This document shows, one piece after another, positions 1 through 44,872 of a stretch of DNA of 44,872 nt. Position 1 is the first letter of the stretch. Every line of letters begins with the position of its first letter. The DNA comes from Candidatus Woesearchaeota archaeon. GTDB taxonomy: Archaea > Nanobdellota > Nanobdellia > SCGC-AAA011-G17 > JACPNG01. Under the pieces are notes generated by a model that made no database searches, was not told where the DNA came from, and saw nothing but the letters and a program-made list of their open reading frames with translations. Where the stretch lies: the NCBI GenBank assembly GCA_016185605.1, contig JACPNG010000002.1, positions 1 through 44,872 on the forward strand, given 5' to 3'. A program made the translations under genes and the position numbers.

Positions 1-46
1 ATTGTTTCAAGGGATTTATATTAAATTATATGGGTATAATTCTAAA

Positions 47-649
47 ATGAGAGAACTATTGGAAGAATACAGCAGAAAAAAAGAGATTATAAAATCCAGA
101 TTGGATGATTTTAAGAACATTAAGGAAGAAGAAATATTCTATGAAATGTGCTTCTGTCTATTAACTCCGCAGACAAGCGCGAAAGCTGCAGACAAATGCA
201 TCCAGGAATTAAAAAGAGTTGATTTCAGGAATTCATACAATCTTAATCCTGTAAAACTTTTAAAGAACATAAGATTCAGCAACAATAAATCCAAATATCT
301 AATGGAAGCAAAGGAAAAATATGATTTAATCATGAAAAAGATAAAAGAAACTAAAGATTCAGAAGAACTAAGGGAGTTTTTAGTCAATAATATAAAAGGT
401 TATGGATATAAGGAATCTTCTCATTTCCTAAGAAATATTGGATATAGAAATCTGGCAATATTAGACAGGCACATACTAAAGAATCTGAAAAAATTCAACG
501 TGATAGAAGAAGTTCCAAAATCATTGACGAAGAAAAAATATTTTGAGATAGAGGAAAAGTTTAGGGGGTTCTCAAATAAGATAAACATTCAGATGGATGA
601 GCTGGACTTATTATTCTGGAGCATGGAGGCTGGAGAGGTTTTTAAGTAA
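47..649 (+). CDS. ogg: 8-oxoguanine DNA glycosylase/AP lyase, Ogg2 family
   Basis: Base-excision repair enzyme that removes 8-oxoguanine and cuts the abasic site. The 200-residue length fits archaeal Ogg2. The helix-hairpin-helix is visible in NIKGYGYKESSHFLRNIG, which holds the expected catalytic Lys, followed by the LDRHILKNL segment with the catalytic Asp. The frame is open to the window edge, but I start at the ATG at 47 because the protein then begins MRELLEEY, as in the family, and the upstream residues look non-homologous. The C-terminal LDLLFWSMEAGEVFK also fits Ogg2. It is the first gene of the window, so its own upstream context is not visible. Confidence 0.9.
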   Translation: MRELLEEYSRKKEIIKSRLDDFKNIKEEEIFYEMCFCLLTPQTSAKAADKCIQELKRVDFRNSYNLNPVKLLKNIRFSNNKSKYLMEAKEKYDLIMKKIKETKDSEELREFLVNNIKGYGYKESSHFLRNIGYRNLAILDRHILKNLKKFNVIEEVPKSLTKKKYFEIEEKFRGFSNKINIQMDELDLLFWSMEAGEVFK

Positions 650-680
650 TCTTTAAATATTAGTAAATGATTTATAGTTT

Positions 681-1151
681 ATGGATAAGGACATAAAGAT
701 ATTGGCCATTGCAGTAATATTATTATTGGCAATAGGCTTTCTGAGTTTTAGCTATACTGGGAATTTTGTCAGCAAGAAAACAAGAGGCTATGAAACAAGA
801 GAGCTGACAAAGGTATGGATATCCAATGACGGGGAAAATTATATAGATGAAGGGATTTTGGATTTAAAGTTTGGCAGTCGTGTATATTTTAAGGTTGAGA
901 CTGGATTTCCATTTGGAAGTGACGCTCTGGTAAAATTCTACTGGTACCCTAATGAGGGGTCTGGAATTTTTCAGGAGGAAATATATAAATCAGGAACTTA
1001 TATGCCTGGTTGCGGAAAACCATCATGCAGGGGCGGCTTGACAAAAGAGTTTAAATATTTAACAATAGGATTGGAAAAAGGATTGAATTGCGCTGTTTTC
1101 CATGATAGAGGATTTGAAGAAGATATAAAAATTTGCTTTAATCTTATTTAG
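681..1151 (+). CDS. Membrane-anchored small extracellular protein, C-x4-C family
   Basis: Function not recognised. One N-terminal membrane helix (about residues 5-25) is followed by a roughly 130-residue domain that should lie outside the cell. The domain has four cysteines: a CGKPSC pair, one in LNCAVF and one in KICF near the end, likely two disulfides. A second protein at 18018-18455 on the other strand has the same plan: anchor, a VETG strand, a C-x4-C pair, YCAKV and EACF. The two are probably paralogues. The gene overlaps the end of the convergent GTPase by 8 bases. Confidence 0.75.
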   Translation: MDKDIKILAIAVILLLAIGFLSFSYTGNFVSKKTRGYETRELTKVWISNDGENYIDEGILDLKFGSRVYFKVETGFPFGSDALVKFYWYPNEGSGIFQEEIYKSGTYMPGCGKPSCRGGLTKEFKYLTIGLEKGLNCAVFHDRGFEEDIKICFNLI

Positions 1152-1977
1152 CATGTAATTCTACAATATCATTATCTTCCAGAATATGATCCATACCCAC
1201 TCTTTGAGAATTGAATTTAACAGAACTTCCCCAGATTCTTGCGAACTTAAATTTTTTTATGAAATCCTTATGGACATGCTCTGCTAATTCCCTTACTGTA
1301 GAATCTTTCTTCAATGCCAGTGGGGGATATTCTTTGTTTTTTCCAGGCTGTTTTGTATAAACTTTTATCAATCCAAGTTTGCTCCATATTTCATCGCTTA
1401 TATTTTGCTGGTTCTTGAATATTATTCTTTGTACATCAATATCATATAACTCCTCTTCAATTATTTTCTTTTCTTTAATGTTGTTGAACATTAAAACTAT
1501 TAAATCAGACAGTCTTATGATACTAAGAAAGGCTGGTCCATTTTTTGTCTCTCTGAAATTTTTTACTATTGATGGAATCTCTATTATTTGCAGTTTAATT
1601 CCATTATAATCAAGTGTTCCTACTTCCGGCTTTTTTGTCGTAAACGGATACTGGGCTATTTCCGGATTTGCATTTGTCAATTTTTTCAATAATGTTGATT
1701 TTCCAGAATTGGTTGTTCCCACCAAGCATATTGTTGCAGCCCCTTCTTTTTTTAGGGAGAATTTTGATGCCCCTTTCTTCTGCGAGGCTTCCTTTTCTAT
1801 TGTCCTTTTATATTTGGCTATCTTGGATTTTATGTCAGCCAGTAAATTTTCTGATCCTTTGTGCTTTGGAGCGGTCTTAAGCATCTCGTGCAGAGCCTTC
1901 AGCTTCTCGTTTGTTGTTCTGGCTTCATGGTATTTTTTCAACGCATTTATGTATTCATATCCTGGATTGGTTGCCAT
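1144..1977 (-). CDS. TGS-domain GTPase-like protein (DRG/Obg related, degenerate)
   Basis: The order is a basic helical N-terminus (1-75), a G domain and a C-terminal TGS domain (about 205-277). The P-loop GTTNSGKST is at 87-95 and switch I has PFTT at 111-114, as in DRG/Obg GTPases. The DxxG motif is replaced by IEIPS (132-136), and I cannot find an NKxD motif where it should be (FKNQQN instead). DRG-family proteins bind ribosomes, and a translation role is the best guess. Binding of GTP specifically is doubtful because the guanine-specificity motif is absent. Confidence 0.8.
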   Translation of the reverse strand: MATNPGYEYINALKKYHEARTTNEKLKALHEMLKTAPKHKGSENLLADIKSKIAKYKRTIEKEASQKKGASKFSLKKEGAATICLVGTTNSGKSTLLKKLTNANPEIAQYPFTTKKPEVGTLDYNGIKLQIIEIPSIVKNFRETKNGPAFLSIIRLSDLIVLMFNNIKEKKIIEEELYDIDVQRIIFKNQQNISDEIWSKLGLIKVYTKQPGKNKEYPPLALKKDSTVRELAEHVHKDFIKKFKFARIWGSSVKFNSQRVGMDHILEDNDIVELHAK

Positions 1978-2048
1978 TTTGGTTTATTATATCATATCAA
2001 TTTTATATTCATAATAATGTTTTTAAATATAACTCTGATATTTATAGC

Positions 2049-2594
2049 ATGGCAAACTTAAGTTTATTCAGCTTAAATACGGAAAATATCATAATCAGGC
2101 TGATTGCTTCGGTAATAATCCTATTAATTGGATTTATAATAGCAAGACTATCAAGCAATCTGACAAAAAAAATATTAAATGAGCTCGAGACAAATAAGAT
2201 ATTAAAGGAGCAGGCCGGGGTAAAAATACAGGTTGAAGAATTCTTAAGCTCGGTAATCAAGTATATAATATATTTTATAGCAATAATAATTGCCCTCAAC
2301 CAGCTAGGATTAACCACAAAAGTATTATATGCCCTATTAATAACAATATTAGTTATACTTGTTGGATTCATTATACTTGCATTCAAGGATTTTATTCCTA
2401 ATGTCGTGGCTGGTTTTATGATATATCAGAAAGACAAAGTCAAACCAGGAGATGTAATAAGGGTCAAAGATATAGAGGGAAAGGTAATTCATGTTGACTT
2501 AATCGAGACAAGAATCAAGACAAAGAAAAATGATATTGTTTATATTCCTAACTCCATACTCAACAAAAATGAAGTTGTAAAACTAAAAAAATAA
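2049..2594 (+). CDS. Small MscS-family mechanosensitive channel
   Basis: Osmotic-release channel of the MscS family, 181 residues. Three hydrophobic segments are followed by the pore-lining/beta-domain junction: FKDFIPNVVAGFMIY, then KPGDVIRVKDIEGKV and the strand ending YIPNSIL. It ends shortly after the beta domain, so the usual C-terminal alpha-beta cytoplasmic cage is missing. The start is the ATG at 2049; the longer open frame upstream overlaps the promoter region and the divergent GTPase gene. A minimal MscS of this size occurs in small archaeal genomes. Confidence 0.85.
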   Translation: MANLSLFSLNTENIIIRLIASVIILLIGFIIARLSSNLTKKILNELETNKILKEQAGVKIQVEEFLSSVIKYIIYFIAIIIALNQLGLTTKVLYALLITILVILVGFIILAFKDFIPNVVAGFMIYQKDKVKPGDVIRVKDIEGKVIHVDLIETRIKTKKNDIVYIPNSILNKNEVVKLKK

Positions 2595-2655
2595 AAATCT
2601 TTTTAAACTAGCTTGACTTGTATATTAAATAATATTCAGAAAAGAGGTGAAAAAG

Positions 2656-2691
2656 GTGGCAGCTAAAAGAAGAAAGAAAGCTAGGAAATAA
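2656..2691 (+). CDS. Micropeptide MAAKRRKKARK (11 residues)
   Basis: A GTG start sits 5 bases after a strong ribosome-binding sequence, GAGGTGA, and opens an 11-codon frame encoding MAAKRRKKARK, then TAA. A second tiny gene at 23972-24022 encodes a peptide with the same first seven residues and the same kind of site before it. Two independent copies with good sites argue for real translation. The peptide is almost entirely Lys, Arg and Ala, so nucleic-acid or ribosome binding is a reasonable guess. Confidence 0.5.
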   Translation: MAAKRRKKARK

Positions 2692-2722
2692 TTTTTCTTG
2701 ATTTATTTTTCTTTTATTTTTT

Positions 2723-2886
2723 TTATTCATATCTTAGGGAGTCAACTGGCTTCTGTTTTGATGCCTGGATAGCTGGCCATAATCCTGAAAATATTCCTAT
2801 CAATAGCGAGAATAAGATTGAATGTCTGGAAAACAAAACCTATTTTTTCCCCCTTAATTCTTCTACCCTTACATCCCCAAGCTAGT
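2723..2886 (-). pseudogene. Relic of a LolD/MacB-type ABC exporter
   Basis: Read on the minus strand, one frame gives GEKIGFVFQTFNL, the Q-loop region of LolD/MacB ATPases. Immediately afterwards another frame gives SLLIGIFSGLWPAIQASK and ends in KPVDSLRYE plus stop (2723-2725), the typical C-terminus of a MacB/FtsX-type permease. The middle of both genes is gone and the junction is out of frame. This looks like a large deletion that fused an ATPase gene fragment to the tail of its partner permease. No start codon or intact domain remains. Confidence 0.6.
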
Positions 2887-2968
2887 ATATCTTACATAAT
2901 CATCTAATTTAATGATAGTTTTCATTTAATAATTATTAGAATTAGAAATTATAAAAATATTGTTATTA

Positions 2969-3370
2969 TTATTCCTTGACTTCTTCCACTTGTTTATCTC
3001 TGTATACTCTTGCAAAGCTCGGAGTAACAACAATCCAGTCTTCGCCAAATCCAGCTATATCCCCTTCAATAGCATCGCATGTCTTTTTTATTTTGTTAAT
3101 AGCTCTTTTAAGCTCAACTATATCCTTGTCTTTCAGCAATTTTATATTTATTAATGCAATTGTATATCCTTCCCTTAATTCATCCAATGCAGGCTTTATA
3201 TCCTCAAACTGCTCAATTGTGAAGGGCTTTATTATAATCTTTGATTTTTGTCCAATATCTTTTTCTGTATCTATATTTAAATAATCTTCTCCAAACTCTT
3301 CATCAGAATAAGAGGCATTTCCCATAAATTTGTCTGTTATCTCTTTAAATTTTGATAATGCTTTCCTCAT
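2969..3370 (-). CDS. sepF: SepF, FtsZ membrane anchor (archaeal, DUF552)
   Basis: Cell-division protein that tethers FtsZ to the membrane. The short N-terminal amphipathic stretch MRKALSKFKEITDKFM would be the membrane-binding helix. The SepF core follows: KIIIKPFTIEQFEDIKPALD, LREGYTIALINI, DIVELKRAINKIKKTCDA, GDIAGFGEDWIVVTPSF. At 133 residues it has the usual archaeal size. It lies 63 bases downstream of the UPF0147 gene but has its own AT-rich upstream region and a Shine-Dalgarno site, so it can be expressed separately. FtsZ itself is not in the window. Confidence 0.93.
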   Translation of the reverse strand: MRKALSKFKEITDKFMGNASYSDEEFGEDYLNIDTEKDIGQKSKIIIKPFTIEQFEDIKPALDELREGYTIALINIKLLKDKDIVELKRAINKIKKTCDAIEGDIAGFGEDWIVVTPSFARVYRDKQVEEVKE

Positions 3371-3376
3371 ACTGCT

Positions 3377-3413
3377 GTTCCTCCCAAATGATTATATAAA
3401 ATTGTATATATAA
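3377..3413 (-). promoter_or_regulatory. sepF upstream region: ribosome-binding site and TATA-like boxes
   Basis: On the minus strand GGGAGGAAC (3377-3385) lies 6 bases before the sepF ATG, one of the best Shine-Dalgarno matches in the window. Further upstream are two TATA-like stretches, TTATATAAT (3391-3399) and TTTATATATA (3404-3413). A leadered transcript from the farther box would include the ribosome-binding site. Confidence 0.5.
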
Positions 3414-3433
3414 ATATTTCTATATAATCACAT

Positions 3434-3676
3434 TTATTTTCTACTCTCTAATAGACTCATAACATTCCATATTTGAGTCCTTGCATAGCTTGGAACATTT
3501 GGATCTTCCACTATTTCATCTAATTCCTGCAATGACTTATCTACTCTAATTGCAATATCTGTATTCTCGTCCAATAACTCCAATGTTGTTTTTAGCTTGG
3601 TTCTTATGTTCCTTGGAATTGTAATATCCTGCTCTAATTGAAGAAGCAAATCTAAAATCTCTTTTATGTTGTCCAT
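3434..3676 (-). CDS. UPF0147 family protein
   Basis: An 80-residue all-helical archaeal protein of unknown function. The segments ILDLLLQLEQDITIPRNIR and VEDPNVPSYARTQIWNVMS are the family signature. The ATG is 8 bases downstream of the prefoldin beta stop codon, with a GGGG ribosome-binding stretch overlapping that stop. Genes of this family are often found beside prefoldin or translation genes in archaea, as here. A role linked to protein synthesis or folding is an inference from context only. Confidence 0.9.
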   Translation of the reverse strand: MDNIKEILDLLLQLEQDITIPRNIRTKLKTTLELLDENTDIAIRVDKSLQELDEIVEDPNVPSYARTQIWNVMSLLESRK

Positions 3677-3684
3677 ATTAACCC

Positions 3685-4017
3685 CTATTTTTCCAGTTCT
3701 TTAACTACTTTCTTCTGTAACTCCTCAGCTTTCTCTTTTATTTTTAACTCCTGCTTTTCTATTGATTTTAACCTTAATTCTATAATTTCTTTTTTTGATT
3801 TTATCTCTTTTATTAACTTGTCTTTCTTCTCCTTTATCATTATGTTTCCGATTATTTTATAAGAGTCTTCATTAGTCAAGTCTAATTCTTTTACAGCATT
3901 TTCTATCTCTAATAACTGAGACTGAAATGTCTGCTTTTGCATAAAGAAATTTTGTAAGTTCTGCTCTAATAACTGCAATTGCGCTATGCTCTGCTCTGTC
4001 TCTTTTGATATTTTCAT
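3685..4017 (-). CDS. pfdB: Prefoldin subunit beta
   Basis: Beta subunit of the hexameric prefoldin chaperone, which holds unfolded proteins and passes them to the thermosome. The 110 residues form two long coiled-coil helices around a central hairpin containing ELDLTNEDSYKIIGNIMI, the prefoldin signature. It starts 1 base after the Rpo12 stop codon and sits in the widely conserved archaeal order eL43-Rpo12-prefoldin beta. The Pcc1 gene often found between them elsewhere is absent here. Confidence 0.93.
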   Translation of the reverse strand: MKISKETEQSIAQLQLLEQNLQNFFMQKQTFQSQLLEIENAVKELDLTNEDSYKIIGNIMIKEKKDKLIKEIKSKKEIIELRLKSIEKQELKIKEKAEELQKKVVKELEK

Positions 4018-4018
4018 T

Positions 4019-4156
4019 TTATACTGCTTTTACTTCTGTTGCTGTGCTTCTTACTTTATATAATATCTTGCTGCCGCAATAAGGGCATCTTATTTTTTTT
4101 CTGATGTATTCTGATTTTACAACATTCTCGCAATGCAGGCATTTGTAAGATTTCAT
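4019..4156 (-). CDS. rpoP: RNA polymerase subunit Rpo12 (RpoP)
   Basis: 45-residue zinc-ribbon subunit of archaeal RNA polymerase, homologous to eukaryotic Rpb12. The protein reads MKSYKCLHCENVV, then IRCPYCGSKILYKVR; C-x2-C at residues 6-9 and 24-27 bind zinc, and CPYCGSKILYK is the family signature. The ATG overlaps the TGA stop of eL43 (ATGA), so translation is probably coupled. Confidence 0.93.
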   Translation of the reverse strand: MKSYKCLHCENVVKSEYIRKKIRCPYCGSKILYKVRSTATEVKAV

Positions 4157-4368
4157 TGGCTTACCTCATAAGCTCTTCCAGTGAATTTTGAGCTGCAGGA
4201 TTTGCATTTCCATATCCCAATTGCTAATCTCCTGACTCTTGATTTCAAGCAATAAGGGCATTTCTGCCATTGCCTTTGCTTTACTTCAATATCAATTACT
4301 CGTTGCCTTATTTTTGTTCCGTATCTGGCTCCAAATCTGCCAGCTGAACCTACTTTCTTTGTTTTCAT
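4153..4368 (-). CDS. rpl37ae: Ribosomal protein eL43 (L37Ae)
   Basis: Zinc-ribbon protein of the large ribosomal subunit. The start MKTKKVGSAGRFGARYG and the cysteine pairs CPYC and CKSC match the family, and the 71-residue length is normal. It heads the eL43-Rpo12-prefoldin beta-UPF0147 gene row. It ends with TGA, which shows UGA working as a stop codon in this genome. Confidence 0.95.
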   Translation of the reverse strand: MKTKKVGSAGRFGARYGTKIRQRVIDIEVKQRQWQKCPYCLKSRVRRLAIGIWKCKSCSSKFTGRAYEVSQ

Positions 4369-4377
4369 TTTTTTAAT

Positions 4378-5046
4378 TTACTCCTTATTTTTTGCGACAC
4401 GTACCCTGAGTGCAGGACCCGAGAACTGAGTGTCTCCATCGCAATAGAGGATAGTCCCATCGGAATAAGCATCGAACATGGCGACTGCTCCATGTCTTGG
4501 ATAAAAATAAGATACTCCATCGCTATCTTTTCTCATTGGAAATCCTTGCCGATTAGCACTTAATAGATTCACTCTACAGTCTTCCATTATACATTGTTCT
4601 AATGGTTCATTATGTTCTGGAACTAATTTCCCATCAATGAATCTATAGTTTGACTTTAGATATAATCCATGACCTTTAACTATCTCAAAACTGGCATTTA
4701 GCCATTCTCCTCTAAGGGGTTTTCTTACTCCGACAATTTCATCTAAAATTTGTTCTGATTCTTTTGAACCCATTTTAGTTCCATTTCCATTATATAATTT
4801 TTTTCCAGACCTTAAATCTGAAATCAAATCTATTAACATTATTGGCGATTCCATAGATAAATTACTATCTGTTTCGTGCAATACTTTATGTGAATCATAC
4901 CACTTCAAACCAAACCTAGTTCTTTCTTTAGCTAAGTAAATGTCTGGATAACAACCAATCCTTCCATCTAATATTATAAATCTGGATAAATCCAATTCTT
5001 CAGCTTTAATTAGTACATTTTTCTTTAATTCAGATATAGTTGGCAT
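4378..5046 (-). CDS. Hypothetical protein, 222 residues
   Basis: Not recognised. The protein is soluble, with no signal peptide or membrane helix, and begins MPTISELKKNVLIKAEEL. The C-terminal third has an aromatic and Gly-rich run with GVSYFYPRHGAVAMFD and DGTILYCDGDTQFSGPAL, which reads like a beta-rich domain. I take the ATG at 5046 rather than one 15 bases upstream, because AGGAG lies 5 bases before it. It is 9 bases upstream of eL43 on the same strand, so it may be co-transcribed, but it is not a usual partner of that operon. Confidence 0.7.
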   Translation of the reverse strand: MPTISELKKNVLIKAEELDLSRFIILDGRIGCYPDIYLAKERTRFGLKWYDSHKVLHETDSNLSMESPIMLIDLISDLRSGKKLYNGNGTKMGSKESEQILDEIVGVRKPLRGEWLNASFEIVKGHGLYLKSNYRFIDGKLVPEHNEPLEQCIMEDCRVNLLSANRQGFPMRKDSDGVSYFYPRHGAVAMFDAYSDGTILYCDGDTQFSGPALRVRVAKNKE

Positions 5047-5106
5047 TTTAACTCCTATCACCCTTAGTTCATTCCAATCTAATTTTAGGGTATTTTAAAA
5101 ATCTTT

Positions 5107-5481
5107 CTACTTTGATTTTCTTCTATTATCCAAGCTTAAATTGCCTGCGCCAGCAAATATTAATGATACTGCTATGCTCAATAATCCGAAATCCCTTATT
5201 GTTATATCGCTTATTCCTAAAAAGAAAATTATTCCAATTAAGATTAATGCTGCAAAAAATGAGGCTATCTTTGTATAAAAGCCAATTAAAATTAATATTC
5301 CTATCAAAGATTCTATAATCCCCTGTAAATACATGAACAAAATTAAGTTTATAGGCAATATATTTTTTATAGAATCTGGAACAAAGCCAATCCAGAATTC
5401 TGTATTAATAAACTTGTCAATTCCAAACCAAAAGAATACTACGCCAAGCCCAATTCTTAAGATTAATTGTGTGTATTTCAT
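5107..5481 (-). CDS. DoxX-family membrane protein
   Basis: A 124-residue integral membrane protein with four predicted helices. The start LILRIGLGVVFFWFGIDKF and later IESLIGILILIGFYTKIAS are typical of DoxX/DoxD-like proteins, which are tied to redox and quinone-related membrane functions, mostly by weak evidence. The ATG lies 7 bases after the 3' end of tRNA-Pro on the same strand, so the mRNA is probably made by processing of a tRNA-mRNA precursor. Confidence 0.8.
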   Translation of the reverse strand: MKYTQLILRIGLGVVFFWFGIDKFINTEFWIGFVPDSIKNILPINLILFMYLQGIIESLIGILILIGFYTKIASFFAALILIGIIFFLGISDITIRDFGLLSIAVSLIFAGAGNLSLDNRRKSK

Positions 5482-5488
5482 TTTGAAA

Positions 5489-5563
5489 TGGGGCTACCAG
5501 GATTTGAACCTGGGTCTACTGGTCCCAAGCCAGTGATGATAGACCAAGCTACACCATAGCCCC
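5489..5563 (-). tRNA. tRNA-Pro(UGG)
   Basis: A 75-base cloverleaf on the minus strand. The acceptor GGGGCTA pairs with TAGCCCC, with discriminator A. The anticodon stem ACTGG/CCAGT encloses the loop CTTGGGA, so the anticodon is TGG. The T arm is CCAGG-TTCAAAT-CCTGG. No intron is seen and CCA is not encoded. Confidence 0.95.
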
Positions 5564-5583
5564 TTAAACTTAAAAAAACATAA

Positions 5584-5592
5584 ACTATTTAT
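5584..5592 (+). promoter_or_regulatory. TATA box of pth2
   Basis: CTATTTATAAAC lies 25-32 bases before the pth2 GTG start, the distance expected for a nearly leaderless archaeal transcript. It sits in the short gap between the divergent tRNA-Pro and pth2. Confidence 0.5.
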
Positions 5593-5615
5593 AAACATTA
5601 TTAATAAATAATATT

Positions 5616-5960
5616 GTGAAATTAGTCATATTATTGAGAAAAGATCTAAAAATGCAAACAGGAAAGGCAGCTTCACAATGTGCGCATGCTGCTGTTCAAG
5701 CTGTTTTGAAGTCTGATAGGAAAAAAGTAAGCGAATGGCTGAATAAATCAGCTGGGAAAAAAGTTGTTTTAGCTGTTGAAGATGAGAAAGAATTATTGAA
5801 ATTTGAGAAGTTAGCTAAAAAGGAAAAATTAACTACTGTTTTGATAAGGGATGCTGGAAGAACATTCTTCAAAAAACCAATGTTAACATGTTTGGGAATA
5901 GGTCCAGATAAAGAAGATAAGATAAATAAGATAACAAAAGAATTGAAGATGCTAAATTAA
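5616..5960 (+). CDS. pth2: Peptidyl-tRNA hydrolase, Pth2 family
   Basis: Frees tRNA from peptidyl-tRNA that has dropped off the ribosome. The 114 residues show the Pth2 signature: LRKDLKMQTGKAASQCAHAA near the start, then TVLIRDAGRTF and the end GIGPDKEDKINKITKEL. The start is GTG at 5616; no in-frame ATG precedes the conserved KLVILLRKDL strand. Confidence 0.95.
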   Translation: MKLVILLRKDLKMQTGKAASQCAHAAVQAVLKSDRKKVSEWLNKSAGKKVVLAVEDEKELLKFEKLAKKEKLTTVLIRDAGRTFFKKPMLTCLGIGPDKEDKINKITKELKMLN

Positions 5961-6019
5961 TACTATTTATTAGTAGTCAAAATAGCAAGGTTTATAAACT
6001 ATTATTTCTTTGTAATAAT

Positions 6020-6454
6020 ATGGCATTAGATTTAGAGAATATGACTTATGAACAGAAACAAACTCTGAAAAGAAGGGCTATTGAAGAAAGGGCTTATATT
6101 GCCTTTGGAGAGATAGCAGAAGATTTGGGCGAACTGGATTACCCCGAGAATTCGCCAGAAAAAGAACTTCTTGATAGATATATAGTTGAAAAAATGATAA
6201 AATTAGGAACATTACCATTAGAATTAAAAGATGGAACTATCGAAAGAAAATTAAAATTAAAAATACCAAGAATGACAGAATCTCCGACAGCGACTGCTGA
6301 AATGATGAGAAGATGGTTAAATGATTTTTATGGGTGGAATAATATAAAAAAGCCAACTGGATTACATAAAAAAAATAAAAATCAATTACTAGGACTATAT
6401 TTTGGTACATTACAACATTACAAAATATCATTAAGAGATATTGTTCCAGAATAA
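6020..6454 (+). CDS. Hypothetical protein, 144 residues
   Basis: Not recognised. A soluble, charged, mostly helical protein; the first 70 residues are rich in Glu, Arg and Lys, and the second half has TESPTATAEMMRRWLNDFYGW. There is no signal peptide or metal motif. A TATA-like TTTATAAAC lies about 28 bases before the ATG, so it has its own leaderless-type promoter. It stands alone between pth2 and the 5S rRNA gene. Confidence 0.65.
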   Translation: MALDLENMTYEQKQTLKRRAIEERAYIAFGEIAEDLGELDYPENSPEKELLDRYIVEKMIKLGTLPLELKDGTIERKLKLKIPRMTESPTATAEMMRRWLNDFYGWNNIKKPTGLHKKNKNQLLGLYFGTLQHYKISLRDIVPE

Positions 6455-6471
6455 TAAAAACAAGAGTTAGC

Positions 6472-6480
6472 TTTATAAAC
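6472..6480 (+). promoter_or_regulatory. TATA box of the 5S rRNA gene
   Basis: TTTATAAAC lies about 25-33 bases before the first base of the 5S rRNA, the position expected for an archaeal TATA box. It shows that 5S RNA is transcribed separately from any 16S/23S operon. Confidence 0.6.
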
Positions 6481-6504
6481 TGTTATTTTCTTAAAAGCTT
6501 TAAT

Positions 6505-6622
6505 TGATGAACGGCCATAGTAGCCTGGAACCACCCAATCCCATTCCGAACTTGGCAGTGAAACGGGTTAACGTCTCATCTTGTACTGCTTTGTAGCGGG
6601 AACTTTGAGATGCTGTTCATCA
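6505..6622 (+). rRNA. rrf: 5S ribosomal RNA, unlinked
   Basis: About 118 bases. The ends TGATGAAC and GTTCATCA form helix I. Inside is the conserved loop stretch CCATTCCGAACTTGGCAGT followed by GAAAC, and the 3' domain carries GTAGCGGGAACT. No 16S or 23S gene is near, so the 5S gene stands alone with its own TATA box. The last bases overlap the end of the convergent nucleotidyltransferase gene. Confidence 0.93.
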
Positions 6623-7024
6623 TTTACTTTTTAATTTAGAAGATTTATATATTTTAGGATTATATGGATTAATTCTTATAATCTCTGCATTAATATTCCT
6701 TATCTTTAGTTCTTTTCTCATCTCTTTATCAATGGGTTTTTGATCATATCCCAAACATATTACATCTGGCTTAATTTTAGTCAATATGTCAAAAATATTT
6801 CCTTTATTCCCCAATATAACTTTGTCTGCAACAGATAATTTTCTTACTTGTTTAACCCTTTCTTGCTCATTATATAAAGGAGATTTTCCCTTGAAATTTA
6901 TTATATTAACATCTCTAGCCACAACTACAATTAATTTATCTCCATATTTCTTTGATTCATTTAGATAATATAAATGCCCTTTATGCAGCAAATCGAAACT
7001 TCCAAATGCCATAACTATTTTCAT
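6620..7024 (-). CDS. ribL: Cytidylyltransferase-like FAD synthase (RibL-like)
   Basis: Transfers AMP or CMP to a phosphorylated substrate. The archaeal RibL group makes FAD from FMN. The nucleotide-binding motifs are FGSFDLLHKGHLYYL near the N-terminus (GxFDxxHxGH) and DVICLGYDQ, which replaces the usual LGxDQ. At 134 residues it is slightly short for the family. Glycerol-3-phosphate cytidylyltransferase is the main alternative. The stop codon overlaps the 3' end of the convergent 5S rRNA gene by 3 bases. Confidence 0.8.
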   Translation of the reverse strand: MKIVMAFGSFDLLHKGHLYYLNESKKYGDKLIVVVARDVNIINFKGKSPLYNEQERVKQVRKLSVADKVILGNKGNIFDILTKIKPDVICLGYDQKPIDKEMRKELKIRNINAEIIRINPYNPKIYKSSKLKSK

Positions 7025-7061
7025 AAACTTAATAAGATAAGAAATCTTAAAAACTTTTCAT

Positions 7062-7370
7062 ATGATATCAAATAATAAGTATAAATTATTAGCAAAGGAA
7101 AGGATAAATATTCTTTTCAACCAAGCTAATGAAATTTTCAATAAAGACCCTAAATTAGCAGACAGATATGTGATATTAGCCAGAAAAATAGCAATGAAAG
7201 CAAGAATAGGAATTCCAAAAGAGCTAAAAAGAAAATTCTGCAAGCACTGCTATTCCTACTTAAAGCCGGGATTTAACTGCAGAGTTAGGACAAGAGACAA
7301 AAAAATTATTTATTATTGTATGAACTGCAAGAAATATACAAAAATAGCAATTAAGCGAAACATTAATTAA
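7062..7370 (+). CDS. rnp4: Ribonuclease P protein component 4 (Rpp21)
   Basis: Protein subunit of archaeal RNase P, which trims tRNA 5' ends. The N-terminal helices contain LADRYVILARKIAMKARIGIP, the family signature, and the zinc ribbon has CKHC and CMNC pairs separated by RVRTRDKKIIYY. At 102 residues the length is normal. Confidence 0.93.
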   Translation: MISNNKYKLLAKERINILFNQANEIFNKDPKLADRYVILARKIAMKARIGIPKELKRKFCKHCYSYLKPGFNCRVRTRDKKIIYYCMNCKKYTKIAIKRNIN

Positions 7371-7391
7371 ACAAAAGCATTTTATAATTAA

Positions 7392-7871
7392 ATGAAAAGA
7401 AGAGGCCAGCTTTTATCTGAACCATTTGTATTTGTCTTTGCATTAATTGTTGGAGCAACGATATTAATATGGGGCATGTATTATGTTTTAAAATTAAACG
7501 AGGTTGGCGAATCTGTTGAACTAACTAGTTTTGTAAATACATTAAGAAAAGATGTTGAATCGTATTATTATTTAGATGAAGGATCTAGTAAATTAATAAC
7601 TATAAAACTTCCAGGCAAAATAGATTTCTTATGCGTTAAAGGGGAAGGACAATTAAGCAATAATGAAATATTGAATAAATATCCTGGATTTGATTTCATA
7701 CTTGAGAATAATGACAAGAATGTTTTTTTTGCTCCAATAAACGCTTACAGAGTCACAATATACAACATAGAAAACTTAAAACCAGCTGGAAAAAATCCTT
7801 TATGCCTCAAAAATAACGAGAAAACAAAATTGACAACAAAATCAAATTATGTTGAAATAAGCAGTTCTTAA
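7392..7871 (+). CDS. Pilin-like membrane-anchored protein with K/R-G-Q N-terminus
   Basis: Function not assigned. It begins MKRRGQLLSEPFVFVFALIVG: a short basic head, Gly-Gln, then a membrane helix, and about 125 residues outside. The same head and helix plan occurs at 38711-40339 (MQKKGQTTL) and 43461-44279 (MQKRGQITL). The arrangement resembles a type IV pilin (class III) signal, but cleavage is unproven. The start codon is 21 bases after the RNase P gene, so the two may form one transcript. Confidence 0.7.
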   Translation: MKRRGQLLSEPFVFVFALIVGATILIWGMYYVLKLNEVGESVELTSFVNTLRKDVESYYYLDEGSSKLITIKLPGKIDFLCVKGEGQLSNNEILNKYPGFDFILENNDKNVFFAPINAYRVTIYNIENLKPAGKNPLCLKNNEKTKLTTKSNYVEISSS

Positions 7872-7927
7872 TATTTATTTTTTAGTATAACAAAACTTAT
7901 ATATAAGCCGAATCTACGTCGAATAAA

Positions 7928-8341
7928 GTGACAAAAGGATCATATAATAAAGTTAGTACTTTAGATGATATAGCAAAAGATATTGATCGTTCTGGGATAA
8001 GGTTTGTTGAAGAGAATGGAAGATTAAATCATATTACAGCAAACGGGAATGGAAAGATTTCTCTTGAGCAAAGTCAGTATATTTTTCTGGAAAAATTTCC
8101 TTTACTTAAATTAGGAGATAAAATAATTTTAGATCTTAAAAGTCCTATTTATAGTGATGTAGTTGGGGTTTATGAAGCCAAAAATGTAGCTATAAAAGAG
8201 GATGGCAAAGGAAAAGAGTTAACAGTATATGAACTAAAGCTTATCCACAAACCAACTGATGATGAATTAAAGGAATTTCCTATTTCTTTAGCAAATATTA
8301 TAGGTCAAGAAACAAAATATTACCGTGCGACATATTATTAG
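7928..8341 (+). CDS. Hypothetical protein, 137 residues
   Basis: Not recognised. A soluble, mixed alpha/beta protein, starting with GTG at 7928. A TATA-like CTTATATATAAG lies about 22-33 bases upstream, which supports this start on a leaderless transcript. The middle KLGDKIILDLKSPIYSDVVG and VYEAKNVAIKEDGK read like a beta-barrel. Its stop overlaps the stop of the convergent metallopeptidase gene by 4 bases. Confidence 0.65.
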   Translation: MTKGSYNKVSTLDDIAKDIDRSGIRFVEENGRLNHITANGNGKISLEQSQYIFLEKFPLLKLGDKIILDLKSPIYSDVVGVYEAKNVAIKEDGKGKELTVYELKLIHKPTDDELKEFPISLANIIGQETKYYRATYY

Positions 8342-8757
8342 TCTTTTTTTATTTCTTCATATAATTTAGACCATTCTTCTTTAATCCATTTTCTTTCTAA
8401 TTTCAGTAATCCATAATATCCTCTTCTTCTTAATTCTTTGTTTACTACTCCGCCTTTATGGGGATGTTTGTATAATTTTTTATGAGGACTGTTAAACCCA
8501 TGCGCATAATGGACTAATTCATGGGCAATTGTAAGATTTATTATATAAGACGGAATTCTCAAATCCTTAAATAAGGAATTTACTGCTATTTCTGTGTCCT
8601 TGTTTTTTAATAGTTTTATATGGCCGAATTTATTCTTCCATTTTCCTTTGAATCTTATTATGACGTTATTTTTCTTTTCAACTTCTGGAAATAAAGAATA
8701 CCATACTTTGCTCATCTTATCATTAAGCCAGTTATCATCCCTCATTATATTATCCAT
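8338..8757 (-). CDS. SprT-like zinc metallopeptidase
   Basis: A small 139-residue zinc peptidase domain. The HELVH motif at residues 79-83 gives two zinc-binding His and the catalytic Glu, and the downstream HPHKGGVVNKELRRRGYY could supply a third ligand. The layout (IAVNSLFKDLRIPS before, HELVHYAHG after) is that of SprT/Spartan-like domains, some of which cut DNA-protein crosslinks. The role here is unproven. It is the last gene of the long minus-strand translation cluster, 32 bases after Rpo10. Confidence 0.7.
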   Translation of the reverse strand: MDNIMRDDNWLNDKMSKVWYSLFPEVEKKNNVIIRFKGKWKNKFGHIKLLKNKDTEIAVNSLFKDLRIPSYIINLTIAHELVHYAHGFNSPHKKLYKHPHKGGVVNKELRRRGYYGLLKLERKWIKEEWSKLYEEIKKD

Positions 8758-8789
8758 AAAAAGAATCAGAATAAGAAATATAAAAATAT

Positions 8790-8984
8790 TTAGCTTTTTT
8801 TGAACTGCATTATTGTATCAATTAATTCAACATGCCCCATGAATACAGCTCTGCAGCAATATCTGTCTAATCCTAAATCATCAAGAACTTTTTTCTTGGG
8901 TTCTGATTTGGATCTCTCTATAAATTCCTCATACAAATGCGCTATCGGCTTTCCGCAGCTCATGCATCTTATTGGTATTATCAT
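8790..8984 (-). CDS. rpoN: RNA polymerase subunit Rpo10 (RpoN)
   Basis: Zinc-binding RNA polymerase subunit, homologous to Rpb10. The 64 residues start MIIPIRCMSCGKPIAHLYEE, and the second half has LGLDRYCCRAVFMGHVELID, giving the family's CxxC and CC ligands. It starts 2 bases after the uS9 stop codon, the normal archaeal order uL13-uS9-Rpo10. RpoK and uS2, often next, do not follow here. Confidence 0.96.
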   Translation of the reverse strand: MIIPIRCMSCGKPIAHLYEEFIERSKSEPKKKVLDDLGLDRYCCRAVFMGHVELIDTIMQFKKS

Positions 8985-8986
8985 TT

Positions 8987-9391
8987 TTAACGATATGACT
9001 TCTGTCTCTTTGCCCTTGGCTTAGAATCATTTGGTTTGGAAGGTTCTGCCTGCCTTATATCTGCAACCAGCAAATGCCTGTCATAATCCAAAAAAGTCTT
9101 TCTTAATTCTTTGCTTCCTGAAAATTCAACTAATCCTTTTGCTATAGCTAATCTGGCAGCTTCGCCCTGGGCCTGCCATCCCCCGCCATTGACATTTACA
9201 TTAATATTAATCTTATTTGACATCTCTCCTGCTAACTGCAACGGCTCCATAATTTTATACCTTGCTAATTCAGGCTTATAAATATTTAATAATACACTGT
9301 TTATTCTTATAACTCCTTTTCCAGATTTTAAAGTCGCTCTTGCTACTGCTGTTTTTCTCCTTCCAGATGCATGAACAACCTTAGCTGCCAT
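8987..9391 (-). CDS. rps9: Ribosomal protein uS9
   Basis: Small-subunit protein whose C-terminal tail reaches the P-site tRNA. The signature ASGRRKTAVARATLKSGKG is at the start, GGGWQAQGEAARLAIAKGL is in the middle, and the protein ends RAKRQKSYR. It overlaps uL13 by 11 bases. Confidence 0.96.
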   Translation of the reverse strand: MAAKVVHASGRRKTAVARATLKSGKGVIRINSVLLNIYKPELARYKIMEPLQLAGEMSNKININVNVNGGGWQAQGEAARLAIAKGLVEFSGSKELRKTFLDYDRHLLVADIRQAEPSKPNDSKPRAKRQKSYR

Positions 9392-9803
9392 AATTTTTTG
9401 CCCCCATATATTTTGACAATTCCTTTACAGTCATATAGTTTATATGGCGTTTGGATAATTTAGCATTATCTATTGTTTCTAATTTCTTGTCTTTTAAATC
9501 TTCTGGAACCCCGATATAGCATCTAATTCTTTTAAATGCTGATTTTCCTTTTTCCTGCTTATGGGGCAGCATTCCCCTTATTGCTCTCCTTACAAGTCTG
9601 TCTGGAGTCCTTGGAAAATAAGGGCCATACATTGTATCTCCCCTTCTTATTTTATTAAGGTAATTTTCGAGGATATTGACTTTATTGCCGACTATTACAG
9701 CTTTTTCTGCATTTACTACATCTATAGATTCTCCCAATAATGCTTTTTTAGCTATTACTGTGGACATCCTTCCCAAGATTAAGTTTTCTGCATTTATTAT
9801 CAT
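9381..9803 (-). CDS. rpl13: Ribosomal protein uL13
   Basis: Large-subunit protein, 140 residues. It shows LILGRMSTVIAKKALLGE, the RRGDTMYGPYFPRTPDR stretch and RAIRGMLPHK, all typical of archaeal uL13. Its ATG overlaps the TGA of the preceding small gene (ATGA). Confidence 0.96.
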   Translation of the reverse strand: MIINAENLILGRMSTVIAKKALLGESIDVVNAEKAVIVGNKVNILENYLNKIRRGDTMYGPYFPRTPDRLVRRAIRGMLPHKQEKGKSAFKRIRCYIGVPEDLKDKKLETIDNAKLSKRHINYMTVKELSKYMGAKNYGS

Positions 9804-10027
9804 AATATTTTACCTTCAGCTAACTTTACCGGTATTCTATTATCTCTTAATATATATCTTCCAAGAGCATCACATAATTGATACATTATATTATGATAAT
9901 GATAGCTTAATTCTCCATCAACTTCCAATGTTTTTGAATAAGATATTGCATCTCTAAACAACATATCGCTATAATGCTTTTTTTTCTCTTTTACAACCTC
10001 TCTTAATCTATCAACTAAACTTGGCAT
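9800..10027 (-). CDS. Unknown 75-residue protein inside the ribosomal cluster
   Basis: Not recognised. It is soluble, largely helical and charged: MPSLVDRLREVVKEKKKHY, then SYHYHNIMYQLCDALGRYIL and the end NRIPVKLAEGKIL. It lies between eL18 and uL13, which are usually adjacent in archaea. It starts 1 base after the eL18 stop and its TGA overlaps the uL13 ATG, so it is fully embedded in the transcript and probably translationally coupled. A ribosome-linked role is inferred from position only. Confidence 0.75.
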   Translation of the reverse strand: MPSLVDRLREVVKEKKKHYSDMLFRDAISYSKTLEVDGELSYHYHNIMYQLCDALGRYILRDNRIPVKLAEGKIL

Positions 10028-10028
10028 T

Positions 10029-10388
10029 TTATCCCCCTATAATCCTGACTTTGGATCCTTTTGGATTTTCTTTTATTAATTCTTTGATTGTTATTGCTTT
10101 TCCTTTTTTATTGATTTTATCTCTTGCTAGCTTTGAAAAATTTAACGCTGCAATTGTAATTTTTTTGTTTAGATCTCCAGAAGATAAAACCTTTCCTGGA
10201 ACCAAGGCTGTTTCATTTTCTTTTGTATTCTTATCTAGCTTCCATAAATTAACAGAAGGATATCTTCTGGTTGATTTTTCTAAATCTCTAGCTATCCTTT
10301 TCCATAATTTGACATTCTCCTTATTAGATAAAACTTTTAATTCCTGTATTAAACTTATTAACTGCGGATTTGTTTTTTGCCTTTCCAT
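10029..10388 (-). CDS. rpl18e: Ribosomal protein eL18
   Basis: Large-subunit protein, 119 residues. It shows MERQKTNPQLISLIQELK, the VNLWKLDK segment, LVPGKVLSSGDL and the end KGSKVRIIGG, all family features. The ATG is 8 bases after the 3' end of tRNA-Leu, so the 5' end of its mRNA is probably made by tRNA processing. No Shine-Dalgarno sequence fits in that gap. Confidence 0.95.
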   Translation of the reverse strand: MERQKTNPQLISLIQELKVLSNKENVKLWKRIARDLEKSTRRYPSVNLWKLDKNTKENETALVPGKVLSSGDLNKKITIAALNFSKLARDKINKKGKAITIKELIKENPKGSKVRIIGG

Positions 10389-10396
10389 TTTTTTAT

Positions 10397-10480
10397 TGCG
10401 GGAGACAGGACTCGAACCTGCGTAGGCACTAAGCCATACGGTCCTTAGCCGTACCCGTTTGACCGCTCCGGCACTCCCGC
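10397..10480 (-). tRNA. tRNA-Leu with anticodon AAG
   Basis: An 84-base class II tRNA. The acceptor GCGGGAG pairs with CTCCCGC, discriminator A. The D stem is CCG/CGG, the T arm GCAGG-TTCGAGT-CCTGT, and a long variable arm GGC-TTAGT-GCC identifies Leu with A73. The anticodon stem TACGG/CCGTA is perfect and encloses CTAAGGA, so the anticodon reads AAG. A34 is very rare in archaea. The gene sits between rpo3 and eL18, a place where other archaea (for example haloarchaea) also carry a tRNA-Leu. Confidence 0.9.
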
Positions 10481-10513
10481 ATACAGCAGAAGTACTAGAA
10501 GCTTATTTAAAAA

Positions 10514-11299
10514 TCATTTGATTTTCTTAATCTCATCTGTAAAGTCATCTAATTTTTCATCCATGACTTCAACTGCTTTTTCTAATATCTCATTGTGTTT
10601 AAGCTGTCCCCATGATTCAAGATTGACTATAAAATCCTCATTACTTCCTTTAACGCTGATTACATTCTCTCCCAATAAATCAACGCAGGCCATGCACAAA
10701 ATGCATTTATCCATATCATGGACCTTTAACTGCTTATTTTCTGCCCTGAATACTTTTGTCGGGCATACTTTGACAGCCTCTGTAACTCCTGATGCATTTG
10801 GCTTTGAGATGTTTATATTAGGATACCCCTGATACCACATTAATCCAGGAGAAAACTTAGCATGCTGTTTACCAGTTCCTAAAACTGCTGTTGCCTCTAA
10901 TTTTAATTCTTGGTTTTTATCTAATTTCACTATAACAGTTTTTGGATATACTGGCTTGACTTTTGGATCTTTTGATTTTAAGTCTTCAGCATAAACAGTA
11001 CATGGGCCTTTGCAATCTAAAGTTAATAATAATTCTGTTGTAGAAGATTTTTTTGATTTAGATTCTGTCTTCAATGAGTAAGATTTTAAGTCTGTCTTTA
11101 ATACAACTAATCCCAATCTATGGGCTAATATCTCATCATATAAAGCAGAACTATTTTTTATGAATTTTACTGTATCAATAGCCATTGTAGGAACATTGCT
11201 TGTAATATTTCTTCTTAATGTGTTAACAAAAACATTATCTGTATTTTTTATGATAAAGCTTACTTTTTCTTTGTCCTTGTTTAAAAGTTTGATGTCCAT
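10514..11299 (-). CDS. rpoD: RNA polymerase subunit Rpo3 (RpoD), iron-sulfur type
   Basis: Assembly-platform subunit of RNA polymerase, homologous to Rpb3 and bacterial alpha. The N-terminal part has FVNTLRRNITSNVPTMAID, and KFSPGLMWYQGYP lies before the insert domain. The insert keeps four cysteines (C179, C199, C202, C205) in VCPTKVF and KCILCMAC, enough for one 4Fe-4S cluster. The C-terminal dimerisation helix ends the 261-residue protein. It follows orf144 by 5 bases. Confidence 0.95.
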   Translation of the reverse strand: MDIKLLNKDKEKVSFIIKNTDNVFVNTLRRNITSNVPTMAIDTVKFIKNSSALYDEILAHRLGLVVLKTDLKSYSLKTESKSKKSSTTELLLTLDCKGPCTVYAEDLKSKDPKVKPVYPKTVIVKLDKNQELKLEATAVLGTGKQHAKFSPGLMWYQGYPNINISKPNASGVTEAVKVCPTKVFRAENKQLKVHDMDKCILCMACVDLLGENVISVKGSNEDFIVNLESWGQLKHNEILEKAVEVMDEKLDDFTDEIKKIK

Positions 11300-11304
11300 T
11301 TTTG

Positions 11305-11739
11305 TTATTTCCTTACCCTATATCTTACATGGTATTGTGCCAAAGTTTCAAGATTCTCTCGATCAAGTAAAGGGGGGGCATTACTTTGCTCATCTAATGA
11401 TTCAAGTACCATTAATGCTCCAATCTCTAATAAATATTTAAAATCATGTCGCTTAGCTAATTCCTCAAGAGGATCACGATGATTAAGACCATGTTCATTA
11501 AGAATTTTATAGATTCTTCTTTTTAATTCTCCCATACTTAACATTTTTTCTACACTTGAAGTTATATATGGATGAAATGTAAAATGAATTTTTCCATCTC
11601 TATGATAAAACTCACCTATAATATTACCATCAAATTCTTCATTAGCTTTTACAATATAATGTAATCCTTCCTCCTTTGTCTCAATACTTAAATGTGGAAC
11701 ACCACCAAGATGTTCAACTAAACTTTTTATAATTGTCAT
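11305..11739 (-). CDS. Unknown 144-residue protein between uS11 and Rpo3
   Basis: Not recognised. A soluble protein: the first 60 residues alternate short beta-like stretches (LSIETKEEGLHYIVKANEEF, GNIIGEFYHRDGKIHFTFHP), and a helical second half includes KRRIYKILNEHGLNHRDPLEELAKRHDF. It lies between uS11 (5 bases upstream) and Rpo3 (5 bases downstream), two genes that are nearly always adjacent in archaea. It must be expressed with them. I see no known RNA-binding motif. Confidence 0.75.
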   Translation of the reverse strand: MTIIKSLVEHLGGVPHLSIETKEEGLHYIVKANEEFDGNIIGEFYHRDGKIHFTFHPYITSSVEKMLSMGELKRRIYKILNEHGLNHRDPLEELAKRHDFKYLLEIGALMVLESLDEQSNAPPLLDRENLETLAQYHVRYRVRK

Positions 11740-11744
11740 ATTAT

Positions 11745-12146
11745 TTATACCCTTCTTCCCCTCCTCGCGTGTGATTTTCTACAACCGCCATGAGGTAATT
11801 TAGTAACATCTTCTATTACTCCGATTCTTAATCCTGCCCTTGATAATGATCTTACAGCTGCCTGTGCTCCAGGTCCTGGCTGGGTTGGGCCTTCATGTCC
11901 GCCTGGCGCCCTAATCTTGATATGAACTCCTGAAATTCCTTTTTCCAATGCCCCTTCAGCAGCTCTCTTGGCAGCGCCCATTGCAGCTGTTGGAGATGAT
12001 TCTAATCTATGGGCTTTTACCATCATCCCGCCAGAGCCCTTTGAGATTGTCTCTGCTCCAGACAGGTCTGTTATGTGAATAATAGTATTATTATAGCTAG
12101 CGTAAATATGCGCTACTCCCCATCTATACTGCTGCTGTTGGCTCAT
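11745..12146 (-). CDS. rps11: Ribosomal protein uS11
   Basis: Small-subunit platform protein, 133 residues. It shows [43 protein letters not shown] and the basic end [14 protein letters not shown]. It overlaps the end of uS4 by 23 bases. Confidence 0.97.
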
Positions 12147-12684
12147 TTGCTTTCTCCTTTGCTAATTTTTCCTCTCTAATCCTTTCAGGATGTTCTGGAT
12201 TGAATAAAGAAGAGTTTGAGATGAAACTTAATTTAGCCTCTTCTTCTTTTTTGACTAGATAAGACGGAACTGATATTTTTTTATTATCTACCAGAATATG
12301 GCCGTGAATTATGAATTGCCTTGACTGATTCATTGTCCTGGCTAAATCTTTTCTATAAACTATTGTCTGCAATCTCCTTTCTAATAATGCCTTTATGTTT
12401 AATCCAAGAATATCATCTAATCTAGAATCTTTATTTAATAATCCTAGCTTAGATAATTTTTCAATCAATAATTTCTCCTCTTTTCTTGCTTGCTCTGTTC
12501 TTGAAGCTATTAATTTTTTTGCCTGCGATCTGAACTTTCTCAATAATGAATCAATTCTCCAGATTTCTTTCTTGTTTTTCAATCCATATTCATTGAATAT
12601 TTTCTTTTCTTCCTCTATTCTATTAGCTTGCCATGGATGCAATGGAGTGCTGTATTTTTTCCTTTGCTTTTTTATGCTTCCCAT
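12124..12684 (-). CDS. rps4: Ribosomal protein uS4
   Basis: Small-subunit assembly protein, 186 residues. The start [18 protein letters not shown], the S4 RNA-binding domain with [18 protein letters not shown] and [20 protein letters not shown] identify it. It starts directly after the uS13 stop codon. The C-terminal tail past residue 170 is Glu/Lys rich and somewhat extended. Confidence 0.97.
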
Positions 12685-13149
12685 TTATACCTTTCCCTTC
12701 TTAGCTGATTTTACTTTTTTAACCCCGACAGCCCTTCCTTTTCTAAAGTGAGCTCTTGTTCTCTGCCCCCTTACTGGCTGTCCGATTCCATGCCTTATTC
12801 CCTTGTAGCTTTTTATCTCCTTAAATCTTCTGATGTCAAAATCCCTTATTAATTTTATCTCAGAAGACAGTAAATGCCTGTCTTCTCCTGTGTCAAAATC
12901 CCTTCTTCTGTTATAAAGCCATGTAGGAATTTTATATTTTGAAGGATTTCTTATTATATCCTCGATTAATTTGAGTTTTTCATCTTCTAAATTCCCAACC
13001 TTAATATTCTTGTCTACATCTGCTATGGTGCAGACAATATTGGCAAACATATAACTAATCCCTTTTACTTTTCTTATAGCATGATAAACTTGCTTATTGC
13101 CATCTAAGTCAGCATCTACGAATCTTATTAATTGCTTAAATTCAGGCAT
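12685..13149 (-). CDS. rps13: Ribosomal protein uS13
   Basis: Small-subunit head protein that contacts tRNA. The 154 residues show LIRFVDADLDGNKQVYHAIR, KGISYMFANIVC, the helix-two-turn-helix region, and the end YKGIRHGIGQPVRGQRTR with AHFRKGRAVGVKK. It heads the second part of the cluster and has its own TATA box. Confidence 0.97.
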   Translation of the reverse strand: MPEFKQLIRFVDADLDGNKQVYHAIRKVKGISYMFANIVCTIADVDKNIKVGNLEDEKLKLIEDIIRNPSKYKIPTWLYNRRRDFDTGEDRHLLSSEIKLIRDFDIRRFKEIKSYKGIRHGIGQPVRGQRTRAHFRKGRAVGVKKVKSAKKGKV

Positions 13150-13170
13150 TTTCAGAATATCCTAATTTGT

Positions 13171-13179
13171 ATTTATAAA
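13171..13179 (-). promoter_or_regulatory. TATA box driving the uS13 operon
   Basis: On the minus strand CTTTATAAAT lies 22-30 bases before the uS13 ATG and just after the DUF655 stop. This predicts a separate, nearly leaderless transcript beginning at uS13 and running to Rpo10 or beyond. Confidence 0.55.
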
Positions 13180-13181
13180 GC

Positions 13182-13730
13182 TTATCCTGTAAAGATTTTA
13201 TGCTTGTCTTCATTGTTTATTTCCATTAATATTCTTTTTATTACTGCTTGTTTAGGATCAGGAAGCAATTTGACTCTTTGCCTTATATCTTCGAAACTCT
13301 CAAACGGCTTTTCTTTTCTGGCTTCCAATATTTCCCACATGTGCTTTTTTCCTATTCCTGGAACTAACTCAAGATAATGCCTTCTGGCATTTATTGGACC
13401 AGAGGTAGAAAAGAAGTCAACAAATCTCTTCTCAGAATTATCAACTAACTTATCAAGTATAAATTCTATTTCAGTTCTTGCTGTCTGCGTTAATTTATCC
13501 AAGTCTATTCTTCCAAGTATATGATGTATCTTATCACGTTTGCCCTCTCCGAGATAAACCTCTTCATTAGGCTGCAAAGAAATCCCTTTTTTAGGCACTA
13601 ATTCCAACAGGACAAAATAGACTTTTCCTATAGCTTGGGCTATTGGAGTCTTCCTGTGACTCGGCCTTGTATCCATGGGATACCCATTTGGCAGGTAATC
13701 TAATATGATTGCGTATTCTTCTTTTGCCAT
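13182..13730 (-). CDS. DUF655 protein, OB-fold plus helix-hairpin-helix
   Basis: A 182-residue archaeal nucleic-acid-binding protein of unknown exact role. The first half carries YAIILDYLPNGYPMDTRPSH and reads like the OB-like domain, and the second half has LELVPGIGKKHMWEILEARK, a helix-hairpin-helix. Genes of this family lie after eL21-Rpo4 in many archaea, as here, which suggests work on rRNA or with the ribosome. Confidence 0.9.
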   Translation of the reverse strand: MAKEEYAIILDYLPNGYPMDTRPSHRKTPIAQAIGKVYFVLLELVPKKGISLQPNEEVYLGEGKRDKIHHILGRIDLDKLTQTARTEIEFILDKLVDNSEKRFVDFFSTSGPINARRHYLELVPGIGKKHMWEILEARKEKPFESFEDIRQRVKLLPDPKQAVIKRILMEINNEDKHKIFTG

Positions 13731-13748
13731 TTTCTCCTGTTTTAGCTA

Positions 13749-14087
13749 TCATTCTTGAATTACTTTTAGTATATTATCTAAGTCTTCCTGTTTTATTGTT
13801 ATATTGTCTCCGCTGAATAATATTTTTAGACTGTCAATATCATTGGGCATTATATCTAATATTTTTGTTATGTGCCTTTCTCTTAATCTTGAGATGCTTA
13901 AAGCAATTATTTTTTTCTTTAATTCCTCATTTTTTTTATTTTCTTTTGTGACAAAAATATCTAAATACTCCTTGACTTTTTTTGCCCTGAAGTTTAATTC
14001 CTTGTCTCTTTTTTCTATTCCATCTAACTTCTTCTTCATCTCCATCATTGTGATTGGAACTTCATTTATTACTGTTATTTCTGGCAT
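13749..14087 (-). CDS. rpoF: RNA polymerase subunit Rpo4 (RpoF)
   Basis: Stalk subunit of RNA polymerase, homologous to Rpb4; it pairs with Rpo7. The 112 residues begin with a short beta strand (EITVINEVPITMMEMKKKL) and continue as a helical HRDC-like domain ending ITIKQEDLDNILKVIQE. It sits 1 base after the eL21 stop codon, with a GGGGGG ribosome-binding stretch overlapping that stop. The order eL21-Rpo4-DUF655 confirms the assignment. Confidence 0.9.
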   Translation of the reverse strand: MPEITVINEVPITMMEMKKKLDGIEKRDKELNFRAKKVKEYLDIFVTKENKKNEELKKKIIALSISRLRERHITKILDIMPNDIDSLKILFSGDNITIKQEDLDNILKVIQE

Positions 14088-14088
14088 T

Positions 14089-14379
14089 TTATACCCCCCT
14101 CAGATGAACTGGATGGACTATTAATGTCTTTGATTTTGAGCCGTCTTTTATCTGTATTTTATAGCAATTGCCCTGTTTCTTTATTACATGGCCGACTTTT
14201 CCGTGAAATCTTGGAAAATACATCCCTTTTTGGATGCTTGGCTCTGCTTTAAGGTAGACTTTATCGCCTTCATTAAAATTCTTGAAGTAGTCTTTTATTC
14301 TTATGACTCCCCTTAATGCCTTATTCTTCTTTAACTTATGCCTACTTTTCCTTCTAAAACTTCCTACTCTCTTGACCAT
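14089..14379 (-). CDS. rpl21e: Ribosomal protein eL21
   Basis: Large-subunit protein, 96 residues. It shows RVGSFRRKSRHKLKKNKALRG, then GDKVYLKAEPSIQKGMYFPRFHGKVG split over two strands, and the end LIVHPVHLRGV. It is first in its operon and has its own TATA box. Confidence 0.96.
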   Translation of the reverse strand: MVKRVGSFRRKSRHKLKKNKALRGVIRIKDYFKNFNEGDKVYLKAEPSIQKGMYFPRFHGKVGHVIKKQGNCYKIQIKDGSKSKTLIVHPVHLRGV

Positions 14380-14399
14380 GGATAAATTATTAGAAGTTA

Positions 14400-14409
14400 A
14401 TTTATAAAT
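14400..14409 (-). promoter_or_regulatory. TATA box of the eL21 operon
   Basis: GATTTATAAA on the minus strand lies 21-30 bases before the eL21 ATG. The spacing predicts a leaderless eL21-Rpo4-DUF655 transcript. Confidence 0.5.
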
Positions 14410-14413
14410 CTTT

Positions 14414-14689
14414 TTATAAGTTGTTGAGATTATTTAGAACATTATTTAGAGCCATAAACAGATTATTATCTTTTGATTCTGAATTATGAATATTATCCCC
14501 AATGACCAATTCAGCTTTTAATTCATAGCTGTCTAAACTCTCCAAGGATATTTTTAAGCTCTTATAATCTAGATTATTACTGGCAATCTTCTTTGTATAG
14601 TTGCCTACTATCTTTTTGACTATTATCAATGAGCCAGAATCCAAAGAATCAAAGCCCTCTAATTTTATATTCCCGCCAAGCTCTACCAT
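14414..14689 (-). CDS. Small conserved-looking protein, possibly S30AE-like fold
   Basis: A 91-residue soluble protein. The sequence alternates strand, helix, three strands and helix: GGNIKLEGFDSL, then SLIIVKKIVGNYTKKIAS, LKISLESLDSYELKAELVIG, and a final helix FMALNNVLNNLNNL. This order resembles ribosome hibernation factors (S30AE/HPF), but no residue signature proves it. It lies between elp3 and eL21 on the same strand. Treat the fold as a guess. Confidence 0.6.
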   Translation of the reverse strand: MVELGGNIKLEGFDSLDSGSLIIVKKIVGNYTKKIASNNLDYKSLKISLESLDSYELKAELVIGDNIHNSESKDNNLFMALNNVLNNLNNL

Positions 14690-14724
14690 TATAGCCTAAA
14701 AAAGCATTTAGAATAAATAGTTTT

Positions 14725-16392
14725 CTATAAGGGCTTTGACATATATGGGCCGTCTTTATTATATTCCATTTTAGAAAAATATTCCTTTACACCAACTCCA
14801 GAAATTATTAACATCTTGTTTATATCAAATTCTTCTTTCGCTATTTTTTCAGCCTCATTTAATAATTCTTTTCCTAGACCTTTATGCTGTATTATTCCAT
14901 CTTCTCCCAATGGAATGGCTTTTCCATAAACATGTATTTCTCTTATTCCGGCTGATTTACTTGTTATTTCTTTTCTAAAAGGCTTATAAGGAATTCTTAA
15001 TCTTATAAATCCCAATAAAATATCATTTATTATATCCTCAATAGAAATAAATATTTCATCCCCATTAGAAGCTTTGTAATCTTCTCTTAGAATTTTTATG
15101 TTGTTGAAGTCTATTTGTTTATTTTTTTTCTCTCTTCATCTGATGCATTTACATTTTATTCCCCTATCTTTCATTATCTCATGCATATATTGCCTAAAGT
15201 TTGTTATGTCAACCCCATCTATTGTTACTTTAGTTGGAATATCCCTTTGAACCCTCATTACCCTGCAATATTTTGGAATAAATTTCTTTCCTTCTATTAT
15301 TATATCAGCAGCCTCTTCTGTTGTTATTGGCTTGAATAATCCTTTTTTATACTGTTCATATAACGGAGTTCCAGGCATAACCATGCATGGATATATTTTA
15401 AGAGCATCTGGCTTGTAATTTTGATTGGAAAAAATTTCCTTGAAATTATTAATGTCTTCTTCTTTTGTTGATTCCGGTAATCCCTGCATCATATGATAAC
15501 ATGTTTTTAAGAAAGAATCTTTTAACAATTGAGTCGCTTTAATAGAATCATCTATTGTATGGCCCCTGTTTGTTATTTTAAGAATATGGTCATTTAATGT
15601 TTGGATTCCTAATTCCACCCTAGTTGTTCCTAATTTTAATAACTGATTTATGTGATTTTCTTTGCAGATGTCTGGTTTTGTCTCTATGTTCATAACTACA
15701 CATCTTATTCTTGTATTTTCATTTCTTGATTGCTCCTCTTCCAATGAAGTTGAGCCTTTTAATTTCAATAATTTATTCTGTATTCTTTCTATTCTCTCTT
15801 TGCTATGAATATCAGAAGGAAGTTCAAAGAATTTCTTGAACAAATCAAAGTCAAATCCATCTTGATTAAAAAACATTAAACTAAAATCATTCATTGCCTT
15901 TAATGCATCTTTGATGAAAGAATCTTGATAATCTTCTGGGTAGCTTGGAAATGTGCCCCCCATTATTATTAATTCAACCTTTTCAGGAGTCTGATTTAAC
16001 AGAGTATATTGTTCTAATCTATTAAAAACTTGTAGATAAGCATCAAACTTATTTCTTAATGCCCTCATTGAGGCTGGCTCATTTCCAGTATAGCTTTTCG
16101 GGACATCCCCAAAATATGAGTTTGGACCGCCTGGACAGAATGTACAAGTGCCATGGTCGCATGCTCTTGGATAAGTCATTATTGCTATAGGAGCCACTCC
16201 AGACATTGTTCTTACTGGTTTGGTTTGTATGAATTTTATACTTTTATTAGAACTCAAAAGAACTTGAATTAATGAGGGAAGTTTTTTTGGCTTATATGTT
16301 TTAGCTAAATTATCCCTTAACTTCAGAACTCCGTCTACATCTTCTATTTTTTTCTCTTTTATCTCTTTTACTAAATGCTGCAAAAATGTCAT
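14725..16392 (-). CDS. elp3: Elp3 tRNA U34 carboxymethyltransferase with one in-frame UGA
   Basis: Elp3 builds the carboxymethyl group on wobble uridine 34 of tRNA. The radical SAM domain has C78, C83 and C86 in ACDHGTCTFCPGG, and the acetyltransferase domain has HKGLGKELLNEAEKIA and GVGVKEYFSKMEYNKDG. The frame is 555 codons and continuous except for one TGA at 15136-15138 (codon 419). It falls in KCKCIR-TGA-RE, where the family has CxCIRCRE, so the UGA stands for a zinc-site cysteine. Downstream, about 136 codons match Elp3 in the same frame, including DILLGFIRLRIPYKPFRKEI. The second part has no ATG near its beginning (only TTG at 15015). Read-through, a recent nonsense mutation and a sequencing error are all possible. 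Confidence 0.9.
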
Positions 16393-16487
16393 AACCTAAA
16401 TAGAAAAAATGAATTTATAATATTAACTCTATTTTATAGCATAGAAATTCTTTAATATTCTAATCAAATCATTTCAAATATCAGAGC

Positions 16488-18011
16488 ATGATAAAAATAA
16501 TTGATTGTGGAAGCCAATATACTCAGAATATTGCAAGAAGAGTTAGAGAATTAGGTGTATTCACTGAGATTATTCCTTTTCATACTGAACCTAAAAAGAT
16601 TAATAAGAAAGACTTAGAAGGCATTATAATTTCTGGTGGACAGTTTAGTGTATATGATAAAGGTTCGCCTCTATATTCAGAGAAAATATTGAATTTTGGC
16701 GTTCCTATTCTTGGTATATGTTACGGACAACAATCAATTGCTCATTTATTAGGTGGTAAAGTTGAACCAACCCAGAATAGAGAATATGGAGAGACAAAAA
16801 TAGAAATACAAAAAGAAAGTCCACTATTTAGAAATATACCAAACAAAAAACTTCGTGTTTGGATGAGCCATGGAGATATAGTAAAAGAACTACCTCGGGG
16901 TTTTGAGTTAACTGCAATATCACAAAATGGACATGTAGCATCAATGCAAAAAAGTAATATTTACGCTGTGCAATTTCATCCAGAAGTAGATCATACTGAA
17001 TATGGGAGGAAGATACTAGAAAACTTTATAGAAATTTGTGAAGCAGAAAGGAATTGGGATCCAAATAAGGATTACGATAGAATTATAGAAGAGACTAGAG
17101 AAAAATTAAGAGGAAAGATTGGTGTTGGAGGAATAAGCGGGGGTGTTGATTCATCAACCGCTTCTGTTTTAGTTAGTAGAGTTACAGGAAAGAATTATCA
17201 TCCCATATTTGTTGATAATGGATTGCTTAGATTAAATGAAACTGAAGAAGTAAGATCAAGTCTTAATCCTTTGGGATTAAACACCCACTATGTTGATGCA
17301 AGCGAAAGATTTCTTTCTAGATTAAAGGGGATTATAGATCCAGATCAAAAAAGGAAGATTATTGGTCATGAATTCATTGCTGTTTTTGAAGAAGTAGCAA
17401 GAAAGATTCAAAAAGCATCTTATTTAGTACAAGGAACATTATATCCAGATGTTATTGAAAGTGTTCCTTTATATGGAATTTCATCAAAGATAAAAAGACA
17501 CCATAATGTTGGTGGACTACCTGAAAAAATGGGTTTAGAAGTTATTGAGCCGTTTAGATATATGTTTAAAGATGAGATTAGGATAATAGCAGAAGAAAAA
17601 CTTGGTATGCCAAAAGAAATTGTTTGGAGACATCCTTTTCCTGGACCAGGATTAGCTATAAGGATTGTCGGTAGTGACGTTACTTTAGATAAATTAAAGA
17701 TATTAAGACAGGCTGATTATATCTTTATTGAAGAGCTTAAAAGAAGAAGGTTATACTATAAAATTAGTCAAGCATTTGCAGGGCTTAGTAACTCTAAATC
17801 AGTTGGTGTAATGGGAGATGAAGGAACTTACGAAGCTGAAATTAGATTAAGAGCCGTTACAACTAACGACTTTATGACTTCTAATCTTTATCACTTTAGC
17901 AAAAAAACAGAAATAGCTATTGCTAATAGAATAGTAAATGAAGTTAAAGGTGTCAATAGAGTATTTTATGATTGGACACAAAAACCCCCCGGAACAATTG
18001 AATGGGAATAG
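16488..18011 (+). CDS. guaA: GMP synthase, fused glutamine-hydrolysing type
   Basis: Converts XMP to GMP with glutamine and ATP. The class I amidotransferase domain (1-185) has the nucleophile C78 in GICYGQQ and H164/E166 in QFHPEVDH. The ATP-pyrophosphatase domain begins with the P-loop SGGVDSS (217-223), and the dimerisation domain holds RHPFPGPGLAIR and ends KPPGTIEWE. Most archaea encode the two halves as separate proteins; the 507-residue fused form is the bacterial layout and suggests gene transfer. Confidence 0.96.
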   Translation: MIKIIDCGSQYTQNIARRVRELGVFTEIIPFHTEPKKINKKDLEGIIISGGQFSVYDKGSPLYSEKILNFGVPILGICYGQQSIAHLLGGKVEPTQNREYGETKIEIQKESPLFRNIPNKKLRVWMSHGDIVKELPRGFELTAISQNGHVASMQKSNIYAVQFHPEVDHTEYGRKILENFIEICEAERNWDPNKDYDRIIEETREKLRGKIGVGGISGGVDSSTASVLVSRVTGKNYHPIFVDNGLLRLNETEEVRSSLNPLGLNTHYVDASERFLSRLKGIIDPDQKRKIIGHEFIAVFEEVARKIQKASYLVQGTLYPDVIESVPLYGISSKIKRHHNVGGLPEKMGLEVIEPFRYMFKDEIRIIAEEKLGMPKEIVWRHPFPGPGLAIRIVGSDVTLDKLKILRQADYIFIEELKRRRLYYKISQAFAGLSNSKSVGVMGDEGTYEAEIRLRAVTTNDFMTSNLYHFSKKTEIAIANRIVNEVKGVNRVFYDWTQKPPGTIEWE

Positions 18012-18017
18012 AAATAA

Positions 18018-18455
18018 TTATTCAACAGTAAAGCATGCTTCTATATCTTCTTTAAATTCATTGTCATAAACCTTTGCGCAATAGTCTCCATTCCAATCAC
18101 TTGGAATTTTATAGTCTTTTGTCTCTACCCTGTTTGGCCTGCAGATATATCCAGTACAGTCCATAAATGCCTTGGCTCTTCTTCTAGAATTTAATCCAAG
18201 CTGCTCATAGAAAGCTACTTCATCTTTTATTCCAGCACTCCCCGTCTCAACTGTTATATATAGAAAATCTGTTGGTCCAACCACTGGATTAAACTCCTCT
18301 ATTATATTTGGGTCAGATGATAGGTATAATCTTGATAATGTCTTCTGGCTATTCCTAGCTGCAAATCCAGTTAAATCTCCAAATAAGAATCCTATAAAAC
18401 CTAATGCTACAATGACTAATGCTGCCATTACAAGCATCTTGTTATCATTATCCAT
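18018..18455 (-). CDS. Membrane-anchored small extracellular protein, C-x4-C family
   Basis: Function unknown. An N-terminal membrane helix (LVMAALVIVALGFIGFLFG) precedes a domain of about 115 residues with four cysteines: CTGYIC, YCAKVYD and EACF. The same plan and the shared VETG strand link it to the protein at 681-1151. The two probably form a small paralogous family with two disulfides outside the cell. It is convergent with guaA. Confidence 0.75.
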   Translation of the reverse strand: MDNDNKMLVMAALVIVALGFIGFLFGDLTGFAARNSQKTLSRLYLSSDPNIIEEFNPVVGPTDFLYITVETGSAGIKDEVAFYEQLGLNSRRRAKAFMDCTGYICRPNRVETKDYKIPSDWNGDYCAKVYDNEFKEDIEACFTVE

Positions 18456-18542
18456 TATAGGTTTAGGAGATTATTGAATATATAAAGGTTTTTATTGATT
18501 CAAAATAAGAAATTTTATATAAATACAAATTAACAGATTAGT

Positions 18543-19001
18543 ATGCGCTTAAAAAAAAGTGAATTAAATAAACTGCTTGGGAAAAATGATATAGCTCCCT
18601 TCTGGAAAAGGTTAATAGCTTATGTTTTAGATTCATTAATAATAAACTTAATTATTGTTCTTCCATTCAAGGGGATTTTAGACAATGTCTACAAAGGAAA
18701 TCTGTTCAAGATGGGGTTTAATGACATAAAATCAGCTATATTAATAATAACAATAATGTCATTTCTGACTTTATTATACTGGGTATTATTGGAATATAGA
18801 ACCCAGCAGACAATCGGAAAATATCTGATGAATATTTATGTAATGTCAACAAGTAAAAAATTCAGTTTTCTTCAGATAGTTATAAGAAATATCGCAAAGA
18901 TTTCAGCACCTTTATTAATCTTGGATGTTGTTTATATGTTTTATAATAATAATCAAAGATATACTGAAAAATTATCAGAGACAAAAGTTATGGAAAGATG
19001 A
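18543..19001 (+). CDS. RDD-family membrane protein
   Basis: A 152-residue protein with three membrane segments. The RDD signature is at FWKRLIAYVLDSLIINLII, and the second motif is WVLLEYRTQQTIGKYLMNI. The role of RDD proteins is mostly unknown, with transport of ions proposed for some. Its TGA overlaps the sppA ATG (ATGA), so the two are coupled. Confidence 0.88.
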   Translation: MRLKKSELNKLLGKNDIAPFWKRLIAYVLDSLIINLIIVLPFKGILDNVYKGNLFKMGFNDIKSAILIITIMSFLTLLYWVLLEYRTQQTIGKYLMNIYVMSTSKKFSFLQIVIRNIAKISAPLLILDVVYMFYNNNQRYTEKLSETKVMER

Positions 19002-19894
19002 ACAAATTTTGGATTTTTTTCACTGTAGTAATATTTCTATTAGTAGCAAGTTTTAGTCTATCTAGTATATTAAAAGTAGAGGATTTTAGCGACAAGATAG
19101 CAGTTATTCCAATTAAAGGGATTATAACATCTGATGGATTTGAGGAGTTCTTGACAACTAGCGGGGCGTCTTCAACAAAAATAACCCAATTCATAAAGCA
19201 GGCTAATCAAGATAGTAGCGTAAAGGGAATTATATTGGAAATAAATAGCCCTGGGGGAACTGTTGTAGCATCTGAGGAGATAGCCAATGAGGTTAAGAAA
19301 TCTAAAAAGCCGGTAGTTTCACTAATAAGAGAAGTTGGAGCTTCTGGAGCTTACTGGATAGCAAGTAGTTCTAATAAGATAGTTGCTGATCCATTATCAA
19401 TTACTGGCTCAATAGGAGTAGTAAGCTCTTATTTAGAATTTTCTGGATTAATGGAGATGTATGGAGTCAATTATGAAAGATTAGTCGCTGGGGAGTATAA
19501 AGATGCAGGAAGCCCGTTTAGGGAGCTGACTAAGAATGAAAGAGTATTATTGCAAAATAAATTAGATATAATACATGAAGCTTTTATTGAAGAGGTTGCG
19601 AAAAATAGAAATCTTGATAAGAATAATGTAAAGAAAATTGCAAACGGATTTTTTTATCTGGGAAAAGAAGCCAAAGAGCTTGGACTAGTTGATGAGCTGG
19701 GAGACAAGGAATTAGCTGTTAATATTACAAAACAATTAGCCAATATAGAAGATGCTAAATTAGTAACATACGAAGAAAAAATAAGATTTACTGAATTATT
19801 ATCCAGGTTAAGCGCCAATTCATTTTACTTTGTTGGAAGGGGAATTGGAAAAGAACTGTTTAGTTTAAGAAATGATTTTAGATTCGTTGCTTAA
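18998..19894 (+). CDS. sppA: Signal peptide peptidase SppA
   Basis: Membrane-bound serine protease that digests cleaved signal peptides and other small membrane fragments. An N-terminal anchor (about 5-23) is followed by the SppA domain with LEINSPGGTVVASEEIA. The catalytic Ser is S116 in VGASGAYWIAS and the catalytic Lys is K168 in GEYKDAGSPFR. The 298-residue, single-domain size is typical of archaeal SppA. Confidence 0.94.
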   Translation: MNKFWIFFTVVIFLLVASFSLSSILKVEDFSDKIAVIPIKGIITSDGFEEFLTTSGASSTKITQFIKQANQDSSVKGIILEINSPGGTVVASEEIANEVKKSKKPVVSLIREVGASGAYWIASSSNKIVADPLSITGSIGVVSSYLEFSGLMEMYGVNYERLVAGEYKDAGSPFRELTKNERVLLQNKLDIIHEAFIEEVAKNRNLDKNNVKKIANGFFYLGKEAKELGLVDELGDKELAVNITKQLANIEDAKLVTYEEKIRFTELLSRLSANSFYFVGRGIGKELFSLRNDFRFVA

Positions 19895-19956
19895 TTTTAT
19901 AGAATATAAACATAAAATTTATATATCTTCCTATTAAATTTACTTTAGTGGTTATT

Positions 19957-20262
19957 ATGGAATTTGTCGAAGTTTGCGATAAGGACGATTTGCAGGAAGG
20001 GAAGGGCAAAGTAGTGAATGTCAAAGGAAAACAGATAGCATTGTTCAATGTTAACGGGGAATTTTATGCTATTGACAACAAATGCATACATGCTGGAGGC
20101 CCATTGGGAGACGGAAAACTAAGCAGCGATGTTGTGATGTGCCCATGGCATGGGTGGGAGTATAATGTCAAGGATGGCTCAACTGTATTTAACTCAAATC
20201 TAAAAGTAAAAACATACAATGTAAAAGTGGAAAACAACAAAGTTCTTGTTGAGAATGAATAA
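19957..20262 (+). CDS. Rieske-type [2Fe-2S] ferredoxin
   Basis: A soluble electron carrier of 101 residues. The cluster ligands are C43 and H45 in CIHAGGPLGDG and C62 and H65 in CPWHGWEYNV, the two Rieske boxes. It matches ferredoxins of dioxygenase or nitrite reductase type rather than the membrane-bound Rieske protein. I start at the ATG at 19957, where the family's first strand EFVEVCDKDDL begins. A TATA-like TTTATATA lies about 31-38 bases upstream. No partner oxidoreductase is in the window. Confidence 0.92.
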   Translation: MEFVEVCDKDDLQEGKGKVVNVKGKQIALFNVNGEFYAIDNKCIHAGGPLGDGKLSSDVVMCPWHGWEYNVKDGSTVFNSNLKVKTYNVKVENNKVLVENE

Positions 20263-20316
20263 TTATTATTTTTTCATTATATAAATAATTAAAAACTATC
20301 TTATTTCTATAATTAT

Positions 20317-21381
20317 ATGGGATTATTTGATGAGATGCTAAAGGATTCTGAATCTTTGTTTCTTAATCCAGAGCAATTAGATTTTGATTTCCAGCCAAAG
20401 CTAATTCTATATAGGGAGAATGAGCAAAAATATATTGCCTCTTGCATCAAGCCATTATTCCAGAACAGAAATGGAAAGAATTTATTAGTATATGGCAGTC
20501 CCGGAGTCGGAAAAACTGTATCTTTAAAACATGTCATAAATGAACTGGAAGAATATGACAATATATCTTCAATCTACTTAAACTGCTGGAAAAAAGACAC
20601 AGCCCATAAAATGGCATTGGAGATATGCGAGCAGCTTAATTACAAATGGATCCACAACAAAACAACAGATGAGTTATTTAAGGAAATAAAAAATATCCTT
20701 AATAAAAAAACAGCTGTTTTTGTAATTGACGAAGCTGATAAATTAACAGAAATGAACGGGGTTTACTATATTCTAGAAGATATCTACAAAAAGACAATAT
20801 TCTTCATAACAAACAATAAAGACTGGCTTATTAGCTTAGATGAAAGATTAAAGTCCAGGTTAATACTAGAAGAGATAGAATTCAAGCCATATAATTTAGA
20901 GCAAACCAAAGGAATATTAAAACAAAGATTAGATTATGCTTTTGTGGGTAATGTCTGGGAAAATGCTGCATTTAATAAGATAGTGGAAAAGACATTTGAG
21001 TTAAAAGATATAAGATTAGGGTTATTTCTATTGAGAGAAGCCGGAAACATAGCAGAAAATAGCTCTTCAAAAAAAATAAATATTAATCATGTGGAAGATG
21101 CTATGAAAAAATTAGATGAATATAAGACAAAAAACCCAGAGGAATTTGAAGAGGATCTTAATATTCTATTAGAACTAATCAAGCTAAATTCAGGCAAGAC
21201 AATCATAGATATATATGACTTGTATAAAAAGGACAATGAAATATCATACAGGACATTCAAGAGAAAGATAAGCAAGTTATCAGATAACAAGCTTATCAAT
21301 GTAAAAAATACAGTTTCTGAAAAAGGCGGCAAGACATTCATAATAAATTATAGTTCTATGAAAAAATTAGATGAGTTTTAA
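20317..21381 (+). CDS. cdc6: Orc1/Cdc6 family replication initiator ATPase
   Basis: AAA+ protein that marks and melts the replication origin and loads MCM. Walker A is GSPGVGKT (60-67), Walker B ends DEAD at 138-141 in VFVIDEAD, sensor 1 is FFITNN, and a C-terminal winged helix follows. It is 354 residues, slightly short for the family. Origins often lie next to this gene in archaea. The flanks are AT-rich, but I found no clear origin recognition boxes. Confidence 0.9.
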   Translation: MGLFDEMLKDSESLFLNPEQLDFDFQPKLILYRENEQKYIASCIKPLFQNRNGKNLLVYGSPGVGKTVSLKHVINELEEYDNISSIYLNCWKKDTAHKMALEICEQLNYKWIHNKTTDELFKEIKNILNKKTAVFVIDEADKLTEMNGVYYILEDIYKKTIFFITNNKDWLISLDERLKSRLILEEIEFKPYNLEQTKGILKQRLDYAFVGNVWENAAFNKIVEKTFELKDIRLGLFLLREAGNIAENSSSKKININHVEDAMKKLDEYKTKNPEEFEEDLNILLELIKLNSGKTIIDIYDLYKKDNEISYRTFKRKISKLSDNKLINVKNTVSEKGGKTFIINYSSMKKLDEF

Positions 21382-21433
21382 TATACTCTAGTTTAGAAAA
21401 ATATAAAAAGAGTTGTATTAAATTTTGATTAAC

Positions 21434-21694
21434 ATGGCAGAGAAAAAATACATAGTCCAGTATGACAGAATAGGATGCATAGGCGCAGCTGCCTGTGTTG
21501 CCTCGCTTCCAGAAGCCTGGGAGATGGATGAAGAGGGAAAAGCCATCCTAAAGGGCGGAAATGGAAAAGGGGATGAGATTTTCGAACTAGAGATAACAGA
21601 AGAAGAGTTAGAAAAGCATATGGATGCAGCTAAAGCCTGTCCAGTTATAGTTATACACATAATAAACAAGGAAACCGGGGAAAAGCTGATTTAA
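21434..21694 (+). CDS. Ferredoxin, probably [3Fe-4S]
   Basis: A small acidic electron carrier of 86 residues. The cluster region reads RIGCIGAAACVASLPEAW and the last ligand is in AAKACPV, giving C15, C21 and C69. In the usual C-x2-C-x2-C the second Cys is here replaced by Ala, which is expected to leave a 3Fe-4S cluster. The ATG at 21434 is chosen over a TTG 9 bases upstream. Cdc6 ends 52 bases before. Confidence 0.85.
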   Translation: MAEKKYIVQYDRIGCIGAAACVASLPEAWEMDEEGKAILKGGNGKGDEIFELEITEEELEKHMDAAKACPVIVIHIINKETGEKLI

Positions 21695-21728
21695 TAGTTC
21701 TTCATTATATATTTTCCAGTATATTCCT

Positions 21729-21770
21729 AGCGGACACAGCGGACAACTGTGCGCGTCAGGCTTATAAATA
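21729..21770 (+). promoter_or_regulatory. Repeat-rich promoter region of the two small genes
   Basis: Two direct 9-base repeats, AGCGGACAC and AGCGGACAA (21729-21746), stand side by side. They overlap an inverted pair CACAG/CTGTG with a 7-base spacer (21735-21751). A TATA box TTATAAATA follows at 21762-21770. The GC-rich patch stands out in the AT-rich surroundings and looks like a regulator-binding site. The regulator is unknown. Confidence 0.45.
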
Positions 21771-21812
21771 AAATTCTCTTATATCATTAATAATCATCCA
21801 GGTGGTGAGAAT

Positions 21813-21950
21813 ATGGAAACTACTGCTATTAGTGGGAGCTATCCAAACTTAGATATGGGATTAATCGAAGTCATATTCAGCAAGCAATTAAGGAGCTTGA
21901 GGATAAAAGAAGAAAATAAAAAGAGAGGTGGTAAAAATGGACATATATGA
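21813..21950 (+). CDS. Small protein, 45 residues
   Basis: Not recognised. It begins METTAISGSYPNLDMGLIEV and ends in a basic tail. A strong ribosome-binding sequence AGGTGGTGA (21800-21808) lies 4 bases before the ATG and a TATA box lies 43-51 bases before it. Its 3' end overlaps the start of the next small gene, whose own AGAGGTGG site is inside this reading frame. Confidence 0.55.
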   Translation: METTAISGSYPNLDMGLIEVIFSKQLRSLRIKEENKKRGGKNGHI

Positions 21951-22035
21951 GAACAAAGAGATAAGGGAGCTGCTGGAAAATGATGTGATAGATGAGATTG
22001 AAGAGGGGTTTATGCTTGGCTATATAGAGTCTTAG
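21937..22035 (+). CDS. Small acidic protein, 32 residues
   Basis: Encodes MDIYENKEIRELLENDVIDE followed by IEEGFMLGYIES. The ATG follows AGAGGTGG by 6 bases, so translation initiation is well supported. It overlaps the preceding gene by 14 bases and the convergent DUF460 gene by 26 bases at its 3' end. The acidic, amphipathic content suggests a protein partner or regulator; nothing more can be said. Confidence 0.55.
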   Translation: MDIYENKEIRELLENDVIDEIEEGFMLGYIES

Positions 22036-23152
22036 CCCTTTCTTTTTTATAATTTTTTATCACATTATTGAGAATATTTATTTTTTCCATTTCATTCTTT
22101 AAAGACTCTTTGCTTATCAATATGAAATTATCCTCTTCTTTTACATCTAATTTCTTAACATCAATAAATATCTTGTTTATTTTATCCATTATCAGCTTAT
22201 TTGGCTCTGTTTTATAGATTATTACATTTATATTGTTCTTAATCTTATCAAACAATTTTTCACTAAAAACATTTGGATCAAAAACAAATATTGTCTCATT
22301 GCTATATTCTTTGATGTCCCTGCTTAGATTGTCTATTTTACTGACTAAAATGTATTTGTCCATTAATTTAAGGTAAGAATTTAAGATATTTATTTTATTT
22401 TTTAATTTTCCAATCTCAAATAAATTATTATTCATCTCAGAGTTTAATTCAGATATTCTCTTATCTTTGAATCTTAATGATTCTGTTATCTTTTTGTCTA
22501 TATTAATCTCTTTTTTATCTAGCTTCCATTTCAGCTCATTTAATTCATTAGATAATCTTGTATTCTGCTGTTTTAATAACATAACCTCATCTTTTTTACT
22601 TTCTATATTGATCTTCGTCCTTTGTCTCTTTCTTTTTTTCTCAATTTTTTCCTCGTGTTTTTCCAGACTATCAACTATTTCCTTTATTGTCATACTAGTC
22701 AATATTGCCAACTCTATAACATCATATTTTAATTCTAATTTGTTATTTTTTGCAAGATAATTTTCTATTTTGCTGAATAAACTCCTTTTTCTCTTGAACG
22801 CAATTATTGCAGAGGCTAAAGCATCTCTCTCATGATCATTGGAAGTTTTATATTCTTTAGTTAATTCCTTTTTCTCCTCCACTTTTATGTTATAATATGG
22901 CGAGATTATCTTTGAGCCGACTTTCCGGGAGACTTTCTTTATAAAATAAGGAATTTCCTTTACATCAGTTCCGATTAACAATATCTTGCCGTGTTTTATA
23001 ACATCTAAAATCAAAGAGCTGAAGCTATAGTCTTTTTTGCTTTTAACTTCTACCAAATTTCCATCAATATCAAGAACAGCATAGGCAGTAGTAGTTCCAG
23101 GATCTATTCCCAAAATCAATAATTTTTTCACTTTTTGTATGTCTCTTACCAC
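22010..23152 (-). CDS. DUF460 RNase H-like protein with coiled coil
   Basis: An archaeal protein of unknown function, 380 residues. The N-terminal RNase H/RuvC-like fold shows ILGIDPGTTTAYAVLDIDG and, later, DHERDALASAIIAFK, which carry the acidic residues of that fold. A long Lys/Glu-rich coiled coil (about 155-260) follows, then a C-terminal domain that I cannot assign. The start is GTG at 23152; another GTG 21 bases downstream is possible. Confidence 0.85.
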   Translation of the reverse strand: MVRDIQKVKKLLILGIDPGTTTAYAVLDIDGNLVEVKSKKDYSFSSLILDVIKHGKILLIGTDVKEIPYFIKKVSRKVGSKIISPYYNIKVEEKKELTKEYKTSNDHERDALASAIIAFKRKRSLFSKIENYLAKNNKLELKYDVIELAILTSMTIKEIVDSLEKHEEKIEKKRKRQRTKINIESKKDEVMLLKQQNTRLSNELNELKWKLDKKEINIDKKITESLRFKDKRISELNSEMNNNLFEIGKLKNKINILNSYLKLMDKYILVSKIDNLSRDIKEYSNETIFVFDPNVFSEKLFDKIKNNINVIIYKTEPNKLIMDKINKIFIDVKKLDVKEEDNFILISKESLKNEMEKINILNNVIKNYKKERAKTLYSQA

Positions 23153-23199
23153 CCCTTCATAAGCGTTAATTATTAAAAGACAGTATATTTAAAAAATTT

Positions 23200-23784
23200 A
23201 TGAAAGTTTTGGCATTTACTGATTCTCATGGCGACAGGAGAGCCATAAAAGAAATTGTAAAAAAATCCAGACTTGTAGATGTTGTTGTGTGTGCAGGTGA
23301 TCTGTCAAACTTTAGCACAGATTTGGAAATTCTACTTAAACAATTAAGCAAGATTGAGAAACCATTGTTAATTATACATGGCAATCATGAATTGGATACA
23401 GAATTAAGAAAATTATGCAAGAAATATGGATTTATTTTTATGCATAAAAATCAATATAAAATTGATAATTACTTGTTTGTTGGATTCGGAGGGGGCGGTT
23501 TCTCAAAGATTGATAAAGAATTTGAAGATTGGAGCAAAAACATAAGAAAAAAAAGAGATGAAATCATGATATTGATAACTCATGCTCCAGTCCATAATAC
23601 AAAACTTGATTTTCTTTCAAGAATAGGACATGTCGGCAACATCTCAATAAGAAAATTCATAGAAAAGAAAAACCCAGAGCTAACAATATGCGGGCATTTT
23701 CACGAGAATTTTGGCGTTGTTGACAAAGTAAAGCAGACGAAAATAATAAATCCCGGAAAATACGGAAAAATAATAAAAATTTAG
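23200..23784 (+). CDS. Calcineurin-like metallophosphoesterase
   Basis: A 194-residue phosphoesterase. The metal-binding motifs are all present in order: FTDSHGD, GDLSNF, HGNHELD, THAPVHNTKLD and CGHFHE. The family cleaves phosphodiesters; the substrate here is unknown. It is divergent from the DUF460 gene, with a gap of 47 bases. Confidence 0.92.
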   Translation: MKVLAFTDSHGDRRAIKEIVKKSRLVDVVVCAGDLSNFSTDLEILLKQLSKIEKPLLIIHGNHELDTELRKLCKKYGFIFMHKNQYKIDNYLFVGFGGGGFSKIDKEFEDWSKNIRKKRDEIMILITHAPVHNTKLDFLSRIGHVGNISIRKFIEKKNPELTICGHFHENFGVVDKVKQTKIINPGKYGKIIKI

Positions 23785-23925
23785 CAATCTGTCTTTAGAG
23801 TCATCCTTCATTAATAATACAACCCTTGAACTTGGCTCTTCATCAATAATTCTATATTTAGAATAAAAAGATTTTTCCTCGCTAATTCTGTAATCGTGTG
23901 GAAGAATGTGATGCAATATTTTCAA
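23680..23925 (-). CDS. Doubtful antisense-overlapping reading frame
   Basis: The frame starts at TTG and encodes KILHHILPHDYRISEEKSFY, later SSRVVLLMKDDSKDRLLN. The first 47 residues look like normal protein, but the last third lies antisense to the phosphoesterase C-terminus, whose frame is clearly real. It may be the surviving 5' part of a decayed gene or a chance frame. The ATG nearest its middle would leave little protein. Confidence 0.25.
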   Translation of the reverse strand: MKILHHILPHDYRISEEKSFYSKYRIIDEEPSSRVVLLMKDDSKDRLLNFYYFSVFSGIYYFRLLYFVNNAKILVKMPAYC

Positions 23926-23971
23926 ATTTTTTGTAAAAATATAAAGAAATATAGAAAAAGTAAAAGAAGGA

Positions 23972-24022
23972 TTATCTCCTTCTCTTAGCTTTCTTAGCGG
24001 CTTTTCTTCTCTTTGCTGCCAT
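23972..24022 (-). CDS. Micropeptide MAAKRRKAAKKAKRRR (16 residues)
   Basis: ATG at 24022, preceded by the ribosome-binding stretch AGGGGTGA 6 bases upstream, opens 16 codons and ends in TAA. The peptide shares its first seven residues (MAAKRRK) with the one at 2656-2691 and is likewise only Met, Ala, Lys and Arg. It lies 74 bases downstream of tatD on the same strand, so it may be the last gene of that operon. The composition resembles a histone H1-type tail; nucleic-acid binding is a guess. Confidence 0.5.
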   Translation of the reverse strand: MAAKRRKAAKKAKRRR

Positions 24023-24096
24023 AATAAATCACCCCTTGTTTTATAAGATTATTTTATTAATAATCATAATTCATTTTAATATAAAAAGGTTTCTAT

Positions 24097-24846
24097 TTAG
24101 TGAAAAACTTTTTGGAAATTCATAAAAATTATTTTTTCCACTTCATCATTGTCTAATTTTTTTATTTCAGATATTTTTTTTATAGAATTGATTATATTGG
24201 ACGGTTCGTTGACTGTATTTTTTATCGGCGACAAGTATGGAGAATCAGTTTCTGTCAGCAACTGCGATATTGTGACTTTATCAACGATATTCTGAAACTG
24301 CGTTGAATATTCTATATTTGCCGGAATTGACAAAAACCAGCCGTTATCCTCTATCTTTCCCACCAATTTCATGCTTCCGGAGAAAGAATGCATTATTATT
24401 TTTTTTATCTCTGATGATTCCAGCATCTCTATGCAGTCTGACTCAGCTTTTCTAGAGTGGACTATAATTGGAAGTTTTGTCTTTTCCGCCAGACTTATTA
24501 TTTTCTGAAATATCTCTTTTTGTCGACTATTTTCATTCTTTATGTAATTATAGTCAAGGCCAACCTCTCCTATGGAAATAATTTTATTTTTATTTTTCAC
24601 GATGAAATTTAAATCTTTTTCAATATCTCCATCATTCAATTTTAATGCCTCCAAAGGATATAATCCAAATGAAGCTTTTAATATAGAGAATTTCTTTGAC
24701 AATTCCAACACTTCTTTGTTAGTTTCATTATTTATGCCTGCATTAACTATTGCTGCAAAATTATTCTTCTCTGCTCTCTTCACTATCTCATTTAATTTTT
24801 CCTTAAAATAATTATAATATATATGTGCGTGAACATCAACTAGCAT
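24097..24846 (-). CDS. tatD: TatD-family metal-dependent hydrolase
   Basis: TIM-barrel hydrolase; TatD proteins act as DNases or RNA-end nucleases. The metal ligands are present: H6 and H8 in DVHAHIY, Glu in SIGEVGLDY, His in IVHSRKAES, His in IMHSFSGS and Asp in TETDSPYLSP. At 249 residues it is a normal family size. It starts 1 base after the site-2 protease stop codon. Confidence 0.92.
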   Translation of the reverse strand: MLVDVHAHIYYNYFKEKLNEIVKRAEKNNFAAIVNAGINNETNKEVLELSKKFSILKASFGLYPLEALKLNDGDIEKDLNFIVKNKNKIISIGEVGLDYNYIKNENSRQKEIFQKIISLAEKTKLPIIVHSRKAESDCIEMLESSEIKKIIMHSFSGSMKLVGKIEDNGWFLSIPANIEYSTQFQNIVDKVTISQLLTETDSPYLSPIKNTVNEPSNIINSIKKISEIKKLDNDEVEKIIFMNFQKVFH

Positions 24847-24847
24847 G

Positions 24848-25993
24848 TTAAATTCTTATCTGCATGAAATATTTTATTACAGAAGGCAGGAAATTTATCA
24901 GTAGTAAGAATATGCACAATAAATTTACGCTCCCCCATACTTTCTTTAATCTCTGCTCATCCTTGATGAAAAATGATAATCCAACATAAAACATTTTTGC
25001 CCCGTCTGTAATCATTATTGGGAATAAATTAATTAAGCCAACTACAAGATTAATGAAGAAAATCCAGTATTTGTATTCTATTTTTTTAGGGGAAATAGAC
25101 AACCCAAGATAGCCAGAATTTTTGTTTGTAGGATGCTGGGCGGCAATTAGATTATATGAATTTATATCTGTCTTTAATATAATATTATCTCCTTTTTCTA
25201 TTTTCTTTGCCTCCTCTATAAATTTGTTGACATTATCGACTTTAACCCCGTTTATTTCTTTTATTTCTTCTCCTAGACTAATTCCTGCCTTAAAGCTTGG
25301 ATATTTTTCATCTAAGCTGTTTATTATAATTCCATTAGAATCTGCCAAAGTAGAAGAGATTGGACTTAGAACAAATTGGATTAGAATGAAAAAAACAGCA
25401 GCCATCAAAAGATTAGAGAATGAACCAACTGCTAAAACACTTAATTGCGCTTTTCTTGATCTCTTGCTTAATTCCTTTTCATCAGGCTCGACAAAAGCTG
25501 CTGGAAATATCGGCAATAATATTCCCAGAACAGCAAATCCTGATGATTTTACCTTGACATTATGCAACCTGGCGATAACTCCATGGCTGAATTCATGCAC
25601 CACAGCTAAAATAAAAATAGTTATTATCCAATGAAAAAAAGATAACCTCAAACCCCCAATCTGTGTTCCTGGCAATAACAGCTTGGCGCCTTCTTTAGCA
25701 GTAGTCGGGCTTAATAATATAGTATATGCTGACATTAAGACTTGCTGAAAGACAAATGCCATTCCGATAAATCCAACTATTATTGAAGTAATTCCTACAA
25801 AATTCAGAAATCTTGGATATTTTTTAGAATATTTATCCATTGAAATTAATCCAAGCTTTGTTCTGTACATTACTATATAGAATAAGGGAAAAAGAAATTT
25901 TTCCATTTTTACTCTATGCCTATTTATGTACATTATTATTACTAGAATTAATCCAAAGATTATCAACAAAATATAATCTATATTCAAAGCCAT
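24848..25993 (-). CDS. Site-2 protease, M50 family, with PDZ domain
   Basis: Intramembrane zinc protease of 381 residues. HEFSH (H133 to H137) gives the zinc site, and NLFPIMITDGAKM near the C-terminus supplies the third-ligand DG motif. Between them lies a PDZ-like domain with SLGEEIKEINGVKVDNVNKF. About six membrane segments can be counted. Its ATG overlaps the eL40 stop codon (TAATG). It probably cuts membrane-bound regulators; the target is unknown. Confidence 0.93.
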   Translation of the reverse strand: MALNIDYILLIIFGLILVIIMYINRHRVKMEKFLFPLFYIVMYRTKLGLISMDKYSKKYPRFLNFVGITSIIVGFIGMAFVFQQVLMSAYTILLSPTTAKEGAKLLLPGTQIGGLRLSFFHWIITIFILAVVHEFSHGVIARLHNVKVKSSGFAVLGILLPIFPAAFVEPDEKELSKRSRKAQLSVLAVGSFSNLLMAAVFFILIQFVLSPISSTLADSNGIIINSLDEKYPSFKAGISLGEEIKEINGVKVDNVNKFIEEAKKIEKGDNIILKTDINSYNLIAAQHPTNKNSGYLGLSISPKKIEYKYWIFFINLVVGLINLFPIMITDGAKMFYVGLSFFIKDEQRLKKVWGSVNLLCIFLLLINFLPSVIKYFMQIRI

Positions 25994-26157
25994 TATTTAC
26001 CCTTTTTTATCGGTCTGAATGCCTTTCCCTGGCATTTTCTGCATGAAACTTTTTTCAGCATTATTTTCTGTATGTTAGCTCTCATCTTGGTCTTGCATTT
26101 TCTGCATACAAAAATATTTTTATGCAATCTTGCTGCTGCTTCTGGAAATTTTGCCAT
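25993..26157 (-). CDS. rpl40e: Ribosomal protein eL40
   Basis: 54-residue zinc protein of the large subunit. It begins MAKFPEAAARLHKNIFVCRK and the zinc ligands are the pairs CRKC (18-21) and CRKC (39-42); the family's KMRANIQKIMLKK stretch lies between them. It starts 2 bases after the aIF5A stop codon. Confidence 0.94.
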   Translation of the reverse strand: MAKFPEAAARLHKNIFVCRKCKTKMRANIQKIMLKKVSCRKCQGKAFRPIKKGK

Positions 26158-26159
26158 TT

Positions 26160-26552
26160 TTATTTAACCTGCTTCATTACTTTATCTCCCAATATTGTCC
26201 AGTATAAAACCTCTGAACCCTCTTTTACACTGTCTTTTAGCTCTTCTGGAATCTTCAAATCAAATGTCTCATATGTCTCAGAATCCATAACATTTGCTGT
26301 ATCATTTGAAATAGATAAAACTTGTGCTGATCTTTTTCCTATTATCGGAACTTCTATATTATCTGAGCTTGGTAATATTTTTACTATTTTTCTGCCATCT
26401 ATTAATGCAACAGCTTCTATCCTGCATTTAGTTGAGCCGTGTTTTCCTGTTTTTGAGATGTCTATGCTCTTGACAGAATAAGCAACACCATCAAATATGA
26501 CATATTTTCCCGGCTTTAATGAGCCTGCTGATTCTTGCTTTGTTTCTGACAT
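26160..26552 (-). CDS. eif5A: Translation factor aIF5A
   Basis: Helps stalled ribosomes form difficult peptide bonds. The N-terminal SH3-like domain has the hypusine site K37 in SKTGKHGSTKCR, and the C-terminal OB fold has VLSISNDTANVMDSETYETF. The His-Gly after the modified lysine is conserved, although the usual HAK becomes STK. At 130 residues it is of normal size. Confidence 0.95.
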   Translation of the reverse strand: MSETKQESAGSLKPGKYVIFDGVAYSVKSIDISKTGKHGSTKCRIEAVALIDGRKIVKILPSSDNIEVPIIGKRSAQVLSISNDTANVMDSETYETFDLKIPEELKDSVKEGSEVLYWTILGDKVMKQVK

Positions 26553-26572
26553 TAAGAGTTAAATAAAAGGTT

Positions 26573-26583
26573 ATTTTATAAAA
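26573..26583 (-). promoter_or_regulatory. TATA box of the aIF5A operon
   Basis: CTTTTATAAAA on the minus strand lies 21-31 bases before the aIF5A ATG. It is the probable start of the aIF5A-eL40-protease-TatD transcript. Confidence 0.5.
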
Positions 26584-26685
26584 GTTTCTAACATTGGCTT
26601 TGTCTAATCTTCGGGACTTTTAAAGCATATCAAATTTACAATAGATGGCAAGCTTAATAAATATCTTTAATTTAAGTTTATTACT

Positions 26686-27186
26686 ATGAAAGTTTTGATA
26701 ATTGGTTCATGGGAAAGACATAAAGCTGTTTCATGTCAAAAGGAAGCAGAAGAAATAGGAAGGCTACTTGCAAAGAACGGGACAACTTTAATTTCTGGTG
26801 GTGGTGAAGGTGTTTCTGAGATTATTGTAAAATCCTATAAAGCAAATAAAGGCAGAAAATATGTATGTTATATTCCTTCAAAAAAACAAATGGAAGCAGT
26901 TGGAGAGAAAATAGGCCCTAAACCAGATGAACTAATAGAAACGAATGTAGATTATCCTGAAAGAAACATTATAATGGTTCGTGAATGTGATGCTGTCATT
27001 GCTTTACATGGGGGTCTTGGAACTCTGACTGAAATAATCCATGCGACTAAAGATTACAATAGGAAAGTTTCTGTTATTGATTTTGGAGAACTTTCTTCAT
27101 GGATAAAATCTATTCCAGAATTGCATAAAAAGGTCTTCCTTACATCAGATATAAACAAAGCAATAGAGAATATACTTTCAAAATGA
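26686..27186 (+). CDS. LOG-family (TIGR00725-like) nucleotide-binding protein
   Basis: A 166-residue Rossmann-like protein of the lysine decarboxylase-like (LOG/SLOG) group. The nucleotide motifs are LISGGGEGVSE and HGGLGTLTEI, the latter corresponding to PGGxGTxxE with the first Pro changed. Members cut nucleotide monophosphates or sense nucleotides. It stands alone, and its TGA stop is another example of ordinary UGA termination. Confidence 0.85.
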   Translation: MKVLIIGSWERHKAVSCQKEAEEIGRLLAKNGTTLISGGGEGVSEIIVKSYKANKGRKYVCYIPSKKQMEAVGEKIGPKPDELIETNVDYPERNIIMVRECDAVIALHGGLGTLTEIIHATKDYNRKVSVIDFGELSSWIKSIPELHKKVFLTSDINKAIENILSK

Positions 27187-27282
27187 AAAACAAATAATTT
27201 TTTACCTAACTTAAGTCTCGTAGGATACAACAATGTAATAACATTAGAAAAGCTTTTAAAGTAAATTTTTAAGAGTAATGAA

Positions 27283-27849
27283 ATGGGAATGTATCAGCAT
27301 ATAAGGGAAATCTGGAAGAATCCCAAGGAAAATCTAGGAGACATCTGGAAGCAGAGACTAATAGAATGGAGAAGAGATAATTCTGTAGTAAGATTAGATC
27401 ATCCAACAAGATTAGACAGAGCAAGAAGTTTAGGATTTAAAGCAAAAAAAGGCTATATAATGGTTAGGGTAAAACTCAAAAGAGGGGGAAGAAAAAGAGA
27501 GAGATTTTCAGGCGGAAGAAAGCCCAGAAAGATGAGAAGGCATGAGGTAATTAAAAAAAGCTACCAGTGGATTGCTGAGGAAAGAGCAAACAAAAAATAT
27601 CCTAATTGCGAAGTTCTAAATTCATATTTTGTCGCTAAAGACGGAAAGCATTATTGGTATGAAATTATATTATTGGATAAAGAAACTGTAAAAAATTATC
27701 CTGAAACATCTTGGGTTGGAGATACTCAAAGCAGAGTATACAGAGGATTAACAAGCGCCGGAAGAAAATCCCGAGGATTAAGTGGAAAAGGATTTGGCTA
27801 TGAGAAGATAAGGCCAAGTTTAAAGGCAAACAAAAGGCTTGGAAAATAA
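27283..27849 (+). CDS. rpl15e: Ribosomal protein eL15
   Basis: Large-subunit protein, 188 residues. It shows MGMYQHIREIWKNPKEN, then RLDRARSLGFKAKKGYIMVR, the basic run RKRERFSGGRKPRKM and the end GFGYEKIRPSLKANKRLGK, all typical. It is transcribed alone, ahead of a membrane protein gene. Confidence 0.96.
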   Translation: MGMYQHIREIWKNPKENLGDIWKQRLIEWRRDNSVVRLDHPTRLDRARSLGFKAKKGYIMVRVKLKRGGRKRERFSGGRKPRKMRRHEVIKKSYQWIAEERANKKYPNCEVLNSYFVAKDGKHYWYEIILLDKETVKNYPETSWVGDTQSRVYRGLTSAGRKSRGLSGKGFGYEKIRPSLKANKRLGK

Positions 27850-27937
27850 TTTTATCTAACAAGTAGTTAATAACTTTTATAAAAACTGCCAAACTATATT
27901 ATTATCAATATTTATAAAAATTTAAGGAGGTTGAAAA

Positions 27938-28267
27938 ATGGAAAAGCTAGGGTCATGGGCATTTATTGCCGGAATAGTTCTGGCAATAGTATTCGGATTC
28001 CTGAATAGTGCTTCATGGGTTACCCCTGTTTTAGTTATACTAGGATTAGTGATAGGATTCCTGAATATAACTGATAAAGAGGTAAACTCATTTTTGGTAG
28101 CTGCAGTAGCACTAATATTATCAGGAAGTGCAGGACAGCTTTTAGAAACAACAATTCCCCTTGTGGGTGGTTATTTGGCAGTTATGTTAAATAATCTTGT
28201 TGTTCTGATGGCTCCGGCAGCAATAGTTGTTGCTGTCAAGGCAGTCTGGGAATTAGCCAGCAATTAA
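27938..28267 (+). CDS. Small membrane protein, three to four helices
   Basis: Function unknown. Of the 109 residues almost all are in hydrophobic segments (about 7-25, 28-47, 53-70, 84-105), with a short polar stretch NITDKEVNSF between the second and third. The ATG has a good ribosome-binding sequence AAGGAGG 8 bases before it. This sort of protein recurs in small archaeal genomes. Confidence 0.75.
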   Translation: MEKLGSWAFIAGIVLAIVFGFLNSASWVTPVLVILGLVIGFLNITDKEVNSFLVAAVALILSGSAGQLLETTIPLVGGYLAVMLNNLVVLMAPAAIVVAVKAVWELASN

Positions 28268-28335
28268 TAATGCTGGATTCCTTTTTTCTTTTTTATTTTA
28301 GATAGGTTTTAATAATTTAATTTTATCTCAAATTA

Positions 28336-28608
28336 ATGATTAGATTTCATGTGTTTGCCTATGGAATTGTCCAGTCAGTTGGATTTAGAAATTATATAAA
28401 AACAAAAGCCAATAAACTAAATATTAAAGGCTGGATCAAGAATTTAGAAGATGGAAGGATTAAGGCTGTTTTTGAAGGTGAAGAAAATAACGTTAATGAG
28501 ATTTTAGAGCATTGCAAAAAAGGGCCTTACTTAGCTAAAGTAGATAATATAATTGTAAAAAAAGAAAAATATGTGAATGAATTTAAGGATTTTGAGATAA
28601 AACTATAA
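28336..28608 (+). CDS. acyP: Acylphosphatase
   Basis: Hydrolyses acyl phosphates. The 90 residues show the phosphate-binding loop GIVQSVGFRNYI, with the catalytic Arg, and the second motif GWIKNLEDGRI, with the catalytic Asn. The usual GVGFR is SVGFR here, a tolerated change. It is convergent with pyrF. Confidence 0.92.
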   Translation: MIRFHVFAYGIVQSVGFRNYIKTKANKLNIKGWIKNLEDGRIKAVFEGEENNVNEILEHCKKGPYLAKVDNIIVKKEKYVNEFKDFEIKL

Positions 28609-29376
28609 TTATAAATATTTAGCCATATCTTCTAATACCCCATATCCTGCTTGTAATCTTTCTTCAGAAGTATTATATCTAGTTATGATTCTGCCTGCAA
28701 CTAAAATAGTAGAACCATCTCTAATTGCATTTCCAGGAGTAAAAACTCTTTTTTGATCAGAACCAGCTTTTGTATTAATTCCCTCAATCCCTGGAGTAAC
28801 ATACATAAAATTGCTTGGTAATTTATCTTTAATATGATATAAGTCTGCAGCAGAACAAACAACCCCATCTAAGCCGGCTTTTCTCGAATTAAGAGCTAAA
28901 TTCAATACTTGAGATTCAACACTTCCTGGAATTGTTAACTCATCATTCATTATATTTTTATCTATACTAGTTAAGATAGTAACTCCCACTATTTTTGGCA
29001 TTTCAACTTTATACTCTTCAGCAGCTTTTTTTGCCCCTTTAACTGCTGCCCTCATCATTTCAATTCCACCAGAAGCGTGGACATTAAACATATATATTTT
29101 TAATTGTGTGGCAGCATATGCAGCATCTTCAACAGTATTTGGAATGTCATGATATTTTAAATCTAGAAATACATTAGAATTATATCTTTTAACTACTTCA
29201 ATCGCTTTTGGACCAAATCTAGTAAATGAGCCTTTTCCAATTTTAAATAATCCTATAACAGGGCTTAATTCTTGTACTCTCTCTTCTAAACCATCAATTG
29301 TTAATAAATTATCTAATGGTAGACATAACCTTTTTCTTGCTAATTCTTCTTTTTCTGTAAGTTTAATAGTTGCCAT
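28609..29376 (-). CDS. pyrF: Orotidine-5'-phosphate decarboxylase
   Basis: Last step of UMP synthesis. The catalytic motif DLKYHDIPNTVEDA holds the Asp-Lys-Asp set. The end of the barrel has MYVTPGI for the phosphate site and RDGSTILVAGRIIT with the second phosphate-binding Arg. It follows pyrE with a 2-base gap, so the two last pyrimidine enzymes are co-made. Confidence 0.95.
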   Translation of the reverse strand: MATIKLTEKEELARKRLCLPLDNLLTIDGLEERVQELSPVIGLFKIGKGSFTRFGPKAIEVVKRYNSNVFLDLKYHDIPNTVEDAAYAATQLKIYMFNVHASGGIEMMRAAVKGAKKAAEEYKVEMPKIVGVTILTSIDKNIMNDELTIPGSVESQVLNLALNSRKAGLDGVVCSAADLYHIKDKLPSNFMYVTPGIEGINTKAGSDQKRVFTPGNAIRDGSTILVAGRIITRYNTSEERLQAGYGVLEDMAKYL

Positions 29377-29378
29377 TT

Positions 29379-30209
29379 TTATGAACTTCCAAATACAGTA
29401 TGTTTTTCTTGGATGAATTCATTCTGTCCAATTAATTCAGAATACGAAACTAAAGAAAGAATAGGATTATCTAATTGCTTCTTTAATTCTCTTAAAATAT
29501 TATCATTTGGTTTTAATCTCCTAAATGCCTCTGGTAATACTTCACGGGCAGTACTTAAAGCATAAAATGGAATTCCAAGTTTAGCAAAAGCTTGTTCAAC
29601 ACTCATATTTCCATTATAACTAAATTCTTCACCTTTTAGTTTTTCAAAAACTTCTGTAAATTTATCCCAGCTTTCTTTTGAATCAGCCCCCAGGACTGGT
29701 GTACTTTCTAATCTATTAGTAAGACTAAGTGCTGCTATAATATCTGCTTCTCCTGTTTCTTTCACCTTAACAACCTCCTCTAGTAAAGATAGGCTAGTAG
29801 TTGTTACATCTTCTAAAACTATTGTTTTATTTTTAGGAATACCAAGAAAATATCTATCTTTTTGATCTCCGTGATCTTTATATTTTCCCCTGCCCATAGA
29901 TAAAGAATGGCTTCCAGGAACATAAATTTGAGATTGTTTAGCCCATTTATATTGGGTAATTATTCCTAACTTTGTTGCTCCTTCTCTAACACCATGAAAA
30001 GTATCTGGTTCTAATCCTAAACTTCTTGTAAATGCAAGAATATAATCAGTTAGCTCATCTAATAAAAAAACATCCTCTGAAACATTTCTCCAGTTAGCAT
30101 ACCAACTAGATTTTCTACCTGAGTTTAGAGTTGTTGGTGGATCTTTAAATCCAACAACTTTATTATTCATAATAAAATCAATAAAATCTTTTTTATTAAA
30201 ATCATTCAT
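29379..30209 (-). CDS. pyrE: Orotate phosphoribosyltransferase-like, 276 residues
   Basis: Joins orotate to PRPP. The PRPP-binding loop is TIVLEDVTTTSLSLLEEV, corresponding to VEDVxTTGxS, and the region REGATKLGII is the first active-site part. It is paired with pyrF, which supports the assignment. At 276 residues it is longer than common bacterial PyrE (about 210), with an extended C-terminus after ALSLTNRLEST. Another phosphoribosyltransferase specificity cannot be ruled out. Confidence 0.85.
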   Translation of the reverse strand: MNDFNKKDFIDFIMNNKVVGFKDPPTTLNSGRKSSWYANWRNVSEDVFLLDELTDYILAFTRSLGLEPDTFHGVREGATKLGIITQYKWAKQSQIYVPGSHSLSMGRGKYKDHGDQKDRYFLGIPKNKTIVLEDVTTTSLSLLEEVVKVKETGEADIIAALSLTNRLESTPVLGADSKESWDKFTEVFEKLKGEEFSYNGNMSVEQAFAKLGIPFYALSTAREVLPEAFRRLKPNDNILRELKKQLDNPILSLVSYSELIGQNEFIQEKHTVFGSS

Positions 30210-30229
30210 AACGAACTATTTCACACCAT

Positions 30230-30238
30230 ATTTATAAA
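30230..30238 (-). promoter_or_regulatory. TATA box of the pyrEF operon
   Basis: TTTATAAAT on the minus strand lies 21-29 bases before the pyrE ATG. It faces the start of the divergent THUMP protein gene. Confidence 0.5.
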
Positions 30239-30262
30239 TCTTTATTCAATTATAACTATATA

Positions 30263-31201
30263 ATGAAACTTATAGTTAGGACAATTAAAGGTCTTGAAGA
30301 AATAACAATAAGAGAGATAAAAGAAAAATATAAATATAATGCTAAGAAGATTACAAAAGGTGTTGTTTATTTTGAAGCCAAAGAAGTAAAAGAATTAAGA
30401 AGCATTAATTCAATCTATGAACTAATTTCCAGATTTAAATTCAAAAATAAAACAGACATTCTAAAAGAGATTAAAAAACTAGAATTCAAAATAGAAGAGG
30501 ATTTTGTTGTAAGATGCAATAGGGAAGGAAATCATAAGTTTAATTCTTTGGAAATAGAAAAAAGCATTGGAGAAATTATCTACAAAGAAGGAAATAATGT
30601 AAATCTCAACAGCAAGAATATAATTTATGTTGATATTGTTGACAATTATTGCTTTGTTGGAAAATTAATAGGAAGGGATTTATGCAAGAGAAATTATAAA
30701 CTAAGAATAAGCCAAGATAGTGTAAATGGATGTCTGGCTTATTCATTATTAATGCTAGCTGACTATAAACAAGAAGATGTTCTGGTTGATCCTTTATGCA
30801 AAGACGGAACGATATTAATTGAAGCTGGCTTGATTAAAGGCAAGAAAATATATGGATTTGATAATAATTTATACAACATAAAAAACTCTGAAGTCAATTC
30901 AAGATTAGCAAAATTAAAAATTAATCTGATAAAAGCAGATTTAAGCTGGCTGGAAACCAAATTCAAAAAAAATAGTGTAAATAAAATTGTAACGACAATT
31001 TTTGTCCATAAAAGAAACAAGGATGATTCCATCAAGGAGATAAAAGAACTACTCCATTACAGCAAGAATATCCTAAAAAATAAACTGGTAATTCTAAGCA
31101 ATATAGATTTGGAAAAATATTCAAATAATTTTAAACTAAAGGATAAATACAATATAAATATTGGGGATAATCTGTATAAAATTTATATTTTCGGGATTTA
31201 G
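30263..31201 (+). CDS. THUMP-domain methyltransferase-like protein (degenerate)
   Basis: Related to the tRNA guanine-N2 methyltransferases Trm14/TrmN. The N-terminal 140 residues hold the THUMP RNA-binding domain. The SAM motif I is degenerate, DPLCKDGTILIEAG (176-189, usually DPxCGSGTxxIEA). The catalytic DPPY/NPPY motif that should follow KIVT (241-244) is replaced by TIFVHKR. It may bind tRNA but lack methyltransferase activity, or use another chemistry. Confidence 0.8.
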   Translation: MKLIVRTIKGLEEITIREIKEKYKYNAKKITKGVVYFEAKEVKELRSINSIYELISRFKFKNKTDILKEIKKLEFKIEEDFVVRCNREGNHKFNSLEIEKSIGEIIYKEGNNVNLNSKNIIYVDIVDNYCFVGKLIGRDLCKRNYKLRISQDSVNGCLAYSLLMLADYKQEDVLVDPLCKDGTILIEAGLIKGKKIYGFDNNLYNIKNSEVNSRLAKLKINLIKADLSWLETKFKKNSVNKIVTTIFVHKRNKDDSIKEIKELLHYSKNILKNKLVILSNIDLEKYSNNFKLKDKYNINIGDNLYKIYIFGI

Positions 31202-31239
31202 CCTCTATCTAGTGAAAAATCTAGGGTTTCAGCAAAAAC

Positions 31240-31247
31240 TTTATAAA
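31240..31247 (+). promoter_or_regulatory. TATA box of the histone-fold gene
   Basis: TTTATAAA lies about 50 bases before the ATG, giving a short leader that includes a strong AAGGGGGA ribosome-binding site (31282-31289). Confidence 0.5.
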
Positions 31248-31296
31248 TGCTTTTTATTCTCTAGCATAAAAAAATAATATCAAGGGGGAATAAAAA

Positions 31297-31467
31297 ATGG
31301 CTGAAATGTTGGTTGTAAGAAGCAAGATAAAAAATTTTTCGCAAAATTGTCATGTAGGATCTGACTTTGCAGAAGCCCTTAGCAAAAAAGTAGAAGACTT
31401 AATAAAAGATGCTGTAAGAAGGGCAAAGGCAAACAGCAGAAATACATTAAAAGAAAGAGACTTGTAA
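31297..31467 (+). CDS. Single histone-fold protein, DUF1931-like
   Basis: 56 residues: MAEMLVVRSKIKNF, DFAEALSKKVEDLIKDAVRR, KANSRNTLKERDL. The helix-strand-helix pattern, the AxxR/AKAN stretch and the terminal RDL are those of short histone-fold proteins in small archaeal genomes. It could dimerise and bind DNA or serve another scaffold role. The good ribosome-binding site AAGGGGGA and clean TATA box suggest strong expression. Confidence 0.7.
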   Translation: MAEMLVVRSKIKNFSQNCHVGSDFAEALSKKVEDLIKDAVRRAKANSRNTLKERDL

Positions 31468-31512
31468 TCTCTTTTCTTATACATTTATAAATTCTAATTC
31501 TTATTTTATATC

Positions 31513-31917
31513 ATGTCAAAAGCCAAGGGGACAAGAGCTGAGAGAGAATTATTGCATATGCTTTTTGATAAGGGAGCAGCTATTCTAAGAACAGCTGGCT
31601 CTGGCTCGACAACAATACCTTCGTGCGACTTATTGGTCGGGAAAAATGGAAAGGTATTGGCTATTGAATGCAAATTTATTAAAAGCCCAATATACATAAA
31701 AAAAGACAGGATAAAAGAATTAATAAATTTCTCAGAAAAATTCGGGGCTGAACCATGGTTCGGAATCAAGATTATGAGCAAGGGATGGTACTTTCTAAGC
31801 TTAGATAAAATAGAAAAAAGCTCCACAGGAGAAAATTATGTCATTAATTTAGAAGCGACAAAGAGAAACGGAATAAATTTTGATGAATTTATATCCATTT
31901 TCAACAATAAAAAATAA
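31513..31917 (+). CDS. hjc: Holliday junction resolvase Hjc
   Basis: Cuts four-way DNA junctions in recombination. The nuclease residues are in order: Glu in GTRAERELL, the Asp in SGSTTIPSCDLLV and the Glu-Cys-Lys in AIECKFIKSP. At 134 residues it has the expected size. It lies close behind the histone-fold gene, and both act on DNA. Confidence 0.95.
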   Translation: MSKAKGTRAERELLHMLFDKGAAILRTAGSGSTTIPSCDLLVGKNGKVLAIECKFIKSPIYIKKDRIKELINFSEKFGAEPWFGIKIMSKGWYFLSLDKIEKSSTGENYVINLEATKRNGINFDEFISIFNNKK

Positions 31918-31944
31918 TTTAAGCTGTTAGTTTATAGATAATTA

Positions 31945-33438
31945 ATGTATAAATATTTAGTATTATTTATTTTATTGCTTGCTAATTCTGTTTATGCTGA
32001 TATAATAATTAATGAGGTAATGGCTGATCCAAGCTCTTGTTCAGATTCTGTATGCGAATGGATAGAACTATACAATAATAACGAAAGCTCAATAAATATG
32101 ACAAATTGGATGATATCTGATGAAAGTGCGAATGACAGTCTTGAAAGCTCTTCTGGAGATTCAAACATTATTTTGCCGGGAAATAGTTTTGCCCTGATTG
32201 TTGATGATGATAGCAGAGTTTTTCACAACTTTAATGTTGGAGAGAATATAATATGGATATATGTTGATGACGATGCTATTGGAAATGGATTAAGCAATGA
32301 TGGAGAAGAGAATATAATACTTTATGATAATAAAAATATGACAATTAATAATGTTACATATACTACAACAGCTTCTGGAAATAGTTTTGCTTTAATAAAC
32401 GGAGAATGGAAAGAATCTAGTCCAACCCCTGGAAGATCTAATGAGAATAATCAAAGTCACTCAAATGATTATTCCAAAATTAGTATTAACGAGTTTTTAG
32501 CCAATCCAATTGGGGATGATGATTCAAGCATGCCTGACGGCGAATGGGTTGAACTCTATAACAAAGGAAATGATAACTTAGATTTATTGGGATTCAAGCT
32601 AAAAGACAGCAGCAAAAAAGAAATTTTAATAGACAATGTCCATGTAAAAGAGTCGACAATAATAGATTCCAAAGATTATTTAATTGTTTATATAAACGGG
32701 TTTTCTGGATTTTTAAACAATGACGGTTCAGATAGAATAGGATTGTATGATTTAAGCGATAATTTAATTGATGAAATAAGCTATAGTAATTCCAAAGAGG
32801 GATTAAGCTGGTCTAAAATTGAGGAAGGCTGGCAGATAACAGAATCAACCCCAGAAAAGAAAAATAAAGACAACTCCACAATAAAAGAGATAGAAGACTC
32901 AAGCATAAAAATAGAAAATATTTATGATCTCGGAAGCAATGACAAGGCTGAATGGGGCTCCAATATAAGAGTTAAATTATTAGTGTATAAAGGAGATACT
33001 GAAAAAGACACAATAAGCGCTTATATTAAAGGCAGTGAAAGGATAAGCAAGATCTCAAAAACAAATTTTTATGAAAAGTTTAACAGCTATACAATCACAT
33101 TGCCGATACAAATAGCATTAAATTGCGATAATAAATATAAAGATGATAATTATGACATTGTTGTAGAGGGGTTAAACTCTAAAGACGCCAAAGAAATAAA
33201 GATAGCTGGACAAAGCAAGGAATGCAGAAGTGTAAATAAAGAGGTAGAAGAAAAAAAGGAAAGCATTAAAAAAGAAGGTTTAAAAGAAGACATAAACAAT
33301 AATGTTAATAAGATAACTGGAAGAATAATCTATGAAAATAAGAGCAAAGAGGCTTCAAGGTTAAATGTGTTTATATTCATAGCTCTGCTGATAATATTAA
33401 GCTTGGTGTTATTATATGAAAGAAAAGATATTGGCTAA
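31945..33438 (+). CDS. Surface protein with two lamin-tail domains and a C-terminal anchor
   Basis: 497 residues. A signal peptide (LFILLLANSVYA) is followed by two lamin-tail domains starting DIIINEVMADPSSCSD and ISINEFLANPIGDDD, each with the ExxELYN motif (WIELYNNN and WVELYNKG). A later beta-rich region and a Lys/Glu-rich linker lead to a final membrane helix (VFIFIALLIILSLVLLYE). Such anchored lamin-tail proteins are common on archaeal surfaces, often with unknown binding roles. Confidence 0.85.
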   Translation: MYKYLVLFILLLANSVYADIIINEVMADPSSCSDSVCEWIELYNNNESSINMTNWMISDESANDSLESSSGDSNIILPGNSFALIVDDDSRVFHNFNVGENIIWIYVDDDAIGNGLSNDGEENIILYDNKNMTINNVTYTTTASGNSFALINGEWKESSPTPGRSNENNQSHSNDYSKISINEFLANPIGDDDSSMPDGEWVELYNKGNDNLDLLGFKLKDSSKKEILIDNVHVKESTIIDSKDYLIVYINGFSGFLNNDGSDRIGLYDLSDNLIDEISYSNSKEGLSWSKIEEGWQITESTPEKKNKDNSTIKEIEDSSIKIENIYDLGSNDKAEWGSNIRVKLLVYKGDTEKDTISAYIKGSERISKISKTNFYEKFNSYTITLPIQIALNCDNKYKDDNYDIVVEGLNSKDAKEIKIAGQSKECRSVNKEVEEKKESIKKEGLKEDINNNVNKITGRIIYENKSKEASRLNVFIFIALLIILSLVLLYERKDIG

Positions 33439-33832
33439 GGTTGTAATTGAAATTGTAGGAAGCCCTAAAGAGCATGTAGAAGCAACTATAAGAAAATACA
33501 TGGATCAGATTAGGGAAAATTTTAATGTCATTAATCATGAATTATATGACGCTGAGGAGTTAAAAGATAAAAAATACAATGGAATGTTCTCCAGCTTTGT
33601 TGACTTGGAAATTGAATTTGATGACTTCAAGAAAGTTATCGGGCTTTGCTTTGATTACATGCCAAGCTCAATTGATATTATCAAGCCAGACAAGATTAAC
33701 ATAGAAACTAAACACTTCATGGATATACTTAATGATCTTATTGCTAAGCTTCATAGCTTGGATATGAGGGTTAAAGATTTAGTGGCTGAGAATATACTAT
33801 TGAAGAAGGAATTAAATAAAAAAAATAAATAA
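33416..33832 (+). CDS. Hypothetical protein, 138 residues
   Basis: Not recognised. It begins MKEKILAKVVIEIVGSPKEH and has FDYMPSSIDIIKPDKINIE in the middle, then a C-terminal helix with a coiled-coil look (LIAKLHSLDMRVKDL). The start overlaps the lamin-tail gene by 23 bases, so the two are on one transcript. It is soluble, unlike its neighbour. Confidence 0.7.
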   Translation: MKEKILAKVVIEIVGSPKEHVEATIRKYMDQIRENFNVINHELYDAEELKDKKYNGMFSSFVDLEIEFDDFKKVIGLCFDYMPSSIDIIKPDKINIETKHFMDILNDLIAKLHSLDMRVKDLVAENILLKKELNKKNK

Positions 33833-33881
33833 TTTAATAAGATAAACAACCAAAGCTGCATTGATAAGAATATTTTGAGAG

Positions 33882-34346
33882 TTAGTTTCTTATTTTCTCT
33901 GCTAACTTTTTTAATTTTTTATCATCTTCTCTCTTAAAATCGTGTGATGAAATATAACCTTCGTATTTAGTAAAAAACTTGTCAACATTGGATTTAATTT
34001 CTTTCCACTTTGTCATATCTGCAGTGCCGTGCATAGGAAATAGCTTTGTATGAACATGATCAATACCAAACCCTTCAAATATCATGCCTGTTCTACCAAC
34101 ATCTTCTAATTTAGAATCTATTAATTTTGCAACTTTCTTTGTTGCAATAACCAAATCAGACAAAATTTTATCTGGAAGATTGAATGCATAACTAGGAAAA
34201 TGCTCTTTGGTAATAACTACTGAAAAACCATCTGTATTTGGAAAGATTGATAAAAAAGCTAAGTGCTTTTCATCTTCCCAAATTTTATGGCTTGGGATTT
34301 CTCCGTTTACAATTTTACAAAATATACAATCGGTTTTCATTTCCAT
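33882..34346 (-). CDS. HIT-family nucleotide hydrolase
   Basis: A 154-residue protein of the histidine triad family. The N-terminal CIFCKIVNGEIPSHKIWED is a family signature. The triad reads HVHTK (H97, H99, K101) before LFPMHG, so the third His is replaced by Lys. Some members tolerate a change there, but hydrolysis may be weak. It faces the radical SAM cluster divergently. Confidence 0.88.
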   Translation of the reverse strand: MEMKTDCIFCKIVNGEIPSHKIWEDEKHLAFLSIFPNTDGFSVVITKEHFPSYAFNLPDKILSDLVIATKKVAKLIDSKLEDVGRTGMIFEGFGIDHVHTKLFPMHGTADMTKWKEIKSNVDKFFTKYEGYISSHDFKREDDKKLKKLAEKIRN

Positions 34347-34481
34347 AGGTTATTAACTGGTAATATATTTAAAAAATTATCGAATCATTTTATTTTAGAT
34401 CATACTTCTCAATAAATGTTGTATATTGTAACAAGTTAAAATTTATTTTGCAGACATTCAATAGAATCTTTCTTACAAAAG

Positions 34482-34489
34482 TTTATAAA
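34482..34489 (+). promoter_or_regulatory. TATA box of the radical SAM/beta-RFAP cluster
   Basis: TTTATAAA lies 26-33 bases before the first ATG of the cluster. I see no second TATA box inside it, so the four genes probably form one leaderless-type transcript. Confidence 0.5.
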
Positions 34490-34514
34490 GTTTTTAGTAA
34501 GCATATTATCTAAT

Positions 34515-35612
34515 ATGAGCAAAAAAAACCTTTTAAAATTAGTAAGAAAAATAGACGGAAGTGTTAATAATATCAAACAAGATTCTGACGAAAAAGATAT
34601 TTCAATAAAATATATTTGGGAAGTAGCAGATACACACTTTAGAGCAGATGGTAAAAAACAAGGTGTGGAAAGTGGTTACTTTGTTGGAATAGATTACGAA
34701 GATAGGCATTCTGTAACGGTTTCAACTCAACAAGGTTGTTCTTGGACGAAAGTAAGCAAGCAATGCACTTTTTGCGAAACTGGACAGCAAGATTACCTTG
34801 GGCAACTTTCCGGAGAACAAATAGTTCAACAAGGATTAGTAATGGCTCTAGATAATGGAACTCCTGAAAAAACTGGTCAGCTAGAAGTAGCTTTTATGGG
34901 TATGGGTGAGCCAGCTGCAAATTACAACGAAGTTGCAAGATCCATAGAGGGTTTTGAAGTAATTTTACCTAATTTCAAAATGAATTCAATAAGATACATT
35001 TTTTCTACAAGTGGTGTACCTCAAAAAATTATACAACTAGGTAAAGACTTATATGAAGGAAGATTCGGAAATGCAAAAATTAGATTACATGTTTCTTTGC
35101 ATGCACATACAGATGAACAACGCAATGAAATAGTCCCTATAAATAAAAACTTTCCAATTGCAGATTTAATGAGTAGTATTAGAGAATATTCAAGATATGT
35201 TGATATGGTTGAAAATGCGGACAAATTAGTCAGTATAAACTACATGTTATTTAACAATTATAAGTCTAGACCCGGCGTTTCTTTCACAAACATAACACCA
35301 CAATCAATTGAGGAACTTGCGAATCTTTTAAACGATCCATTGCATTTTAGACCGGTTTTATGCGAGTTTAACGAATGTAGCACACCAAATGATTCAGTAT
35401 CATTTAGCCAGGCAGAAGAATTAAAAAGAATATTGGAAAAAAAAGGTTATAAAACAAAAATATTTGGATCATTTGGTCATAGTGCTAATCTTGCTTGTGG
35501 ACAACTAGTAGGAACCATTGACGAAAATTGCAGAGATCAAAAAATAGTTGATTATAATATTCTTAAAAATGTTGAAGAGAGTGTGTTGGAGGAAATGTGT
35601 CAGATAAAGTGA
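34515..35612 (+). CDS. RlmN-like radical SAM enzyme with C-x8-C-x2-C
   Basis: 365 residues with the RlmN/Cfr plan: VTVSTQQGC, then GMGEP (129-133), SLHAHTDEQRNEIVPINK and a late LACGQLVG whose Cys (C328) matches the methyl-carrying Cys of RlmN. The cluster cysteines are C75, C84 and C87 in CSWTKVSKQCTFC, a C-x8-C-x2-C spacing instead of C-x3-C-x2-C. The Cys needed by RlmN for release (position -7) is Thr here. It is therefore not a standard rRNA/tRNA A2 methylase. The next gene's GTG overlaps its 3' end. Confidence 0.88.
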   Translation: MSKKNLLKLVRKIDGSVNNIKQDSDEKDISIKYIWEVADTHFRADGKKQGVESGYFVGIDYEDRHSVTVSTQQGCSWTKVSKQCTFCETGQQDYLGQLSGEQIVQQGLVMALDNGTPEKTGQLEVAFMGMGEPAANYNEVARSIEGFEVILPNFKMNSIRYIFSTSGVPQKIIQLGKDLYEGRFGNAKIRLHVSLHAHTDEQRNEIVPINKNFPIADLMSSIREYSRYVDMVENADKLVSINYMLFNNYKSRPGVSFTNITPQSIEELANLLNDPLHFRPVLCEFNECSTPNDSVSFSQAEELKRILEKKGYKTKIFGSFGHSANLACGQLVGTIDENCRDQKIVDYNILKNVEESVLEEMCQIK

Positions 35613-36665
35613 TTGTTCGTTCATCGGCACGCATACACTGTAATAGTTTGAAAATGAATACTAAAGGGAGACGTGGCGGGGGTGGTTTGGGTTTCTCTAC
35701 AAAACAACCACAGTTAGAGTTTGTTTGTTCGACTTTTAATCAATGTAGAATAATAACTGCGGATAAAATATTAGAAAACGTAGTATCTGGATACGCTAAT
35801 AAAATGTGTGATGAATATCATTTACCAGGAATATTAGTCGAAATAAAAAATAGTTACCCTGTTCATTTTGGTTTGGGGAGTGAAACACAGTCTGCTTTAG
35901 CAGTAGGAAATGCACTTAAAGAATTATACCAAAAAAGAAATATTTCCAACGAAGAAATAGCAAAGTCAACAGGCGTTGCAGGAGTTTCAGGAATAGGGTA
36001 TTATTCTTTTGCGAAAGGAGGTTTTATAATTGAAGCAGGATATCCAATGGCTCCAGACTTAGAAAAAAAGAATTTTGAATTACGCGGTTCCGAAAGAGTT
36101 CAAGTTACTTCTGATAATTCCAAAACAATCTCCCACAACAAATTTCACTAGAGAAGATGAAAATAGACTATTTGCTGATTATGCTACATCTCCTAAAGAA
36201 ATAGGGATTATATGTACTTCTACATTAATGGGGGTGATACCCGGATTAATCACCAGAGATTATACAACTTTCGTAAAAAATTTAATGCAAATCTCCCACC
36301 TTGGTACGAAAAAAGTTGAGTTAGAATTAAATAGGTCATGGATATTTCATGTCCAAGAAATATTAAACAAATTTATAGATTTTAGATATCAGAGAAATAA
36401 AGAAACAGATTTTAGTCTTAGCAACGATAATGGAAATACATTGAGTGAATTGCTAAAAGGAACTGATGAAATTGTTTTAAAGAGACCCATTCCATGGCTC
36501 GGTTTGTCCTCATTAGGTCCAACACTTTACAGTTTTATAGACTCTAGAATTTATGATACTGTCAGTCTGCAAAAAGAAATCAAACAAATTATTAATGACG
36601 ATTCTAAAGTTTTAATCACAGAGGTAAACAATGATAAAGCACTCATTCAAAGAATTGAATCTTGA
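35597..36665 (+). CDS. Beta-RFAP synthase-like protein, frame shifted at an A7 run
   Basis: Homologue of beta-ribofuranosylaminobenzene 5'-phosphate synthase (MptG), the entry enzyme of methanopterin synthesis. The first part has HFGLGSETQSALAVGNALKE (90-109) and VSGIGYYSFAKGGFIIEAGYP. The second part, from VPKEFKLLLIIPK, lies in the +1 frame. The shift falls at AGAAAAAAAG (36061-36070): with one A less the frames join. Start GTG at 35597 follows GGAGGA. Either a real one-base insertion, a read error, or slippage expression explains it. The 3' end overlaps the methyltransferase gene. Confidence 0.8.
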
Positions 36666-37677
36666 AAATGAAATTTTAATAACTGATTTTATGAGAACTT
36701 ACTCATTGACCTGCGAGACTGTTTATTATAATATTCAAAAGAGTTATTCAACAGGGCAGAAAGAAGTTCCAGTGCTTAATTTTTTAATGCAAACAGACAA
36801 CCACTTGCTTTTAGGAAAAGATGATTCATTTTATAGAAAATATAGATATTTGCGTTCAGAATTTAGAAAAACATTTAATATGAAAAGAGAGTGCACATTC
36901 ACAACCCTTGGGCAGATGACAAATTCAATAGAAGAAATTCCTTTGGGTGTTCATATTGGAGAAATTTGTGATTCTTCTGAGAATTGGTTACAACAAATAA
37001 GAATGAACTATGGAACAAATTATTTTTTAAAGACAAAAGATGATTATATCATAGGTCCTGAGGAGGCTTTAATTTTAACTGTTAAGGAAGCAATTAAAAA
37101 TTCAGGGGCAAAACGGTTGTTGGAATTAGGTGCGGGCACTGGAGAGGTAAGTGCTCACGCAATGAGAAGTTTTTCAGAACTTGAAGTGTTTGTTAATGAA
37201 GTCAGCAAAAGTTTAACAGATCATCTATCAAATTACATTTCATTAAACGCCGAAAAAACCGGGAATAAATCCAATTTGCTCGTTGGAGATGCGAAAGATA
37301 TTATAATTCCAGAAGTAGACGTTGTTTGTAGTGGAATTTTCTATGGCGAACTGCCTGCACTGATAAAAGAAAAAGGAAAAGAAATTGCTCAAAAAATAAA
37401 AGATGGGGTTTTTATCATACAAAGCGGAATGCTTGAAAATTTATTTTCGCTATTAGTTATAGATCCAGAAATACTACCTGAAATTAGGTTATGGCCTTGG
37501 TATGATAATAGAATGAATTTAAGGAATTTATTCAGCGAAGTTAATCATTTTTATTTATGTGGAGAAATGATTACTCTTGCTTCGCAAAATCGTTTGCTGA
37601 ACGAGAAAATAATAAATAGTTTATCTGATAAAACAACCACTTTTGAGCTTGGACAATATGAAATCGAAAATAGATGA
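36631..37677 (+). CDS. SAM-dependent methyltransferase with unknown N-terminal domain
   Basis: 348 residues. A class I SAM motif is at 163-172 (LLELGAGTGE), followed by FVNEVSKSLTDHL and NLLVGDAKDI, the usual motif II and III positions. The first 150 residues (SFKELNLENEILITDFMRTY and on) match nothing I know. The ATG follows GAGGT and overlaps the previous gene by 35 bases. The substrate is unknown; as a cluster member it may act on the same compound as the two upstream enzymes. Confidence 0.8.
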   Translation: MIKHSFKELNLENEILITDFMRTYSLTCETVYYNIQKSYSTGQKEVPVLNFLMQTDNHLLLGKDDSFYRKYRYLRSEFRKTFNMKRECTFTTLGQMTNSIEEIPLGVHIGEICDSSENWLQQIRMNYGTNYFLKTKDDYIIGPEEALILTVKEAIKNSGAKRLLELGAGTGEVSAHAMRSFSELEVFVNEVSKSLTDHLSNYISLNAEKTGNKSNLLVGDAKDIIIPEVDVVCSGIFYGELPALIKEKGKEIAQKIKDGVFIIQSGMLENLFSLLVIDPEILPEIRLWPWYDNRMNLRNLFSEVNHFYLCGEMITLASQNRLLNEKIINSLSDKTTTFELGQYEIENR

Positions 37678-37978
37678 GATATTTAAAGATATACTTGGAA
37701 GAAAAAGAAGTTTGCCTAATTTATTTAATGACAACCCTAGAGACAATATTAAAAAATTAGCTGAAATAATGCCAACTGTAAATCTTGCCAAATGCACTCT
37801 TTTTGATCTAGATAATGAGGAACCAAATTCAGTAATGTACTTAACTTACTTGTTGCAAAAAGAAGGAATACCTTTTGGAATCTGTAAAAATGTGAGAGTT
37901 TTCAGAAAAAACAAAATTATTGTAAAATGTGAAGGTGGTCCAACATGCCCTTGTAAAGGCAGATATTTCATATTTTAA
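37658..37978 (+). CDS. Small protein with Cys-rich tail, last gene of the cluster
   Basis: 106 residues, not recognised. The end reads CEGGPTCPCKGRYFIF, with C-x6-C-x-C that could bind a metal or cluster. I start at the ATG at 37658; an alternative upstream start is possible. It overlaps the methyltransferase by 20 bases, so it belongs to the same transcript. Confidence 0.65.
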   Translation: MKSKIDEIFKDILGRKRSLPNLFNDNPRDNIKKLAEIMPTVNLAKCTLFDLDNEEPNSVMYLTYLLQKEGIPFGICKNVRVFRKNKIIVKCEGGPTCPCKGRYFIF

Positions 37979-38159
37979 TTACTAAATCAAAAAATTTAAC
38001 TAGAGATAAGTCATTGGAAGGATTGCGATTTCAATTGCTTTGAATAGATATTATAATATAGGTAGAAGGAAATAGAAAATTTTTAAGACAATTTTAAAAT
38101 GATTTAATACCAACTGCTAACTTAATATTATATTAGTCACCACCATAAAGGCGTAAAGC

Positions 38160-38198
38160 TTATAAATAGCAAATACACTTTAGAATTATTATAAGGAG
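38160..38198 (+). promoter_or_regulatory. TATA box and ribosome-binding site of the Gly-rich secreted protein
   Basis: GCTTATAAATAG (TATA at 38160-38167) lies 38-45 bases before the ATG, and AAGGAGAT lies 6 bases before it. The 225-base gap between 37979 and 38204 shows nothing else that I can name. Confidence 0.5.
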
Positions 38199-38204
38199 AT
38201 AAAA

Positions 38205-38705
38205 ATGAAGTCTAGGATTAAGAGAGGATTAGCAACATTGGTATTAGGAGCTTCATTAGCTTTAACTCCGAATAGCTATGGATTCTTTCATGGAAATCAT
38301 GTTATTCTGGAGCATAAAAGATTAGAAGATTCTTACTTAACCAAATGCAGGGGTGATTTTAAGGTGTTTGAGGAGTTTGAAACAGAAGTTACACAGCCTT
38401 ATGTAGCTATTTTAAATATTGGGAATCTTAAGGTTGGAAGTGCTGATAATCTAAAGGTTAGACTTCAAAGGACTGAATTTCTTGGAGATTATTTAAGATC
38501 AGAGGTAATTATGAGACATAATTATAATTACGTTGAAGAAAAAAAAGATGGAATTTATGTCTGCGGGATTGTACATAATAAAGCTAGTGTCCAGATAGAT
38601 AAAGACAATAAAACAATTAGTATTAGCGGCGGAACAAAAGACTCTGGTGGAGCTGGAGGGGGAAGTGGAGGAGGCTCTGGTGGAGGTGGCGGAGGGGGTG
38701 CATAA
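38205..38705 (+). CDS. Secreted protein with Gly-rich tail
   Basis: 166 residues. A signal peptide (basic start, then ATLVLGASLALTP) precedes a folded middle with two cysteines (TKCRGDF and YVCGIV) and a tail after residue 145 of Gly and Ser that ends GGGGGGGA. The function is unknown. The tail may be flexible or mediate surface association. It converges with a large surface protein gene. Confidence 0.75.
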   Translation: MKSRIKRGLATLVLGASLALTPNSYGFFHGNHVILEHKRLEDSYLTKCRGDFKVFEEFETEVTQPYVAILNIGNLKVGSADNLKVRLQRTEFLGDYLRSEVIMRHNYNYVEEKKDGIYVCGIVHNKASVQIDKDNKTISISGGTKDSGGAGGGSGGGSGGGGGGGA

Positions 38706-38710
38706 TTCTC

Positions 38711-40339
38711 TTATTTAGAGACAGAAACTGAATAACTTGCTTCTAAGTTATTATTAAGAGAATCTTCAGAATAAAAAGTTCCTGTAGAAGACCAAAAGTC
38801 CTCATAAGTCCATATGAATGCTTTAGTAGTAGTTGTTATCGATTGTCCAGGTTGTATTATTCTTCCTCCAAATTGTCCAAGTTCTAAAGGATCACAATTT
38901 CCAGACACTGTATAACACTTCTTGAAATTCTTAATTGTTATCGCACTTCCACCTTTATTCTCTAACTTAACATGGTAATACAAATAAACCATATCTCCTT
39001 GTATATCTCTTTCTTCATCAAAAGTAGAGGCAACTAAAATTCCAGGAGTTGGCTGAGTCGGAGTTGTAGGCGTTATTGGTTGGGTTGTAGCTGGAGTTGT
39101 TGGTGTTGTCGGAACAACTTCTTCTTCTAACTTGCAGTCAATCTCTTCAGAAATAATCTCATCTTCATCGCATTTTGCTTCTAGAGAACAAGAAGTTAAT
39201 TTATCCTCATAGCAGTTGTATATAGTCTTCCTATTTAATAATCCGCAGCTTCCTATAGCTTCTCCCCTTGAATATTCACTGCATTCATCATCAAATATCC
39301 AGACGCATCCAGTCTCTTTTATTTTAGAGCATCTAAATTGTTTAAGCTGAATTTGCTGAATTGGCTGAGTCGGAGTTGCAATTATTGGAGTTTGTATAGC
39401 TGGAATTATAGTTTCTGATGTAATTGGCTTGATATATATATCTATAGGAAGTATTGGATTCTGAGTTCTAATATTAACAAGTCTTCCAGGGGCTGTTTTT
39501 TCTATTAAAGTGAAGTTTCCAGAAGTTACAACAGCTTTTATCACCTCTTTTTTTTCTTGTTTTGTAATTCCAATAGAAGATTTTTCTATAGCATTTAAAG
39601 GGTTTGTTATAGATGATTTTTCAGAATCAACAGCAATGAATTGGGCTTCATTTATCTGTTCTACAATAACAGAATCCTTGGTTAAAGCGCCAAAGCTTAT
39701 AGTAATCTCCTTAATAGTTGTTGTTTGACTTGGAAGAGTTTGTGATGGAATAGTCGGCTGAATATTATTAAAAGATTCTAATGTTTTTATTTCATACACT
39801 GGAGCTAATGTATTGGAGGAGATTCTGGATATGGTTACACAAGTTTCTTCGTTGGATCTTATATTTAACCTCTCATCCACTGAATTGTAATCTACCCCGC
39901 AACTCTTCAAGCTCTGGACAAAATTATATTCATATAAGCTTACATTTACTCCTCCTTTCGAAATTGTTAGGGGATATATTATCCCAAACTCCAAGTTGTC
40001 ATCTAGATAGCTTACATTTATCTTTGGATTATCTACTGTTATAATTTCAAAATTCTCCTTTACTTCATTTAATTCAAAGCATTTTAGTATATCTTCATCT
40101 TCTTCCAATGAATTAAAATCAATGTTTTCAATTCCAATTGTCTTTAGCTTTTCCTTAATTACATTTCTTATGCATTCTCTAATATATTCGTCAACATCAT
40201 TCTGCTTGTCATTTATCTGCTGGGAATAGATAAATTTCTTATTGATTATTCCGTAGCCCACTAAAGCATATAATCCAATAATAATTACAATTACAACTCC
40301 GAGAATTATAAATAAGGTAGTCTGGCCTTTTTTTTGCAT
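38711..40339 (-). CDS. K-G-Q-anchored surface protein, 542 residues
   Basis: Starts MQKKGQTTLFIILGVVIVII, a basic head, Gly-Gln and membrane helix. An extended ectodomain follows, with a Pro/Thr-rich linker (TTPTTPATTQPITPTTP) and a Cys-rich part (FRCSKIKETGCVWIFDDECS and later). The C-terminus looks like a beta-sandwich. The start is the ATG at 40339; the longer frame begins with TTG. Function unknown; surface attachment or a pilus-like role is possible. Confidence 0.8.
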   Translation of the reverse strand: MQKKGQTTLFIILGVVIVIIIGLYALVGYGIINKKFIYSQQINDKQNDVDEYIRECIRNVIKEKLKTIGIENIDFNSLEEDEDILKCFELNEVKENFEIITVDNPKINVSYLDDNLEFGIIYPLTISKGGVNVSLYEYNFVQSLKSCGVDYNSVDERLNIRSNEETCVTISRISSNTLAPVYEIKTLESFNNIQPTIPSQTLPSQTTTIKEITISFGALTKDSVIVEQINEAQFIAVDSEKSSITNPLNAIEKSSIGITKQEKKEVIKAVVTSGNFTLIEKTAPGRLVNIRTQNPILPIDIYIKPITSETIIPAIQTPIIATPTQPIQQIQLKQFRCSKIKETGCVWIFDDECSEYSRGEAIGSCGLLNRKTIYNCYEDKLTSCSLEAKCDEDEIISEEIDCKLEEEVVPTTPTTPATTQPITPTTPTQPTPGILVASTFDEERDIQGDMVYLYYHVKLENKGGSAITIKNFKKCYTVSGNCDPLELGQFGGRIIQPGQSITTTTKAFIWTYEDFWSSTGTFYSEDSLNNNLEASYSVSVSK

Positions 40340-40417
40340 ATTTAACAATAATTAATATAGCTTATATAATTTATGGTCATTTTATCCAAATATGCAAACA
40401 AAAAGTTTAAATAATAG

Positions 40418-40435
40418 TTATAACTCAAGTTATAA
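40418..40435 (+). promoter_or_regulatory. Palindromic operator of the first toxin-antitoxin-type module
   Basis: TTATAACT-CA-AGTTATAA is a perfect inverted repeat of 8 bases with a 2-base spacer, 17 bases before the first ATG. Its place between promoter and start fits repression by the module's own AbrB-type protein. Confidence 0.6.
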
Positions 40436-40451
40436 TAGAAAAGTGGTGTAA

Positions 40452-40730
40452 ATGTGGATAAAATTATTGGAGAAAAGGCTAGACCGGAAAAAGGCAGAGA
40501 TTACATTTGATCCACACCTATTTGATAGAAAAGAATACTGGAATCTTGATTTAGATAGGATTGAAGAAACAGCAAGAAGTGGAAAAGTATCTGAAAATAA
40601 ATGTGAAAAGCCAAATAAATTATGCCTCAAAAGATATTTCGGAAAGGAGAATATCACCTATACCATAATTGTAAGGTATCATAAAAATTTTATAGAGGTT
40701 AAAACAGCATGGCCAAAGAAAGGAAGATAA
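40452..40730 (+). CDS. DUF4258-like protein, candidate toxin
   Basis: 92 residues. ITFDPHLFDRKEYWNLDLDR and KPNKLCLKRYFGKENITYTI resemble a group of DUF4258-like proteins found beside zinc-finger regulators in archaea. The partner gene overlaps its end by 22 bases. By analogy with such pairs it may be an RNA-cutting toxin, but the activity is inferred. Confidence 0.7.
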   Translation: MWIKLLEKRLDRKKAEITFDPHLFDRKEYWNLDLDRIEETARSGKVSENKCEKPNKLCLKRYFGKENITYTIIVRYHKNFIEVKTAWPKKGR

Positions 40731-41029
40731 TGTGTGACTGCGGTGGAATTTTGATAGAGAGAAAAATGAAATTTGAAGAGATTGAAACCGAAGCTATGGT
40801 GTGCCCTAAATGTAATTTTGTAACTTTAACTAAAGAACAAGCTGATAAATATGTAAAATTAAAGCAACTGCACAAATTAATTGATACAGAAAGAAAGATA
40901 ATAAGAATAGGAAATTCAATGGGATTTACGCTGCCAGACGGCCTTCAAGAGTTTGGTGCAGAAGTTGGTAGAAAAGTAAAGATTAAAGCATTAAGCCAAA
41001 AATCATTTAAGGTTGAACTAATAAGCTAA
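40709..41029 (+). CDS. Zinc-finger plus AbrB-type protein, candidate antitoxin
   Basis: 106 residues. The N-terminal YgiT-like zinc finger has CDCGG and CPKC, and the C-terminal part IRIGNSMGFTLPDGLQEFG with GRKVKIKAL is an AbrB/SpoVT DNA-binding fold. It overlaps the candidate toxin. It probably represses the module through the upstream palindrome. Confidence 0.75.
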   Translation: MAKERKIMCDCGGILIERKMKFEEIETEAMVCPKCNFVTLTKEQADKYVKLKQLHKLIDTERKIIRIGNSMGFTLPDGLQEFGAEVGRKVKIKALSQKSFKVELIS

Positions 41030-41109
41030 GAGCAGAAAGATTACCTCTTTTATCCATTAAAGAATGGTTTTATTTATGCTTAAATAGTTTTTTAATATTT
41101 TATTTATTA

Positions 41110-41448
41110 TTATTCTGATATCTCTACAACTATTCTATCCCTGCTTTCAGGATGTATATTAACCTCTTTGCCTTTTTTTAGTTTTAAAAATTCTATAAGT
41201 CTTCTTGGAAGCCTTATATCCAATGTTGTTCCTGCCTGTCCAATCTTGGTTTTCGCTTCTAGTCCCCAAAGTCCCTTTTGTTTCGCGATATCAGTCATTT
41301 TTTTTGAAGTTTCCTCATCAAAGAATATTTCACTGCATTTTGGGCATTTCAATGCATCAAACTTCCCCAGACTAATTCCATAAAGATTGTATTCTATCCT
41401 TTCTTTCTTCAAATTTCCTTTTTCACATATATAGCATTTTTCATTCAT
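41110..41448 (-). CDS. Zinc-finger plus AbrB-type protein, candidate antitoxin (second module)
   Basis: 112 residues of the same plan: CYICEKG and CPKCSE form the YgiT-like finger, and TTLDIRLPRRLIEFLKLKK with GKEVNIHP the AbrB fold. It starts 9 bases after the candidate toxin stop. It converges with the first module's antitoxin. Confidence 0.8.
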   Translation of the reverse strand: MNEKCYICEKGNLKKERIEYNLYGISLGKFDALKCPKCSEIFFDEETSKKMTDIAKQKGLWGLEAKTKIGQAGTTLDIRLPRRLIEFLKLKKGKEVNIHPESRDRIVVEISE

Positions 41449-41457
41449 ATTCCCACC

Positions 41458-41661
41458 TTATTCAATTGTGACTGTCTTTATTATATAATTATCTCCTCTT
41501 ACTTTATAACAGACTCCAATATATGAATATATTGACTTAAATCCATCTGTCTGGACAATTTTAGAGCCTCTTTTTATTGTTTTTTTTATCTGCTCTTCCT
41601 CTACTCCCCTGTCAAACATTTGTTGTCTTGCATGATCTGTGATTATCAGCCTCAAAGTCAT
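41458..41661 (-). CDS. DUF4258-like protein, candidate toxin (second module)
   Basis: 67 residues: LIITDHARQQMFDRGVEEEQ, KRGSKIVQTDGF and YIIKTVTIE, the pattern of DUF4258 proteins (conserved His, Arg and the final T-V strand). It is shorter and only distantly like the first module's protein. It is upstream of its antitoxin, and a perfect palindrome precedes it. Confidence 0.8.
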   Translation of the reverse strand: MTLRLIITDHARQQMFDRGVEEEQIKKTIKRGSKIVQTDGFKSIYSYIGVCYKVRGDNYIIKTVTIE

Positions 41662-41669
41662 CAGCTCTT

Positions 41670-41691
41670 ATTACTTATAATTATAAGTAAT
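41670..41691 (-). promoter_or_regulatory. Palindromic operator of the second module
   Basis: ATTACTTATAA followed by its exact complement TTATAAGTAAT, a 22-base perfect palindrome, 9 bases before the toxin ATG and next to a TATA-like box (41694-41704). It shares the TTATAA half-site core with the first module's operator. Confidence 0.65.
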
Positions 41692-41710
41692 TATTTATAT
41701 ATAAACCTTT

Positions 41711-43459
41711 CTATCTATTCAATAAATAGATTACTAATTTAGATATAGAATCTGAATTTATTGTCCCCATTTTCTCATTATCAATAAATACTTCCTTTCC
41801 TTCTAACTTTAAAGTCTTTCCAAGCCCAAAATTCTCATTTATCATCTTATTAAGCAATGCTGAGTCTTCCCCTTGTATTCCGGCGCTTTTTATATTATTC
41901 AGCATATCCTCTTTTAATAATGAGTCTCCTATCCCAAAAAAGTCTATAGCTCTCAACAAATTCGGATTTTTTATCTCAAATTTTGTTTCTATATTTAATG
42001 CGTTATTGGCGATTGCGTCTTTGATAAACTTCTCTTGAATATTTGAATTTTTTAACAAGTCATTTTTACCGAAATCATCTTGATTAAGATTAAGATTTGG
42101 CTGCTCAAACTTGGAAGGGTCAAAATCAAGCTTGGTGTTAATGTCCAATAAGCCACCATTAGTTCCTTTTGTCCCAATCATCTCTATTCCTATAAGTTTA
42201 TTTGAATCATCTTTAATAAACTTGTAATTATCCATCTGGGGCTCATTGCCTAAAAAATGCTTTACCTGGTTAAAAGTAAACTCCTTATCATTAAGCATTA
42301 ATGGATCTTTAGTTTCTATAATTATTCCTGGAACTCTTATGTCATTTGGCTTATATCCATTAAGATATTCTCCAAAAGCTCCAATTGAATAGCTTGGCTT
42401 CGGCAGAAAATCTGTTCCATCTGTTATGTACTTAAATTTGAATGTAGGATTATTGCCGTTAATTCCTACTTGATGATTTGAGAATAATGAAGGAATATCT
42501 GTCTTTTCTACTGGACCGAATGGCTTTATGTTTATACTATCTTTACTTTCAAATCCAAATTTGTCATTAATGCTGTAGAATGTATTGTATAATCCCTCTT
42601 TATTTCTTAAGGAGATGCTTGATTCCCCCTGCAGTGTAAATGAATTCCCTTCAACAGCAACATAATTTCCAGAATATTTTCCATTGCTAAAATAGATATC
42701 AAAATTTCTTCCTTTTATTATCTTGTCATCCTTGAAATATTCAACAAAGCCATCTCTTACATTTATATCGCCGTTTAATTTTATTTTTGAGGTTGGGTCT
42801 TCTACTATTATTTTGCCTCCTTGTTTCGGCAATATTTCAGTGTCTTTTGGAACTATTGTGGAATAATCATTGTTTATTATAATCCTGGAAGCCTTTGGCA
42901 GGTTGTATACTGCATCTTTTAATTTCAGATTTTCTTTCGGAGATATCTCAAATCCGCCTTTTGGCAATGACTTGATATCTGCTCCAGAATATTGATTGTT
43001 ATTCAAATCCAATTCAATGTTTCCAGATTTTATTTTCCAGTCCCCAAGGTATTCAACTTTTCCAAAGCTAACATCCACATTTCCATTAATCTTTCCACTC
43101 AAAAACTTATTTGCTATGGAAAATAAATTGTCTTCTATTTTATTTGCATCTTTAAGGAATTTATTAGCTATAACTTCAGAATTTTTTGAAAATTCAACCT
43201 CGTTTAGATATCTTATAAATACTTTCTTGTTTATATCATTTACATCTACTTTATTTAGGTAATTAAAATAGATCTCTTCATTATCCTTAAATGGAAGATT
43301 CTCCAATAATCTTGTTGGATATTCTGGATTGTTGAAATTAGCAGGATCCTTAAGCCATTCTATTTTTTGTTCTAAAGTCAAGCTTAGAAAATCCTGGGCA
43401 TATGTTGTACTTATAAATATCAAAAACAAGATCATTACAATGTTATAAATTAATTTCAT
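41711..43459 (-). CDS. Large secreted protein, 582 residues
   Basis: A signal peptide (MILFLIFISTTYA) is followed by about 560 residues with repeated short strands such as LNGDINVRDGFVEYFKDDK and GKYSGNYVAVEGNSFTLQG, reading like a beta-solenoid. It shows no membrane anchor at the end and almost no Cys. The start is 2 bases after the upstream surface gene, so they are co-transcribed. Function unknown. Confidence 0.75.
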   Translation of the reverse strand: MKLIYNIVMILFLIFISTTYAQDFLSLTLEQKIEWLKDPANFNNPEYPTRLLENLPFKDNEEIYFNYLNKVDVNDINKKVFIRYLNEVEFSKNSEVIANKFLKDANKIEDNLFSIANKFLSGKINGNVDVSFGKVEYLGDWKIKSGNIELDLNNNQYSGADIKSLPKGGFEISPKENLKLKDAVYNLPKASRIIINNDYSTIVPKDTEILPKQGGKIIVEDPTSKIKLNGDINVRDGFVEYFKDDKIIKGRNFDIYFSNGKYSGNYVAVEGNSFTLQGESSISLRNKEGLYNTFYSINDKFGFESKDSINIKPFGPVEKTDIPSLFSNHQVGINGNNPTFKFKYITDGTDFLPKPSYSIGAFGEYLNGYKPNDIRVPGIIIETKDPLMLNDKEFTFNQVKHFLGNEPQMDNYKFIKDDSNKLIGIEMIGTKGTNGGLLDINTKLDFDPSKFEQPNLNLNQDDFGKNDLLKNSNIQEKFIKDAIANNALNIETKFEIKNPNLLRAIDFFGIGDSLLKEDMLNNIKSAGIQGEDSALLNKMINENFGLGKTLKLEGKEVFIDNEKMGTINSDSISKLVIYLLNR

Positions 43460-43460
43460 A

Positions 43461-44279
43461 TTATCCTCTTAAAAATCCTGGAATTAATTTTTCAGTTTCC
43501 AATGATATTTTATCTTTATTGACTATATCAAATTTATTTGCAAATTGAAACATAAATAATTGGTCATTAATAATTGATTTATTGTCTATTAATGAAAAAA
43601 CAATAACTTCTTTGTTATGCGGATAAACAGCTATGTTAACATCAAATGTGCTCATTAAATCATAAGGCAGCCACCCTTTATCTTTTATTTCCTCTTCTAT
43701 TATTTTGTTTGACAGTTCATGAATATATTTAAGCCTGACAGGAATCTCAACTCTAAAATCCTTAAATTTAATTCTTGAGTTATCTCTTATTATTTCTATT
43801 GGCTTTTCAACCTCGAAGAATATTTTTTCTTTTATCATTGTTTTTGCTGATGTTCCCTTGTAACTAATTTTAGTCTTATCATTAAAAGCTGAAAAGTCAT
43901 CTAAACAGAAATCCAATGCAATATCAATATAATTTGATAATTCACCTTCCATAGTTTCAATTGAAGGCAGTGTATTATTTCCAAGAGAATATCCATAATT
44001 TACAAAAGAGTTTCCTATTATAAGATTATTTGGATTTTCATTTATTGTGCCGCCATGCAATCCCAGGGATAAAACCCCCTGAATGGCTGTTTTTTTCAGG
44101 CAATCTTGGACATAATTTCTAATATCATTCTCTAAATCATATAAATCAACCTCTTCTTCAATATTTTTTTGCGACATATCTAATATTCCAAGATTATTAA
44201 TATAAATAAAGAATCCTAATATGGCTATAATAACTATAGCTGTCAATAAATAAAGAGTTATCTGGCCTCTTTTTTGCAT
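43461..44279 (-). CDS. K-G-Q-anchored surface protein, 272 residues
   Basis: Begins MQKRGQITLYLLTAIVIIAI, the same head and membrane helix plan as at 38711-40339 and 7392-7871. The next segment, DLENDIRNYVQDCLKKTA, is followed by LSLGLHGGTI. The rest is an extracellular domain of mixed fold. It is probably in one transcript with the large secreted protein. Confidence 0.8.
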   Translation of the reverse strand: MQKRGQITLYLLTAIVIIAILGFFIYINNLGILDMSQKNIEEEVDLYDLENDIRNYVQDCLKKTAIQGVLSLGLHGGTINENPNNLIIGNSFVNYGYSLGNNTLPSIETMEGELSNYIDIALDFCLDDFSAFNDKTKISYKGTSAKTMIKEKIFFEVEKPIEIIRDNSRIKFKDFRVEIPVRLKYIHELSNKIIEEEIKDKGWLPYDLMSTFDVNIAVYPHNKEVIVFSLIDNKSIINDQLFMFQFANKFDIVNKDKISLETEKLIPGFLRG

Positions 44280-44319
44280 AACTAGTAATTATCTAGAATG
44301 ATTATATATTTTTTGGTGG

Positions 44320-44872
44320 TTATATTACACATTGTCCATCTATGAATGTTCCTTCTTTGCATTTATAGCATCCGTTGTTATAGCATATAGCATCATCTGG
44401 ACAGCCACAGCTATCGCATTTTGGAATTAAATTTCCCTGGTCGCAATAAAATCCTTTTAACGAAGAGCATTCATTATAAGGAGTATTATCATAGCATCTT
44501 TGCAATGGCTTTTTTATGTATTCATTAATGTCAAAACAATTTAATTTCCAGTATTTTGATGATTCCGTGGCTGATCCCCTGCAATCACTGCATGTAGCAT
44601 CCCATATCTCAAATCTGCCATCATTATCTACTCCAACAACTAGATGATCTATTCCATAGCCTTGTGTATCTGCAAAGCATAAATTCACATTTTTTATTCC
44701 AGAATTTATGAATAAGGAAGATAGTAATACGCTCATATCTGTGCATTCCCCATACCCTTTTACCAATGTCAATACAGGGGGATTTACATAGCTATTCTGC
44801 CAGTCTGGAACTCGCTGATATTTTACATTTGATCTGACAAAATTTATTAAATATTCTTTTATTTTTGATTCA
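44320..44872 (-). CDS. Transglutaminase-like surface protein, partial
   Basis: The frame is open to the window edge (5' end missing). The transglutaminase-like triad is visible: Cys in GYGECTDMSVLLSSLF, His in GIDHLVVGV and Asp in EIWDATCSD. Upstream in the same frame lie VRSNVKYQRVPDWQNS and NPPVLTLVKG, the typical lead-in. A C-terminal tail of about 50 residues carries about nine Cys. It may be a surface protease or crosslinker. Confidence 0.8.
   Translation of the reverse strand, partial: ESKIKEYLINFVRSNVKYQRVPDWQNSYVNPPVLTLVKGYGECTDMSVLLSSLFINSGIKNVNLCFADTQGYGIDHLVVGVDNDGRFEIWDATCSDCRGSATESSKYWKLNCFDINEYIKKPLQRCYDNTPYNECSSLKGFYCDQGNLIPKCDSCGCPDDAICYNNGCYKCKEGTFIDGQCVI

Follow-up and report, generated by a model that had tools for sequence, protein, structure and literature searches.

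What would an archaeon of the Woesearchaeota make with an RlmN-like radical SAM protein, a homologue of beta-RFAP synthase, a class I methyltransferase and a small cysteine-containing protein encoded side by side? The four genes lie head to tail on the plus strand at 34515-37978 of the window, that is, of the whole 44,872-nucleotide stretch of contig JACPNG010000002.1 analysed here. A sequence-only reading had described them as overlapping genes sharing one TATA box and standing between unrelated genes, and had suggested that they make or methylate a ribofuranosyl-aryl or pterin-like compound, or a nucleotide-like modification, rather than methanopterin. Two enzymes of the RFAP family frame the question: both MptG and ForT use a phosphoribosyl donor and an aromatic acid, and release CO2 and PPi.

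An operon at a site of variable gene content

The operon is real: the ORF coordinates confirm that each gene overlaps the next, and the cluster has a sole TATA-box-like element, TTTATAAAG, read directly from the sequence at 34482-34490 on the plus strand, 24-33 nt upstream of the first start codon. This element is the probable single promoter for the four genes, the first of which (34515-35612) is probably leaderless. Shine-Dalgarno-like motifs on the plus strand stand before the RFAP gene, which begins with GTG (motif GGAGG at 35588-35592), and before the methyltransferase gene (GAGGT at 36621-36625). The cluster has a GC content of 32%, and it is close to the window as a whole in base composition and codon use; of its genes, the one for the RFAP homologue falls just beyond the range of 23 reference genes. 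The family assignments of the sequence-only reading hold at family level, as judged by profile and PDB matches.

The setting among unrelated genes is likewise borne out: the genes to the left are conserved in genomes of the same family that lack the cluster. Four of these genomes (G056, G057, G058 and G062) keep, as far as their contigs reach, the series THUMP methyltransferase, Hjc-like nuclease, LTD-domain protein and 138-aa protein, the LTD protein being detected in two of them. On this match in gene order, contamination is rejected. The site to the right of the 138-aa gene is variable in gene content. In G057, the very next gene is a homologue of the one at 44320 in the window, and the 10.5-kb segment 33833-44319, which contains the cluster, is missing at the corresponding site; in G058 and G062, other genes come after it. 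The variable stretch that holds the cluster also carries, at 40452-41448, small genes that, judged by eye, resemble toxin-antitoxin-type pairs, namely a short basic protein with a Zn-ribbon/AbrB-like one, and a second Zn-ribbon/AbrB-like gene.

No second copy of the four-gene cluster was found in 371 genomes of the phylum searched with the methyltransferase, in three draws, of 335-378 genomes, screened for RFAP-family members, or in plasmids, phages or viral contigs. The searches thus did not show the four genes to be a conserved set, and the case for their acting together is built on a single operon. Genes of the RFAP family are scarce in the class: among the draws searched, only the source genome and G129 have one. 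Protein searches also spoke against two possible origins: a viral one, the methyltransferase and the RFAP homologue having no relatives in phages or viral contigs, and a plasmid one, the methyltransferase having no plasmid relatives and the RlmN-like protein finding only ordinary RlmN and Cfr there.

The RlmN-like protein

The first gene encodes a 365-aa protein recognised as RlmN-like by TIGR00048, PDB 4pl1 and alignment. Its score against NCBIfam TIGR00048 (135.3 bits) is under the RlmN equivalog cut-off of 290 (E. coli RlmN reaches 593.9), it matches the RlmN structure 4pl1 with an E-value of 3.6e-22, and no Pfam model matched it. In an alignment with E. coli RlmN and with Cfr(C), it shares with the class A methylases RlmN and Cfr the radical SAM core, the GMGEP motif, E105, the methyl-carrier C355 within ACGQL (RlmN numbering) and all three cluster cysteines. 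It differs from them in the spacing of these cysteines (CX8CX2C instead of the CX3CX2C of RlmN), in extra loops, in a Thr in place of the resolving Cys118, and in an N-terminus of ~30 residues where RlmN has an RNA-binding domain of ~90. C118 has been described as indispensable for the activity of RlmN and Cfr (PMC9692996), and with its replacement class A methylation may not work here as known.

The RFAP homologue: a broken frame and an incomplete PRPP site

The second gene (35597-36665, plus strand; ORFs, profile matches and alignment) belongs to the beta-RFAP-synthase family, as had been claimed from the sequence, and is not one intact ORF, a point that the sequence-only reading missed. It consists of two ORFs in different frames, 35597-36151 for the N-terminal part and 36075-36665 for the C-terminal part; the switch to the +1 frame falls at an A7 run, 36063-36069. 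Deletion of one A in silico yields a 355-aa protein that aligns with its relatives through the break (RILNYAVP at the junction, against PILARYAMP in G129) and scores 121.7 bits against TIGR00144 (cut-off 113.5), compared with 77.7 and 50.2 for the separate halves. The displaced frame is open for 195 codons, for which the chance expectation is p ~1e-10, so that the coding sequence was recently under selection. The gene is, then, a recently coding one, interrupted either by an indel or through faulty assembly. Elsewhere in the window, 52 A/T runs (36 of 7 nt and 16 of 8 nt) sit within intact ORFs, which leaves an error plausible and not proven; the break may stem from a sequencing or assembly error, a real indel or slippage. 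Slippage by -1 at the heptamer A AAA AAG fails as an explanation, because the gene continues in the +1 frame past the run, and the -1 frame meets a stop two codons on.

Among solved structures, the relatives of the RFAP homologue are those of ForT (PDB 6YQQ and 8AP0, E-value 4e-6). Against NF040726, the MptG equivalog, the joined protein scores 143.9 where the cut-off is 328, and the C1-cluster and haloarchaeal members also reach only 175-186. With MptG/beta-RFAP synthase (TIGR00144, NF040726) it has in common the GHMP-like family, the phosphate loop HxGLGSxT, R19 and S139. The roles of the PRPP-binding residues have been described for ForT, including a salt bridge from R135 to the 5'-phosphate of PRPP (PMC8183095); in ForT numbering, R19, H99, S104, T106 and S139 are retained, and the position of R135 is occupied by V, as against R in 14 of 14 comparison proteins. 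PRPP may therefore not be the donor, and ribosyl transfer from PRPP, as the sequence-only reading had pictured it, is weakened by the loss of Arg135. The protein further differs from MptG in a K at the position of D19, a residue whose role is known in MptG (PMC6787355), in an insertion of ~35 aa, in the frameshift and in having no methanopterin context. From ForT, the formycin C-nucleoside synthase, which belongs to the same family and exemplifies C-nucleotide synthesis outside methanopterin, the operon is set apart by the missing R135 and by the absence of the purine-pathway partner genes of formycin-type clusters.

In the tree, which contains no methanogen MptG sequences and is hence partial, the RFAP homologue stands with the ForT, rhizobial and G129 homologues, apart from the C1-cluster and haloarchaeal sequences (100/100). 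It lies far outside the bacterial C1 and haloarchaeal set, on a branch (3.96) too long for its position to be settled, and the AU test does not reject a placement with that set (p 0.43).

The methyltransferase and the small cysteine protein

The third gene (36631-37677, plus strand) encodes an orphan of 348 aa. By its sequence, it appears to have a class I SAM-dependent methyltransferase core: residues 129-201 match PF05219 (DREV) with an E-value of 1.2e-5, just under the cut-off, weak BioC/CbiT-type matches in NCBIfam fall below the curated cut-offs, and motif I reads LELGAGTGE at residues ~163-171. The N-terminal ~130-145 residues matched no known family, and, apart from a fragment match of 53 residues, no homologues were found in the 371 phylum genomes, plasmids, phages or viral contigs. 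The fourth gene, an ORF ending at 37978 on the plus strand, encodes a small orphan protein of 105 aa from ATG 37661 or 111 aa from TTG 37643, the ATG being the more likely start. It carries a cysteine motif, C..KCEGGPTCPCKG, at its C-terminus and had no match in Pfam, NCBIfam, PADLOC or PHROG. Single-sequence AlphaFold2 models of the two proteins (pLDDT 30 and 42 for genes 3 and 4, respectively) were uninformative.

RFAP homologues in other genomic contexts

Members of the family act outside methanopterin synthesis; ForT, for one, makes a C-nucleotide (PMC8183095). On a plasmid of Mesorhizobium sp. L-2-11 (L067:8986-17721), a ForT-like gene (294 bits to ForT) adjoins homologues of SAICAR synthetase, PurH and phosphoribosylanthranilate isomerase, in what is likely a formycin- or pyrazofurin-type cluster. 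On Rhizobium and Cupriavidus plasmids (L058:6167-11397; L065:7189-11586; L066), RFAP homologues annotated only as 'beta-RFAP synthase family' adjoin a gene of the Ham1 (non-canonical NTP pyrophosphatase) type; in Rhizobium, a Ham1 + AAA_18 kinase fusion stands beside the RFAP homologue and a D12 DNA methylase lies upstream. This association suggests a modified nucleotide, perhaps related to defence. Finally, the DPANN genome G129, of the same class as the source genome, has an RFAP operon (L055:4336-10623) with cupin-like, AAA_18 kinase-like, B12-binding radical SAM, tRNA-nucleotidyltransferase-like, second radical-SAM-like and PHP genes, adjoining HydG/HydE/HydF-like genes; it is a candidate for a new C-nucleotide pathway.

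A possible route to a methylated C-riboside

By analogy with these activities of the RFAP family outside methanopterin (ForT, Mesorhizobium, the rhizobia and G129), we tentatively propose that the operon could encode an accessory, probably acquired pathway to a methylated aryl or heteroaryl C-riboside, a reading to which we give somewhat less than an even chance. The RFAP homologue would couple an aromatic or heteroaromatic carboxylic acid to a phosphoribosyl donor; CO2 and PPi would be released, and the product would be a C-nucleotide, not methanopterin. The RlmN-like protein, using SAM and its retained C-terminal Cys, would then act on an sp2 carbon of this small ring and not on rRNA, the class I methyltransferase would add a further methyl group, and the small Cys protein could serve as carrier, scaffold or sulfur/metal partner. 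For a radical SAM enzyme working in series with a class I methyltransferase on one small molecule, the C10P/C10Q cyclopropanase is a reported precedent (PMC6050322); its radical SAM member is HemN-like, unlike the RlmN-like protein here.

In favour of the proposal count the overlapping genes under one promoter-like element, the passing of the TIGR00144 cut-off, the retained PRPP residues, the RlmN fold with C355 and the cluster Cys in place and the RNA-binding domain cut back, the failure to detect two methanopterin/folate marker families in the genome, the nucleotide-type contexts of RFAP homologues elsewhere, and the empty site in G057. The broken RFAP frame, the replacement of R135 by V and of C118 by T, and the single instance of the cluster count against it and hold our confidence down. 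A more specific version, in which the operon is a natural pathway whose C-riboside synthase, lacking the phosphate-binding Arg, feeds a non-RNA RlmN-like enzyme lacking the resolving Cys, so that C-methylated aryl ribosides arise by a variant of class A chemistry, appears doubtful.

Methanopterin synthesis, with the RFAP homologue as MptG and the methyltransferases decorating methanopterin, is highly improbable. Family membership is the one point that speaks for it; the search for other genes of that pathway covered two marker families, PF00809 (dihydropteroate-synthase-type) and PF02649 (MptA-type), and neither was detected in the 92%-complete genome, although in controls they matched in 13 and 5 of 14, and the lost R135 and the K at the D19 position point the same way. 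Together with the distance of the RFAP homologue from the C1/haloarchaeal set, this upholds the non-methanopterin interpretation of the sequence-only reading. RNA hypermodification has the closest named relatives of the first gene, RlmN and Cfr, behind it: the RlmN-like protein, the sole RlmN-family match in its own genome and so perhaps able to stand in for RlmN, would act with the methyltransferase on tRNA or rRNA, while the RFAP homologue would supply or attach a ribosyl-type group. The mostly absent N-terminal RNA-binding domain, the lost C118 and a score of 135 bits against a cut-off of 290 make this rather improbable, and any RlmN match occurs in only 7 of the 103 genomes of the order, so that RlmN is not a conserved need here.

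The operon might instead be an acquired cluster in decay, its frameshift real, its RFAP homologue dead and the long branch a sign of lost constraint. The break at A7, the branch length of 3.96, the loss of an otherwise invariant Arg and the variable site all fit such a history, which we nevertheless regard as unlikely: both RFAP halves are still open against a chance expectation of ~1e-10, the phosphate-loop motif and the other three genes are intact, and an indel in an A7 run is a classic assembly or slippage error, even if the 52 comparable runs in the window leave their ORFs intact. We see only a slight chance that the product is a nucleotide-analogue or other small-molecule weapon or defence, in the style of C-nucleoside antibiotics or viperin-type analogues. 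The patchy, accessory distribution and the nucleotide kinases and non-canonical NTP pyrophosphatases beside RFAP homologues elsewhere suggest it, but the operon itself has no kinase, transporter or NTP pyrophosphatase, and PADLOC gave no meaningful match beyond a generic methyltransferase region.

The C-riboside pathway, if functional, would add tiny, host-dependent archaea to the organisms that make C-nucleotides, would be a case of RlmN-type radical chemistry acting on something other than RNA, and would raise the question of how Thr can take the place of Cys118 in a class A methylase. The locus is also further evidence, beside the contexts described above, that a gene labelled 'beta-RFAP synthase' is often no sign of methanopterin.

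Other RlmN-like proteins with unusual motifs

A motif scan for CX8CX2C across 84,980 genomes returned seven stretches, five of them chance matches and two true RlmN-like genes, one in a Myxococcota MAG (L019) and one in a Bdellovibrionota MAG (L024). Both proteins share with the archaeal one the cluster spacing, the absence of the RlmN N-terminal domain and an insertion before the SLH motif, and the tree weakly groups the three (75/80). They differ from it in being 25% identical, in retaining C118 and in having unrelated neighbours; an RFAP match adjoining the Myxococcota gene was judged spurious, its frame reading like a cyclic-nucleotide-binding protein. The Bdellovibrionota protein (L024:3885-5117) starts with an apparent signal peptide, which is odd for a radical SAM enzyme. 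Within the order of the source genome, two RlmN-like proteins (L014 and L015, from genomes G015 and G012) apparently lack both C118 and the CGQL cysteine and are probably not class A methylases.
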